In this document: positions 1-48,481 of the stretch, in pieces
Numbering within the stretch: the stretch's first letter is position 1
Layout of the letters: each line of letters starts with the position of its first letter
Source: Thermodesulfovibrionales bacterium
GTDB lineage: Bacteria > Nitrospirota > Thermodesulfovibrionia > Thermodesulfovibrionales > Dissulfurispiraceae
DNA: 48,481 nucleotides
Direction of reading: 5' to 3'
Assembly (NCBI GenBank): GCA_020062545.1
Contig: JAGUWD010000010.1
Location: 1-48,481 of the forward strand
The notes under the pieces: model-generated
What the model was told of the DNA's origin: nothing
The model's database searches: none
What the model saw: the letters and a program-made list of their open reading frames with translations, nothing else
Translations under genes and position numbers: made by a program

Positions 1-51
1 GTGCGGCTCAAATTGACTTTTATCAAGGCATTTTAGTATTCTAATTATTTA

Positions 52-129
<78 letters not shown>

Positions 130-130
130 T

Positions 131-207
<77 letters not shown>

Positions 208-295
208 AATAGCTAATAGTTAATTGCTCATAGCTCATGGCAAAAGATATAATATCAATTGTGAGCCATCAACTAACAGCTATGAGCTATAAGAT
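208..295. repeat. Degenerate heptamer-type intergenic repeat
   Basis: The gap between tRNA-Arg and tRNA-His is filled with variants of the words AGCTATG, AGCTCAT and AGCCATC at roughly seven-base spacing, in both orientations. The same words recur at 372-445 and 4804-4884. No gene is seen. Confidence 0.6.
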
Positions 296-371
296 GGTGG
301 GCGTAGCTCAATGGCAGAGCACTGGACTGTGGCTCCAGTGGTTGCGGGTTCAATCCCCGTCGCCCACCCCA
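296..371 (+). tRNA. tRNA-His (anticodon GTG)
   Basis: The acceptor GTGGGCG pairs with CGCCCAC. Discriminator C is followed by an encoded CCA, and the base before the acceptor (296) is G, so the histidine-specific G-1:C73 pair is genomically encoded. The anticodon stem CTGGA/TCCAG holds the loop CTGTGGC with anticodon GTG. Confidence 0.95.
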
Positions 372-445
372 AATTAGCTCAGAGATTATGGATGCTAAAA
401 AATCTTTTGTACGAGCTATGAGAACCATGAACCATGAGCCATATC
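372..445. repeat. Degenerate heptamer-type intergenic repeat
   Basis: The spacer between tRNA-His and the second tRNA-Arg contains GAGCTATGAGAACCATG and AACCATGAGCCAT, seven-base word variants like those at 208-295 and 4804-4884. Confidence 0.6.
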
Positions 446-522
446 GCGCCTGTAGCTCAGTGGATTAGAGCATCGGCCTCCGGAGCCGAGGGCCAGGGGT
501 TCGAATCCCTTCAGGCGCGCCA
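446..522 (+). tRNA. tRNA-Arg (anticodon CCG)
   Basis: The acceptor GCGCCTG pairs with CAGGCGC, followed by discriminator G and an encoded CCA. The anticodon stem TCGGC/GCCGA holds the loop CTCCGGA, giving anticodon CCG for CGG codons. Acceptor arm, T arm and variable region match the tRNA-Arg(TCT) at 131-207, which suggests duplication followed by change of the anticodon arm. Confidence 0.95.
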
Positions 523-532
523 ACGGCTATTG

Positions 533-1747
533 TTATACATTCTCCAGCATATGCCCTAATTTCTTCTTCTTTGTTTTCAGATAGACGATGTTTTTATCGT
601 GGGGAGTTGATTCTACCGACACCCTTTCAACAACCTTAAGCCCATAGCCTTCAAGTCCTATTATCTTTTTGGGGTTGTTTGTCATGAGTTTCATCTTTCT
701 AACTCCAAGATCAACAAGTATCTGGGCGCCTATTCCGTAGTCACGCAGGTCAGGCTTAAAACCGAGTTTAATATTGGCTTCAACAGTATCGAGACCTTTG
801 TCCTGAAGCTCATAAGCCTTCAATTTATTGGCAAGGCCTATGCCCCGGCCTTCCTGCCTCATATAAAGTATGACGCCCTTGCCTTCTTTTCTTATCATCT
901 CCATTGCCTTGTGCAACTGGTCTCCGCAGTCGCACCTCTTCGATCCAAAAACATCGCCTGTGAGGCATTCGGAATGAACTCTCACAAGCACTTTATCCTC
1001 TGGCCTGATTTCTCCTTTTACAAGTGCTATATGAACATTGGGATCAACATCATTGGCGTATGCTATGGCTATAAAGTCCCCTCCGTATTCCGTGGGCATC
1101 TGGACAGTAGCAATCCTCCTTACAAACCTCTCTGTCCTCATCCTGTACTGAATAAGGTCTTTTACTGTTATTATTTTCATGCGATGTATTTCTGCAAACT
1201 CCATCAGTTGCGGAACCCGTGCCATTGTCCCGTCATCATTCATTATCTCGCATATAACTCCAGCAGGATATAGTCCTGCAAGCCTGGCAAGATCGACTGA
1301 ACCCTCGGTCTGCCCTGCCCGCTGCAGAACTCCTCCGGGCTTTGCCCTGAGTGGAAATACATGTCCTGGCCTTGCGATGTCTTCAGACTTTGTCTGGGGG
1401 TTTATGGCTGTAAGGATGGTAACTGCCCTGTCATGGGCAGATATTCCTGTTGTAACGCCTTTTTTAGCCTCGATGGATACTGTAAATGCAGTGCCGAATG
1501 AAGATGTATTGGTATCGGTCATCATAGGCAGTTTTAATTCTTCAACTCTTTGAGGCGTTAAAGAAAGACATATAAGCCCCCTGCCATGCTTTGCCATGAA
1601 GTTTATGGCTTCCGGCGTAATCTTTTCAGCAGCCATGCAGAGGTCGCCCTCGTTTTCCCTGTCTTCGTCATCAACGAGGATGACCATCATGCCCTTTGCT
1701 ATGTCTTCAAGGGCCTCTTCTATAGTATTAAACTTATATTTTTCCAT
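533..1747 (-). CDS. ribBA: Bifunctional DHBP synthase / GTP cyclohydrolase II
   Basis: This enzyme catalyses both entry reactions of riboflavin synthesis: ribulose 5-phosphate to dihydroxybutanone phosphate, and GTP to the diaminopyrimidine. Residues 1 to about 200 are the RibB domain, with the acidic metal-binding motif [11 protein letters not shown] at 26-36. Residues from about 208 are the RibA domain, with zinc-ligand cysteines 261, 272 and 274 ([18 protein letters not shown]) and RQEGRGIGL at 297-305. The length (404 residues) is normal for the fusion. A GGAGG ribosome site precedes the ATG. The gene ends 10 bases from the tRNA-Arg, on the opposite strand. No FMN riboswitch consensus was seen upstream; that region holds a palindromic element. 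The partner ribE lies at 14041. Confidence 0.96.
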
Positions 1748-1834
1748 AAAACCTCCATAAAAGCGGCTATAACCTCTTGCCTAACCTTTTGAGTATAGCA
1801 AAATCGTCCAATATCTTTCCATTTAAAACCGTGA

Positions 1835-2144
1835 TCCAGCGATAAGGATAAGGCTCTTTCGTTCAGGAGCTCTGTTTTGACAGTTCTAATGCTTCTTTCG
1901 CTACAGCCGCAAAACTCGCTTCGCTCAGACACTTGCGTCTGTCAGGCAATGGTATGGTCTCGAAGCGACTTGGACAGCCCAAGTGTGGCATGAATGCCTA
2001 AGCGGGCTGTCTTTGCTTCGGAGACAGGCTGGATGCCTGTCGAGAATGAAGCAGAGAGATTATACCATTGCCTGACACTCCAGTCGCAAAGAACTGTTAC
2101 CAAAGCATCGCTATTCACTTCAGAGCCTCATCCTTATCGCTGGA
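1835..2144. repeat. 310-bp region bounded by a 23-bp inverted repeat
   Basis: The arms 1835-1857 and 2122-2144 are inverted repeats identical at 22 of 23 positions, and they enclose palindromic element copy A. The intervening DNA has no convincing reading frame. A further word pair, ACAGTTCT near 1880 and AGAACTGT near 2090, is also inverted. This fills most of the 465-base gap between the divergent ribBA and GAF-PAS genes. Confidence 0.75.
1940..2077 (+). repeat. Structured palindromic element, copy A
   Basis: The terminal stem 1940-1961/2056-2077 pairs over about 22 positions, with two G-T wobbles. Inside lies a bulged hairpin, ACAGCCC (1974-1980)/GGGCTGT (2004-2010), capped by GGCA-TGAA-TGCC. 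A second hairpin is GACAGGC (2023-2029), loop TGGAT, GCCTGTC (2035-2041), followed by GAGAATGA. The architecture and loop sequences match copies B and C, while the stem bases differ in compensatory fashion. It may be a mobile palindrome or a structured RNA. Confidence 0.8.
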
Positions 2145-2181
2145 TTTGTAGGAGATAAGTGGAAAAAGCCTTAAGTTCTGG

Positions 2182-2209
2182 TATAATTAGTCAATATTGA
2201 AAAGGAGCT
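2182..2209 (+). promoter_or_regulatory. Probable -10 box and ribosome binding site of the GAF-PAS gene
   Basis: TATAAT at 2182-2187 is followed by AAAGGAG a few bases before the ATG at 2213. No good -35 box was found, so only the -10 and the Shine-Dalgarno sequence are claimed. Confidence 0.45.
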
Positions 2210-2212
2210 GCG

Positions 2213-3070
2213 ATGGAGCAACTTTCATTAAAGACAGAAAAGTTTTTTGACATCCTGAATACTATTCTTTCTACCCTCAATATCGATGAAGTGCTCACAA
2301 CCGTTGTCAAAGAGATAAAGATCCTCCTCGGTGCTGACAGATGCACCCTTTTTCTGGTGGACAAAGATAATAACGAGCTCTACTCAAAAGTCCTCCAGGC
2401 AGACAACCTCGTAGAAATAAGGGTTCCAATCACCCGAAGCAGCCTTGCAGGATATTCATCCACAACAGGAAAGGTCTTGAATATAAAAGATGCCTATGAC
2501 GAGGGAGAATTAAAATCAATAAACAGCGGATTATGCTTTGACAGGAGATGGGATGAAAAAAGCGGATACAGGACAAGGAGTGTGCTGGCAATCCCTGTAA
2601 AGGCAAAGGGCGAAGTTGTAGGGGTGTTTCAGGCACTTAATAAACCGGACGGCTTTTCTGACCATGATGTCAGCATGATGGAGCAACTTGCATTTCTTCT
2701 GGGTATCGCGGTAAATAATGCCCTTTCATACCAGACCATCGAGGAAGAGAAAAAACTCAGGGAATACATTATCGATGATATAGAAGAAGGAATCTGCATA
2801 CTCGATACAAAGAAGCGGATCATTTCCGCAAACAAATTCTTAGAAGTAATGAGCGGCATGCGATACTCCACCGATGACATGGCGGGAGAGTATTTCTTCG
2901 AGCTTTTCCCGAACTTTGCTAACACACAGCTTGAAGAAAAGGTGAATGAGTCCATTTCCCATGGATTTAAAATGGCAGCTTTGCTTGAAGTGCTTGAGGT
3001 AAAGATTATTCCATACCTCGATGAAAAAGGAAAGGTAAAAAAATTGATACTCATCTTTACGAGGGTATAG
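2213..3070 (+). CDS. GAF-PAS sensory protein
   Basis: The 285-residue protein has no signal peptide. Residues about 10-170 form a GAF domain (ILLGADRCTLFLVDKDNNEL, then VLAIPVKAKGEVVGVFQALN). A short charged helix follows, then a PAS-like domain from about 180 to the end (EEGICILDTKKRIISANKFL). There is no output domain, so it probably senses a small ligand or redox state and acts through a partner. Its TAG stop shares one base with the GTG start of the PilB-type ATPase, so the two are translationally coupled. Regulation of that ATPase is a reasonable inference, not shown. The promoter lies just downstream of element copy A. Confidence 0.85.
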   Translation: MEQLSLKTEKFFDILNTILSTLNIDEVLTTVVKEIKILLGADRCTLFLVDKDNNELYSKVLQADNLVEIRVPITRSSLAGYSSTTGKVLNIKDAYDEGELKSINSGLCFDRRWDEKSGYRTRSVLAIPVKAKGEVVGVFQALNKPDGFSDHDVSMMEQLAFLLGIAVNNALSYQTIEEEKKLREYIIDDIEEGICILDTKKRIISANKFLEVMSGMRYSTDDMAGEYFFELFPNFANTQLEEKVNESISHGFKMAALLEVLEVKIIPYLDEKGKVKKLILIFTRV

Positions 3071-4803
3071 TGGCGTTTAAAAGACCGACAGGAAAAAGCT
3101 TTGAAGAACTGCTCATAGAAAGAGGTCTCCTGACAAAGGAGAGGCTGCAGGAGCTTCTTACGAAAATAACAAGGGAGAAGAAGAGCCTCGAACAACTCCT
3201 GCTGGAATCCGGGTTTTCCGAGGAAAAGATAGCTGCCATTAAGGCAGAATATCTCGGCTATGAATTCGTTGACCTGTCATCCTATCCACAGCCGCCCCTT
3301 GATTTATTAAAACATATAAAGCCTGCCTATGCAAAAAACTATAAAGTAGTCCCTGTAAAATACGAAGACGAAGTTCTGACCATTGCCATGGTTGAGCCCA
3401 GGGATTTCATGGCACTGGACGAGGTTATTCGTCTTTACAGGGATTCAAAGTTCAGGATAAAAGATTCTAAAGTAGTAATGACCACAACAAAACAACTCTT
3501 CTCGGCTATAGAAAAATTCTATGCGCTACCAAAAGATGAGGTCGGAATGGGAAGCATACTATCCCAGTTGGCGGAGACTTACAGGCCCGAGATAGAGGTA
3601 GCAGAAGTTGCACGGGAGGATGCCACAGAAAACAGCGCGCCCATTGTAATGCTTGCAAATAAGATAGTTGAGGAGGCATTCCAGAAAAGGACGAGCGACA
3701 TACATCTTGAGCCTGCAATAGACCATCTGCGAGTCAGATACCGGATAGACGGAGAACTTGCAGAAGTAATGCGCGTGCCGAGATATGCGCAGGACGCCCT
3801 GATTACGAGATTTAAGATAATGTCCGACATGAGGATAGACGAAAGAAGACAGCCTCAGGACGGCAGGATAGATTTTACCAAGTATAACCCCGCTGTGGAG
3901 ATAGACCTCCGTGTTTCAACGGTCCCAACACCCCACGGAGAGGACATAGTAATGAGGATATTGGACAAAAAGAGCTCCATCCTCTCCCTCGAAATGCTCG
4001 GATTCAACGAGCATAATATGAAATTGTATAAAGAGGCAATAGCTTCTCCATACGGAATTATCCTCCATGTGGGCCCCACAGGAAGCGGAAAAACAACAGC
4101 CCTTTATGCTGCTCTTAAATCCATGGATACTCCGGATGTCAAGATAGTCACTGCAGAAGACCCTGTTGAATATACGCTGGGTGGACAGATTATACAGAGC
4201 AATATAAACCCGGCTGCTGGATACACATTTGCAAAGGCGATAAGGGCATTTATGAGGCATGACCCGGATATCATCCTGATAGGAGAAATCAGAGACCTTG
4301 AAACAGCAAAGACAGCAGTGGAGGCATCCCTTACAGGACATCTCGTCTTTTCCACACTCCACACAAATGATGCCATAGGCACCGTTACAAGACTTACAGA
4401 AATGGGCATAGAGTCATACCTTGTTGCAGACTCTCTGCTTCTTGTATGCGCACAGAGGCTTATGAGGAGGATATGCAAAAAATGCAAGGAGTCTTATATT
4501 GCAACCGAGGAGGATGAAGAGTTGACAAAGGGAGATGTTAAACGGGGAACGACCCTATACAGGGGCAAAGGTTGCGATATATGCGAAGGCACTGGATATA
4601 AGGGACGTACAGGTGTTTATGAAATACTCTCAATGAATAAACAACTCAGGAGCCTTTTGATAAAAGGAGCCTCAACAGAAGAATTGAGGAAAACAGCCAT
4701 CGAAACAGGCATGAGGACGCTGAGGCAAGACGCTATAGAAAAGGCTTTGACAGGCGTCAGCACCATCGAAGAGGTCGTATCAACCACCCTGGCAGAGGGA
4801 TAG
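3070..4803 (+). CDS. pilB: PilB/GspE-type secretion or type IV pilus assembly ATPase
   Basis: This is a hexameric cytoplasmic ATPase driving type IV pilus assembly or type II secretion. Residues about 1-160 resemble the MshEN N-terminal domain, a region known in relatives to bind c-di-GMP. The ATPase core has Walker A GPTGSGKT at 335-342, the Walker B region ILIGEIRD at 402-409, and the His-box FSTLHTN near 427-433. The zinc cysteines are 469, 472, 502 and 505. The length (577 residues) is typical. The start is GTG overlapping the upstream stop by one base. No pilC, pilT or pilin gene is in the window, so PilB and GspE cannot be told apart. An HD-GYP gene at 12193 could set the c-di-GMP level it senses. 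Confidence 0.9.
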   Translation: MAFKRPTGKSFEELLIERGLLTKERLQELLTKITREKKSLEQLLLESGFSEEKIAAIKAEYLGYEFVDLSSYPQPPLDLLKHIKPAYAKNYKVVPVKYEDEVLTIAMVEPRDFMALDEVIRLYRDSKFRIKDSKVVMTTTKQLFSAIEKFYALPKDEVGMGSILSQLAETYRPEIEVAEVAREDATENSAPIVMLANKIVEEAFQKRTSDIHLEPAIDHLRVRYRIDGELAEVMRVPRYAQDALITRFKIMSDMRIDERRQPQDGRIDFTKYNPAVEIDLRVSTVPTPHGEDIVMRILDKKSSILSLEMLGFNEHNMKLYKEAIASPYGIILHVGPTGSGKTTALYAALKSMDTPDVKIVTAEDPVEYTLGGQIIQSNINPAAGYTFAKAIRAFMRHDPDIILIGEIRDLETAKTAVEASLTGHLVFSTLHTNDAIGTVTRLTEMGIESYLVADSLLLVCAQRLMRRICKKCKESYIATEEDEELTKGDVKRGTTLYRGKGCDICEGTGYKGRTGVYEILSMNKQLRSLLIKGASTEELRKTAIETGMRTLRQDAIEKALTGVSTIEEVVSTTLAEG

Positions 4804-4884
4804 AAATAGCTCATGGATGGTGGCTCATTGTTCATGGCAGAAATGACCATGAACTAAGAGCTATGAGCCATGAACTTTTGAGCT
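4804..4884. repeat. Degenerate heptamer-type intergenic repeat
   Basis: The spacer is built from variants of GAGCTAT, GAGCCAT, GAACTTT and AGCTCATGG in both orientations, so it can fold on itself. The same words occur between the tRNA genes. It replaces a normal ribosome binding site in front of the adenylate cyclase gene. Confidence 0.65.
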
Positions 4885-6840
4885 ATGTATAAAAGAGCTG
4901 GCATCTTCATAGGCCTTTCCATAACAGCATTAATCGCAATATTAATGCTTCTGAAACTATCCCCTCTCGAAACATTCGAAGAAAAGCTCCTCGATTACAG
5001 ATTTAAAGTCAGGGGAACAATAAAACCTCCCGACACTGTATTAATTGCAGCAATAGATGAGAAGAGCATAGAAAAGCTCGGCAGGTGGCCGTGGAGCAGA
5101 GATAAGATTGCAGAGCTCGTCAATAAGTTAAATGAAGCTGGTGCGGAGATAATCGTCTTTGACATAATCCTTAGTGAGAAAGAGAAGAATGACCCATTGC
5201 TTGGCAGGGCTATTAATGATGCAGGCAATGTGATACTGCCTGTTGTCTTTGACTTTGAAAGAGGTTCTGCCATGCCTGAAAACGAGATACTTTTGAGTTC
5301 GGCGTTTGCATCGATCCAGAATCCTGATATGTTTAATAAATACAATCCAATCATGGCAAAAAGTATACTTATACCTGTGCCCGAGATTATACAGAATGTG
5401 ATGGGGCTTGGACATATCAATATGTTCCCGGACAGTGACGGCACACTGAGGTGGGAGTCTCTGATAATCGGATACAAGGACTATCTCTATCCATCGATCA
5501 CGCTTCAGGCAGCAGCCTTTTATTTAGGTATTCCTCATGAAAAGGTTGTTATAAAGGCAACAGAGGGCATACAACTTGGTAAGAGATTTATTCCAACTGA
5601 CAGATGGGGGAGAACACTCATCCATTATTACGGCTCAAATCAGACATTCAAGCATATCTCAATATCAGATATCCTGGAAGATAATATTAAGCCTGAAGAC
5701 CTGCTGGGCAAAATAGTGCTTATTGGTGCAACTGCTGTGGGTATTTACGATTTAAGGGTTACTCCTTTTTCTCCTGCAATGCCGGGGGTCGAAAAACATG
5801 CAAACGTCATATCATCTATTCTGGAGAACAGGTTCATTAGATGCGTTCCTCAATCGACAAACCTGATTGTCCTTTTGTTATCAGGATGCATCCTTTCCAT
5901 CTTTCTGCCGAGGTTTAAGGCAGTTGGCGCTTCAGCCATCACAGGCTTTTTTCTCCTGTTCGTCCTTTTGTCCGGCTACTACCTTTTTGCTAAAAACGGT
6001 CTCTGGATAAACATTGCATACCCTTCGATTAACATACTGTTTATATTCATAAGTGTTACAGCTTACAACTATGCTGTAGAGGAAAAGCATGCAAGAAGAA
6101 TCCGGGCAATGTTTTCGAGCTATGTAACAGAAAGGGTCGTGAACGAACTGATTAGAAATCCTGACATGGCAAAACTGGGCGGTGAAAGGAGAGAGATAAC
6201 AGTTCTCTTTTCCGATGTAAGGGGATTTACATCATTTTCTGAAAAGCACTCACCTGAAGAGGTTGTTTCAATACTGAATGAATATCTGGGCGAAATGACA
6301 GATATAGTCTTCAAATGGGAAGGAACGCTGGATAAATTCATCGGAGATGCAATTTTAGCATTCTGGGGTGCTCCAATGCCTCAGGAAAACCATGCAGAGC
6401 TTGCTGTTAAATGCGCATTAAATATGGTTAAAAGACTCGAAGAACTTCAGCAGAAGTGGCGGTCCGAAGGCAAACCTGTCCTTGATTGCGGGATTGGAAT
6501 AAACACAGGCAAGGTGCTTGTGGGAAATATCGGCGCAGAGGGCAAAAAGATGGATTACACCGTCATAGGCGACCATGTGAATTTAGGCTCAAGGGTGGAA
6601 GGGCTCACAAGGAAATATAATGTCCATATACTGATAACAGAATTTACCATGAATAAGATAAAAGATTTAATCACAGCGGGAAAACTATGGCGTACCGAAG
6701 TAACAGGGCTCGAAAAGGTGGTTGTTAAAGGGAAAGAGCAGCCTGTTGCGATCTATGAGGTTAAGGGTCTTGAGCAGGGGGCTGAATCGAGAGTTAAAGA
6801 GGTGGAAGAAGAAAAGGTCGTCACAATGAAGGAAAAATAG
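4885..6840 (+). CDS. CHASE2-domain class III adenylate/guanylate cyclase
   Basis: This is a membrane sensor making a cyclic nucleotide, most likely cAMP. Residues about 7-25 form a transmembrane helix, and residues about 30-320 an extracytoplasmic CHASE2 domain (IAAIDEKSIEKLGRWPWSR at 54-72). Three further helices lie at about 325-342, 348-368 and 374-395, then a linker. The class III catalytic domain (about 435-620) carries the metal aspartates D444 (FSDVRGF) and D488 (FIGD), substrate residues K484 and T559, and transition-state residues N566 and R570. All needed catalytic residues are present, so a homodimer should be active. CHASE2 cyclases often neighbour FecR and TPR proteins, as here. 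The metallo-beta-lactamase protein at 13284 could be the opposing phosphodiesterase. Confidence 0.92.
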   Translation: MYKRAGIFIGLSITALIAILMLLKLSPLETFEEKLLDYRFKVRGTIKPPDTVLIAAIDEKSIEKLGRWPWSRDKIAELVNKLNEAGAEIIVFDIILSEKEKNDPLLGRAINDAGNVILPVVFDFERGSAMPENEILLSSAFASIQNPDMFNKYNPIMAKSILIPVPEIIQNVMGLGHINMFPDSDGTLRWESLIIGYKDYLYPSITLQAAAFYLGIPHEKVVIKATEGIQLGKRFIPTDRWGRTLIHYYGSNQTFKHISISDILEDNIKPEDLLGKIVLIGATAVGIYDLRVTPFSPAMPGVEKHANVISSILENRFIRCVPQSTNLIVLLLSGCILSIFLPRFKAVGASAITGFFLLFVLLSGYYLFAKNGLWINIAYPSINILFIFISVTAYNYAVEEKHARRIRAMFSSYVTERVVNELIRNPDMAKLGGERREITVLFSDVRGFTSFSEKHSPEEVVSILNEYLGEMTDIVFKWEGTLDKFIGDAILAFWGAPMPQENHAELAVKCALNMVKRLEELQQKWRSEGKPVLDCGIGINTGKVLVGNIGAEGKKMDYTVIGDHVNLGSRVEGLTRKYNVHILITEFTMNKIKDLITAGKLWRTEVTGLEKVVVKGKEQPVAIYEVKGLEQGAESRVKEVEEEKVVTMKEK

Positions 6841-6853
6841 ACAGTTTAGACGA

Positions 6854-8620
6854 ATGGGTAAGAATAGAAAGCCAGGGAAAGGCACAAAAAACAATAATAA
6901 GCCTGTCTTACAAAATATTGATAAAGATATTTCACACTTTAACTACAAGCACATTGTCATCATTGCCTTAGCAAGCATATTAGTTTACTCCAACACACTG
7001 TTTATGGACTTTGTATGGGATGATATCCCTTTCATTAAAGGAAATAAATTCATAACAGATGTCGAAAAGATCCCTCACCTGTTCACTACCAATTTGTGGG
7101 AAGGCGTAGAAGGTTTTTTTAGAGGAGATTATTACAGACCCATTTATGCACTCTCCTTTGCAATAGACCACATCTTCTGGCAAGAAAACCCTCTCGGATA
7201 CCACATAACCAACATCCTGCTTCATGCAATAGCATCCATCGCAGTATATCTCCTTGCCTTAAGGATACTTCATGAAAATACCGCTGCATTTATTGCAGGA
7301 CTTATCTTTTCTGTTCACCCCCTCCATGTCGAGGCTGTTGCATGGATTACAGGCAGAAATAATATGCTATTGGCCATATTTATGGTTCTTTCCATATATT
7401 TTTACACCCTCTACTCCGAAAAGCGCATGGCAAAATATATTGCTGCCTCCCTAATTTTATTTTTCCTTTCCCTTCTTATTCACGAGATAGCAATAACACT
7501 GCCGATGATTATCCTCCTTTACGGAATATGTTTTGAAGAAGGTCGATTAAAGAACAAACTCCTCTGGCCGCTGATTTATTGCGCAATCACTATTCCATAT
7601 TTTATCTTGAGATTTGCGTTCCTTGAACAGGCATTCAAGGGAGTTGGAAAAGACCCATTTGTATGGCACATCTACACTGCGCCTATTCTGCTTTTAAAAT
7701 ATTTAAAGGTGCTCATCCTTCCTGTGAGTCTCAAGGTCGCATATGAGATACCTATAAGAAAGGCTTTATTCGGGCAGGGTGTTATGCTCTCTCTCGTTTT
7801 TCTTTGCATCATTATCGCCCTCGTTATATTTTCCAAACGGTACGATAGAAAATTATTTTTCAGCCTTTCATGGATTTTTATAACTATAATCCCTGTTTCA
7901 GGGATTTTCATTTTCATAAAGCCCTTCTTAATGGCTGACAGGTATCTCTGTGTCCCATCCGTTGGTTTTTCGATGGCTGTTGCCATCGGTTTTGTTAAAA
8001 TCAGAGAGCGGTTAAAAGATAAAAATGTGATAATAAATACTATCGGATTGAGTGTTGTAGCAGTGCTTTCAGTTGTGAGCTTTGCATACAGCTTTACATG
8101 GAAAGACCATTATACCTTCACAATCAGGATGATAAAGGATGCGCCCAACTACCCTGATGCTCACTATAACCTGGGGTTAATCTATGCAGGTCAGAAGCGG
8201 TTTGATGAAGCTGTCAATGAATTTCAAAGTGCATTAAAAATCAATCCAAACCATGTCGAGACTATCAGTAATCTCGGATTAGTATATGCAACACAGGGAC
8301 GGCTAAATGATGCAGTGCATGAGCTTCAGAAGGCACTGAGTATTAAACCCCATTATATTATCCACAACAACCTCGGCGTCATGTATCTCAACCAAAAGCG
8401 ATTTGATGAAGCTGTCAATGAATTTCAAAGTGCATTAAAGCTAAATCCCGATTATGGTAGGGCATATAATAATCTTGGACTGGCCTACATGAAGCAAGGA
8501 AAGATTGATGATGCTGTCATCCATTTTAAGAAGGCAATAGACATGAATCCTGATAATGAGAACTACCGGAAGAATCTGGATAAGGCCTCCGCACTCAGGG
8601 GAACAAATACAAGAAAATAA
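6854..8620 (+). CDS. Multi-spanning TMTC-like membrane protein with C-terminal TPR repeats
   Basis: The 588-residue protein has a basic cytoplasmic N terminus and about ten or more hydrophobic segments. Early motifs FVWDD and YRPIYALSFAIDH, followed by GYHITNILLHA, are those of bacterial TMTC-like or GT39/GT83-fold glycosyltransferases. The FVWDD acidic pair sits where the GT-C family places its first-loop catalytic aspartate. After the last helix, about four TPR units run from residue 430 to the end. Two TPR segments share a 38-base identical stretch (8201-8238 and 8402-8439), so one was copied recently. It probably transfers a sugar to envelope proteins; substrate unknown. It lies 13 bases after the cyclase gene and is likely co-transcribed. 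Confidence 0.8.
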   Translation: MGKNRKPGKGTKNNNKPVLQNIDKDISHFNYKHIVIIALASILVYSNTLFMDFVWDDIPFIKGNKFITDVEKIPHLFTTNLWEGVEGFFRGDYYRPIYALSFAIDHIFWQENPLGYHITNILLHAIASIAVYLLALRILHENTAAFIAGLIFSVHPLHVEAVAWITGRNNMLLAIFMVLSIYFYTLYSEKRMAKYIAASLILFFLSLLIHEIAITLPMIILLYGICFEEGRLKNKLLWPLIYCAITIPYFILRFAFLEQAFKGVGKDPFVWHIYTAPILLLKYLKVLILPVSLKVAYEIPIRKALFGQGVMLSLVFLCIIIALVIFSKRYDRKLFFSLSWIFITIIPVSGIFIFIKPFLMADRYLCVPSVGFSMAVAIGFVKIRERLKDKNVIINTIGLSVVAVLSVVSFAYSFTWKDHYTFTIRMIKDAPNYPDAHYNLGLIYAGQKRFDEAVNEFQSALKINPNHVETISNLGLVYATQGRLNDAVHELQKALSIKPHYIIHNNLGVMYLNQKRFDEAVNEFQSALKLNPDYGRAYNNLGLAYMKQGKIDDAVIHFKKAIDMNPDNENYRKNLDKASALRGTNTRK

Positions 8621-8647
8621 AAGCGGTTAGTTTAGCACTAACCGCTT
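8621..8647. terminator. Bidirectional terminator hairpin
   Basis: AAGCGGTTAG and CTAACCGCTT form a perfect 10-bp stem with a seven-base loop. The hairpin starts right after the stop codon of the TPR membrane protein and lies between two convergent genes. Confidence 0.8.
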
Positions 8648-8675
8648 AAACTGCTTGAACAAATTGAACTGTTTG

Positions 8676-10508
8676 CTATGGCAGCATAAATCCGGATTTA
8701 ATTTCTCCGATTGCCTTTGCATCAAATGTCCCAGATGTGCTTCCGGTCATCTTGCCTACCATCACACCTGCCTTGTCAGTGGCTCCGGATTCTCCAACAA
8801 AAGCACCGACTATAGCAGTATCGCTGTTGATAGACTTTACACCTCCCTCAACACTCATTGCAAAGCTTGTGTTAATTGATGTCGAACCGTTTATTGTCCC
8901 ATTTATTTCTCTCACATTTGTTATATTTCCTGATGAAACACTCCAGTTCCCTTTGACATTGACATCAAATAGACCGCTTCCGGGTGAAAGCTCTATGCCT
9001 TTGCCTGCCAGCCCTGATGTAACGCTTACGCTTCCTATGCCTGTGCTGTTTGCATCTTTAAGGGTTAATGACTGATTTGCATTAAAATTTATATCAAATG
9101 TTCTGATGGCCGTCTCTGTTATTGGCACAAAGACATCGGGGTTTGCACCAGGAAGGGTAGGAATTATCTTATCAAAAACCTCCCAGAAAGGCCTTGAGCC
9201 ATCCCAGAAGAGTCCGTCAGCTTTTGTCGAAAATGTGCCGCTCTGACCTGTCCGGTCTCCATAGTTATTATTATAGAATATGTTTGTATAACTGCCTGAA
9301 AGCCCTCCTATATACCAGTACTTCTTTGAGCCATCCTCTATCCAGCCTATATTCCCGCCAGACCAGCTTTTGTTGGAGACAGCAATATCTCCAACGCTTG
9401 CGCCGTAAAATGGTTTTCCATCCGCGCTGCCTGAGTAGAAGAAATAGAACCAGTCATCGGTAGCATTATAAGCTCCAACTATTGAAGGGTCAATAGACCT
9501 TCCTGCTACCCATGCATATGAGCCATCCATTGTTAAATTATAATATCCACCTTCAAGGATTGTCTGGTTGAAATTGCCTTTTATAGAACCGCTCTGAATA
9601 ACTGCTGCAGTGTCATTAGCAGCACCGCCTGTTACTGACGGGTCGAACCATTGTATCTCTCCATCCAGAATGCTTGCTGATGCCGTGAATGCCTTGTTTA
9701 ATGTCATATCCTTAATCTTTGGGAGATCCGGCGGAGGCGTTGGTTGTAATGCTATCTCCGGCGGCTTTGGTGGAGCTGCTGGCGGTGGTGGTGTATCTAC
9801 AGGAGGAGCTTCAGCCCTTCCTGGCGGCGCTGGCGTCACCTGCTTTTCCTGCTGCTGGTATTCCCTCTCGCTGTAAGGTCTTTCAACAGGCGCTCTGCCG
9901 GCAAATACCTCTCCGACCTCGCCTTTAGAAACTATTACACTGCCAAGTGGATTCTTAAATTCTATCACACCCTCTTTTACATACACCCTCTCTACGCCAT
10001 CTGTATGGATTATCCCCTCTGTGCCTCTGACTCCTGCCACTGCTGTCTTTGTCTTCATCTCAAATTTGCTTCCTTCGGCAGAATAAACAGGCTTTGGAAT
10101 TTGAAATCCCGTCCTTCCCCTGTAAATTTTTAATGATGCAGATCTCTGTTGTTCATCGGGCTTATAAAGATACTCATCTATTCCGAGCCTTGACCTTGGA
10201 CCAACCGTCATTGCAGTGTTGTCGATGAATGTTATCTCTGCCTTGCCATCGCTCTTTGTCCTCAGAATGTCTCCAACATTTACAGCATCTCCCATTTTTA
10301 CAGGTACAGCAACAGCGGCCCCTGCCCTCAGAATATCCACCCTGCCTTCGACCTTTGTTATTTTGCCAGCCAATTGTGCCTCAGCAGGAGTGGCCAGTAG
10401 CCAGTAGCCAGTGACCAGTATTAAGAAGGCAATGAGTAACGAATAACGATTAACGAAATAGCCTGATCTATAACTCATTCCCAATGACCTAAGACCTGTA
10501 TTTTTCAC
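8676..10508 (-). CDS. FecR-domain envelope protein
   Basis: The 610-residue protein starts at GTG after a GGGAGG ribosome site. A hydrophobic segment ends in ATPAEA, a likely signal peptidase I site. A FecR domain covers about residues 48-200 (GKITKVEGRVDILRAG, VGDILRTKSDGKAEITF, VAGVRGTEG). A proline-rich linker at about 224-268 leads to a long glycine- and serine-rich C-terminal region with repeated short beta-type segments. No TonB or sigma-regulator features are seen, so it is not classical FecR of iron regulation; it is more likely a periplasmic or surface structural protein. The DNA for the signal peptide includes a tandem CAGTAGC-type heptamer insert. It follows the TPR/barrel gene by 12 bases, as one operon. 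Confidence 0.82.
   Translation of the reverse strand: MKNTGLRSLGMSYRSGYFVNRYSLLIAFLILVTGYWLLATPAEAQLAGKITKVEGRVDILRAGAAVAVPVKMGDAVNVGDILRTKSDGKAEITFIDNTAMTVGPRSRLGIDEYLYKPDEQQRSASLKIYRGRTGFQIPKPVYSAEGSKFEMKTKTAVAGVRGTEGIIHTDGVERVYVKEGVIEFKNPLGSVIVSKGEVGEVFAGRAPVERPYSEREYQQQEKQVTPAPPGRAEAPPVDTPPPPAAPPKPPEIALQPTPPPDLPKIKDMTLNKAFTASASILDGEIQWFDPSVTGGAANDTAAVIQSGSIKGNFNQTILEGGYYNLTMDGSYAWVAGRSIDPSIVGAYNATDDWFYFFYSGSADGKPFYGASVGDIAVSNKSWSGGNIGWIEDGSKKYWYIGGLSGSYTNIFYNNNYGDRTGQSGTFSTKADGLFWDGSRPFWEVFDKIIPTLPGANPDVFVPITETAIRTFDINFNANQSLTLKDANSTGIGSVSVTSGLAGKGIELSPGSGLFDVNVKGNWSVSSGNITNVREINGTINGSTSINTSFAMSVEGGVKSINSDTAIVGAFVGESGATDKAGVMVGKMTGSTSGTFDAKAIGEIKSGFMLP
10392..10457. repeat. Tandem heptamers inside the fecR-type signal peptide region
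   Basis: CAGTAGC is repeated with small changes, then GAGTAAC, GAATAAC and GATTAAC follow at seven-base spacing. All of it is translated on the minus strand as the hydrophobic stretch that includes VTGYWLLAT. Confidence 0.75.
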
Positions 10509-10520
10509 GGCTTACCTCCC

Positions 10521-12071
10521 TTAAAACCTGTACTCAAGGCTTAATGTATAAAGGTTTTTCTTGAATTCGTAGACAGCTATATTGGAAAGGGTTTTCATAT
10601 ATGTATAACCTACGCTTATATCCAGAGGCTTCATGATATTATAGGTTAAGGATGTCTGAACAGTGTAGTTATCGTCTTTTCTCGTATTCCTCGGGATTTT
10701 TTTATAAATAGAATGTACATTCGAGTAATTCTGGCGGTATGCTTCTGCAAAGATATTTGCCCTGAACTTATTGTCTATAAATGGGTATAAAAGACCGCTC
10801 GACACCTTCGCTCCGGTATAATCCCAGTTTGGACCATCAGCGTCATTGATGTCTCCCTCCAGCCTTACATTAAACAGGCCATTGCCCTTTTTGAAGGTAT
10901 AGATGTAGCCGACACCTAATGAAAAATAACTTGCGTCCCTGTCCTCTGCCTTGCTGAGATACGCTCCAAATTTCCTTTTATTGTATTCGAAATTAAATTC
11001 GTCCTTCCTGTATTTAAAGAAGACCTGCCCCAGATTGTTGCCTTTGATAATAAATGTATATGATGGACTTACAGTGAATGACTGCTTATACTTTATGTAG
11101 TCGACTTCAAGGTAGTTATAAGAAAGCAAAAGGCTTGTTACACCCGTTTCCGTGTTATAAGAAGGCATTATAGAGAATGTATGGCTTACGGTATCCTGAC
11201 TGAAAATCTTCTCCCCTCCATTTTTTTTAGGATAATCTTTCTCAAAATGCTGCGAAACATTAAGAGCATAGGACGCCTTTATGTTCCACGGCCCTTTTTC
11301 ATAAACAGTATATTCACCGAGCAGCGAATACAGCCTTTTCCAGTCTTCCTGCTTTGTTATATCAACGAGGGATTCATCTATGGGATTGGCTAATACATTG
11401 TCGTCGTACTGAAGGCCAACACCTAATATGAATTTATATGGAGGAGGCATCTTCTCTATTGCCTCAAGATAGTCCTTTGAAAACAATGCCCAGTCAGAAG
11501 TCGGATCTACTGTCATTAATCCTTTAAATGCCTCCCTGGCCTTTTTAAACTCCTTTTCCTGAACATAGACTGTAGCGATCTGGAAGTCTGCCTGCTGGGC
11601 CAATGAAGGGTCAAGCTCTTTTGCCTTTTTAAATGCCTCAACCGCCTCTGTATTCTTTTTCAGCTTAAAAAGTATAAGCCCTCTTAAATATTGCGATTGC
11701 GCCGGTCTTATCCCCTCTTTTATGGCAGTGTCAATAATGCTTAATGCCTCCTCATAATTAGCCATACCAAAAAGGACATCTGCAAGCAGGTATTTTACCT
11801 CTGCTGCCTTTGGGTTAAGTTTGAGGGTCTCTTTGAAAAACTTCACAGCCTCTGGGTAATTCTGCATTTCACGGTGGGTAAGTCCGAGATAAGATGTTAT
11901 ACGGGAATCATTTGGATTTTCTTTATATGCCCTTTCAAAAAATGCGAGTGATTCCTCATAGTTTTCTGCCTTAAATTCTGCGATGCCCTTTTCGAAAAAA
12001 TCCTCTCCGGCAAACAGAACGCAAGGGCTTATCAAAAAAAAGACCGGCAAAAAAAATATCCATTTCTTCAT
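10521..12071 (-). CDS. TPR and beta-barrel outer membrane protein
   Basis: The 516-residue protein has a clear signal peptide (FLPVFFLISPCVLFAGE). TPR units fill about residues 22-205, with the typical pattern YEESLAFFERAYKENPND. From about 210 onward come alternating amphipathic strands rich in tyrosine and asparagine, and the chain ends in SLEYRF with a terminal phenylalanine, the usual signal for BAM-dependent barrel insertion. The layout resembles surface lipoprotein assembly modifier proteins (Slam, DUF560) and PelB-like export porins, but I cannot assign one. A GGGGG-rich ribosome site precedes the ATG. It is first in an operon with the FecR-domain gene, and an export route for that protein is a plausible inference. 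Confidence 0.8.
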   Translation of the reverse strand: MKKWIFFLPVFFLISPCVLFAGEDFFEKGIAEFKAENYEESLAFFERAYKENPNDSRITSYLGLTHREMQNYPEAVKFFKETLKLNPKAAEVKYLLADVLFGMANYEEALSIIDTAIKEGIRPAQSQYLRGLILFKLKKNTEAVEAFKKAKELDPSLAQQADFQIATVYVQEKEFKKAREAFKGLMTVDPTSDWALFSKDYLEAIEKMPPPYKFILGVGLQYDDNVLANPIDESLVDITKQEDWKRLYSLLGEYTVYEKGPWNIKASYALNVSQHFEKDYPKKNGGEKIFSQDTVSHTFSIMPSYNTETGVTSLLLSYNYLEVDYIKYKQSFTVSPSYTFIIKGNNLGQVFFKYRKDEFNFEYNKRKFGAYLSKAEDRDASYFSLGVGYIYTFKKGNGLFNVRLEGDINDADGPNWDYTGAKVSSGLLYPFIDNKFRANIFAEAYRQNYSNVHSIYKKIPRNTRKDDNYTVQTSLTYNIMKPLDISVGYTYMKTLSNIAVYEFKKNLYTLSLEYRF

Positions 12072-12177
12072 AATATCCCCCCTCTAATAATACAAACTAA
12101 TTAAAATTATCACATTTTACCCGGGCTTGCAAGAAAAGTCTTGATGAAAACTTGGTTGATTATATTACAATTTATGC

Positions 12178-12192
12178 TAAAATTTAACCACT
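12178..12192 (+). promoter_or_regulatory. -10-like box close to the HD-GYP start
   Basis: TAAAAT (12178-12183) ends nine bases before the ATG at 12193, and no Shine-Dalgarno sequence lies between. This suggests a very short or absent leader. Confidence 0.4.
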
Positions 12193-13287
12193 ATGACAAC
12201 GGACAGTTCGGAGAGGATAAAACAGCTCAATACATTAATAGAATTATCTGCCCTTATTAATTCATCCCTTGATATTGCGGAGATAAGAAAAAAGGCCATA
12301 GAGGCTGCCACGGAGCTCGTAAATGCAGAAGCAGGAAGCCTGCTGTTTTTAGATGAAAAGACAGGTGATCTCTATTTTGATGTGGCCATCGGGGAAAAGG
12401 GGGAAAAGGTCAAGACCATTCGCCTTAAAAAGGGCCAGGGAATTGCAGGTTGGGTCACAGAGCATGATGAGCCTGTGATTATAAATGATGCCCAGAATGA
12501 TCCGAGGTTCTTTAAAGGCGCCGATGAAAAGAGCGGCTTTGTGACCAAAAGCATGATATGCGTGCCTGTAAAAACAAGGGACAAAATTGTCGGAGTGCTT
12601 CAGGCAGTAAATAAAAAGAGCACGTCCTTTGATAATGACGACCTTGATCTGCTGAAAGGCCTTTCCAATCAGGTTGCCATAGCCATAGAAAATGCGAGAT
12701 TGTATGATGAGTTAAGGGAGACATTCTATGCTACAATCCATGCCCTTGCAGAGACTATAGAAAAAAGAGACCCGTACACAGCCGGGCATACAAAGAGGGT
12801 GATGAACTACAGCCTTGCTATTGGAAGGATGATGGGATTTTCAAAAAAAGAGATTGAAAATCTTAAACTTTCTGCTATCCTTCATGATATAGGAAAGATC
12901 GGCATAAGAGACGATGTGCTGCTTAAAAACGATAAATTGACATCAGATGAATTCAAGAAGATAATGATGCATACAGTATACGGCGCAGAGATTCTTAACC
13001 ACATAAGGCAGCTAAAGAGCGTGGTGCCCGGAGTGAAAAACCACCACGAAAAGTATGATGGTTCAGGTTATCCTGATGGCTTAAAAGGTGATGAAATTCC
13101 AGTTATAGCGAGAATCATTGCTGTTACTGATACCTTTGATGCAATGACAACAGACAGGCCTTACAGAAAAGGGCTAAGCTTTGACGAAGCCTTTGAAGAA
13201 TTGAAGAAGATGGCAGGCACTCAGTTCGACCCGAATGTGGTTAATGCATTCTTCAGGGCATACGAAGAAATGGAGATAGCAGTATGA
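12193..13287 (+). CDS. GAF / HD-GYP cyclic-di-GMP phosphodiesterase
   Basis: This cytoplasmic protein of 364 residues has a GAF sensor at about 10-170 and an HD-GYP hydrolase at about 178-362. Metal and catalytic residues are present: H199, H231-D232, H260, H284-H285, D313 and the GYP signature at 292-294 (HHEKYDGSGYPDG). HD-GYP enzymes hydrolyse c-di-GMP, and some act on cGAMP, so activity is expected, though the exact nucleotide cannot be read from sequence. The stop overlaps the next start by four bases (ATGA), coupling it to the metallo-beta-lactamase-fold gene. It sits near the CHASE2 cyclase and the MshEN-type ATPase, so c-di-GMP and cAMP signalling genes are neighbours. Confidence 0.93.
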   Translation: MTTDSSERIKQLNTLIELSALINSSLDIAEIRKKAIEAATELVNAEAGSLLFLDEKTGDLYFDVAIGEKGEKVKTIRLKKGQGIAGWVTEHDEPVIINDAQNDPRFFKGADEKSGFVTKSMICVPVKTRDKIVGVLQAVNKKSTSFDNDDLDLLKGLSNQVAIAIENARLYDELRETFYATIHALAETIEKRDPYTAGHTKRVMNYSLAIGRMMGFSKKEIENLKLSAILHDIGKIGIRDDVLLKNDKLTSDEFKKIMMHTVYGAEILNHIRQLKSVVPGVKNHHEKYDGSGYPDGLKGDEIPVIARIIAVTDTFDAMTTDRPYRKGLSFDEAFEELKKMAGTQFDPNVVNAFFRAYEEMEIAV

Positions 13288-14051
13288 AGATAAAAGTGCT
13301 TGGATGTTCAGGCGCAGAGTTTCCAGGACATAATCCTCCCGGTTTTTTACTGGACAGAGAGATATTGTTCGATGCAGGCAGCCTTACCAATGTCCTCGAT
13401 AAATATGCTCAGGCAAAGATAAAGGATATTTTCATTACCCATGCGCACCTCGACCACATAAGGGGCATCTCATTCCTTGCAGACAATATAATCGTTGCAA
13501 AAAGAAGACAAAGAGTAAACATTATCAGTATCCCGTCTGTGATAAAGACCATAAAGAGAAACCTTCTGAACGATTCTCTCTGGCCGGATTTTACGATGAT
13601 ACCGGACTATGAGAATGCTGTGCTGAGATACAGGGAGCTAAAATCAGGCAAGACAATGAGAATAAATGATTATAAAATTACAGCATACAGGGTCACTCAT
13701 TCTGTCCCGGCAGTCGGATACATGGTAGAGGATGCAAAGAATAAACGTTTTTTTTACACAGGCGACACAGGCCCTACAGATTCCACATGGAAAAAGGTAG
13801 GAGACAAAAAAATTCATTGCCTGATAATTGAGGTCTCTTTTCCAAACAGCATGAGAGATATGGCAATATTAACAGGACATCTTACGCCCCAGTTATTGAA
13901 AGAAGAGTTGATGAAAATCAAACAGATGCCGGAACAGATATGCATCACGCATCCAAAACCACAGCACTTCAAGGCCATTAAAAAAGAGCTGGAAGGGCTT
14001 AAGATAAAAAACCTGAGGTTGCTGAAGGATGGAGATATAATCAGGATATAA
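13284..14051 (+). CDS. Metallo-beta-lactamase-fold hydrolase, possible class II cyclic nucleotide phosphodiesterase
   Basis: The 255-residue soluble protein carries the metal-binding signature THAHLDH with H53, H55, D57 and H58, the later ligand segment YTGDTG, and TGHLTP. The HxHLDH form and overall length suit class II 3',5'-cyclic nucleotide phosphodiesterases (PF02112-like), but RNase Z-like or other enzymes of the fold are possible. It overlaps the HD-GYP gene by four bases. With the adenylate cyclase about 7 kb upstream, a role in cAMP breakdown is attractive but is inference. Its last 11 bases overlap the end of ribE on the other strand. Confidence 0.78.
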   Translation: MKIKVLGCSGAEFPGHNPPGFLLDREILFDAGSLTNVLDKYAQAKIKDIFITHAHLDHIRGISFLADNIIVAKRRQRVNIISIPSVIKTIKRNLLNDSLWPDFTMIPDYENAVLRYRELKSGKTMRINDYKITAYRVTHSVPAVGYMVEDAKNKRFFYTGDTGPTDSTWKKVGDKKIHCLIIEVSFPNSMRDMAILTGHLTPQLLKEELMKIKQMPEQICITHPKPQHFKAIKKELEGLKIKNLRLLKDGDIIRI

Positions 14052-14712
14052 AACCAGATTGTTTGAGTGCTGACAAAAGCTCTTTGTCTTTATCCTGACT
14101 GCTGACTGCTGATTGCTGACTGCCAGTTAAAAACTTTGCCACATATTTTCCGAGGATATCCGGCTCGAGATTGACTGTGTCTCCAACATTTTTAAACCCT
14201 ATTGTCGTCATTTTTGCGGTATGGGGGATGATTACAACACTGAATGCATCCTTTAATACATCCACGACTGTCAGGCTTATGCCGTCGACTGCAACAGAGC
14301 CTTTCTCAACAAGATATCTCAATACATTATCCGGCGTTTCTATCTCGATCCTTAAGGCATTACCTGATGGGGTTTTGCTTCTTATCTTCCCTATGTCCTC
14401 CACATGACCTGTAACAAAGTGCCCGCCTACTTTTGAATTTAGCTTAAGGGAAGGCTCAAGATTAACTCTATCGCCCCTTTTGAGATTTCCGAGGTTTGTG
14501 CTCTTCAGTGTTTCATATGAAACATCAAAAAAGAGTTCGGAGTTATGAGTCAAGAGTTTAGTAACTGTAAGACATACGCCGTTTACTGCAATGCTATCTC
14601 CGGGTGTTGCATCTTTTACAATCCCGGAGGCTTTTATAGACATTCGTGCACTCTCTGTCTTTTTCTCAAGAGAGACCACTTCGCCAAGTTCTATTATCAA
14701 TCCGGTAAACAT
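14041..14712 (-). CDS. ribE: Riboflavin synthase, alpha subunit
   Basis: It converts two 6,7-dimethyl-8-ribityllumazine molecules to riboflavin and the pyrimidine. Two lumazine-binding beta-barrel repeats are visible, starting at MFTGLIIELGEV and at about residue 98 (GGHFVTGHVEDIGKI). The substrate loops GDSIAVNGVCLTV and GSVAVDGISLTVV are intact. Two tandem heptamer stretches are translated within it: one at 14532-14566 gives LLTHNSELF in the first domain, and one at 14094-14124 gives SQQSAVSSQ in the C-terminal tail after the core. The tail therefore exceeds the usual length by about 20 residues. It lies four bases after lepB in the lepA-lepB-ribE operon; ribBA is separate at 533. Confidence 0.95.
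   Translation of the reverse strand: MFTGLIIELGEVVSLEKKTESARMSIKASGIVKDATPGDSIAVNGVCLTVTKLLTHNSELFFDVSYETLKSTNLGNLKRGDRVNLEPSLKLNSKVGGHFVTGHVEDIGKIRSKTPSGNALRIEIETPDNVLRYLVEKGSVAVDGISLTVVDVLKDAFSVVIIPHTAKMTTIGFKNVGDTVNLEPDILGKYVAKFLTGSQQSAVSSQDKDKELLSALKQSGFIS
14094..14124. repeat. Tandem heptamers in the ribE C-terminal tail
   Basis: TGACTGC is repeated four times with one change (TGATTGC), at exact seven-base period. It is translated on the minus strand as the SQQSAVSSQ linker. Confidence 0.85.
14532..14566. repeat. Tandem heptamers in the ribE core
   Basis: The units GAGTTCG, GAGTTAT, GAGTCAA and GAGTTTA follow one another at seven-base period. They are read in frame on the minus strand inside the first lumazine-binding domain. 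Confidence 0.8.
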
Positions 14713-14716
14713 GGCA

Positions 14717-15325
14717 TTAATGTATCAGTTTCCCAATCCTTCCAATTCGGGGCATTTTTTTCATATTATCCCATGACCAGTATATTATAAAGGCCTTGCC
14801 TTTTACCTCCTTCATATCCACATAGCCCCAGTACCTGCTGTCATAGCTCTGATCCCTGTTGTCTCCCATAACAAATAGCTTATTCTTTGGAACAAGATAA
14901 GGCCCAAAATTGTCCCTCGGCTCAATGCCGCCTATGCGCATGGAATTATCGGTATGTTGAACATATGGCTCATTTAGAGGTTTCCCATTGACGTAAACAT
15001 TCTTATTCCTCTCCTCGATTATATCTCCTTCGACTGCAATAACCCTTTTTATGAAATCCCTGCTCGGGTCTTCAGGGTACTTAAAGACAACAATATCCCC
15101 TCTTTTCGGTTTTGTAAAAACAAGTATCCTGTTATCGGAAAAAGGTATCTTTGTGCCGTATATAAATTTATTTACAAGAATGTGATCTCCGATCAGAAGG
15201 GTTTGAAGCATTGATCCCGACGGAATCTTGAATGCCTGAACAACATACGTCCTGATAATAAGGGCAAGTATTAATGCAGTGCCAATGGCCTTTGTGTATT
15301 CCCATAGTTTACTCTGTCTTTTCAT
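14717..15325 (-). CDS. lepB: Signal peptidase I
   Basis: This membrane-anchored protease removes signal peptides from exported proteins. One N-terminal transmembrane helix lies at about residues 11-30. The catalytic serine is S38 in PSGSMLQTL and the general base lysine is K93 in DFIKRVIAVEGD. The conserved C-terminal box GDNRDQSYDSRYWG is complete. At 202 residues it is a compact single-anchor form. It lies 20 bases downstream of lepA and four bases upstream of ribE, all on the minus strand, as one transcription unit. Confidence 0.96.
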   Translation of the reverse strand: MKRQSKLWEYTKAIGTALILALIIRTYVVQAFKIPSGSMLQTLLIGDHILVNKFIYGTKIPFSDNRILVFTKPKRGDIVVFKYPEDPSRDFIKRVIAVEGDIIEERNKNVYVNGKPLNEPYVQHTDNSMRIGGIEPRDNFGPYLVPKNKLFVMGDNRDQSYDSRYWGYVDMKEVKGKAFIIYWSWDNMKKMPRIGRIGKLIH

Positions 15326-15345
15326 GTCTGCCTGTTATATCCTCC

Positions 15346-17136
15346 TTATTCCTTGACCTGTAATACCGAGAGGAACGCCTCCTGTGGTATCTCCACTTTT
15401 CCTATCTGCTTCATCCTTTTTTTCCCTTCCTTCTGTTTCTCGATAAGCTTCCTCTTCCTTGTTATATCTCCTCCGTAACACTTTGCAAGGACATTCTTTC
15501 TTAGCGCCTTTACGCTTTCCCTTGCTATAACCTTTCCGCCTATGGCAGCCTGAATTGCGATCTCAAAGAGTTGTCTCGGAATAACCTCCCTCAATTTTTC
15601 TGCAATCTGCCTGCCCTTATAATAAGCCTTATCCTTATGCACAATCAAGGAAAGGGCATCCACAGGCTCTCCATTAAGCAGTATATCGAGCTTGACGAGG
15701 CTTGATTCCCTGTATCCGAGAAATTCGTAATCCATGGATGCATACCCCTTTGAGACAGACTTAAGCCTGTCGTAAAAGTCCCACAGTATTTCGTTCAGAG
15801 GTAACTCGTATGTGACCATAATCCTATCGTGGCTTATATAGCTGAATTCCTTTTGTACTCCCCTCTTTTCCTGACAGAGATCGAGTATCTGGCCTATGTA
15901 TGTCTGCGGCACAAAGATTGTCACCTTTACAAAAGGCTCCTCTATCTTCTGGTATCTATCGGGAAGTCTGCTCGGATTATCTACATAGACTTCTTTGCCA
16001 TCCATATCGGTTACCCTGTAAATAACCGTAGGCGCGGTGCTGATAAGCGAGAGTTCGAACTCCCTCTCGAGCCTTTCCTTTATTATCTCCATGTGGAGGA
16101 GCCCGAGAAATCCGCACCTGAAGCCGAATCCGAGGGCAGATGATGTCTCTGGCTCAAAGCTGAAAGAGGAGTCATTGAGCCTCAGCTTTTCAAGGGAGGT
16201 CTTTAAGTCTTCATACTGATGCGTTTCGATAGGATAAAGCCCGCAAAAGACCATGGGCTTAATCTCTTTGTATCCAGACAAAGCCCTTTCTGCAGGCTTG
16301 TTTACATCTGTTATCGTGTCTCCTATTTTTGTGTCGCCCACATTCTTTATGCCTGCAATTATATAACCTACCTCGCCTGAGGAGAGCTGTAATGCCTCCT
16401 GCATCTTTGGTGTAAATACACCAACCTTTGAAACCTCGTACTCCTTGTCTGCTGCCATTAATTTTATTTTCATGCCAGGGCGTATTACCCCGTCAAATAT
16501 TCTGACAAGGACTATGACCCCCTGATAATTATCAAACCATGAATCAAATATCAATGCCCTGAGCGGGCTTGCATCGATGCCTTTCGGAGGAGGCACCTTT
16601 TTTACGATAGCCTCGAGTATTTCCTTTATGCCTATTCCCTCTTTTGCACTTGCGAGAATTGCTTCCGAGCAGTCTATTCCAATGGTATCTTCTATCTGAC
16701 CTTTAACCCTTTCAGGCTCTGCGCCGGGCAGGTCGATTTTGTTAATGACAGGGATTATCTCATGGTTATGCTCAACAGCAAGATACGTATTAGCAAGGGT
16801 CTGTGCTTCCACTCCCTGCGTGGCATCGACTACTAAAAGACTTCCCTCGCATGATGCAAGGCTCCTGGAAACCTCGTAGGAAAAGTCTACATGTCCTGGC
16901 GTATCGATGAGATTCAGAATGTAAGAATTCCCGTCATCCGCTTTATAATTCAATCTTACAGCATGGGCCTTGATCGTGATCCCCCTCTCTCTTTCGAGAT
17001 CCATGGAGTCCAGCACCTGCTCCATCATCTCCCTTGAACTCAGCGCTCCCGTGAACTCCAGAAGCCTGTCTGCAAGAGTAGACTTGCCGTGGTCTATATG
17101 GGCAATAATTGAAAAGTTTCTTATATTTTTTGGCAT
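15346..17136 (-). CDS. lepA: Elongation factor 4 (back-translocase LepA)
   Basis: This ribosome-associated GTPase acts on elongating or initiating ribosomes. It shows the G1 motif [15 protein letters not shown]2 [10 protein letters not shown]3 DTPGHVDF, G4 NKIDLPGA and G5 SAKEGIG. EF-G-like domains II, III and V follow, then the LepA-specific C-terminal domain ([22 protein letters not shown]). The length (596 residues) is standard. AGAGGA precedes the ATG. It is first in an operon with lepB and ribE. Confidence 0.97.
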
Positions 17137-17188
17137 ATGAATGTCGTCCTCTAATTTATCTTGGATGTTAATGCCTTTAGGGGGATTT

Positions 17189-17209
17189 CAAAAGGGGACA
17201 ATGTCCCTC
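17189..17209 (-). terminator. Weak hairpin downstream of the ROK kinase gene
   Basis: GGGAC (17195-17199) and GTCCC (17203-17207) form a short stem with loop AAT. On the minus strand it is followed by CCTTTTG. It lies just after the ROK stop codon and may be a weak terminator before lepA. Confidence 0.35.
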
Positions 17210-17211
17210 TT

Positions 17212-18144
17212 TCAAGCACACTCTTCAAAAACAAGTTTGGCTGCACCAATAATACCTGCATTGTCCCCTAAAGATGAAGGAATTATTTTTACCTTGTTGT
17301 AAAGTTCCTTCAATGCCCTTTTTGAAGCCTCCTGTATTGCAGAATCAACATAGATATTCCATGCACCCAACAGTCCTCCTGTAAGGATAATTGCATCTGG
17401 GCTCAATATGTTTATCAAATTGGCAATGCCTATGCCGAGGCTCTTTCCTGCCTCCCTCAGGACTGTCCTTGACAGGGGGTCTCCCTCAAGTGCGGCTTTA
17501 TAGATATCCTCTGCATTAAGCTTGTAAAAGTTTCCGTTATAGAGATTTCTTAAGATACTGCTGCTTCCTTTTTCTATCTCGGATACGGCATTTCCTATAA
17601 TAGCACTTGCCGACGCATACGATTCGAGGCATCCAACATTTCCGCATGCACACTGCTGTCCATTCGCATTTATGCTCATGTGGCCGACCTCTGCTGCGAC
17701 AGATAATAGTTTATTGTTCATTACTATGCCGCCTCCTATGCCTGTTCCCAGTGTAAAGATTACAAAGCTTTTAAAATCCCTTCCTGCGCCTGCACACTTT
17801 TCTCCATAGGCAGCAGCATTTGCATCATTTTCCATAACAACGCAGGTCTTGTATCTGCTTTTGATCTCTGATTCCAGATTCACACCGGTAAGTCTTGAAA
17901 TGTTAGGCGACCTCAAGACAATACCCTCATCTCTATCGATTATGCCTGCAACAGCAAGCCCTATGCCGCATATCTGTTTCGAATGCTTGGAATACATGGA
18001 ATCTATAAGCTTATGAATAACCGCAACGGGTTTGCTACCGGTTGATTCCTTTGCCTTCGATTCCACCTCTCCGCTGCTGTTAATCAATGCAGCCCTTATA
18101 TTGGTACCGCCAATGTCTACACCGATGGCATAGTTTTTTGCCAT
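17212..18144 (-). CDS. ROK-family sugar kinase (glucokinase-like)
   Basis: The start is set at 18144 (MAKNYAIGVDIGGTN) because GAGGAGA lies a few bases upstream; a longer reading is possible. The N-terminal phosphate loop VDIGGTNIRAAL, the catalytic region VVMENDANAAAYGE, and the zinc-binding ROK signature GHMSINANGQQCACGNVGCLE are all present. The second ATP-binding half has TLGTGIGGGIV and ILTGGLLGAW. The intact active site argues for a kinase, probably glucose or another hexose, and there is no DNA-binding domain, so it is not a ROK repressor. It lies about 75 bases upstream of lepA on the same strand. Confidence 0.9.
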   Translation of the reverse strand: MAKNYAIGVDIGGTNIRAALINSSGEVESKAKESTGSKPVAVIHKLIDSMYSKHSKQICGIGLAVAGIIDRDEGIVLRSPNISRLTGVNLESEIKSRYKTCVVMENDANAAAYGEKCAGAGRDFKSFVIFTLGTGIGGGIVMNNKLLSVAAEVGHMSINANGQQCACGNVGCLESYASASAIIGNAVSEIEKGSSSILRNLYNGNFYKLNAEDIYKAALEGDPLSRTVLREAGKSLGIGIANLINILSPDAIILTGGLLGAWNIYVDSAIQEASKRALKELYNKVKIIPSSLGDNAGIIGAAKLVFEECA

Positions 18145-18287
18145 TATCTTCTCCTCTTGCCAAAAGAATTTTCCGGAAATTTTTGGGAATCTATTTATTA
18201 TACCAGACCGGAGGTCATAGAGCATATTTTGTGGATTTTTTTATATATAAATTGTGTTATACTAACCTTCAATTTTAAAGATAGTGT

Positions 18288-18360
18288 CGTGTAATGGGTG
18301 ACGAGTAGCAAGTTTTTACCTCTTTGCTCGTTACTATTTTAATTGTTACTGCCTTTAAGG
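18288..18360. repeat. Heptamer-type repeat and hairpin upstream of bamA
   Basis: GTAATGG, GTGACGA and GTAGCAA follow at seven-base spacing. GTGACGAGTAGCAAG can pair with CTTTGCTCGTTAC to form an imperfect hairpin. It lies in the probable 5' leader of bamA, followed by a GGTGGAGG ribosome site. Confidence 0.55.
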
Positions 18361-18373
18361 TGGAGGATATATT

Positions 18374-20629
18374 ATGAAGAAGAGGAATGGAATAATCTCG
18401 CTTGTAATATTATTACTGACCGCACTGATAATCGGCAAATCCTTTGCCGAAGAACTTCCAATTGTAACAGCCATCGGAGTAAAAGGGCTTAAACGCATCG
18501 AAGAAGGTTCCATCAAGGCAAAGGTGTCACAGAAGATCGGGGAGCCCCTGTCCCAGGAAAAGACTACGGAGGACATAAAGACCATATATAAAATGGGTTA
18601 TTTTGATGATGTGAAGGTGGAGATAGAACCTTTCGAAGGGGGGATAAAGGTTATTTTCGTTGTTAAAGAAAAACCGACCATCGTAAAGGTGGAATTTCAG
18701 GGAAACAAAAAATACAAAGATGAGGATTTGAAAGACAAGATTGCATTAACTCCGGGTGCAATATCGGATGTAACCCTGATTAACGATAATGCAGGAAAAC
18801 TGAAGAAATTTTACGAAGATGAGGGATACTATCTTGCCAGGGTAGTTCCTATTGTAAAAAAAGCAGAGGAGGGGGAAGTTTCAGTAACATATCAAATAGA
18901 GGAAGGCAAAAAGGTAAAGATAAAGGAGATAAAAATAGAAGGCAATAAAGTACTCTCTGCCGGCAAGATCAAAGGTGCGATGAAGACAAGCGAACGGGGT
19001 TTGTTCTCATTTATTTTAGGCGGGGGATATTATAAAAAAGATGAAATAAAGGCTGATCTGGAAAGAATTAAAGACCTTTATTACAACAATGGATATATAA
19101 AAGTTATCGTAGGAGAACCGAAGATCCAGCTTACAGACGATAAGGAAGGAATGAGAATTACAATTCAGGTTTCCGAGGGAGAGCAGTTCAGGGTCTCATC
19201 TGTTGAACTTGCAGGCAACAAGGCATTTTCTGAAGAGGAATTGCGGAAGCTGATAAAACTTTCTCCAAAAACTATCTTCAATAAGGAAATATTACGTAAA
19301 GATGTAGCTGCAATTACAGACCAGTACTCAAACAATGGATATGCCCTTGTTGTCATTACCCCTGACCTCATACCAAACGAAGAGACAAAAGAAACAAGGG
19401 TGGTTTACAAAATTGACGAAGGCGATAAATATAAGATTGGGAAAATAGAAATATCAGGCAATACAAAGACGCGGGATAAGGTAATACGGAGGGAGATAAG
19501 GCTCGATGAAGGTGATACATTTAACGCCTCTGTGCTGAAAAGAAGTTATGAAAGACTTAATAACCTCCAGTTTTTTGAGGCAGTTGAAATTTCACCAAAG
19601 CCAAGACCAGAGGAAAAACTCGTTGACCTCGATGTAAAAGTAAAAGATAAACCTACAGGATTTTTAAGCGTGGGTGGTGGCTATAGTTCCATAGATAAGT
19701 TCGTTGCAATGGTGGACATAACGCAGGGCAACCTCTTTGGTAAAGGGCAGTATATAAAACTTCGTGGAGAACTCGGCGGCAGGAGTTCTTTTTATGAACT
19801 CTCTTTCAGAGACCCATGGTTTATGGACAAGCCAATATCTTTTGGCACAAGCATTTACAAAACATATAGAAACTACAGTAATTTCGAAAGAAAGGCTACA
19901 GGATTCGAAGTCTCTTTTGGCAAAAGCTTCTGGGAATACTGGGGGGCATCCGTATCCTACAACTTTGAAAAGACAAAGATATTCAATGTAAGGTCAGACG
20001 CATCCACAACAATAAAGGACCAGGAAGGGACAAGTACAACAAGCAGTATAACGACTTCAGTGGGAAGAGATACGAGGGATAATTATCTCGACCCATTGAG
20101 AGGCTCCAAAAATACAGTATCCATGACCTTCGCCGGTTTAGGCGGCACAAATGCATTTCTCAAAGGTCTCCTGGATTCAGGCTGGTATTTCCCTGTGTTT
20201 GATGTGACCACTGTACATCTGCGTGGACGGGCAGGATATGCAAGTGCTTTATTCGGCAAAAAACTTCCACTTTATGAGAGATATTACGTCGGCGGCATCT
20301 ACACTGTCCGCGGTCTCGGATACGGCGATGCAGGTCCGAAAGACCCAAATGGAGAGGCAATAGGTGGAGAAAAGGAACTGATATTCAATGCAGAGTATAT
20401 ATTCCCCATAGTAGCGGAGTATAAATTCAAAGGGCTTGTATTTTTCGATGCAGGTAGGGCATATGGTAAAGGCGAGGCATTGGGCAGCGATCTCAGATAT
20501 ACCACAGGTACAGGCATTCGGTGGATATCACCAATAGGCCCAATAAGAATTGAATGGGGCTACAATCTCGATAAAAAGGAAGGAGAATCTTCGAGTAAGG
20601 TAGAATTTACATTCGGTTCATTCTTTTAG
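18374..20629 (+). CDS. bamA: Outer membrane protein assembly factor BamA
   Basis: This is the essential Omp85 protein that inserts beta-barrel proteins into the outer membrane. The signal peptide is residues 1 to about 25, ending near KSFA. Five POTRA domains follow, each with an internal GNK or GLK turn (VKGLKRIEEGSI, FQGNKKYKDEDL, IEGNKVLSAGKI, LAGNKAFSEEEL, ISGNTKTRDKVI). The C-terminal barrel begins near residue 430 and contains the lid-lock VRGLGYG (Omp85 V/IRG motif) and the strand ending TFGSFF with terminal Phe. The length (751 residues) is usual. It heads the envelope operon with skp, lpxD, fabZ, lpxA and lpxI, a classic arrangement. Confidence 0.97.
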   Translation: MKKRNGIISLVILLLTALIIGKSFAEELPIVTAIGVKGLKRIEEGSIKAKVSQKIGEPLSQEKTTEDIKTIYKMGYFDDVKVEIEPFEGGIKVIFVVKEKPTIVKVEFQGNKKYKDEDLKDKIALTPGAISDVTLINDNAGKLKKFYEDEGYYLARVVPIVKKAEEGEVSVTYQIEEGKKVKIKEIKIEGNKVLSAGKIKGAMKTSERGLFSFILGGGYYKKDEIKADLERIKDLYYNNGYIKVIVGEPKIQLTDDKEGMRITIQVSEGEQFRVSSVELAGNKAFSEEELRKLIKLSPKTIFNKEILRKDVAAITDQYSNNGYALVVITPDLIPNEETKETRVVYKIDEGDKYKIGKIEISGNTKTRDKVIRREIRLDEGDTFNASVLKRSYERLNNLQFFEAVEISPKPRPEEKLVDLDVKVKDKPTGFLSVGGGYSSIDKFVAMVDITQGNLFGKGQYIKLRGELGGRSSFYELSFRDPWFMDKPISFGTSIYKTYRNYSNFERKATGFEVSFGKSFWEYWGASVSYNFEKTKIFNVRSDASTTIKDQEGTSTTSSITTSVGRDTRDNYLDPLRGSKNTVSMTFAGLGGTNAFLKGLLDSGWYFPVFDVTTVHLRGRAGYASALFGKKLPLYERYYVGGIYTVRGLGYGDAGPKDPNGEAIGGEKELIFNAEYIFPIVAEYKFKGLVFFDAGRAYGKGEALGSDLRYTTGTGIRWISPIGPIRIEWGYNLDKKEGESSSKVEFTFGSFF

Positions 20630-20631
20630 AA

Positions 20632-20712
20632 ATTGTTAAGAGTAATCCGTAACGCGCGCGTAACGGGATGCAGTCCATGGTCCTTAACCCTTTACTGCAC
20701 GCATTACGAATA
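20632..20712. repeat. Repeat-like intergenic hairpin between bamA and skp
   Basis: GTAACGGGATGCAGT and ACTGCACGCATTAC are imperfect inverted repeats, and the palindrome CGTAACGCGCGCGTAACG lies just before them. The word pattern resembles the other degenerate repeats of the window but is less regular. Confidence 0.45.
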
Positions 20713-20728
20713 AAAATTGGAGGATAAA

Positions 20729-21271
20729 ATGAAAAAGATTCTGGTTGTTGTAATTGCAGGACTGTGCATCCTTGCAGCAGGCGTGATTCCAAAGACATCT
20801 GATGCAGCAGATACGCTCAAGGTCGGCATTGTTGACCTTCTGAAGGCCCTCAATGAGTCAGAGGCAGGCAAAAGGGCAAAGACCGATCTCGAATCATTGA
20901 TAAAATCAAAACAGACATCTATAGAGGAAAAGGGAAAGAATATCGAGAAGTTGAGGGCAGACTTTGAAAAACAGGCAGCCATCATATCTCCCGAGGCAAA
21001 AAAGGCAAAGGAAGAGGAATTAGAGCGCCTTTTAAGGGATTACCAGAGAATAGTGGCTGATTCCCAGGCAGAGGTCAAAAAAAAGGAAGGGGAATTAACA
21101 GGGGAGATACTTAAGGATTTAAGGGAAATGATCAACAAGATCGCCCAGGAGGAGGGGTACACCTTAATACTGGAGCATGCCGAAGGCCTTGTACTGTACT
21201 CTAACAAGTCTCTTGACCTTACGGATAAGGTGATAAAGAGGTATAATGAGTCAAAGGCGGTCAAGAAATAG
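20729..21271 (+). CDS. skp: Skp/OmpH-family periplasmic chaperone
   Basis: This chaperone carries unfolded outer membrane proteins across the periplasm to BamA. The start is the ATG at 20729, since the Shine-Dalgarno TTGGAGGA lies 4-11 bases upstream. The signal peptide ends at about residue 27 (SDAA). A mature N-terminal strand (LKVGIVDLLKALNES) leads into a long charged coiled-coil at about residues 45-125 and then a C-terminal strand region (YTLILEHAEGLVLYSNKSLDLTDKVI). This is the expected OmpH order and length. It sits directly between bamA and lpxD. Confidence 0.92.
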   Translation: MKKILVVVIAGLCILAAGVIPKTSDAADTLKVGIVDLLKALNESEAGKRAKTDLESLIKSKQTSIEEKGKNIEKLRADFEKQAAIISPEAKKAKEEELERLLRDYQRIVADSQAEVKKKEGELTGEILKDLREMINKIAQEEGYTLILEHAEGLVLYSNKSLDLTDKVIKRYNESKAVKK

Positions 21272-21276
21272 ATGAA

Positions 21277-22293
21277 ATGAAGTTAAAAGACATTGCAAAT
21301 TTAATCGGTGGTGAAATTATTGGAGATGGACAGTTAGATATAACAGGTGCTGCCGGTATTTCCGATGCAAAAGAGGGAGACATTACATTTCTATCCGGCA
21401 CAAAACTTTTGAATGAGCTTAAAAACAGCAAGGCATCAGCGGTCATAGTAAAAGGGTATGTCAAGGGTTTAGAAAAACCTCAGATAATTACGAAAAATCC
21501 TCATTATGCATTTGCACAGCTTTTATCCCGATTTTACGTAAAACCACATCCATGCATGGGCATCAGCAAAAATGCCTTTGTATCCGACACTGCCATTATA
21601 GGGCAGGATGTCACGATCTATCCATTTGCGTATATATCTGATGGTGTAAATATAGGCTCCGGAACAGTCATTTATCCCGGTGTGTTTATCGGCAAAAACA
21701 GCAGCATTGGAGAGAAATGCCTGATATACCCGAATGTTGCAGTCAGGGAAGGTGTTGCCATAGGCAGCAGGGTCATCATTCATGCAAATGCTGTCATCGG
21801 CTCAGACGGCTTTGGATATGTCTTTGAAGATGGCATGCACCAGAAAATACCACAGGTCGGCGGTGTTATAATAGAAAATGATGTTGAGATCGGCGCCAAT
21901 GTGACAATCGACAGGGCAACAACAGGCAATACCGTCATTGGCAAGGGAACAAAAATAGATAACCTCGTACAGATAGGTCATAACGTAACTGTCGGTAAAA
22001 ATGTTATATTAGTAGCTCAAGTGGGAATAGCCGGAAGCTCTAAGATAGGAGATGGGGTGATACTCGGCGGTCAGGTTGGCGTTGCTGACCATACCACCAT
22101 AGAAGCCGGCACAATGATAGGGGCAAAGAGCGGTGCCATGGGAGAAATGAAGAGGAATGTATATTCAGGGATGCTGCCAATGCCGCACAGGGAGTGGTTA
22201 AAAGCAATGGCAGTATTTGCAAAACTGCCTGAATTATATAAAAAGGTAAAAGAACTCGAAGAAAAAATTGGGAGGGAAAATGGTAGACATTAA
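21277..22293 (+). CDS. lpxD: UDP-3-O-acylglucosamine N-acyltransferase
   Basis: It catalyses the third step of lipid A synthesis, adding the N-linked hydroxyacyl chain from ACP. Residues 1 to about 100 are the uridine-binding N-terminal domain. From about 105 to 320 come left-handed parallel beta-helix hexapeptide repeats (IGQDVTIYPFAYISDGVNIG and many more). The catalytic histidine segment QIGHNVTVGKNV is intact. A C-terminal helix follows (KKVKELEEKIGRENG). The length (338 residues) is normal. Its end overlaps fabZ by 14 bases, which couples the two. Confidence 0.97.
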   Translation: MKLKDIANLIGGEIIGDGQLDITGAAGISDAKEGDITFLSGTKLLNELKNSKASAVIVKGYVKGLEKPQIITKNPHYAFAQLLSRFYVKPHPCMGISKNAFVSDTAIIGQDVTIYPFAYISDGVNIGSGTVIYPGVFIGKNSSIGEKCLIYPNVAVREGVAIGSRVIIHANAVIGSDGFGYVFEDGMHQKIPQVGGVIIENDVEIGANVTIDRATTGNTVIGKGTKIDNLVQIGHNVTVGKNVILVAQVGIAGSSKIGDGVILGGQVGVADHTTIEAGTMIGAKSGAMGEMKRNVYSGMLPMPHREWLKAMAVFAKLPELYKKVKELEEKIGRENGRH

Positions 22294-22702
22294 AGAGATA
22301 TTTTCCTTACTTCCTCACAGATACCCTTTTTTGCTTGTTGACAGGGTCGTAGAGTTTGAACCCGAAGTCAGGGCAGTAGGGATCAAGAATGTGACTATTA
22401 ACGAGCCCTTTTTCCAGGGGCACTTCCCGAATAATCCTGTAATGCCCGGTGTGTTAATTGTAGAGGCGCTGGCTCAGGTAGCAGGGATTATGGCATTTAA
22501 ATCAGGAGCAGAAGGGGAAAACGTCTATTTTATGAGCATCGAAAAGGTAAAGTTCAGAAAACCTGTAATTCCTGGCGATCAGCTCAGGCTGGAGGTACAG
22601 GTTATTCACAAAAGAGGTAATGTATGGAAATTTTCCGGCAATGCCTTTGTCGGCGACCAGTTAAAATCAGAGGCTGAATTCACCGCCATGGTTGCCTCAT
22701 AG
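22280..22702 (+). CDS. fabZ: 3-hydroxyacyl-ACP dehydratase
   Basis: It dehydrates 3-hydroxyacyl-ACP in fatty acid elongation and competes with the Lpx acyltransferases for the same hydroxyacyl-ACP pool. The start is the ATG at 22280, with GGGAGGG just upstream. The hot-dog fold signatures LLPHRYPFLLVDRV and FFQGHFPNNPVMPGVLIVEALAQ carry the catalytic His and Glu. At 140 residues it is the normal size. It starts inside the end of lpxD and precedes lpxA by 16 bases. Confidence 0.97.
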   Translation: MVDIKEIFSLLPHRYPFLLVDRVVEFEPEVRAVGIKNVTINEPFFQGHFPNNPVMPGVLIVEALAQVAGIMAFKSGAEGENVYFMSIEKVKFRKPVIPGDQLRLEVQVIHKRGNVWKFSGNAFVGDQLKSEAEFTAMVAS

Positions 22703-22718
22703 AGAGACAGGGGGATTA

Positions 22719-23498
22719 ATGTCAAAGGATATACATAAGACGGCAATTGTGAGTTCAAAGGCAGAAATCGATGAAAATGTTCATATAGGTCCTTTTTGTA
22801 CGGTAGGCGAAGGGGTTGTAATAAAGAGTGGGACAAGGCTCATTTCCAATGCAGTTGTCGAAGGGAGTACAGAAATAGGAGAGGGTTGCATAATTCATCC
22901 TTTTGCGACTATCGGGGTTCCTCCTCAGGACCTAAAATACAAAAACGAAAAGACCGGGGTAAAGATCGGGAAGAATAATATCATCAGGGAATATGCATCG
23001 ATTCACAGGGCATCTGTTGGTGGAGATGGACTCACAGAAATAGGAGATTCAAATTTCCTTATGGCATACGTGCACATAGCCCATGACTGCAAGATTGGCA
23101 ATTCTACGGTTATGGCAAATGCAGCCACCCTTGCAGGCCATGTCCATGTAGAGGATTATGCAGTAATAGGCGGGCTTGTAGCTGTTCACCAGTATACACG
23201 TATAGGAGCATATTCGATGGTAGGAGGGTTCAGCGGTATAGGACAGGACATACCTCCATATACCATGGCATCCGGAGCCAGGGCAAAATTGTACGGGCTG
23301 AATGCAATAGGTCTGAAAAGGCACGGGTTCTCTGATGAGGCCATCAATAACCTCAAGAAGGCATATAAAATCCTCTTCAGGGAAAAGAGGACATTAAAAG
23401 AGGCTTTGAAGAAGATAAAATCAGATCTGCCAGAAACCCCCGAAATAAAACATCTGCTGGAATTCATAGAAAAAAACAAAAGAGGAATATGCAGATAA
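22719..23498 (+). CDS. lpxA: UDP-N-acetylglucosamine O-acyltransferase
   Basis: This is the first committed step of lipid A synthesis, adding hydroxyacyl to UDP-GlcNAc. The start is set at 22719 (MSKDIHKTAIVSSKAEI) after AGGGGG. Hexapeptide repeats run from about residues 5-185, with the catalytic histidine in NFLMAYVHIAHDCKIGN. The C-terminal helical domain contains GLNAIGLKRHGFS. At 259 residues it is typical. The lpxI start codon lies inside its last four codons. Confidence 0.97.
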   Translation: MSKDIHKTAIVSSKAEIDENVHIGPFCTVGEGVVIKSGTRLISNAVVEGSTEIGEGCIIHPFATIGVPPQDLKYKNEKTGVKIGKNNIIREYASIHRASVGGDGLTEIGDSNFLMAYVHIAHDCKIGNSTVMANAATLAGHVHVEDYAVIGGLVAVHQYTRIGAYSMVGGFSGIGQDIPPYTMASGARAKLYGLNAIGLKRHGFSDEAINNLKKAYKILFREKRTLKEALKKIKSDLPETPEIKHLLEFIEKNKRGICR

Positions 23499-24379
23499 GT
23501 CAAGAGTCGAGAGTCGAGAGTCGAGAGTCAAAAGTCAAAAATATCGGAATAATTGCTGGAACAGGAGATATCCCTATGATAATCGCCAGGGATGCGAGGG
23601 AGCGCGGTTTTAGGGTCATTTCCATAGCCCTCGAAAATCTTGCTTCACATGACCTCAGCAGGGTATCCGATGAAATAAAATGGATCAATGTGGGGAAATT
23701 GGGCGAATTGATAGACACACTGAAGAAATTCGATGTAAAAGAGGCAATTATGGCAGGGAAGGTCTCAAAAACCCTTCTCTACAAATCAAAGCTCACGCCA
23801 GACATGAGGGCAGTGAAACTGCTTTTTTCCCTCAAGGACAAGAGCGACGATTCCATACTCAATGCAATAACAAAGGAACTCGAAAAAGAGGGCATCCATG
23901 TAATAGACACCCCGACCTTCAGCCCTCACCTACTCACGCCTGAGGGAGTACTGACAGACGACCCTCCAACAATGGACGAATGGAAGGACATAGAGTTCGG
24001 CTGGAGGATAGCAAAGGAAATAGGCAGGCTGGATATCGGTCAGACTGTTGTTGTGAAAGGACAGGCTGTGATGGCAGTGGAGGCAATAGAGGGAACTGAT
24101 GAGGCAATACTCCGGGGAGGAAAACTGTCAGGAGAAGGGGCCGTAGTAATTAAGGTCTCCAAACCGCACCAGGACATGCGGCTCGATGTTCCTGTTATAG
24201 GGCTCGACACGCTTAAGTCCATGGTTGAAGTAGGGGCCAGGGTCATTGCAGTTGAAGCGCAGAGGAGCATGATCGTGAACAGGGAACAACTGATTAAAGA
24301 AGCGGAAGAGTCAGGGATTTCTGTTGTTGGAATCTCCCATGAAAAAATCTCAAAGAAAATCTCTCACACCAAACATTGA
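23489..24379 (+). CDS. lpxI: UDP-2,3-diacylglucosamine pyrophosphatase LpxI
   Basis: It hydrolyses UDP-2,3-diacylglucosamine to lipid X, replacing LpxH in many lineages. The N-terminal Rossmann-like segment NIGIIAGTGDIPMIIA and the conserved C-terminal domain (LDIGQTVVVKGQAVMAVEAIEGTD, then KVSKPHQDMRLDVPVIGLDT) match the DUF1009/LpxI family. The first 16 or so residues (QISQESRVESRESKV) are encoded by tandem GAGTCGA heptamers and precede the usual family start, so they are probably a repeat-derived extension. No better start codon follows before the conserved core. It overlaps lpxA by ten bases. Confidence 0.93.
   Translation: MQISQESRVESRESKVKNIGIIAGTGDIPMIIARDARERGFRVISIALENLASHDLSRVSDEIKWINVGKLGELIDTLKKFDVKEAIMAGKVSKTLLYKSKLTPDMRAVKLLFSLKDKSDDSILNAITKELEKEGIHVIDTPTFSPHLLTPEGVLTDDPPTMDEWKDIEFGWRIAKEIGRLDIGQTVVVKGQAVMAVEAIEGTDEAILRGGKLSGEGAVVIKVSKPHQDMRLDVPVIGLDTLKSMVEVGARVIAVEAQRSMIVNREQLIKEAEESGISVVGISHEKISKKISHTKH
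23499..23538. repeat. Tandem GAGTCGA heptamers at the lpxA-lpxI junction
   Basis: GAGTCGA occurs three times in exact tandem, followed by GAGTCAA and AAGTCAA. The array starts immediately after the lpxA stop codon and is translated as the N terminus of LpxI. Confidence 0.9.
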
Positions 24380-24382
24380 TAA

Positions 24383-25390
24383 ATGTCTTACCTCTCTGTC
24401 ATAAAAGAAAGTATACGCACTGTCCATAAAAACTGGCAGTTGATATTCATTCAGTTTGCATCGATGCTCCTGAGCTGTATAGGTTTTTTCACCATCGTTG
24501 GGATACCCATTGCCATCGCATTTATCATGTTCGGACTCGACCTTACAGAAATCCTGAGGCTCAGGGATCTGGTGAGCGCACTCAAAGAGTCTGCAGAACT
24601 GTTAAGTAAATATTTTGCCATGGCAATAGTGGTGATACTGAGCCTTCTCATATACTTTGCATTCATTATTGTTTTATGGATATTCACCATCAGCGGGACA
24701 ATAGGTGTTTTAAAAAATAATATTATAGATACAGCCTATAGATTTAACCTTAAAGCATTTCTTGCAGAAGGCAGAAATTTCTTCTTCCCTGTATTTTTCT
24801 TTTCAATCATAATCGGTATTGCATTTATAACCCTCGCTTTCATGCTCGGACTTCTCGGCGGCGGTGCATCAACAATCATTGAAATGGCAAAAAGCAGGGA
24901 GGCAACACTTGCCCTGTTCCTCGGCGTGTTCTTTTCCCTGGTAATTCTTTCTGTAGGCGTATTTTTGATAATAGTCACGCTTTCAATAACCACATACGGA
25001 ATCGCCCATCTGGCATTTCATAGATCAGGGGCATGGGAAACAATAAAGGAAACTGCGAAATACATTTATTCCAGGCCTTCTTCAATGGGCTTTTACGTTG
25101 TTCTGCTGTTTGGATATATGATGATGGGATTTTTGGTTATCCTAATTGGCTCGCCGTTCACATTGATACCGATAATCGGTCCTATACTATCACTGCCGTA
25201 TCAGCTCATCACATATGTAATACAGGGATATGTGAGTCTTATAATGCTTTCCTCGGTATTTCACTATTATTACAAAACCGGATATTCTTTGTTGTCCCAT
25301 GAGTCCATTGCGGGTTCTGGTACTTCCCGGATAATAGAAGAAGGGCAAGCTCCTGCTCCTGAGAGGACGGATGAGAGTCAGCAAGGGTAA
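24383..25390 (+). CDS. Six-helix integral membrane protein of unknown function
   Basis: The 335-residue protein is not recognised. It has about six hydrophobic segments: roughly 20-50, 72-98, 132-162, 172-205, 232-262 and 264-290. A polar C-terminal tail is rich in Glu, Pro and Ser. The N-terminal IKESIRTVHKNWQLIFIQ is typical of glycerophosphodiester- or DUF975/DUF4013-like membrane proteins. It starts three bases after lpxI and is the last gene of the envelope operon, so a link to lipid A or membrane homeostasis is an inference from context. Its last 152 bases overlap, in antisense, the end of the lipM-like gene. Confidence 0.72.
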   Translation: MSYLSVIKESIRTVHKNWQLIFIQFASMLLSCIGFFTIVGIPIAIAFIMFGLDLTEILRLRDLVSALKESAELLSKYFAMAIVVILSLLIYFAFIIVLWIFTISGTIGVLKNNIIDTAYRFNLKAFLAEGRNFFFPVFFFSIIIGIAFITLAFMLGLLGGGASTIIEMAKSREATLALFLGVFFSLVILSVGVFLIIVTLSITTYGIAHLAFHRSGAWETIKETAKYIYSRPSSMGFYVVLLFGYMMMGFLVILIGSPFTLIPIIGPILSLPYQLITYVIQGYVSLIMLSSVFHYYYKTGYSLLSHESIAGSGTSRIIEEGQAPAPERTDESQQG

Positions 25391-26084
25391 TATTGAAGGT
25401 CTTTTCAAAGGATGATTTGATAGCTTCCTTAAAACCTCCGGAATCGAAACCTGCAATTAATTCCTTAAGCCCAATAATTTCCTGCTTGGAGTATTGGAGT
25501 ATTGGAGTGCTGGTTTTAAAAACCAAAGTAATTTTCTCATAATCTATGGAATAGGGTATTGATCCCTGCTGCAGAAATCCGTCGTTCCATCTCTTCTGCG
25601 CCGAGCCTACAAGCTTTCTTCCGTCAAGGCTTATCTCTCCATATGATGTGGATTTAAAACAGAGCGGGCTCCTCGTAAGATTCGTTCCTGATTCCCTTTC
25701 CATTTTCATTGCCGCATTCAAGCCCATTTGATGCAGTGCTGATTGAAATGCAATGCTCAATCTGCGATAGGTGTCTAAAAGACCACCGGAAAAATCCCCT
25801 TCATTTCTTGCAGAAAAGCTGTATGTAAGCTCATCTCCATGAAGGATTCCCCTGCCCCCGGTCGGCCTTCTGACAACAGGAATGTTATTGTTTATACAGT
25901 ATTCAATATCAATGTCGATTACCTTCTGGAAAGAACCGAGGCTTACCGAGGGAGTTTCCCATCCATATAATCTAAGGGTTGGAGGCGCTTCCCCGTTTCT
26001 TACAGAGATTGCAATAGCCTCATCGAGGGCCATGTTGTATGCGGCATCACAAAGGCCGGAATCTATAAGTCGCCATACACTCAC
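25239..26084 (-). CDS. lipM: Lipoate/octanoate-protein ligase-family acyltransferase, LipM-like
   Basis: It attaches an octanoyl or lipoyl group to lipoyl-domain proteins. The family motifs RRPTGGRGILHGDELTYSF (72-90) and DGRKLVGSAQKR (154-165, with the conserved K157) are intact. A cysteine at 142 in PLCFKSTSYGEI sits where LipM octanoyltransferases have their acyl-enzyme cysteine, and there is no large C-terminal LplA accessory domain, so octanoyl transfer from ACP is favoured over ATP-dependent ligation. The stretch TSTPILQYSKQE is coded by tandem TTGGAGTA-type repeats. The 3' end overlaps the opposite membrane-protein gene by 152 bases. Confidence 0.88.
   Translation of the reverse strand: MSVWRLIDSGLCDAAYNMALDEAIAISVRNGEAPPTLRLYGWETPSVSLGSFQKVIDIDIEYCINNNIPVVRRPTGGRGILHGDELTYSFSARNEGDFSGGLLDTYRRLSIAFQSALHQMGLNAAMKMERESGTNLTRSPLCFKSTSYGEISLDGRKLVGSAQKRWNDGFLQQGSIPYSIDYEKITLVFKTSTPILQYSKQEIIGLKELIAGFDSGGFKEAIKSSFEKTFNITLADSHPSSQEQELALLLLSGKYQNPQWTHGTTKNIRFCNNSEIPRKAL
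25486..25512. repeat. Tandem octamers inside the lipM-like gene
   Basis: TTGGAGTA is repeated twice, followed by TTGGAGTG, at exact eight-base period. On the minus strand it codes for part of TSTPILQYSKQ. Confidence 0.85.
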
Positions 26085-26107
26085 TTAGAGCTTCTATCAC
26101 AATAAGC

Positions 26108-26234
26108 TGATAGGGCATTGTATTGGAGCGGTTTCAGCAGCTCTAAGTTTCGCCGTGACGGCGAAACAGAGCTGGTGCCTCGGAGACGGACATGGATGTC
26201 CGGCGAGAATGAGCGGAAATACTGTGCCCTATCA
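26108..26234 (+). repeat. Structured palindromic element, copy B
   Basis: The terminal stem 26108-26124/26218-26234 pairs except for one T-T mismatch and one wobble. The first hairpin is CAGCTCT (26138-26144)/AGAGCTG (26168-26174), enclosing GTTTCGCC/GGCGAAAC. The second is CGGACA, loop TGGA, TGTCCG (26187-26202), followed by GCGAGAATGAGCGG. Its stems differ from copies A and C, but the order, the TGGA loop and the GAGAATGA segment are the same. It lies between the lipM-like and cooT-like genes. Confidence 0.78.
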
Positions 26235-26252
26235 TCTTTAATGATCACTTAC

Positions 26253-26447
26253 TCAGTCCTTTGCCTCCTCAAGCACTATCTTATGCCTGAGAAGGGAAAT
26301 TTCCTTAACATAACCCTCAAATGTTTTTTGCTCACCAAAGAGGTTTCTGAGATAAATCTTACTGCCTTCAGGTATCAGGACATCAACATTTTCGAGGTAT
26401 AGTTCCTCTTTGCCGTCTTTATAAATATACGCATTCGCCTCACACAT
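26253..26447 (-). CDS. CooT-family small nickel-binding protein
   Basis: This 64-residue protein begins MCEANAYIY and contains VDVLIPEGSKIYLRNLFGEQKTFEGYVKEI. That is the full CooT-type fold (a small SH3-like barrel) with Cys2, the residue known to bind nickel at the dimer interface in characterised members, which serve CO dehydrogenase maturation. No cooS, cooC or cooJ is in the window. It overlaps the DUF3842 gene by eight bases, a pairing that suggests a shared role. Substrate metal and client enzyme remain unknown. Confidence 0.85.
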   Translation of the reverse strand: MCEANAYIYKDGKEELYLENVDVLIPEGSKIYLRNLFGEQKTFEGYVKEISLLRHKIVLEEAKD

Positions 26448-26856
26448 ACAAGTCCTCCTTAATACGTTCTATAAGTTTTTCTATCAGGTGCGGAAGAGGC
26501 TCTTTTACAATTCCTATTACTTCCACCCCTTCCTGGTTCAACGGGATCAGAAATTTTTTTGCCTGCGACGATGCTATTGCCTCGGACATCCCTGGTGTAA
26601 GCTCACCCATCATCCCGTTTGCCAGAACAATGCTCAACGGTCCTGTAATGATATCAACCTTGCCTGCATTCCATATAATAGCATTTTCGCCTGTAGCCCC
26701 TTTATTTGCCCGCGCCTTCATCATGTAGCTCGTGGCAGTGGAGTTTGTTCCAAGGGCTATTATCTCTATGCTGTCCCCGAATTTCTCTCGCAAGCCCTTT
26801 ATTATAAGGCTCCCTATACCACCGCCTTGCCCATCTATAACACCGATTTTCTTCAT
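26440..26856 (-). CDS. DUF3842 family protein
   Basis: The start is chosen at 26856 (MKKIGVIDGQGGGIGSLIIK). The N-terminal GQGGGIGS loop resembles a nucleotide-binding turn. The family core NSTATSYMMKARANKGATGENAI and GPLSIVLANGMMGELTPGM is intact, at 138 residues. The function of DUF3842 is not established. It lies directly upstream of, and overlaps, the cooT-like gene, so a role in nickel or CO-related metabolism is an inference. No Shine-Dalgarno sequence is seen; a TATACT box ends seven bases before the ATG. Confidence 0.82.
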   Translation of the reverse strand: MKKIGVIDGQGGGIGSLIIKGLREKFGDSIEIIALGTNSTATSYMMKARANKGATGENAIIWNAGKVDIITGPLSIVLANGMMGELTPGMSEAIASSQAKKFLIPLNQEGVEVIGIVKEPLPHLIEKLIERIKEDLYV

Positions 26857-26909
26857 AAAAATAAGTATACCCAAAACATCAGTTAAAAGACAAAATGTTA
26901 TAATTTCTG
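26857..26909. promoter_or_regulatory. Divergent promoter region with start-proximal -10 boxes
   Basis: On the plus strand TATAAT (26899-26904) lies five bases before the DUF401 start at 26910. On the minus strand TATACT lies seven bases before the DUF3842 start at 26856. Neither gene has a Shine-Dalgarno sequence. No clear -35 boxes were found. Confidence 0.45.
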
Positions 26910-28118
26910 ATGCTTGATATACTTAAAATCGTCATAGTATTTACATCAATCCTCATATTCCTCAGACTGAAGTGGAACATAGGATATGTCCTGCTCCTTG
27001 CCTCTGGGTTGCTCGCAATCCTCTATCTCATGCCAATTCCAACAATATTATCAACGATTAAATCCACTGTTACAGATACTGTTACCATAAAGCTCTTCTT
27101 TGCGCTCACATTGATAAAATCTCTGGAACTAATCTTAAGGGAAAAGCAGGTATTGGCTAAAATGATGGAGGCATCGAGAAACATCCTGAAAAGAAAGAAA
27201 GCGGTTATTATTTCCATGCCTATGCTTATAGGATTGCTGCCATCCCTTGGTGGCGCTTACTTCTCTGCGCCAATGGTTGATGAATCGACAAAGGGACTTA
27301 AAATGTCTTCTGAGGAAAAGGGCTTTATAAATTACTGGTTCAGGCATCCGTGGGAATATGTATTGCCGTTGTATCCTGGAATACTCCTTGCTTCAGCTAT
27401 AACAAAGATCGAACTCAGGAGTTTAATACTGGCAAATCTGACATATGCTGCGCTAATTTTAATTACAGGCTTTCTATTCAGCATGAGGAGCGTGGAAGGA
27501 AAGTTCATAAAGAGTTCAGAGTCCAGAGTCCGGAGTCCGGAGAAAAAAACTAAAGATTTATGGAGCTTTCTGCCTGTAACGATCATCCTCATAATGGTCA
27601 TGGTGATACATGTAGAACTCCATTATGCCCTTGGCTTTACCATATTAATACTTTTCTTTTTTTACAGGTTCAGCCTCAAAGAAGCATTCAGGGCTATCAG
27701 ACACGGATTTACACTCGATGTTATTGTCATCGTATTCGGCACAATGCTCTTCAAATTTACCATGGAAAACTCAGGGGCCGTAGCCCATCTGAGCCGATAT
27801 TTTACAGAAAAAGGAATACCCATTCTTCCTATTCTTTTTATTCTCCCTTTTATAAGCGGGCTCCTCACTGGAATAACTGTTGGCTTTGTCGGAAGCACAT
27901 TCCCTCTTATCCTGAGCCTTGCGGGAGGGGCGCATCTCAACCAGATAACCTTTGCATTTGCATCCGGATTTGTAGGTGTGCTGCTATCTCCTGTCCATCT
28001 CTGTTTTGTGCTCACAAGAGAGTATTTCAAGGCAGACATTGCAGGGATATACAGAAAGACCATTCCGGGATGCGCAATAATAATGGCAGGGGCATTGGTT
28101 GTGTATTTTATTTTATGA
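26910..28118 (+). CDS. DUF401 family integral membrane protein, transporter-like
   Basis: The 402-residue protein has about ten hydrophobic segments spread along its length. The conserved stretches MPMLIGLLPSLGGAYFSAPMVDE, near residues 100-122, and GLLTGITVGFVGSTFPLIL, near 312-330, are typical of DUF401 and related gluconate-permease-like carriers. The substrate is unknown. A loop of SSESRVRSPEK at about 201-212 is encoded by tandem GAGTCCG-type heptamers, which makes this cytoplasmic loop longer than needed. The gene is transcribed divergently from DUF3842, with no ribosome site and a -10 box five bases before the ATG. Confidence 0.85.
   Translation: MLDILKIVIVFTSILIFLRLKWNIGYVLLLASGLLAILYLMPIPTILSTIKSTVTDTVTIKLFFALTLIKSLELILREKQVLAKMMEASRNILKRKKAVIISMPMLIGLLPSLGGAYFSAPMVDESTKGLKMSSEEKGFINYWFRHPWEYVLPLYPGILLASAITKIELRSLILANLTYAALILITGFLFSMRSVEGKFIKSSESRVRSPEKKTKDLWSFLPVTIILIMVMVIHVELHYALGFTILILFFFYRFSLKEAFRAIRHGFTLDVIVIVFGTMLFKFTMENSGAVAHLSRYFTEKGIPILPILFILPFISGLLTGITVGFVGSTFPLILSLAGGAHLNQITFAFASGFVGVLLSPVHLCFVLTREYFKADIAGIYRKTIPGCAIIMAGALVVYFIL
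27512..27542. repeat. Tandem heptamers inside the DUF401 gene
   Basis: GAGTTCA, GAGTCCA, GAGTCCG and GAGTCCG occur in exact seven-base tandem and are translated as SSESRVRSPE in a loop between membrane segments. Confidence 0.88.
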
Positions 28119-28134
28119 GACAAGGGGGTTAAAT

Positions 28135-28300
28135 ATGGCATGGTTTGAGGATGCATCTTATGAAGATAGATTAATAGGATTTGAAGAAAAGACTACAGAA
28201 ATATAGATTTGAAAAACTTGAAGATCTTCTTGATGTGATTTATAAAAGAGCAAAAGGCATGTTTCTATTGATGGAATATATTTCGAAAAATAAACAATAA
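28135..28300 (+). pseudogene. Probable remnant of a small gene
   Basis: An ATG at 28135 opens a 23-codon frame (MAWFEDASYEDR and onward) that stops with TAG at 28204-28206. A shifted frame then carries a coding-like stretch, RFEKLEDLLDVIYKRAKGMF, ending in TAA at about 28300. The two pieces look like one small protein broken by a frameshift, or two tiny overlapping frames. I do not recognise it. Confidence 0.35.
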
Positions 28301-28307
28301 AAACTGC

Positions 28308-28335
28308 ACCCCTGAAAGGGGTTTAAACCTGTTTT
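28308..28335 (+). terminator. Hairpin and T-rich tract upstream of the antitoxin gene
   Basis: ACCCCT (28308-28313) and AGGGGT (28317-28322) form a short GC-rich stem with loop GAA. A T-rich stretch follows after about ten bases, so this is a plausible terminator for the upstream remnant. Confidence 0.5.
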
Positions 28336-28378
28336 TACATGGTATAATTAACTAAAATCTCTGAAAGGAAAAAAGTGT

Positions 28379-28618
28379 ATGTTATCAGTAAAGACAATAG
28401 AAAATAAAATCATCACTAAATTGAGAGATCTGCCTGAAGAAGGCAAAAGAGAAGTGCTTGAATACATAGAGAATCTGAAAAATAAGAAGACAGAAAAGAC
28501 ACTGAAGCTGCTGAAAAAAACAGCAGGCGCATGGAAAGGGCTTGTTGACGCAGAGAAACTGAAAAAAGACATTTCTTCAGATAGGCTTATCTCAACAAGA
28601 ACAAGGGTTAAGTTTTGA
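28379..28618 (+). CDS. Putative antitoxin of a VapBC-type pair
   Basis: This 79-residue charged protein has no DNA-binding motif that I can name with certainty. Its N-terminal helix ENKIITKLRDLPEEGKREVLEYIENLK is like the DUF2281-type start of many small antitoxins, and the rest is basic and probably disordered until it binds the toxin. The stop overlaps the next start by four bases (TTGA), the usual toxin-antitoxin coupling. AAAGGA precedes the ATG, and TATAAT lies about 30 bases upstream. Confidence 0.75.
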   Translation: MLSVKTIENKIITKLRDLPEEGKREVLEYIENLKNKKTEKTLKLLKKTAGAWKGLVDAEKLKKDISSDRLISTRTRVKF

Positions 28619-29022
28619 AATATCTCGTTGATACAGACTGGATCATAGACCATCTTAACGGTATTGAATCGGTATCAAAGAAACTCGAAAAGTTTGCTCC
28701 AGAAGGGCTTTGTACAAGCATTATATCCGTAGCCGAGCTTTACGAGGGTGTTTATGGCTCGAAAAATTACGAAGCCAGCCTTAATGCATTAGAGACCTTT
28801 CTTGAAGGAATTACGGTTTTGTCTCTTGATCAGGATGTCTGTAAAACCTTTGGTAAAGAAAGAAACAGCTTGCGGAAACAGGGAAAGATTATCGGCGATT
28901 TTGACCTCCTCATAGCCTCTATATGCCTTAGGCACAATCTTATTCTCTTAACAAATAATAAAAGCCATTTTGAAAGAATCGACTCTTTGAAAATAATCTC
29001 ATTGCCGAAAAAGAAAGATTAA
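28615..29022 (+). CDS. vapC: PIN-domain ribonuclease toxin (VapC family)
   Basis: This 135-residue PIN-domain protein would act as an RNase when freed from its antitoxin. The acidic metal site is complete: D6 and D8 in VDTDW, E41 in SVAELYEG, and D95 and D97 in IIGDFDLLIAS. The C-terminal TNNKSHF motif matches VapC proteins. The start is TTG overlapping the antitoxin stop by four bases, so its translation depends on the upstream gene. Confidence 0.9.
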   Translation: MKYLVDTDWIIDHLNGIESVSKKLEKFAPEGLCTSIISVAELYEGVYGSKNYEASLNALETFLEGITVLSLDQDVCKTFGKERNSLRKQGKIIGDFDLLIASICLRHNLILLTNNKSHFERIDSLKIISLPKKKD

Positions 29023-29056
29023 ATATAGCCGGACAGGGCGTTAAACGAGACTTGTC

Positions 29057-30424
<1,368 letters not shown>

Positions 30425-30441
30425 ATATAATAGAATTAGAC

Positions 30442-31857
30442 ATGATTAATTTCAAGATTACAGGTCTTGACAACACATTCATATCCATCGAAAAGCCTAC
30501 AGGGAAAGCCATATCGCTCAAGTTAGGCGAGATAGTAAAGGCAGAGGTAATGGATATGCTGCCAACAGGCGGAGTAACACTGAAAGTCAAGGGTGACTTC
30601 ATTACAGCAAAGACAGATATCCCGCTGGAAAAAGGCGCAATCGCATTCTTTAAAGTAACCGACCTGCCGGTCGAAGGCAAGGATTTAAAGCTCAAGTTCA
30701 TGGGCTATACCCCTGAATCAGCTAAAGACCAGGAAATGACGTTGCCTTCCTTCAACCTTAAAGAGAGCCCGATCCCAAAGCTTATCCAGGAACTGGCAAA
30801 TAGCCTTGCAGACATCAAAAAGGGCATTGCCTCCGGCGGAGAAAAGGCGGATGCAAATATTGTCAAGCTGCAAAACATTAATTCCGAAATACTGAAGGCA
30901 CTGCCTACAGACATCAATTCCCTGCCGAAAGAAATTCGAACACAACTCCAGAATCTATTGCAGGCAAGCTTAAAAACAACAGGCGAAGGCATCCAGACAA
31001 GACTTGAGGGCTTTATAAAACAGCTTCCGGAAGGAATAAAAAATCATCCCCTTGTGCAGAATCTTACAAAAGATCTGACGGTCAGTATAGAAAAACTCTT
31101 GCAGACTTCAATGAAAGGCGTTTTGCAGGATACAGGCGTTGCCCTCGAGGCAAAACTAAAGGCCATTGTTGAGATGTTTCAACAGATGGAATATTCGGAA
31201 AACCTGAAGGCAAAAACAGGAAAACAAGAAGAAGTAACAATATTGCCTCAAGGTAAAGATACTGTTACGCATGAGCAGAAACAACCGCTACAGCATGATA
31301 CGACAGCCATTAAAAAAGACTTGAAGGCAGGATTGCTTCAGTTAAAGCAGCTTATTATGGAAGAAGGTAAAGAGGCTGTCAAAACATTCTCAGGTTATGA
31401 TTTAACAGCAGCCCAGAAGGAAAGCGCTGTCAGGGTTATTGACGGACTCATCAAAGACATCGAGACCTTTCAGGTCTTATCTAAAACAACAGACTCATTT
31501 TATACATTCTTGCCCATCAACTGGCAAGAATTGAAAGATGGAGAAGTATCTTTCAAGCGTGGGCGGAGCGATGCAAAAGGAATATCTTACTCTTGCAGGA
31601 TTAATCTCGACCTCGAAAGATTCGGAAAACTTTCAGTAATGGTGATGATGTATAACAAGGAATTCCTTGTCTCTTTCAGGGCAGAAAACCCCGCATTTCA
31701 GGCAATTCTCAACAACAATGCAAAAGAGCTTCAGGATGCATTCATCGCAAGGGGTTTAAATCTCAAGGCAGTGAATGTTTTAGACAGTAATGATACATCT
31801 CTGGAGCAGTTTGAGAGGCTCGAATCCCTTGAGAATCAGATAAATATTAAGGTTTAG
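30442..31857 (+). CDS. FliK-like flagellar hook-length control domain protein
   Basis: The 471-residue soluble protein has an N-terminal beta-rich region ([24 protein letters not shown] at about 27-50), a long Lys-, Gln- and Glu-rich middle of low conservation, and a compact C-terminal domain at about 340-450 ([18 protein letters not shown], then [24 protein letters not shown]). That domain resembles the Flg_hook/FliK C-terminal substrate-switching domain. The FlhB-C-like gene starts two bases later, and FliK and FlhB domains interact in known systems. No other flagellar genes are in the window. It has no Shine-Dalgarno sequence, and a TATAAT box lies ten bases before the ATG. Confidence 0.78.
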
Positions 31858-31859
31858 TT

Positions 31860-32126
31860 ATGGCAGATATACGCAAAAAAGCAGCGGCATTAAGGTATGA
31901 TGCCAAAAAAGATGCGGCACCAAAGGTTGTTGCAAAAGGGAGCGGCAAGACTGCAGAAAGGATTCTGCAGATAGCAAAAGAGCACGATGTCCCTATAAAG
32001 GACGATCCTCAGCTTGTGGAGGTGCTTTCGACACTCGACCTTTATCAGGAGATCCCGCCTGAACTATACAGGGCAGTTGCAGAGATACTGGCGTTTGTGT
32101 ATAGAATGACGAAAAAGGTGCAATGA
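31860..32126 (+). CDS. FlhB C-terminal domain homologue
   Basis: The 88-residue cytoplasmic protein corresponds to the cytoplasmic domain of FlhB/EscU without the membrane part. It keeps [22 protein letters not shown] and the helix [21 protein letters not shown], but the NPTH autocleavage site is replaced (RYDA). Such stand-alone proteins accompany FliK-like genes in other bacteria (YlqH in Bacillus). It lies two bases after the fliK-like gene and probably acts with it in export switching. It ends just before palindromic element copy C. Confidence 0.88.
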
Positions 32127-32137
32127 AGTTGATAATC

Positions 32138-32269
32138 TAAGACAGGATATAGTATTTGAGCGGACTTAGGCAGCCCAAGCGTGACATGGATGTCTAAGCG
32201 GGCTGGCTCAGCCTCGCAGAAAGGCTGGATGCCTTTCGAGAATGAGCGAAAATACTATATCCTGTCTTA
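32138..32269 (+). repeat. Structured palindromic element, copy C
   Basis: The terminal inverted repeat 32138-32157/32250-32269 is perfect over 20 bases. The first hairpin is CAGCCC (32171-32176)/GGGCTG (32200-32205), with inner loops AAGCGT and TAAGC and the cap GACA-TGGA-TGTC. The second is GAAAGGC (32119-relative position 32219-32225), loop TGGAT, GCCTTTC (32231-32237), followed by GAGAATGAGCG. It lies between the FlhB-like and glycosylase genes, and both are plus strand. Confidence 0.82.
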
Positions 32270-32284
32270 TTACAGAATAGATTC

Positions 32285-32926
32285 ATGAAGAAAAAGTTAA
32301 ATCTCATAGACATTTACAACAAACTATATTCCTTCTATGGCCCGCAATACTGGTGGCCGGGAGATACCCCTTTTGAGATTGCTGTGGGAGCAATACTTAC
32401 ACAGAACACCAACTGGTCAAATGTCGAAAAGGCCATTAAGAATCTCAAAGATGCAAAGGTATTATCAGTAAAGGCATTGCATGAATTGCCAGTACAAAAA
32501 CTCGCCTCTCTAATAAGACCTGCCGGATATTTCAATATAAAGGCAAAGAGGCTTAAGTCATTCATAGATTTTTTAATAGAAAACTACAATGGCAGCATGA
32601 AGAAGATAAAAAAAGAGGATGTGTATCCCCTTAGAAAAAAACTTCTGGATGTTCATGGAATCGGGCCGGAGACAGCAGATTCAATTCTTCTCTATGCGCT
32701 CGATAAGCCCGTGTTTGTAATTGACGCCTATACGAAAAGGGTTCTTTCAAGGCACAAAATTCTAAGTTACAATGCATCGTATGAGGAGTATCAAACGCTG
32801 TTTCACAAGGAATTGGACGAGGATATTCAGTTGTTTAACGAATATCATGCGCTTTTTGTAAGAGTTGGAAAGGATTACTGCAAACCGAAACCGCTCTGTG
32901 AAAAGTGCCCGCTGAATAATTTCTGA
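32285..32926 (+). CDS. Endonuclease III-superfamily DNA glycosylase, MagIII-like
   Basis: This base-excision repair protein of 213 residues carries the helix-hairpin-helix GPD signature HGIGPETADSILLYAL and then VIDAYTKRV with the conserved catalytic aspartate. The lysine that Nth uses as nucleophile is replaced by Glu in GPETAD, so a monofunctional glycosylase such as MagIII (3-methyladenine) is more likely than a lyase. The N-terminal WWPGDTPFEIAVGAILTQNT also fits that subgroup. The C terminus has only three cysteines of the usual four for a 4Fe-4S cluster (CKPKPLCEKC) and stops five residues later. It follows element copy C by 15 bases. Confidence 0.85.
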   Translation: MKKKLNLIDIYNKLYSFYGPQYWWPGDTPFEIAVGAILTQNTNWSNVEKAIKNLKDAKVLSVKALHELPVQKLASLIRPAGYFNIKAKRLKSFIDFLIENYNGSMKKIKKEDVYPLRKKLLDVHGIGPETADSILLYALDKPVFVIDAYTKRVLSRHKILSYNASYEEYQTLFHKELDEDIQLFNEYHALFVRVGKDYCKPKPLCEKCPLNNF

Positions 32927-32987
32927 TTGAACTGCCCCGTAAAAATTGCTACATTTGAAATATAAACTTTTCTGAAAGGAGTCCAAT

Positions 32988-33890
32988 ATGCATAGAAGGG
33001 AATTCATAAAATCAGCGGCAATTACAGCGGCAGGACTTTCGATGCCGACCTTCATAGGCACATTTATCGACAACATAGAGGCGGCAGATAAGACTGACCT
33101 TGCTGTTGCGCATGGAGCATCTCCCTCAAAAATCACAAGGGCTGCTATTGATGCAATGGGAGGAATAAAAAAATTCATATCAAGGGGTGACATTGTCGTT
33201 ATAAAGCCTAACATGGCATGGGACAGGACTCCTGAGCAGGCTGCAAATACAAACCCTGAAGTGGTTGTAGAAGTAGTTAAGATGTGTTACGAGGCCGGTG
33301 CAAAAAAGGTTAAGGTCTTTGACAGGACAGTTAACGACCCGAGAAGGTGCTATGTACAGAGCGGGATTGCTGATGCTGTCAGGGTTCTCGGAGCAGAGGT
33401 CAGCTATGTTGATGAGAGAAAATTCAAGGACATGGACATAAAAGGCGAGGCAATGAAATCATGGCCACTTTACACAGATATATTTGAGGCGGACAAGGTA
33501 ATAAATATCCCTGTGGCAAAACACCACAGTTTAGCAAAATTGACAATGTCTATGAAGAATTGGATGGGTGTGATGGGCGGCTCAAGAAGGCAGATACATC
33601 AGAAACTCGATGAAAGCCTCGTTGACCTTTCAATGTTTATTAAACCTACACTCACAATCCTCGATGCTGTTAGAATACTTACAGCAAACGGCCCCCAGGG
33701 CGGAAATTTAGCGGATGTCAAAAAGCTCGATACCGTGATTGCGGGAGTCGATCAAGTTGCTATTGATTCATTCGGCGCTACTCTTTTCGGGATAAAGGGA
33801 AGCGATTTGGGGTATGTGCGGATGGCGGATCAGAGAGGGCTCGGCACGATGGATATAGCGAAATTAAAGATTAGAAAAATAAATGTATAG
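32988..33890 (+). CDS. DUF362 protein with twin-arginine signal
   Basis: The 300-residue protein starts MHRREFIKSAAITAAGLSM, a Tat-type leader with the RR pair at residues 3-4, followed by a hydrophobic stretch. The DUF362 core shows VVIKPNMAWDRTPEQAANTNP and VAKHHSLAKLTMSMKNWMG. No cysteine clusters for iron-sulfur binding are seen in it. Related proteins occur beside polyferredoxins, as here, and their reaction is unknown. AAAGGAG precedes the start. It lies directly upstream of the polyferredoxin gene, with truncated palindromic element copy D between them. Confidence 0.88.
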   Translation: MHRREFIKSAAITAAGLSMPTFIGTFIDNIEAADKTDLAVAHGASPSKITRAAIDAMGGIKKFISRGDIVVIKPNMAWDRTPEQAANTNPEVVVEVVKMCYEAGAKKVKVFDRTVNDPRRCYVQSGIADAVRVLGAEVSYVDERKFKDMDIKGEAMKSWPLYTDIFEADKVINIPVAKHHSLAKLTMSMKNWMGVMGGSRRQIHQKLDESLVDLSMFIKPTLTILDAVRILTANGPQGGNLADVKKLDTVIAGVDQVAIDSFGATLFGIKGSDLGYVRMADQRGLGTMDIAKLKIRKINV

Positions 33891-33893
33891 TTT

Positions 33894-33950
33894 GACAAGA
33901 CATAGTATTTACGCTTGGGCTGCCGAAGTCGCTCCAATACTATACCCTGC
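33894..33950 (-). repeat. Truncated palindromic element, copy D
   Basis: On the minus strand it reads GGTATAGTATT, then GGAGCGACTTCGG and CAGCCCAAGCG, then AATACTAT. The left half matches copies A and C up to the middle of the first hairpin, and the rest up to the closing arm is missing. The terminal stem is retained (TAGTATT/AATACTA). The orientation is opposite to copies A-C. It lies in the gap before the polyferredoxin gene. Confidence 0.7.
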
Positions 33951-33968
33951 CTTTATGCGAGTTCGTTG

Positions 33969-35519
33969 ATGCGGAACATCAGAAGAATTTCTCAGGGGAT
34001 ATTTTTAATCATATTCCTTTTCCTTTTTTTGCAGACAGAATCAAAGGGAAAAGACGATCTCGGCTATCCTGTAAAGATATTTCTTGATTTTGATCCTCTT
34101 ATTTTAACTACTACAATACTCTCAGCGCACGCTGCTGCAAAGGCGTTCTATTTGTCTATTATCACCATAGGCATTACATTAATCTTCGGCAGGGTGTTTT
34201 GCGGATGGGTTTGTCCTTTGGGAACGCTGAATAATATTGTAGGTTCCTTTAAAAAATGGCGCTCCAATGCCATAGGCAGAAACTGGTACAGGGTGAAATA
34301 TTACATCCTGACATTCCTGCTCGTATCATCCGTGTTCTCCCTTCAGCTTGTCGGAATCATGGATCCCATATCGCTTCTCATAAGGTCTCTCTCTGTGAGC
34401 ATCTATCCTCTATTCAATTACAGCACGAGGGCTGTATTTGACAGCATATACAGTTCTGACATTAAAGGCATTGTGAATGTTTCAGAACCCATATATTCTT
34501 TTCTCAAGAAAACCGTGCTCTCTTTTCAGCAGCCTTTTTATGTCCAGAGTGCATTCATCGGCGCTTTATTTCTTCTAATCCTTGGACTGAACCTTGTTGA
34601 GAAGAGATTTTGGTGCAAATATCTCTGTCCGCTTGGAGCATTTCTGGGAATACTTTCAAGAGTTTCGATATTAAAAAGATCCGTGAGCGAAGGATGCACA
34701 TCCTGCGGTGTATGCGCCAATGTATGCCAGGGCAATGCAAACCCTGATAAAAAAGAGGATTGGCGGGATACAGAATGCCTTTACTGCTATAACTGTGATG
34801 ATGTATGTCCTCAGAATGCAGTAATTTTCGGGTTTTCCAAAAAACGGGCTGCAGCAGCAATGGATTTGGGAAGAAGGCGTGTGATTACATCAATGGCATC
34901 AGGCATAATTGCAGTTCCACTTTTAAGGGCGAATCCGCTTTCGAAGTCTGAATTTATAAACCAAAAATTGATCAGACCTCCTGGCTCGCTCGAAGAAAAA
35001 GAATTTCTTAAGAGATGTGTGAAATGCGGGGAATGTATGAAGGTCTGCATTACAAATGGTTTACAGCCAACAATTCTTGAGGCTGGGCTTGAAGGCATAT
35101 GGTCTCCTATTCTTATTCCCAAGATAGGCTATTGCGAATATCGCTGCACACTTTGCGGACAGGTATGCCCAACAGGTGCAATAAAGAGATTGGGAATTGA
35201 GGAAAAGGCGAAGGTTAAGATAGGGCTTGCAACGATTGATAAAGGCAGATGTCTGCCGTGGGCTCACGGCACTCCATGCATAGTATGCGAAGAGGTATGT
35301 CCGACGCCGAAAAAAGCAATATGGTTTGAGAAGGCTGTCGTTAAAGACAGAAGTGGGAAAGAGATTGTTGTCCAGCAGCCTCGTGTTGACCTTGAGCTAT
35401 GCATCGGCTGCGGGATATGCGAGGCAAAATGCCCTGTTGTTGACAGGCCAGCAATCTATGTAACAAGCATCGGAGAATCAAGGTCAAAAGAGAATAAGTT
35501 GTTGATGGAAGGATATTAG
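33969..35519 (+). CDS. NapH/NosR-type membrane polyferredoxin
   Basis: The start is taken at 33969 (MRNIRRISQGIFLIIFLF), since the upstream part of the open frame lies in palindromic element D. Four or five transmembrane segments occupy about residues 10-235, with the paired CGWVCPLGTL and CKYLCPLGAF motifs of the NapH/NosR/RdxA class. After that come at least five cysteine-rich 4Fe-4S motifs (CTSCGVCANVC, CLYCYNCDDVCP, CVKCGECMKVC, CTLCGQVCP, CIGCGICEAKCP). It probably moves electrons between the quinone pool and a periplasmic or cytoplasmic partner, perhaps the adjacent DUF362 protein. The partner oxidoreductase is unknown. Confidence 0.88.
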   Translation: MRNIRRISQGIFLIIFLFLFLQTESKGKDDLGYPVKIFLDFDPLILTTTILSAHAAAKAFYLSIITIGITLIFGRVFCGWVCPLGTLNNIVGSFKKWRSNAIGRNWYRVKYYILTFLLVSSVFSLQLVGIMDPISLLIRSLSVSIYPLFNYSTRAVFDSIYSSDIKGIVNVSEPIYSFLKKTVLSFQQPFYVQSAFIGALFLLILGLNLVEKRFWCKYLCPLGAFLGILSRVSILKRSVSEGCTSCGVCANVCQGNANPDKKEDWRDTECLYCYNCDDVCPQNAVIFGFSKKRAAAAMDLGRRRVITSMASGIIAVPLLRANPLSKSEFINQKLIRPPGSLEEKEFLKRCVKCGECMKVCITNGLQPTILEAGLEGIWSPILIPKIGYCEYRCTLCGQVCPTGAIKRLGIEEKAKVKIGLATIDKGRCLPWAHGTPCIVCEEVCPTPKKAIWFEKAVVKDRSGKEIVVQQPRVDLELCIGCGICEAKCPVVDRPAIYVTSIGESRSKENKLLMEGY

Positions 35520-35535
35520 GGTTCTGGAACAGCGT

Positions 35536-36673
35536 TTATTTTTCCTCTAAATCACTTGCTATTTCTTGAAGCTGAGCCAGCGCACCCTGAAGGTCTTCAA
35601 TTATCTCTCTGGCAATAACATCAGGCTCTGGAAGATTTTCTGATTCTTCAAGGCTTTTGTCTTTAAGCCAGAAGATATCGAGGCTTGCTTTGTCGCGGTT
35701 TATTAGCTCTTCGTAATCAAAAGAACGCCATCTGCCATCTGGATTTTTCTCTGACCACGTTGGTTTTCTATCGTGTCTATTCTCAGGGTTATAGCATTTC
35801 ACAAATTCATCAAGGTCGCTTCGCTTCAAAGGATTAGTCTTAAGCGTGAAATCTTTATTTGTCCTGAAGTCATAAATCCAGAGCTTTTTTGTCCATGGAG
35901 TTTCAGAGGCAGGTTTTTTGTCAAAGAAAATGACATTTGCCTTTACTCCCTAAGCATAAAATAGACCTGTTGGCAGTCTCAATGTGGAGCATAAAATTCA
36001 TGGCACAGAGCCTTGCGGTATTCTGTACAAGCTCCCATCCCCACAACACCTTTTCATCGAGAAATCTCTTTTGGTCTTTCGTCAGCTTGTAATGTTTAGC
36101 TATATATTCATGGCTGGCAATGAGAAAGCCGCCTGTTCCGCATGCCGGATCGCAGATGGTTTCTTTTGGCTTTGGAGCCATAACATCAACTATCGCCTGT
36201 ATTAAAGGACGGGGAGTGAAATACTGGCCTGCGCCTGTTTTCGTGTCCTGCGCATTCTTTTCAAGCAGACCTTCGTAAGCATCGCCCTTCACATCAGCGC
36301 TCATTATTGACCAGTTTTCCTTATCAATCAAATCAACAATAAGCCTGCGGAGCTTTGCAGGGTCTTGAAATTTATTCTGCGCCTTGCCGAAGATTAAGCC
36401 TAAAAGCCCCTTTTCCTGTCCCAGTTTTTCGAGCAGATGGCGGTAGTGGTCAAAGAGGTCATCACCGTCTTTTTTAAGAAGGCTCTGCCAGTTGTATTTA
36501 TCAGGAATAGGACTTGGCTGGTTATACGGCGGTTTTGACCGCTCATCAGCCATCTTAAGAAATAGCAAATACGTAAGCTGCTCCACATAATCGCCATAGC
36601 TCATTCCGTCATCCCTGAGGACATTACAATAATTCCAGAGTTTTTGGACGATTGTTGCGGAACCGTTAGCCAT
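35536..36673 (-). pseudogene. hsdM: Type I restriction-modification methyltransferase, disrupted
   Basis: The N-terminal 228 codons (MANGSATIVQKLWNY to AMNFMLH) are normal HsdM, including SAM motif I DPACGTGGFL. At about 35983 the reading jumps to LRLPTGLFYA, a segment normally about 130 codons further on. The deletion removes the catalytic NPPF/Y motif and shifts the frame. A TAG (35950-35952) also replaces the usual Gln codon in FYAQG. The C-terminal part, from FFDKKPASETPW to SDLEEK, remains readable in another frame to 35536. The product cannot methylate DNA. AGGAG precedes the start. The rest of the RM locus lies 2.5 to 7.3 kb away on the same strand. Confidence 0.93.
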
Positions 36674-36720
36674 CTTAAATGCTCCTAAATTTCCTTATCA
36701 TGTTCAGCTTGACAATAATA

Positions 36721-36825
36721 ACCGCTTATGATAGCTTAAAAACAAGCGGGTAAGTCCTGTTATGTGCCTGATGTGCTCCCTTCCATCGGTTGGCATGAGC
36801 ATCAGGAAGATCGGCATAGCAGGGG
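36721..36825. repeat. REP-like compound palindrome
   Basis: CCGCTT/AAGCGG (36722-36727/36744-36749) is followed by a larger compound hairpin. Its outer arms are CCTGTTATG (36756-36764) and CATAGCAGG (36815-36823). Its inner arms are CCTGATG-TG-CTC (36767-36778) and GAGCATCAGG (36797-36806), with apex CCA/TGG. It is not similar to elements A-D. No protein is supported in the 170-base gap between hsdM and the DUF3800 gene. Confidence 0.6.
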
Positions 36826-36842
36826 CCGCTCTTTTTATTTGT

Positions 36843-37496
36843 TTAACGGAGATATTCCGTCTCATATGCAATTGCGCTCCTATACACATTGTACCACTCA
36901 CTGTCTTCATGCTCATATTTTCTAAAGATACCCCAGCAGAAAAGATCAACAGCCTGAAGCCCTGAATTTTTGTATGAATGTTCGTGATATATATTGAGCG
37001 GAACATTCAAAGGCAAAAGAGCCTCAAGCTGATTTTCGACATAACTGTTGAAGTCCCGAACTTCTTCCTTGTTTTTGCTCAGGTCAAGAATAAGAGTAAC
37101 AGCAGTCCCGGCATTTCGCAAGTCTATTTTTTCAAGAATGAATCTCGCCAGAAAGTTATACAGTTTCTTTTTGACCTTGGGCTTTCTGAGATCTTCAAAA
37201 ACACGTTCTTTGTTCAGGATAATAGTATAAATCTGCCAATTTTTTTTGATAAGATGACGGTAAAAGTATTTTTTTATATCAAGGCTCGTTTTTGCGCCTT
37301 TTAGCTCCTGCACAACACGGCTTCCTTTTTTCTTTCTGTTCAGTTTGTTTTTCAGAGTACGCCGCGCAGCCTTCCTGAAGCTGTCCGTTGCTTCCTTGCC
37401 GTTGCAAACAAGCAGCGTTATTACAAATTTTCTGGATGTCTTCGATTTGCTGAAATCAAATCCAAGATCGCCGGATTCATCAAGAAAGATTATCAC
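36843..37496 (-). CDS. DUF3800 family protein
   Basis: This 217-residue protein is of the DUF3800 type, with N-terminal FLDESGDLGF (acidic residues D6, E7, D10), the central LILDLSKNK, and the C-terminal SGLQAVDLFCWGIFRKYE. The fold is RNase H-like and the acidic residues suggest a metal-dependent nuclease, but its biology is not settled. Many members sit in defence islands, as this one does. The start is GTG with no Shine-Dalgarno sequence. It is divergent from the small gene at 37552 and ends upstream of the REP-like palindrome. Confidence 0.88.
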   Translation of the reverse strand: MIIFLDESGDLGFDFSKSKTSRKFVITLLVCNGKEATDSFRKAARRTLKNKLNRKKKGSRVVQELKGAKTSLDIKKYFYRHLIKKNWQIYTIILNKERVFEDLRKPKVKKKLYNFLARFILEKIDLRNAGTAVTLILDLSKNKEEVRDFNSYVENQLEALLPLNVPLNIYHEHSYKNSGLQAVDLFCWGIFRKYEHEDSEWYNVYRSAIAYETEYLR

Positions 37497-37551
37497 GTTT
37501 TAAATTCCCTGAACTCTCCATAAATAATAAGCTGCTATGATAAAATAAACC

Positions 37552-37752
37552 ATGCCAAAAAAGCCCCTCATAGAAACAAATCCCTACCTCAGAGACCCTG
37601 AGCTTCGCAAATTCTTGATCGAACGGTCTGTCGCATCTTCCTCTGCAATAGAGGGCGTTAAGGTTACGTATCCCAAATTTACTAAAAGACTGCAAAAGAA
37701 AATGCGTGAAGCTGCTGCAGCTGCTCAGAAAGCCCAAGATAAAAACCGTTAG
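37552..37752 (+). CDS. Small SSAIEGV-motif protein
   Basis: The 66-residue basic protein is not named with certainty. It starts MPKKPLIETNPYLRDPELRK, continues with RSVASSSAIEGV (an SSxIEG motif like that in the N-terminal part of some Fic proteins), and ends in an Ala-Lys-Gln-rich helix. It lies 55 bases from the DUF3800 start in divergent orientation, so a regulator or antitoxin role is possible but unproven. A TAAAAT box (37541-37546) ends five bases before the ATG, with no ribosome site. It is the only plus-strand gene in the defence island. Confidence 0.7.
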   Translation: MPKKPLIETNPYLRDPELRKFLIERSVASSSAIEGVKVTYPKFTKRLQKKMREAAAAAQKAQDKNR

Positions 37753-37782
37753 AATATATCTGCCTGATTTTTCATAAATAGC

Positions 37783-38535
37783 TCATCGTCTGCGGTGCTG
37801 CTCTGACCTCACAACTCCCGCATTGTAAAAAAGAATTTTTATATCGCTTAATGTGGAATTCCTTCTCTTAAATTCATCTATGCGGTGTATACCATTTGCA
37901 GTCTTTGAAAAAATAACAAGCACACCTTTAACATTCGGTTGAGAGTTACGATTATGACGCTCGCATAGTAGTTGCATCTTATCAATGTCTTTTTGAAAGC
38001 TCAAAACATGTTTTTGTGAAATCCCGGCAAAGGATCGTACAAACTTCGTTTCGATAGCTATTGCCTGTCCGCCGAATTCAAAGCCCTTGCTTGGAAGTCT
38101 ATAATGTATAGCTCCACTACGCCTCGGATACTCCCCAATCCCATGTAGAATGCTCAGCCTTTGGGGATCAATTATCGAAATATCAGGGCGCAGAGTCAAC
38201 AGACCATTTTCGTCATACCATGGTATTTCAGTATGTAGCGCAATTGCTGTGATATTGTTGTCTAATGTTGGCACTGGTTCTGAATATATTGGGTACAGTT
38301 TTCGATATAAGGCGCACTTCAGGTCATCTTCACTCAGAATTAATCCTTTTATACGATAATAATCGCGCGCGATTACATCAATAGCTCTTTCAACATCGAG
38401 CACAACCTCATCTAATCCGCACTCATGGACTTCAGCAGTTTGCTGACCGTGGTGTTCGCTATGTCTACCAACAATAGAAAAATTATATAGCCTTTTTTTA
38501 GGAATCAACTGGATACTCCATGCACTTAATTTCAC
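37783..38535 (-). CDS. PD-(D/E)XK nuclease-like protein (third gene of cassette)
   Basis: The 250-residue soluble protein has the catalytic pattern of PD-(D/E)XK nucleases: P117-D118 in LRPDISIIDP, then E162-T163-K164 in AIAIETKF on the next strand. An acidic helix SEDDLKCALYRKL (69-81) lies upstream, as in several restriction endonucleases. The C-terminal stretch VKGVLVIFSKT continues the core sheet. No helicase or DNA-binding domain is seen. Its start overlaps the membrane-protein gene by four bases (ATGA). It probably supplies the effector or cleavage activity of the three-gene unit; target unknown. Confidence 0.78.
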   Translation of the reverse strand: MKLSAWSIQLIPKKRLYNFSIVGRHSEHHGQQTAEVHECGLDEVVLDVERAIDVIARDYYRIKGLILSEDDLKCALYRKLYPIYSEPVPTLDNNITAIALHTEIPWYDENGLLTLRPDISIIDPQRLSILHGIGEYPRRSGAIHYRLPSKGFEFGGQAIAIETKFVRSFAGISQKHVLSFQKDIDKMQLLCERHNRNSQPNVKGVLVIFSKTANGIHRIDEFKRRNSTLSDIKILFYNAGVVRSEQHRRR

Positions 38536-38996
38536 TCACCAAGAATCTCTCGAGTGCTCCATTTAGCCAATGCGAGAGAGGCTGTTGTCGTAGCCGCCAC
38601 TGCCCATGCGCCGATAATCAACATTGCCGCCGCAGGAGATTTTCTGTTCAGAACAAGGAGATAGCCTATTAAACTGGCAAAAAGTGCTATCGCACACACT
38701 GCCAATGCGTAAACAACACGATATTTCAAGCGCCAATAGTCTGGCCACTCTAATAGGACTTTTCTCTTGCCTTGCGGGGACAGAATCTCGGTACCCAATT
38801 GATAACATGACACAAGCAATGTTATAGGAATTACGACAACTATACCAACAGCCCATTTATGGTCGGAGTTTAGTAAGGCTAAAGCAAGATTACCCGCACT
38901 TGGCATTGTCTTGTGGATTGCAATGGTCGCTAAGGCAATCAATAGTTCAGGAGATAAGGTCACCATCCTGAGGATATCGGTTAATCTATTCATCAA
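38532..38996 (-). CDS. Four-helix membrane protein (second gene of cassette)
   Basis: The 154-residue protein is not recognised. Hydrophobic segments lie at about 16-36, 47-66, 92-116 and 121-143. A polar cytoplasmic or periplasmic loop between the second and third (GTEILSPQGKRKVLLEWPDYWR) is the longest. No signal peptide cleavage site and no enzymatic motif are seen. Both gene ends overlap neighbours by four bases, which ties its synthesis to the unknown protein upstream and the nuclease downstream. In defence systems such small membrane proteins are often membrane-disrupting effectors or anchors; here that is inference only. Confidence 0.72.
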   Translation of the reverse strand: MMNRLTDILRMVTLSPELLIALATIAIHKTMPSAGNLALALLNSDHKWAVGIVVVIPITLLVSCYQLGTEILSPQGKRKVLLEWPDYWRLKYRVVYALAVCAIALFASLIGYLLVLNRKSPAAAMLIIGAWAVAATTTASLALAKWSTREILGE

Positions 38997-39895
38997 TGCT
39001 CCAGATAACGTTCATCATTTATTCTTTTGAACTCATCATATGTAATCTTTAACAATTCTTCTGGATCAGGTTCTCTCTTAAAAAGAAAACTTCTCTGATT
39101 CTCACTTGTTCGAATTACAATTGTCTTTTTTGACTCTTGCCCCTCAACTTTTGCTCGCCCATAGCCATCTGCAGCCATAAGAACAGCAGCATCACCAATG
39201 CCGCCCATTAATGGTTCCATTAGAGTAGCAATTTTCTCTGCCGAGGAGTTTTCTTCGACTATTTGCTGGGCTATACCTGTAATTGAAGTTTTGATTCCAT
39301 TTTGAGAATCTTCCCTTACAATGACCTCATCAAGTTGCCGCTTTTTTATATAATCTCTCAGTGGTTTCCAACAAGGTCCGAATAGGGGATTAGGTGGCCG
39401 CACTGCTGCGCGTAAAGAAGTAATCGTATCTAACCGTGCCAATCTGGTTACAAAAGTTCTCATATCAGTTACAGGGTCAACTTCACATGAAAGGAAGAAC
39501 CCTTGATGCTTAGCTATCACCAGATCGGCAAATAACCTTGGAAACTGCTCTCTTTGGAGATGATTCCACACATGTTGATATGCTATGCCAGAGAACTCAG
39601 GGATATAAATAAAGGGACTGTAAGCTTCCGTAAGGTTGGCTACATTTTCATCATCTATTTGATGTTCATCTGGACGTACTACTTTTACTGATGCATGAGG
39701 TTTATATTTCGAGAGTCGAGCAAAAATGCCATCTATTTTATTTCGAGAACTAAAGACTTTTATGTTTGTGAAAGTATAGTTATATCTATTTTTTTGAATA
39801 ATGGTCGGTTTAATAATCGCATCAACTAAAAGTTCTTCTGTCAACTTTCCAATCTTTATTACACGTCCCAAATAATATCGTGCATTAGCTCTCAT
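38993..39895 (-). CDS. Protein of unknown function (first gene of cassette)
   Basis: The 300-residue soluble protein is not recognised with confidence; it might belong to the DUF4747-type proteins, but that is a weak guess. It starts MRANARYYLGRVIKIGKLTEE, with AAGGGAGGG upstream. Notable conserved-looking stretches are SPFIYIPEFSGIAYQHVW (92-109), AAVRPPNPLFGPCWKPL (182-198), and a C-terminal Lys- and Glu-rich part. No catalytic motif, membrane segment or signal peptide is visible. It starts 24 bases after hsdS and overlaps the membrane-protein gene by four bases (ATGA), so it leads a tight three-gene unit inside the RM operon. Confidence 0.72.
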   Translation of the reverse strand: MRANARYYLGRVIKIGKLTEELLVDAIIKPTIIQKNRYNYTFTNIKVFSSRNKIDGIFARLSKYKPHASVKVVRPDEHQIDDENVANLTEAYSPFIYIPEFSGIAYQHVWNHLQREQFPRLFADLVIAKHQGFFLSCEVDPVTDMRTFVTRLARLDTITSLRAAVRPPNPLFGPCWKPLRDYIKKRQLDEVIVREDSQNGIKTSITGIAQQIVEENSSAEKIATLMEPLMGGIGDAAVLMAADGYGRAKVEGQESKKTIVIRTSENQRSFLFKREPDPEELLKITYDEFKRINDERYLEH

Positions 39896-39919
39896 AATCC
39901 CTCCCTTGAACTTAACTTA

Positions 39920-40468
39920 TCAAATCAGCCTTCCCGAAAATGCCTTTTTCAAGATCGACTGCCGCAGGCGTTCAGCGCGCTTGAGATTTGTTTCAACAGC
40001 AGATTCGATCTTCTCTGTTACAGATAAAGCTCTCTCAACTTGATTGATAATCTCTTGTTGTTCTTTTAAAGGTGGTAACTGATATGGTGCATTAAGCAGC
40101 GCACCCTGTGTCAGCTTTTTCCGGCCAGTTGTTCCAGTGGTCAGCGGTGTGAAGGGGTAATATGCAAGCGAGTAATTCAAATAATCTATTTCGACTGCCT
40201 TCGTGTTTCGTAAAACATGAGCATGGTTATTCACCCAGGATTTTCCGCTTATCTTATAGCTAAATGGAATTTCACGGCCTGTAAAAGTTTCATCCTCAAC
40301 AACCAGAACAAGTGGCTCATTGTAAATGTAATCATCAATCCAGCCAACCTGTCCATTGGCCCCGTAATAAGGCACTGTACCTTTTCGGCTTGCGCGCTCC
40401 TTTTTATTAATAGGCACTCTCATAGAATCTAAACACTCGGCCACTTGGTCTATCGTTCCCACACCCAC
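39920..40468 (-). pseudogene. hsdS: Type I restriction specificity subunit, 3' half after frameshift
   Basis: This 182-residue frame carries the second target-recognition domain and the C-terminal conserved helix (EKIESAVETNLKRAERLRQSILKKAFSGRL). It has no plausible independent origin, because the normal HsdS chain would read GWVW-GTIDQVAECL across the break. One extra G in the run at 40458-40460 (minus-strand GGG) restores a single 400-residue protein. A GTG at 40468 could still start translation of this half alone. The frames overlap by 19 bases. Confidence 0.85.
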
Positions 40469-41169
40469 CCCTTCGGCAATTCAGGCAGATTAGAGGTGTC
40501 AGGCGCGGCAGGCTCTTTGTATTTCTTGCCCGGATTCTTTTCTTCCCATTTCTTTTTCCTCTCGGCAAGAATTCTTTTGAGAAGTTTTTCGGCAGGTTCT
40601 ACGTCAGTATTTTGTGTTCTCCACTCCTCTGTCAATCTCCCCTCAACCGCAGCCTTGAGCACAGAGGCTTTGTAGCGTTTAAGATTTGTCTTTATTCTCT
40701 TCAGTGCAGCCACCGCCTCATCAAGACGGGAGAATTGTTTTTCAATTTCAGAGACGATGAGTTTTTGTTCGGCACGTGGGATAAGAGGTACATTGTTTTT
40801 TTTCAAAAATTGAAAATGCCTACTATATCCTCGACTCGGAATATCTAAAGTATAAAGCATGTAATAAAAAAACTTTGGTTCATAAGAAGGTTCAGGCTTT
40901 AATATTTTTACGCCTTCAGCGCCAACTGCAAAAGGCCGTGTTACAAATTTGATATTTCTTGTATGGTCACCAAAAATAATAACTGGCAATTCACCTTTGA
41001 AGACCATGTCTTCATCATTTATATAGCCACCAATAAACTCTTGCCCCTGATCTATTACAGGCACTTTCCCTTCAGGCAAGTAATCTCTCTGCTTGACTCG
41101 TTTCCCCTCATCCGATATAACCTTAGCAGCCTTGATAAAAAGAATGTATTGCCAGCTCGTATTACTCAC
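40450..41169 (-). pseudogene. hsdS: Type I restriction specificity subunit, 5' half before frameshift
   Basis: This 239-residue frame contains the first target-recognition domain (YLPEGKVPVIDQGQEFIGGY, then GDHTRNIKFVTRPFAVGAEG), the central conserved helix EAVAALKRIKTNLKRYKASVLKAAVEGRL, and the linker ending ELPKGWVWER before a premature TAG. HsdS supplies DNA sequence recognition to the whole complex. Its GTG start overlaps the hsdR stop by four bases. Single-base change in the G run could be an assembly error, a fixed mutation or a phase-variable switch. Split half-subunits can still work as dimers in some systems. Confidence 0.85.
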
Positions 41170-43982
41170 GCCGCCAGCACCTCATTTAACTCATCCATCA
41201 TCTTCCACAGCCCCTCGCCAAAAAGCTGATACGCCTTACCAAGCCCACCGTTTTCTTTAAAGGGAGTGTATTCAAAATCTTTCTTATCTATGCTCAGGCT
41301 TCCGATGATATGCTCTTTTATCTTATTAAGCCAGAACATCTGCTCTTCGCTGAATTTCTTGCCTGCCTTTTCCTGCTCAGCAAGCCATTTATTAAACCGG
41401 GTTTCAACATGCTCTGAATATGGCTCAAGCTCATCCTCCTGATGAAGGGCAAAACGGATCAATGAAACGAGGTCAGTCAATATCCTGTGGCTTCCCGCAC
41501 CACGAACCCTTGATTTCTCCAAAGCAGCATATGCATCCCATAGCCTGTCAATGCGCCATAGATATGGAGGCCTTTCTATAAGCTCTGATAGAGCCTTTAC
41601 CTCTTCAAAGCGCAACCTCTCTTTGTACGGCCTGCTGTAAAGTATCTGGAGGGCTGTTATCTCGTCCTTATGCTCTTTGATGAACTGTTCAAATGAAGTA
41701 ACAAGACCTTTTGCCTTTTCCATGGCATCTGCGCTGAATCCTGCCTCTATCACTGCATCCTTGCTGATTGCATCAATCGTCTGCTCCGTTGTTTTATACA
41801 GATCAACAAGCCTTCTTCTTAGCTCAGGAATATGAAAAGGTTTTACAGATTCTTTAATTATCTTTTCAGCAGCCTTTTTTATCTGGTCTGCTGAAGGCTC
41901 TTTAATTTCGGGGTTATCTTTCTTTGCAAGCTCGATATGCTTATCAGGATCAATCGCAAGGACAAGCTCGCCTGTTAATTCCTTTAAGTTTTTCCCTGCA
42001 GCAAGTTTCTTAATCTCTGCCCTTTCCTCTGCGTTCAGTTTCTTATCAAGGCGGGCAAGACGGCCTGCTATAGACGATATGACATCCGTCTCTGTATTTC
42101 CTAATGCAACTGCCTGAAGGAGTTTTTCCAATGATACGCTCGGTTTTCTTTCCATCGGCCTTGAGTCAGTCTTATCCTCTTCGCATACACCGACAGCATC
42201 TATAATCACGAAATGGGTCTTTGCAAAGGCATCAGGAGTGACTGATTGAAGGTCATTCGGATTTATTACACGCACGCCCCTGCCTTTCATCTGGTCAAAG
42301 TAAGAGCGTGATTTTACTGTGCGAAGGAAGAAGACTATTTCAAGAGGCTTGATGTCTGTTCCTGTAGCAATCATATCAACCGTAACAGCTATGCGAGGGA
42401 AATAGCTGTTTCTGAACTCGGCTATAAGGTCTTCCGGCTTTTTGCCTGTTGTCTTGTATGTTATCTTCTGGCAGAATTCATTCCCTTTCCCGAATTCTTC
42501 CCTGACAATCTTTACAATGTCTTCAGCGTGGGAGTCATCCTTTGCATAAATGAGTGTTTTAGGGACATCTTTTCTTCCCGGAAATATCTCTGTAAATAGC
42601 TTATCGCGAAATGTCTGTATAACAGTCCTTATCTGGTCAACAGCAACAACATCTCTGTCCAACTGCTCAGGGGCATATTTAAGATCTTCATCCAACCTTT
42701 CCCATCTGAGCACCCTTGTTTCTCTGTCACGCTTGTCAATGTAATAGCCTGCCTCTACCATTGAGCCTTTTTGAGTTATCTCTGTCCTGATCCGATAGAC
42801 ATCATAATTCACATCCACTCCGTCTGCAACTGCTTGTTCATGCGGATATTCCATCACGAGGTTTTGGTTGAAAAAACCGAAGGTCTGCTTGTTTGGAGTT
42901 GCTGTAAGCCCAATGATAAAGGCATCGAAATACTCAAGCACCTGCCTCCAGAGATTGTATATGGAGCGGTGGCATTCATCGGTTATTATCACATCAAAGG
43001 TTTCTATTGGAATGGCCGGGTTATATTCAACAGGCACAGGCTCTTTATAAAGGTCTGCGTGGTCGAATAAAGATTCTTCCTCAAGCTCAGGGTCTATCTC
43101 CTCGCCTTTGAGCATTGAATATAGTCTCTGGATTGTAGAAATACAGACACGGGCTGTCTTATCTAACTGGTTAGATTTCATATGTTGAACAAGAAATTCT
43201 TCAGTAAATTTGTAAGGGCTGTACGGAGAGTCGTATTGTTTGAATTCCTTGAGCGTTTGCCTTCCGAGGTTCGCGCGGTCAACAAGAAACAGAATCCTTT
43301 TTGCGCCTGCAAACTTGATCATCCTGTAAATGGCTGTTACAGCAGTGAATGTCTTGCCGCTTCCTGTTGCCATCTGGATGAGTGCGCGAGGTCTGTTTTC
43401 AGCAAGGGATTTCTCGAGGTTTTTAATTGCCTTTATCTGGGCAGGCCAGAGACCTTCTTCTTTTAATGGAGGCATGTTTCTGAGTCTTAAAAGGAGGGTT
43501 GAGGGAGCGCCGTATACTGCTTGCTCCTCGGCTGCGCGGTCTAAATCAACGTGCCTTTCATCCTTCAACCACGCCACAAGGGTCTCAGGATGGTGGAAGG
43601 AAAAGACACGGCGCGAGCAAGCGTCAGGATCAAGGTAATTAGTGAACCGCGTTTCGACGCCAGTTGATTCATAGCAGAAGGGCAAAGGCCGATACCAGGC
43701 AGGGAGAATATCTGGAAGACCGTTCTTGTATTTATCCGACTGGATCTCGACGCCTGTGAGAGTTGTTCCTTCTTTTTTCGCCTCTATGATGCCGGCTGCC
43801 CTGCCTTCGATGTAGAAGAGATAGTCGGCTGTTCCGTGGCATGGCTTTAAAGGAAAGTTTCTGATGACGACGCCGGTTCCGGCGCGAATGTTGGCGTTCT
43901 TATAATCACAGACATGCCAGCCGGCCTGCTCCAGCATCCTGTCTATCTGTTCTCGCGCTTTGTCCTCAGGAGTTGGACTCAT
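41166..43982 (-). CDS. hsdR: Type I restriction enzyme, R subunit
   Basis: This ATP-dependent translocase and nuclease subunit has 938 residues. The N-terminal nuclease domain has D53 (GTADYLFYIEG) and E67-A-K69 (IIEAKK). The SF2 helicase region follows: Walker A QMATGSGKT (203-211), DEAD-box variant ITDECHRS, motif III LTATP, and motif VI region QMKGRGVRV. The C-terminal helical domain extends to the end and is typical of EcoEI-like HsdR. It appears intact, but with hsdM destroyed no active R2M2S complex is expected. It heads the minus-strand order hsdR, hsdS, cassette, DUF3800, hsdM. Confidence 0.95.
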   Translation of the reverse strand: MSPTPEDKAREQIDRMLEQAGWHVCDYKNANIRAGTGVVIRNFPLKPCHGTADYLFYIEGRAAGIIEAKKEGTTLTGVEIQSDKYKNGLPDILPAWYRPLPFCYESTGVETRFTNYLDPDACSRRVFSFHHPETLVAWLKDERHVDLDRAAEEQAVYGAPSTLLLRLRNMPPLKEEGLWPAQIKAIKNLEKSLAENRPRALIQMATGSGKTFTAVTAIYRMIKFAGAKRILFLVDRANLGRQTLKEFKQYDSPYSPYKFTEEFLVQHMKSNQLDKTARVCISTIQRLYSMLKGEEIDPELEEESLFDHADLYKEPVPVEYNPAIPIETFDVIITDECHRSIYNLWRQVLEYFDAFIIGLTATPNKQTFGFFNQNLVMEYPHEQAVADGVDVNYDVYRIRTEITQKGSMVEAGYYIDKRDRETRVLRWERLDEDLKYAPEQLDRDVVAVDQIRTVIQTFRDKLFTEIFPGRKDVPKTLIYAKDDSHAEDIVKIVREEFGKGNEFCQKITYKTTGKKPEDLIAEFRNSYFPRIAVTVDMIATGTDIKPLEIVFFLRTVKSRSYFDQMKGRGVRVINPNDLQSVTPDAFAKTHFVIIDAVGVCEEDKTDSRPMERKPSVSLEKLLQAVALGNTETDVISSIAGRLARLDKKLNAEERAEIKKLAAGKNLKELTGELVLAIDPDKHIELAKKDNPEIKEPSADQIKKAAEKIIKESVKPFHIPELRRRLVDLYKTTEQTIDAISKDAVIEAGFSADAMEKAKGLVTSFEQFIKEHKDEITALQILYSRPYKERLRFEEVKALSELIERPPYLWRIDRLWDAYAALEKSRVRGAGSHRILTDLVSLIRFALHQEDELEPYSEHVETRFNKWLAEQEKAGKKFSEEQMFWLNKIKEHIIGSLSIDKKDFEYTPFKENGGLGKAYQLFGEGLWKMMDELNEVLAA

Positions 43983-44049
43983 AAATCTAATTATATAAGA
44001 ACAGATAGATTTTTGAAACGGTTTTAAAATTATTGGCGAAGATTTTTAA

Positions 44050-44123
44050 TGGCGGTGCAGGGATTTGAACCCCGGACACTGCGGATATGAGCCGCATGCT
44101 CTGACCAACTGAGCTACACCGCC
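44050..44123 (-). tRNA. tRNA with anticodon CAT (Met or Ile2)
   Basis: Minus-strand acceptor GGCGGTG pairs with CACCGCC, discriminator A. The anticodon stem TGCGG/CCGCA holds the loop CTCATAT, so the anticodon is CAT, and the T loop TTCAAAT is normal. Elongator Met and lysidine-modified Ile2 cannot be separated here. Unlike the four tRNAs at the start of the window, no CCA is encoded. It flanks the defence island. Confidence 0.92.
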
Positions 44124-44229
44124 TCTCTACCTCCAATAAGTCTGCGACTTTTCGGGAAACCCCGTTTGGAGTGAAGGTTATTATAACAGACAGAACTTTT
44201 TTATGGCAATACAAACAGAGGGTTTGGTA

Positions 44230-44259
44230 TTGACAAAAAATAACCGATTGCTGTATTAT
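44230..44259 (+). promoter_or_regulatory. Sigma-70-type promoter of speD
   Basis: TTGACA (44230-44235) and TATTAT (44254-44259) are separated by 18 bases. This is the clearest consensus promoter in the window and would start transcription about 50 bases before the speD start. Confidence 0.75.
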
Positions 44260-44270
44260 TTTTAGCTTAA

Positions 44271-44288
44271 AAGGAGCGGTTGCTCCTT
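44271..44288 (+). promoter_or_regulatory. Leader hairpin in the speD 5' region
   Basis: AAGGAGC and GCTCCTT form a perfect seven-base stem with loop GGTT between the promoter and the ribosome site GAAGGGGG. The left arm contains an AGGAG that could compete with the true ribosome site. A regulatory role is only suggested by position. Confidence 0.4.
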
Positions 44289-44315
44289 CGATTCTAAACT
44301 GAAGGGGGTAGAGAA

Positions 44316-44723
44316 TTGCATGCTTTAGGTACCCATCTTTTGGTGGAATTGAGGGACTGTAATCCTGAGATTCTCAAAGACTTAGGCAAGGTTAAGGACG
44401 CACTGGTTTCAGCCGCAAAAGAGGCCAGGGCAACAATTATCGATGTATCATTCCACGAGTTCAATCCCTTCGGGATCAGCGGTATGGTGGTTATAGCTGA
44501 ATCCCATCTCTCCATACACACATGGCCTGAATACGGTTATGCTGCGGTAGATATATTTACCTGCGGAGACATCATTAAACCCGAAGTCGCTGCCAATTAT
44601 CTGATCGATCAGTTTGAGAGCAAAAACCCCTCCGTTGTAGAGATGAAAAGGGGCATTCTTTCATGCTCAAACGAAAAGCTCCCGCACAAGGTATGCGATG
44701 TTGAACTCGAAATGGTTTCTTAG
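44316..44723 (+). CDS. speD: S-adenosylmethionine decarboxylase proenzyme
   Basis: This pyruvoyl enzyme provides decarboxylated SAM for spermidine synthesis. The start is TTG at 44316 (reads MHALGTHLLVEL), after GAAGGGGG; the conserved start motif ALGTHL confirms it. Autocleavage occurs between E62 and S63 in AESHLSIHTWPEYGYAAVDIF, with H68 and C83 as the other active-site residues. At 135 residues it is the short bacterial class 1b form. No speE is nearby. A strong consensus promoter and a terminator flank it, so it is a single-gene unit. Confidence 0.96.
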   Translation: MHALGTHLLVELRDCNPEILKDLGKVKDALVSAAKEARATIIDVSFHEFNPFGISGMVVIAESHLSIHTWPEYGYAAVDIFTCGDIIKPEVAANYLIDQFESKNPSVVEMKRGILSCSNEKLPHKVCDVELEMVS

Positions 44724-44732
44724 AGTAGATTT

Positions 44733-44765
44733 AAAAAGGCCAGCCGTGTGGCTGGCCTTTTTTTA
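44733..44765. terminator. Bidirectional terminator between speD and pgk
   Basis: AAGGCCAGCC and GGCTGGCCTT form a ten-base GC-rich stem with loop GTGT, extended by AAAAA/TTTTT on either side. The genes converge here, so it can serve both. Confidence 0.92.
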
Positions 44766-44773
44766 AATACTTT

Positions 44774-46003
44774 TTATTTTTTATCAGTCAACGCCGATAT
44801 TCCCGGAAGATCTTTGCCTTCCAATAACTGAAGCGATGCGCCGCCGCCAGTGGATATGAATGTTATGGCATCGCTGACCCCTGCCCTGTGGACAGCAAAA
44901 TCCGTGTCGCCGCCGCCCACAATGGTCAGCGCATAGGCATCGGAAACAGCATGGGCAATGGCGAATGTACCTCTGGAGAAGGCGTCTATCTCGAATACCC
45001 CCATTGGCCCGTTCCATATTATGGTCTTTGCATTCTGAAGCGCCTCTGAAAAGAGTTTTACAGATGCAGGGCCTATGTCCAGCGCCCTCCAGCCCTTTGT
45101 AATCTCCTGTGTGGTGACTATCTTGGTTTCTGCCCCTGGCTCCATGCTCTGGGCTACAACGCTGTCCACCGGGAGATAAAACTTTACATTGTTCTTTTTG
45201 AGCTTATCCATTATATTCTTTGCAAGGTCGAGCATATCGTCCTCAACAAGGGAATCGCCAATCTCATATCCCATTGCCTTTATAAAGGTATATGCCATTC
45301 CTCCACCCACAATGACCTTATCAACCTTATCCGCAAGATTTTCCAGAACCCCTATCTTTCCGGATACCTTTGCTCCTCCAAGTATTGCCACGAATGGCCT
45401 TACAGGATTGTTCACAACTCCCTTAAGATACTCTATCTCCTTTTTCAGCAGAAAGCCTGCTGCAGAAGGAAGAAACTTCGTAATCCCTGCTATGGATGCA
45501 TGTGCCCTGTGTGCTGCGCCAAATGCATCATTTACATAAAAATCGGCAAGCTTCGATAGTGACTTTGCGAATGCCTCTTCATTTCTTTCCTCGCCGGGAT
45601 GGAACCGGAGGTTCTCGAGCAAAAGCACATCTCCGTCCTTCATCTTTGACACAAGACTTTCCACCTGCGGGCCTATGCAGTCAGTGGCAAAAATAACCTC
45701 TTTATTAAGAAGCCTCTGCAATCTTTTTGCAACGGGTGCAAGGCTGAATCTCGGTTCCACCTTCCCCTTTGGCCTGCCTAAATGGGACCCAATGATAACC
45801 TTTGCACCTTCGTCTATGGCATAGTTGATTGTCGGGAGAGTGGAACGTATTCTCCTGTCATCCGTAATAACCATGTTGTCATCGAGTGGTACATTGAAAT
45901 CCGCCCTTATAAAGACCCTCTTGCCCTTTATCTGGAGGTCTTCTATTGTAAGCTTGCCGAGTATATCCTTTATCTCTACAGGTATATCATTCCTCTTTGC
46001 CAT
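44774..46003 (-). CDS. pgk: Phosphoglycerate kinase
   Basis: It transfers phosphate between 1,3-bisphosphoglycerate and ADP in glycolysis and gluconeogenesis. N-terminal substrate motifs [10 protein letters not shown] and SHLGRPKG are intact, as is the central [14 protein letters not shown]. The nucleotide-binding C-terminal segment has [17 protein letters not shown] and GGGDTDFAV. At 409 residues it is slightly longer than average because of about 18 extra N-terminal residues ([18 protein letters not shown]). It starts ten bases after the gap stop, so gap-pgk is one operon. Confidence 0.97.
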
Positions 46004-46013
46004 ATTAGCTCCT

Positions 46014-47067
<1,054 letters not shown>

Positions 47068-47076
<9 letters not shown>

Positions 47077-48285
47077 TTTATTAATAACCATACCGGTTAA
47101 AAGCTTGGGATAAAAATATGTTGACTTGGGCGGCATCCTGAGCCCTGACAATGCAACCCTTTCCACATCACATACACCCGTTGGATTGAGGAAAAATACA
47201 GCATCAAAGTCACCCTTCCGCACCCTATTTATTGATTCGGCTATATCCATCTCATATGCGACATCGGTTATCCCTAAATCTTTTTTTATAATAAGCTCGT
47301 GAAGCACCACGACATCCAGCGACCTCAAAACAGAAGGCACATCTTCAAGGTCTGTCCCTTTGTATTTCAGGATATACCATTTTTCATTGCTTCCCAGATA
47401 AAGACCAAACGTATTTTTACCTTCATGCGAAAGCCTCTCAACAATGTCGCACTCAAGTCCGCAGGTCTGTATAGCAAAGTCAGGCTCCAGCCTGCCCAAA
47501 ACATCTTCCCTCTTTATCCCCTTTACCATCCGATGGGTAGGGAGTATGGCAATCCCGGGGTCTGCCATGTTTGCGAGGAACATAAGCGTATATTCCCACG
47601 GGCCTTCACCCATTTCCTTTTTAAATTCCAATGCGACTTCATACCTGTGATGTCCGTCTGCTATGAATATAGCTTTATCCGATAGTTCTTTTATTATGGA
47701 ATCTATCTTCGATTCTTCGGATATTTTATAGAGCTTATGTAAAAATCCATTCGCATCGTGAGCACTAATGTATGGTGCCTCTTCTATGTCTTCTAAAATC
47801 CTTGATGTAATCTTCTCGGGGCTGTTGTAAAGGGAGTATATGGGGCTTATATTTGCAAGACATGCCCTCATGAGGTTCAGCCTGTCAGCTTTTGGCTTTG
47901 AATGGGTAGCCTCGTGGGGATAAACACCCTTGCCCAGTTCTTCTATCCTGACCAAGCTCATAATTCCCCTTAATGTTTTGTTTTCACCATGCAGACTGTA
48001 GTCAATCTCATAGGCATAAAATGCAGGCATTTCGTCTCTGACAAGGATGCCTTCTTTAATCCATTGTTCAAAACTATCCCTTGCCCGTGTATATTTGTTA
48101 GTGCTGCCAGCATCATCGGGGAGTTCTTTGCCAAAGTCTATCCTGACTATATTGAAAGGACTTTTCTGATACAGGACTTCCCTGTATTCGGATGTAATAA
48201 TGTCATAGGGAGGAGCTATTACCTCATCTCCTGAAACCTTTTCCGGATTGTAAAGGATTCCCCTGAAAGGAATGACTTTTGCCAT
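47068..48285 (-). CDS. DUF1015 family protein
   Basis: The 405-residue cytoplasmic protein matches DUF1015: N-terminal IPFRGILYNPEKV and VIAPPYDIITSEYREVLYQKSPFNIVRIDFGK, the central IADGHHRYEVAL, and the C-terminal AVFFLNPTGVCDV and GLRMPPKSTYFYPKLLTG. In other bacteria this family lies near serine and central carbon genes. Its enzymatic role is not established; phosphosugar or serine kinase links (SbnI-like) have been proposed. It is upstream of gap and pgk on the same strand with a short gap, so co-transcription is likely. Confidence 0.9.
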
Positions 48286-48481
48286 CGTTAAATTAAAAAT
48301 ATTGTTGAAGAGTTAAAAGTTTTTCCGTCTTTCTGTTTATTTTGCATCTATATTATCATTTCAGCTATATAAATTCAAATGTAGGCACTTGGTATGGACA
48401 TATTTACCAGTCAAATGAGATTTAAGGAACAGAGTAATTAACCCTGCTAATTTAAGCAAGTCCTCCATAAGCACAACAGGA
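48286..48481. other. Right-end non-coding stretch
   Basis: This AT-rich DNA lies upstream of the DUF1015 gene. I see no gene, RNA or clear repeat in it. It probably contains the DUF1015 promoter, but no convincing -35/-10 pair stands out. Confidence 0.4.

Follow-up and report, generated by a model that had tools for sequence, protein, structure and literature searches.

A type I restriction–modification island at tRNA-Met with lesions in hsdM and hsdS and a cargo gene pair that probably works like RexAB

In lambda, RexA is a soluble protein of the RexA/RdgC/Iml3 fold that is followed by the small four-helix membrane protein RexB, and the paper on the RexA structure reports RdgC, Iml3 and CENP-N as its relatives (PMC11077077). 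RexABpp of Pseudomonas putida is a prophage-borne two-gene defence of the RexAB type, with a four-helix effector and a RexA-like trigger, and the 2026 paper describing it counts five RexAB-like systems (PMC12894663). Genes intervening in type I restriction–modification (RM) loci are represented by rlo/mlo of Campylobacter jejuni (cited in PMC5183652). Insertion with long target duplication has been described for RM genes by the Kobayashi group (PMC3031569).

The locus analysed here lies in a window of 48,481 nucleotides, the whole stretch of DNA under study, and is likely to be a horizontally acquired hsd island at tRNA-Met that was recently inactivated and whose cargo slot holds a RexAB-like exclusion module, c300–c154. 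This gene pair resembles lambda RexA/RexB in gene order, sizes and overlapping or adjacent arrangement, with c154 having the length and layout of RexB, but differs from it in the lack of sequence similarity, in having no adjoining prophage repressor gene and in lying often inside hsd loci. Compared by description, RexABpp has the same layout, yet is prophage-borne (PMC12894663). The rlo/mlo genes (PMC5183652) are likewise additional ORFs situated between the hsdS and hsdM of a variable hsd locus, whereas the present cases come from Nitrospirota and relatives, the slot often contains truncated 5′ hsdM copies, and the copy in the window is without hsdM and hsdS function. Long target duplication also leaves partial copies of its target gene, long and variable, on either side of the inserted DNA (PMC3031569); here, however, it is cargo that is inserted and the 5′ end of hsdM that is targeted, and homology-facilitated illegitimate recombination explains the hsdM copies equally well. 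The main value of the locus resides in the cargo pair and in a slot with hsdM scars rather than in the dead hsdM.

The island and the state of its hsd genes

The features of the island other than its cargo are as follows.

35520–44049, no strand assigned: whole hsd island, 8.5 kb, missing from this site in congeneric genomes
44050–44123, minus strand: tRNA-Met(CAT), found with ARAGORN, its 3′ end abutting the right edge of the island
41166–43982, minus strand: hsdR, full length, 938 aa (Pfam ResIII, EcoEI_R_C, HSDR_N)
40450–41169, minus strand: hsdS 5′ half, first target recognition domain (PADLOC Specificity_I, 2.6e-48)
39920–40468, minus strand: hsdS 3′ half, second target recognition domain (Pfam Methylase_S, 3.7e-11)
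36673–35536, minus strand: hsdM, broken (open-frame reading and alignment to the intact hsdM of relatives)
35984–36673, minus strand: hsdM 5′ fragment, codons 1–230, with HsdM_N and motif I DPACGTGGF (Pfam, alignment)
35982–35983, minus strand: hsdM deletion junction, with 344 nt (~115 codons, NPPF region) absent (alignment to intact relatives)
35950–35952, minus strand: TAG inside the hsdM 3′ fragment, in the frame of that piece; Gln in intact relatives
35536–35981, minus strand: hsdM 3′ fragment (N6_Mtase profile 210–279, one TAG)

The insertion site was found empty in two genomes of the same genus. In G001, the flanks matching window positions 35516 and 44046 are only 4 nt apart (L159 7467|7471), and in G002 those matching 35534 and 44206 are ~100 nt apart, so the 8.5 kb have been inserted cleanly. 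No integrase was seen within it. The related hsd locus of G024, a relative from the same family whose 494-aa open frame served as the main hsdM reference, sits at a different place, adjoining a gyrA-like gene. We propose that a type I RM island of the order hsdR–hsdS–cargo–hsdM was acquired horizontally, into the 3′ end of tRNA-Met, and that its inactivation was very recent, hsdM being lost through a nonsense codon and a deletion that shifts the frame, and hsdS through a frameshift. Elsewhere in the window, dispersed repeats of ~45–85 bp that are 78–89% alike (1967–2049, 32163–32245, 33911–33953, 2594–2644 and 12565–12615) are possibly a small mobile repeat.

The hsdM 5′ fragment, whose open frame continues to 35921, is 97% identical in amino acids to the intact G024 HsdM over the first 230 residues and matches Pfam HsdM_N (7.6e-15), with N6_Mtase matched at profile positions 2–104 only; the 3′ fragment is 89% identical to G024 over 137 aa. 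Between the two, at 35983|35982, a 344-nt deletion has removed LTNPPFG and shifted the frame, and the TAG further on takes the place of a Gln that is present in the intact relatives examined (GLFYAQGVK), so that no single open frame combines SAM motif I with NPPF/Y. The original prediction had placed the loss of the NPPF/Y motif, with a shift of frame, at 35983, which the alignment to intact relatives bears out, and had located the TAG exactly; comparison with the intact locus in G024 and others, which it had suggested, reveals both the deletion and the change from Gln to TAG. Its estimate of ~130 codons for the internal deletion was right in position and too large in size (~115 codons, 344 nt), and of the catalytic core that it held to be lost, the NPPF region is indeed gone, whereas the SAM-binding motif I DPACGTGGF is still present.

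In three other Nitrospirota (G345, G137 and G151), too, hsdM has a core deletion that breaks its frame, and the lesion in the window is thus one among several. A 48-codon hsdM in G242 was rejected as a parallel loss, since an insertion may have left it behind while the true hsdM lies past the contig end; a further hsdM copy was sought in that genome and not found. The loss of hsdM is ordinary gene decay in a mobile type I locus, and recent.

A lesion that the original prediction did not contain, added by the present analysis, affects hsdS, which is frameshifted by a one-base indel after GWVWER (40450–40456, near 40453), causing the 5′ half to stop at TAG 40452–40450. Relatives with the same recognition domain have GW.W.R(L)GEV.E.LDS.R.P uninterrupted at this break point. 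Each half retains one recognition domain and the halves overlap at 40450–40468, with the frameshift precluding an HsdS with both domains in one frame. In agreement with the prediction that it is intact, hsdR encodes 938 aa with the nuclease and translocase domains (HSDR_N, ResIII, EcoEI_R_C) and is 89.6% identical to G024 across residues 1–938.

Complementation by another hsdM, which had been raised as a possibility, was sought in the whole assembly (2.62 Mb in 47 contigs, 100% complete as listed): no second gene of the HsdM_N type was found in it, HsdM_N occurring at this locus only. The other N6_Mtase matches were rejected as a replacement HsdM, as they are type-II-like enzymes of 718 to 1067 aa or PrmC-like. 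The sole other hsdS of the assembly is a 392-aa orphan (contig C45:65449–66627; L134 7451–8629) with no hsdM or hsdR nearby and with acetyl-CoA-pathway-like genes as neighbours. With hsdM and hsdS both broken and no second HsdM_N gene, the type I complex of the window should be inactive, as predicted, and the host would be expected to be restriction-negative.

Cargo between hsdS and hsdM

The slot between the broken hsdS and hsdM contains the following genes.

38993–39895, minus strand: c300, putative RexA-like protein, 300 aa (AF2, Foldseek/VIA, 26-member alignment)
38532–38996, minus strand: c154, putative RexB-like membrane protein, 154 aa (hydropathy, AF2, conserved partner of c300)
37783–38535, minus strand: c250, 250 aa, PD-(D/E)xK-like pattern RPDI...IETK (no Pfam family)
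37552–37752, plus strand: antisense ORF of 66 aa (tblastn; no Pfam family)
36843–37496, minus strand: DUF3800 protein, cargo (Pfam PF12686, 7.7e-16)

The start codon of c250 overlaps the end of c154, and c300, c154 and c250 form a run of three overlapping genes. The (R/K)PDI...E(T/L)K pattern of c250 is conserved in its relatives in G144 and G388 (KPDI...IELK and RPDI...VELK), and by this motif only c250 would be a PD-(D/E)xK-type nuclease-like protein. A DUF3800 gene also stands just before hsdM in G096 (62%). The small antisense ORF (MPKKPLIETNPYLRDPELRK...) recurs by the hsdM start, just upstream of it, in several relatives (e.g. L029 5183–4989 and L045 9610–9503), often near Fic genes.

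The order hsdR–hsdS–(variable)–hsdM is common to the relatives and the cargo differs between them, consisting of DUF6880 and Fic genes in G024, DUF3800 in G096, and Abi-like and Fic genes in G047; within this hsd family, the hsdS–hsdM gap repeatedly serves as a slot for cargo. The slot was surveyed by querying 395 Nitrospirota genomes with HsdM residues 1–70, and 95 of them gave a match. About 20 genomes, single-contig ones included, have at least one short extra 5′ piece of hsdM just upstream of the full hsdM. When 26 loci were compared with the full-length gene, 28 of 29 upstream extra pieces were same-strand 5′ pieces, mostly starting near codons 1–10 and ending at codon 17 to ~125, and only one extra piece, a weak one, lay downstream; since a 5′ query had served to pick most of these loci, the bias towards 5′ pieces is in part a product of the selection, and the frequency should not be read as an estimate. 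Truncated 5′ copies that lie on the same strand and separate cargo between hsdS and the full hsdM were observed in L110–L126, L081 (9349–10848) and L032 (112–169). A lone 61-aa 5′ piece of hsdM was also observed in G040 (L046 8619–8804), between mutL and miaA and far from hsdR and hsdS.

This arrangement most likely arose as cargo inserted repeatedly at the hsdM start and left a truncated copy behind; the mechanism could be either long target duplication on insertion or illegitimate joining for which hsdM homology provides the anchor. Such copies, as a signature of repeated insertion, suggest how type I operons collect defence cargo. The slot of the window was considered as a further example marked by a truncated 5′ hsdM copy and rejected, none having been detected in it.

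The c300–c154 gene pair

No match for c300 was obtained in Pfam, PADLOC, NCBIfam or PDB sequences, nor a convincing one in PHROGs, and nothing was found with c300 as a single-protein query of genome contigs. Among 84,980 species, searching with a profile returned 31 loci, spanning Proteobacteria, Nitrospira, Verrucomicrobia, Campylobacterota and others. A c154-like gene was found as an ORF directly downstream of c300 in 28 of 30 loci, usually with overlapping stop and start, and by tblastn in the remaining two where the locus was long enough, so that the partner is present in every c300 locus complete enough to judge. The pair c300–c154 is a conserved and undescribed two-gene module with ~30 loci over several phyla, as compared with the five RexAB-like systems described (PMC12894663), and often within type I operons. 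It follows hsdS directly in 8 of 32 loci (the window, L079, L080, L081, L083, L084, L085 and L105). Since the cassette is followed by a full-length hsdM in L081 and L084 and by an hsdM that is open to the sequence end in L080 and L085, cassette and live RM coexist. Outside hsd loci, its defence-like neighbours include an OLD-type ATPase/TOPRIM, a DNA methylase, a reverse transcriptase and DUF4917. A three-gene unit of ParA, c300 and c154 was rejected, ParA having been met once only.

The AF2 model of c300 (pLDDT 84, pTM 0.83) had RdgC as its top Foldseek match (probability 0.94, E 2e-3), and VIA returned CENP-N (Z 6.5), Iml3 (6.4), lambda RexA (6.1) and RdgC (5.2), all below Z 8. The match to lambda RexA covers 137 residues at 3.7 Å, with a Z-score below the level for a stand-alone match. 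Each score is weak alone, but together the matches make up the relatives reported for lambda RexA (PMC11077077), and c300 is predicted to have the fold of the RexA/RdgC/Iml3/CENP-N group. Five uncharacterised phage proteins of ~280–320 aa in BFVD (A0A8S5S8L2, A0A8S5QGP5, A0A8S5PCY0, A0A8S5MSR5 and A0A6J5Q1Z2) match the c300 fold more strongly, with probability 1.00, and may be phage-borne RexA-like proteins. By sequence, close phage-borne relatives of c300 were found neither in IMG/VR nor in INPHARED. The partner directly downstream is a small membrane protein with four transmembrane helices: c154 has hydrophobic segments at 8–26, 49–67, 98–116 and 125–143, compared with 8–26, 48–66, 84–102 and 116–134 in lambda RexB, and AF2 gives a confident four-helix model (pLDDT 93.6).

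At the level of sequence, none of the 26 c300 members matched the RexA family PF15969, to which lambda RexA itself scores 1e-97, and hhalign of c300 against that family gave a probability of 0.3%. Three c154 members were likewise without a match to the RexB family PF15968, hhalign of c154 with RexB gave 0.6%, and the c154 structure retrieved nothing significant against RexB in BFVD. This absence of detectable similarity, together with the fact that structural Z-scores of ~6 can reflect common arrangements, leaves a modest but appreciable chance that c300–c154 is an unrelated two-gene system (e.g. a toxin–antitoxin or transporter pair) sharing just helices and a beta-rich fold. Against this, the top VIA matches of c300 constitute one fold group that is tied to RexA in print, and gene order, sizes and four-helix topology agree with RexAB. 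On these models, c300–c154 probably works like RexAB and is not placed in the RexA and RexB sequence families.

The cargo of the window slot would on this reading comprise a RexAB-like module, with c300 as the sensor and c154 as the membrane effector, along with the nuclease-like gene and the DUF3800 gene. As a protein with a DNA-binding fold, c300 would sense phage DNA or protein–DNA complexes and trigger c154, a putative four-helix inner-membrane protein, which would depolarise the cell and so abort the infection without need of the dead restriction enzyme; phage exclusion would then be independent of HsdRMS. It is unlikely that the pair represents a widespread undescribed chromosomal RexAB-like branch that settles repeatedly right behind hsdS owing to a joint action with the restriction enzyme; if it did, it might, for example, act as a suicide backup set off by a failure of restriction, by HsdR-translocated DNA or by methylase loss. 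A distant relative of c300 (23%) was also observed on a Picosynechococcus plasmid (NZ_CP016488; L036 5970–7369), followed by a 177-aa hydrophobic protein, the two adjoining dndD/dndE genes.

Age of the loss and rival explanations

Between the window and G024, the 5′ piece of hsdM has a dS of 0.9 and a dN of 0.018 (dN/dS 0.02), and comparison to three outgroups assigns 0 derived amino-acid changes to the window lineage against 9 derived synonymous codons. This pattern indicates that hsdM was under full constraint until very recently and that its inactivation is very recent, in which case too little time would have passed for neighbouring genes to decay, and open cargo frames carry no information on selection. 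The original prediction had taken the undamaged cassette genes as a sign of selection on them rather than on the RM system; on that view, an old dead system would be kept for its cargo. All cargo frames of the window are indeed open and all three lesions fall in hsdM and hsdS, but the hsdM fragments display no relaxed constraint, and with just three lesions in all the open frames are weak evidence. Moreover, the same c300–c154 adjoins a lesion-free hsdM in L080, L081, L084 and L085 (in L080 and L085 to ~codon 385 only), so the cassette is not tied to the loss of hsdM, and the cassette as the cause of that loss was rejected on the same grounds. The argument from selection on the cargo is thus not borne out, and such an old system is highly improbable. 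For the cassette itself, the nearest relative is only 52% identical, and synonymous sites would therefore be saturated for dN/dS.

The constraint on the hsdM fragments is also the pattern expected of an intact gene, the hsdS lesion is a single-base indel, and the lesions are known from the assembly alone, all of which would suit an assembly or consensus artefact with hsdM and/or hsdS really intact in the organism. We consider this quite unlikely, given three independent lesions across two hsd genes, one of them a deletion of 344 nt whose junction is clean and another a nonsense substitution, in a contig that is otherwise coherent and in which hsdR is read through at full length, and given that hsdM of G345, G137 and G151 has core deletions of its own. 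In some type I systems, half-HsdS proteins are able to dimerise, and the GTG start of the hsdS 3′ half overlaps the 5′ half at its end, both of which favour a programmed or reversible inactivation by phase variation, recoding or split yet functional M and S subunits. This is extremely improbable, however, because the deleted catalytic DNA was not found elsewhere in the genome, the hsdS break shows no repeat tract, and two separate stops in hsdM rule out simple recoding. Three lesions, including an exact deletion junction, are no chance reading.
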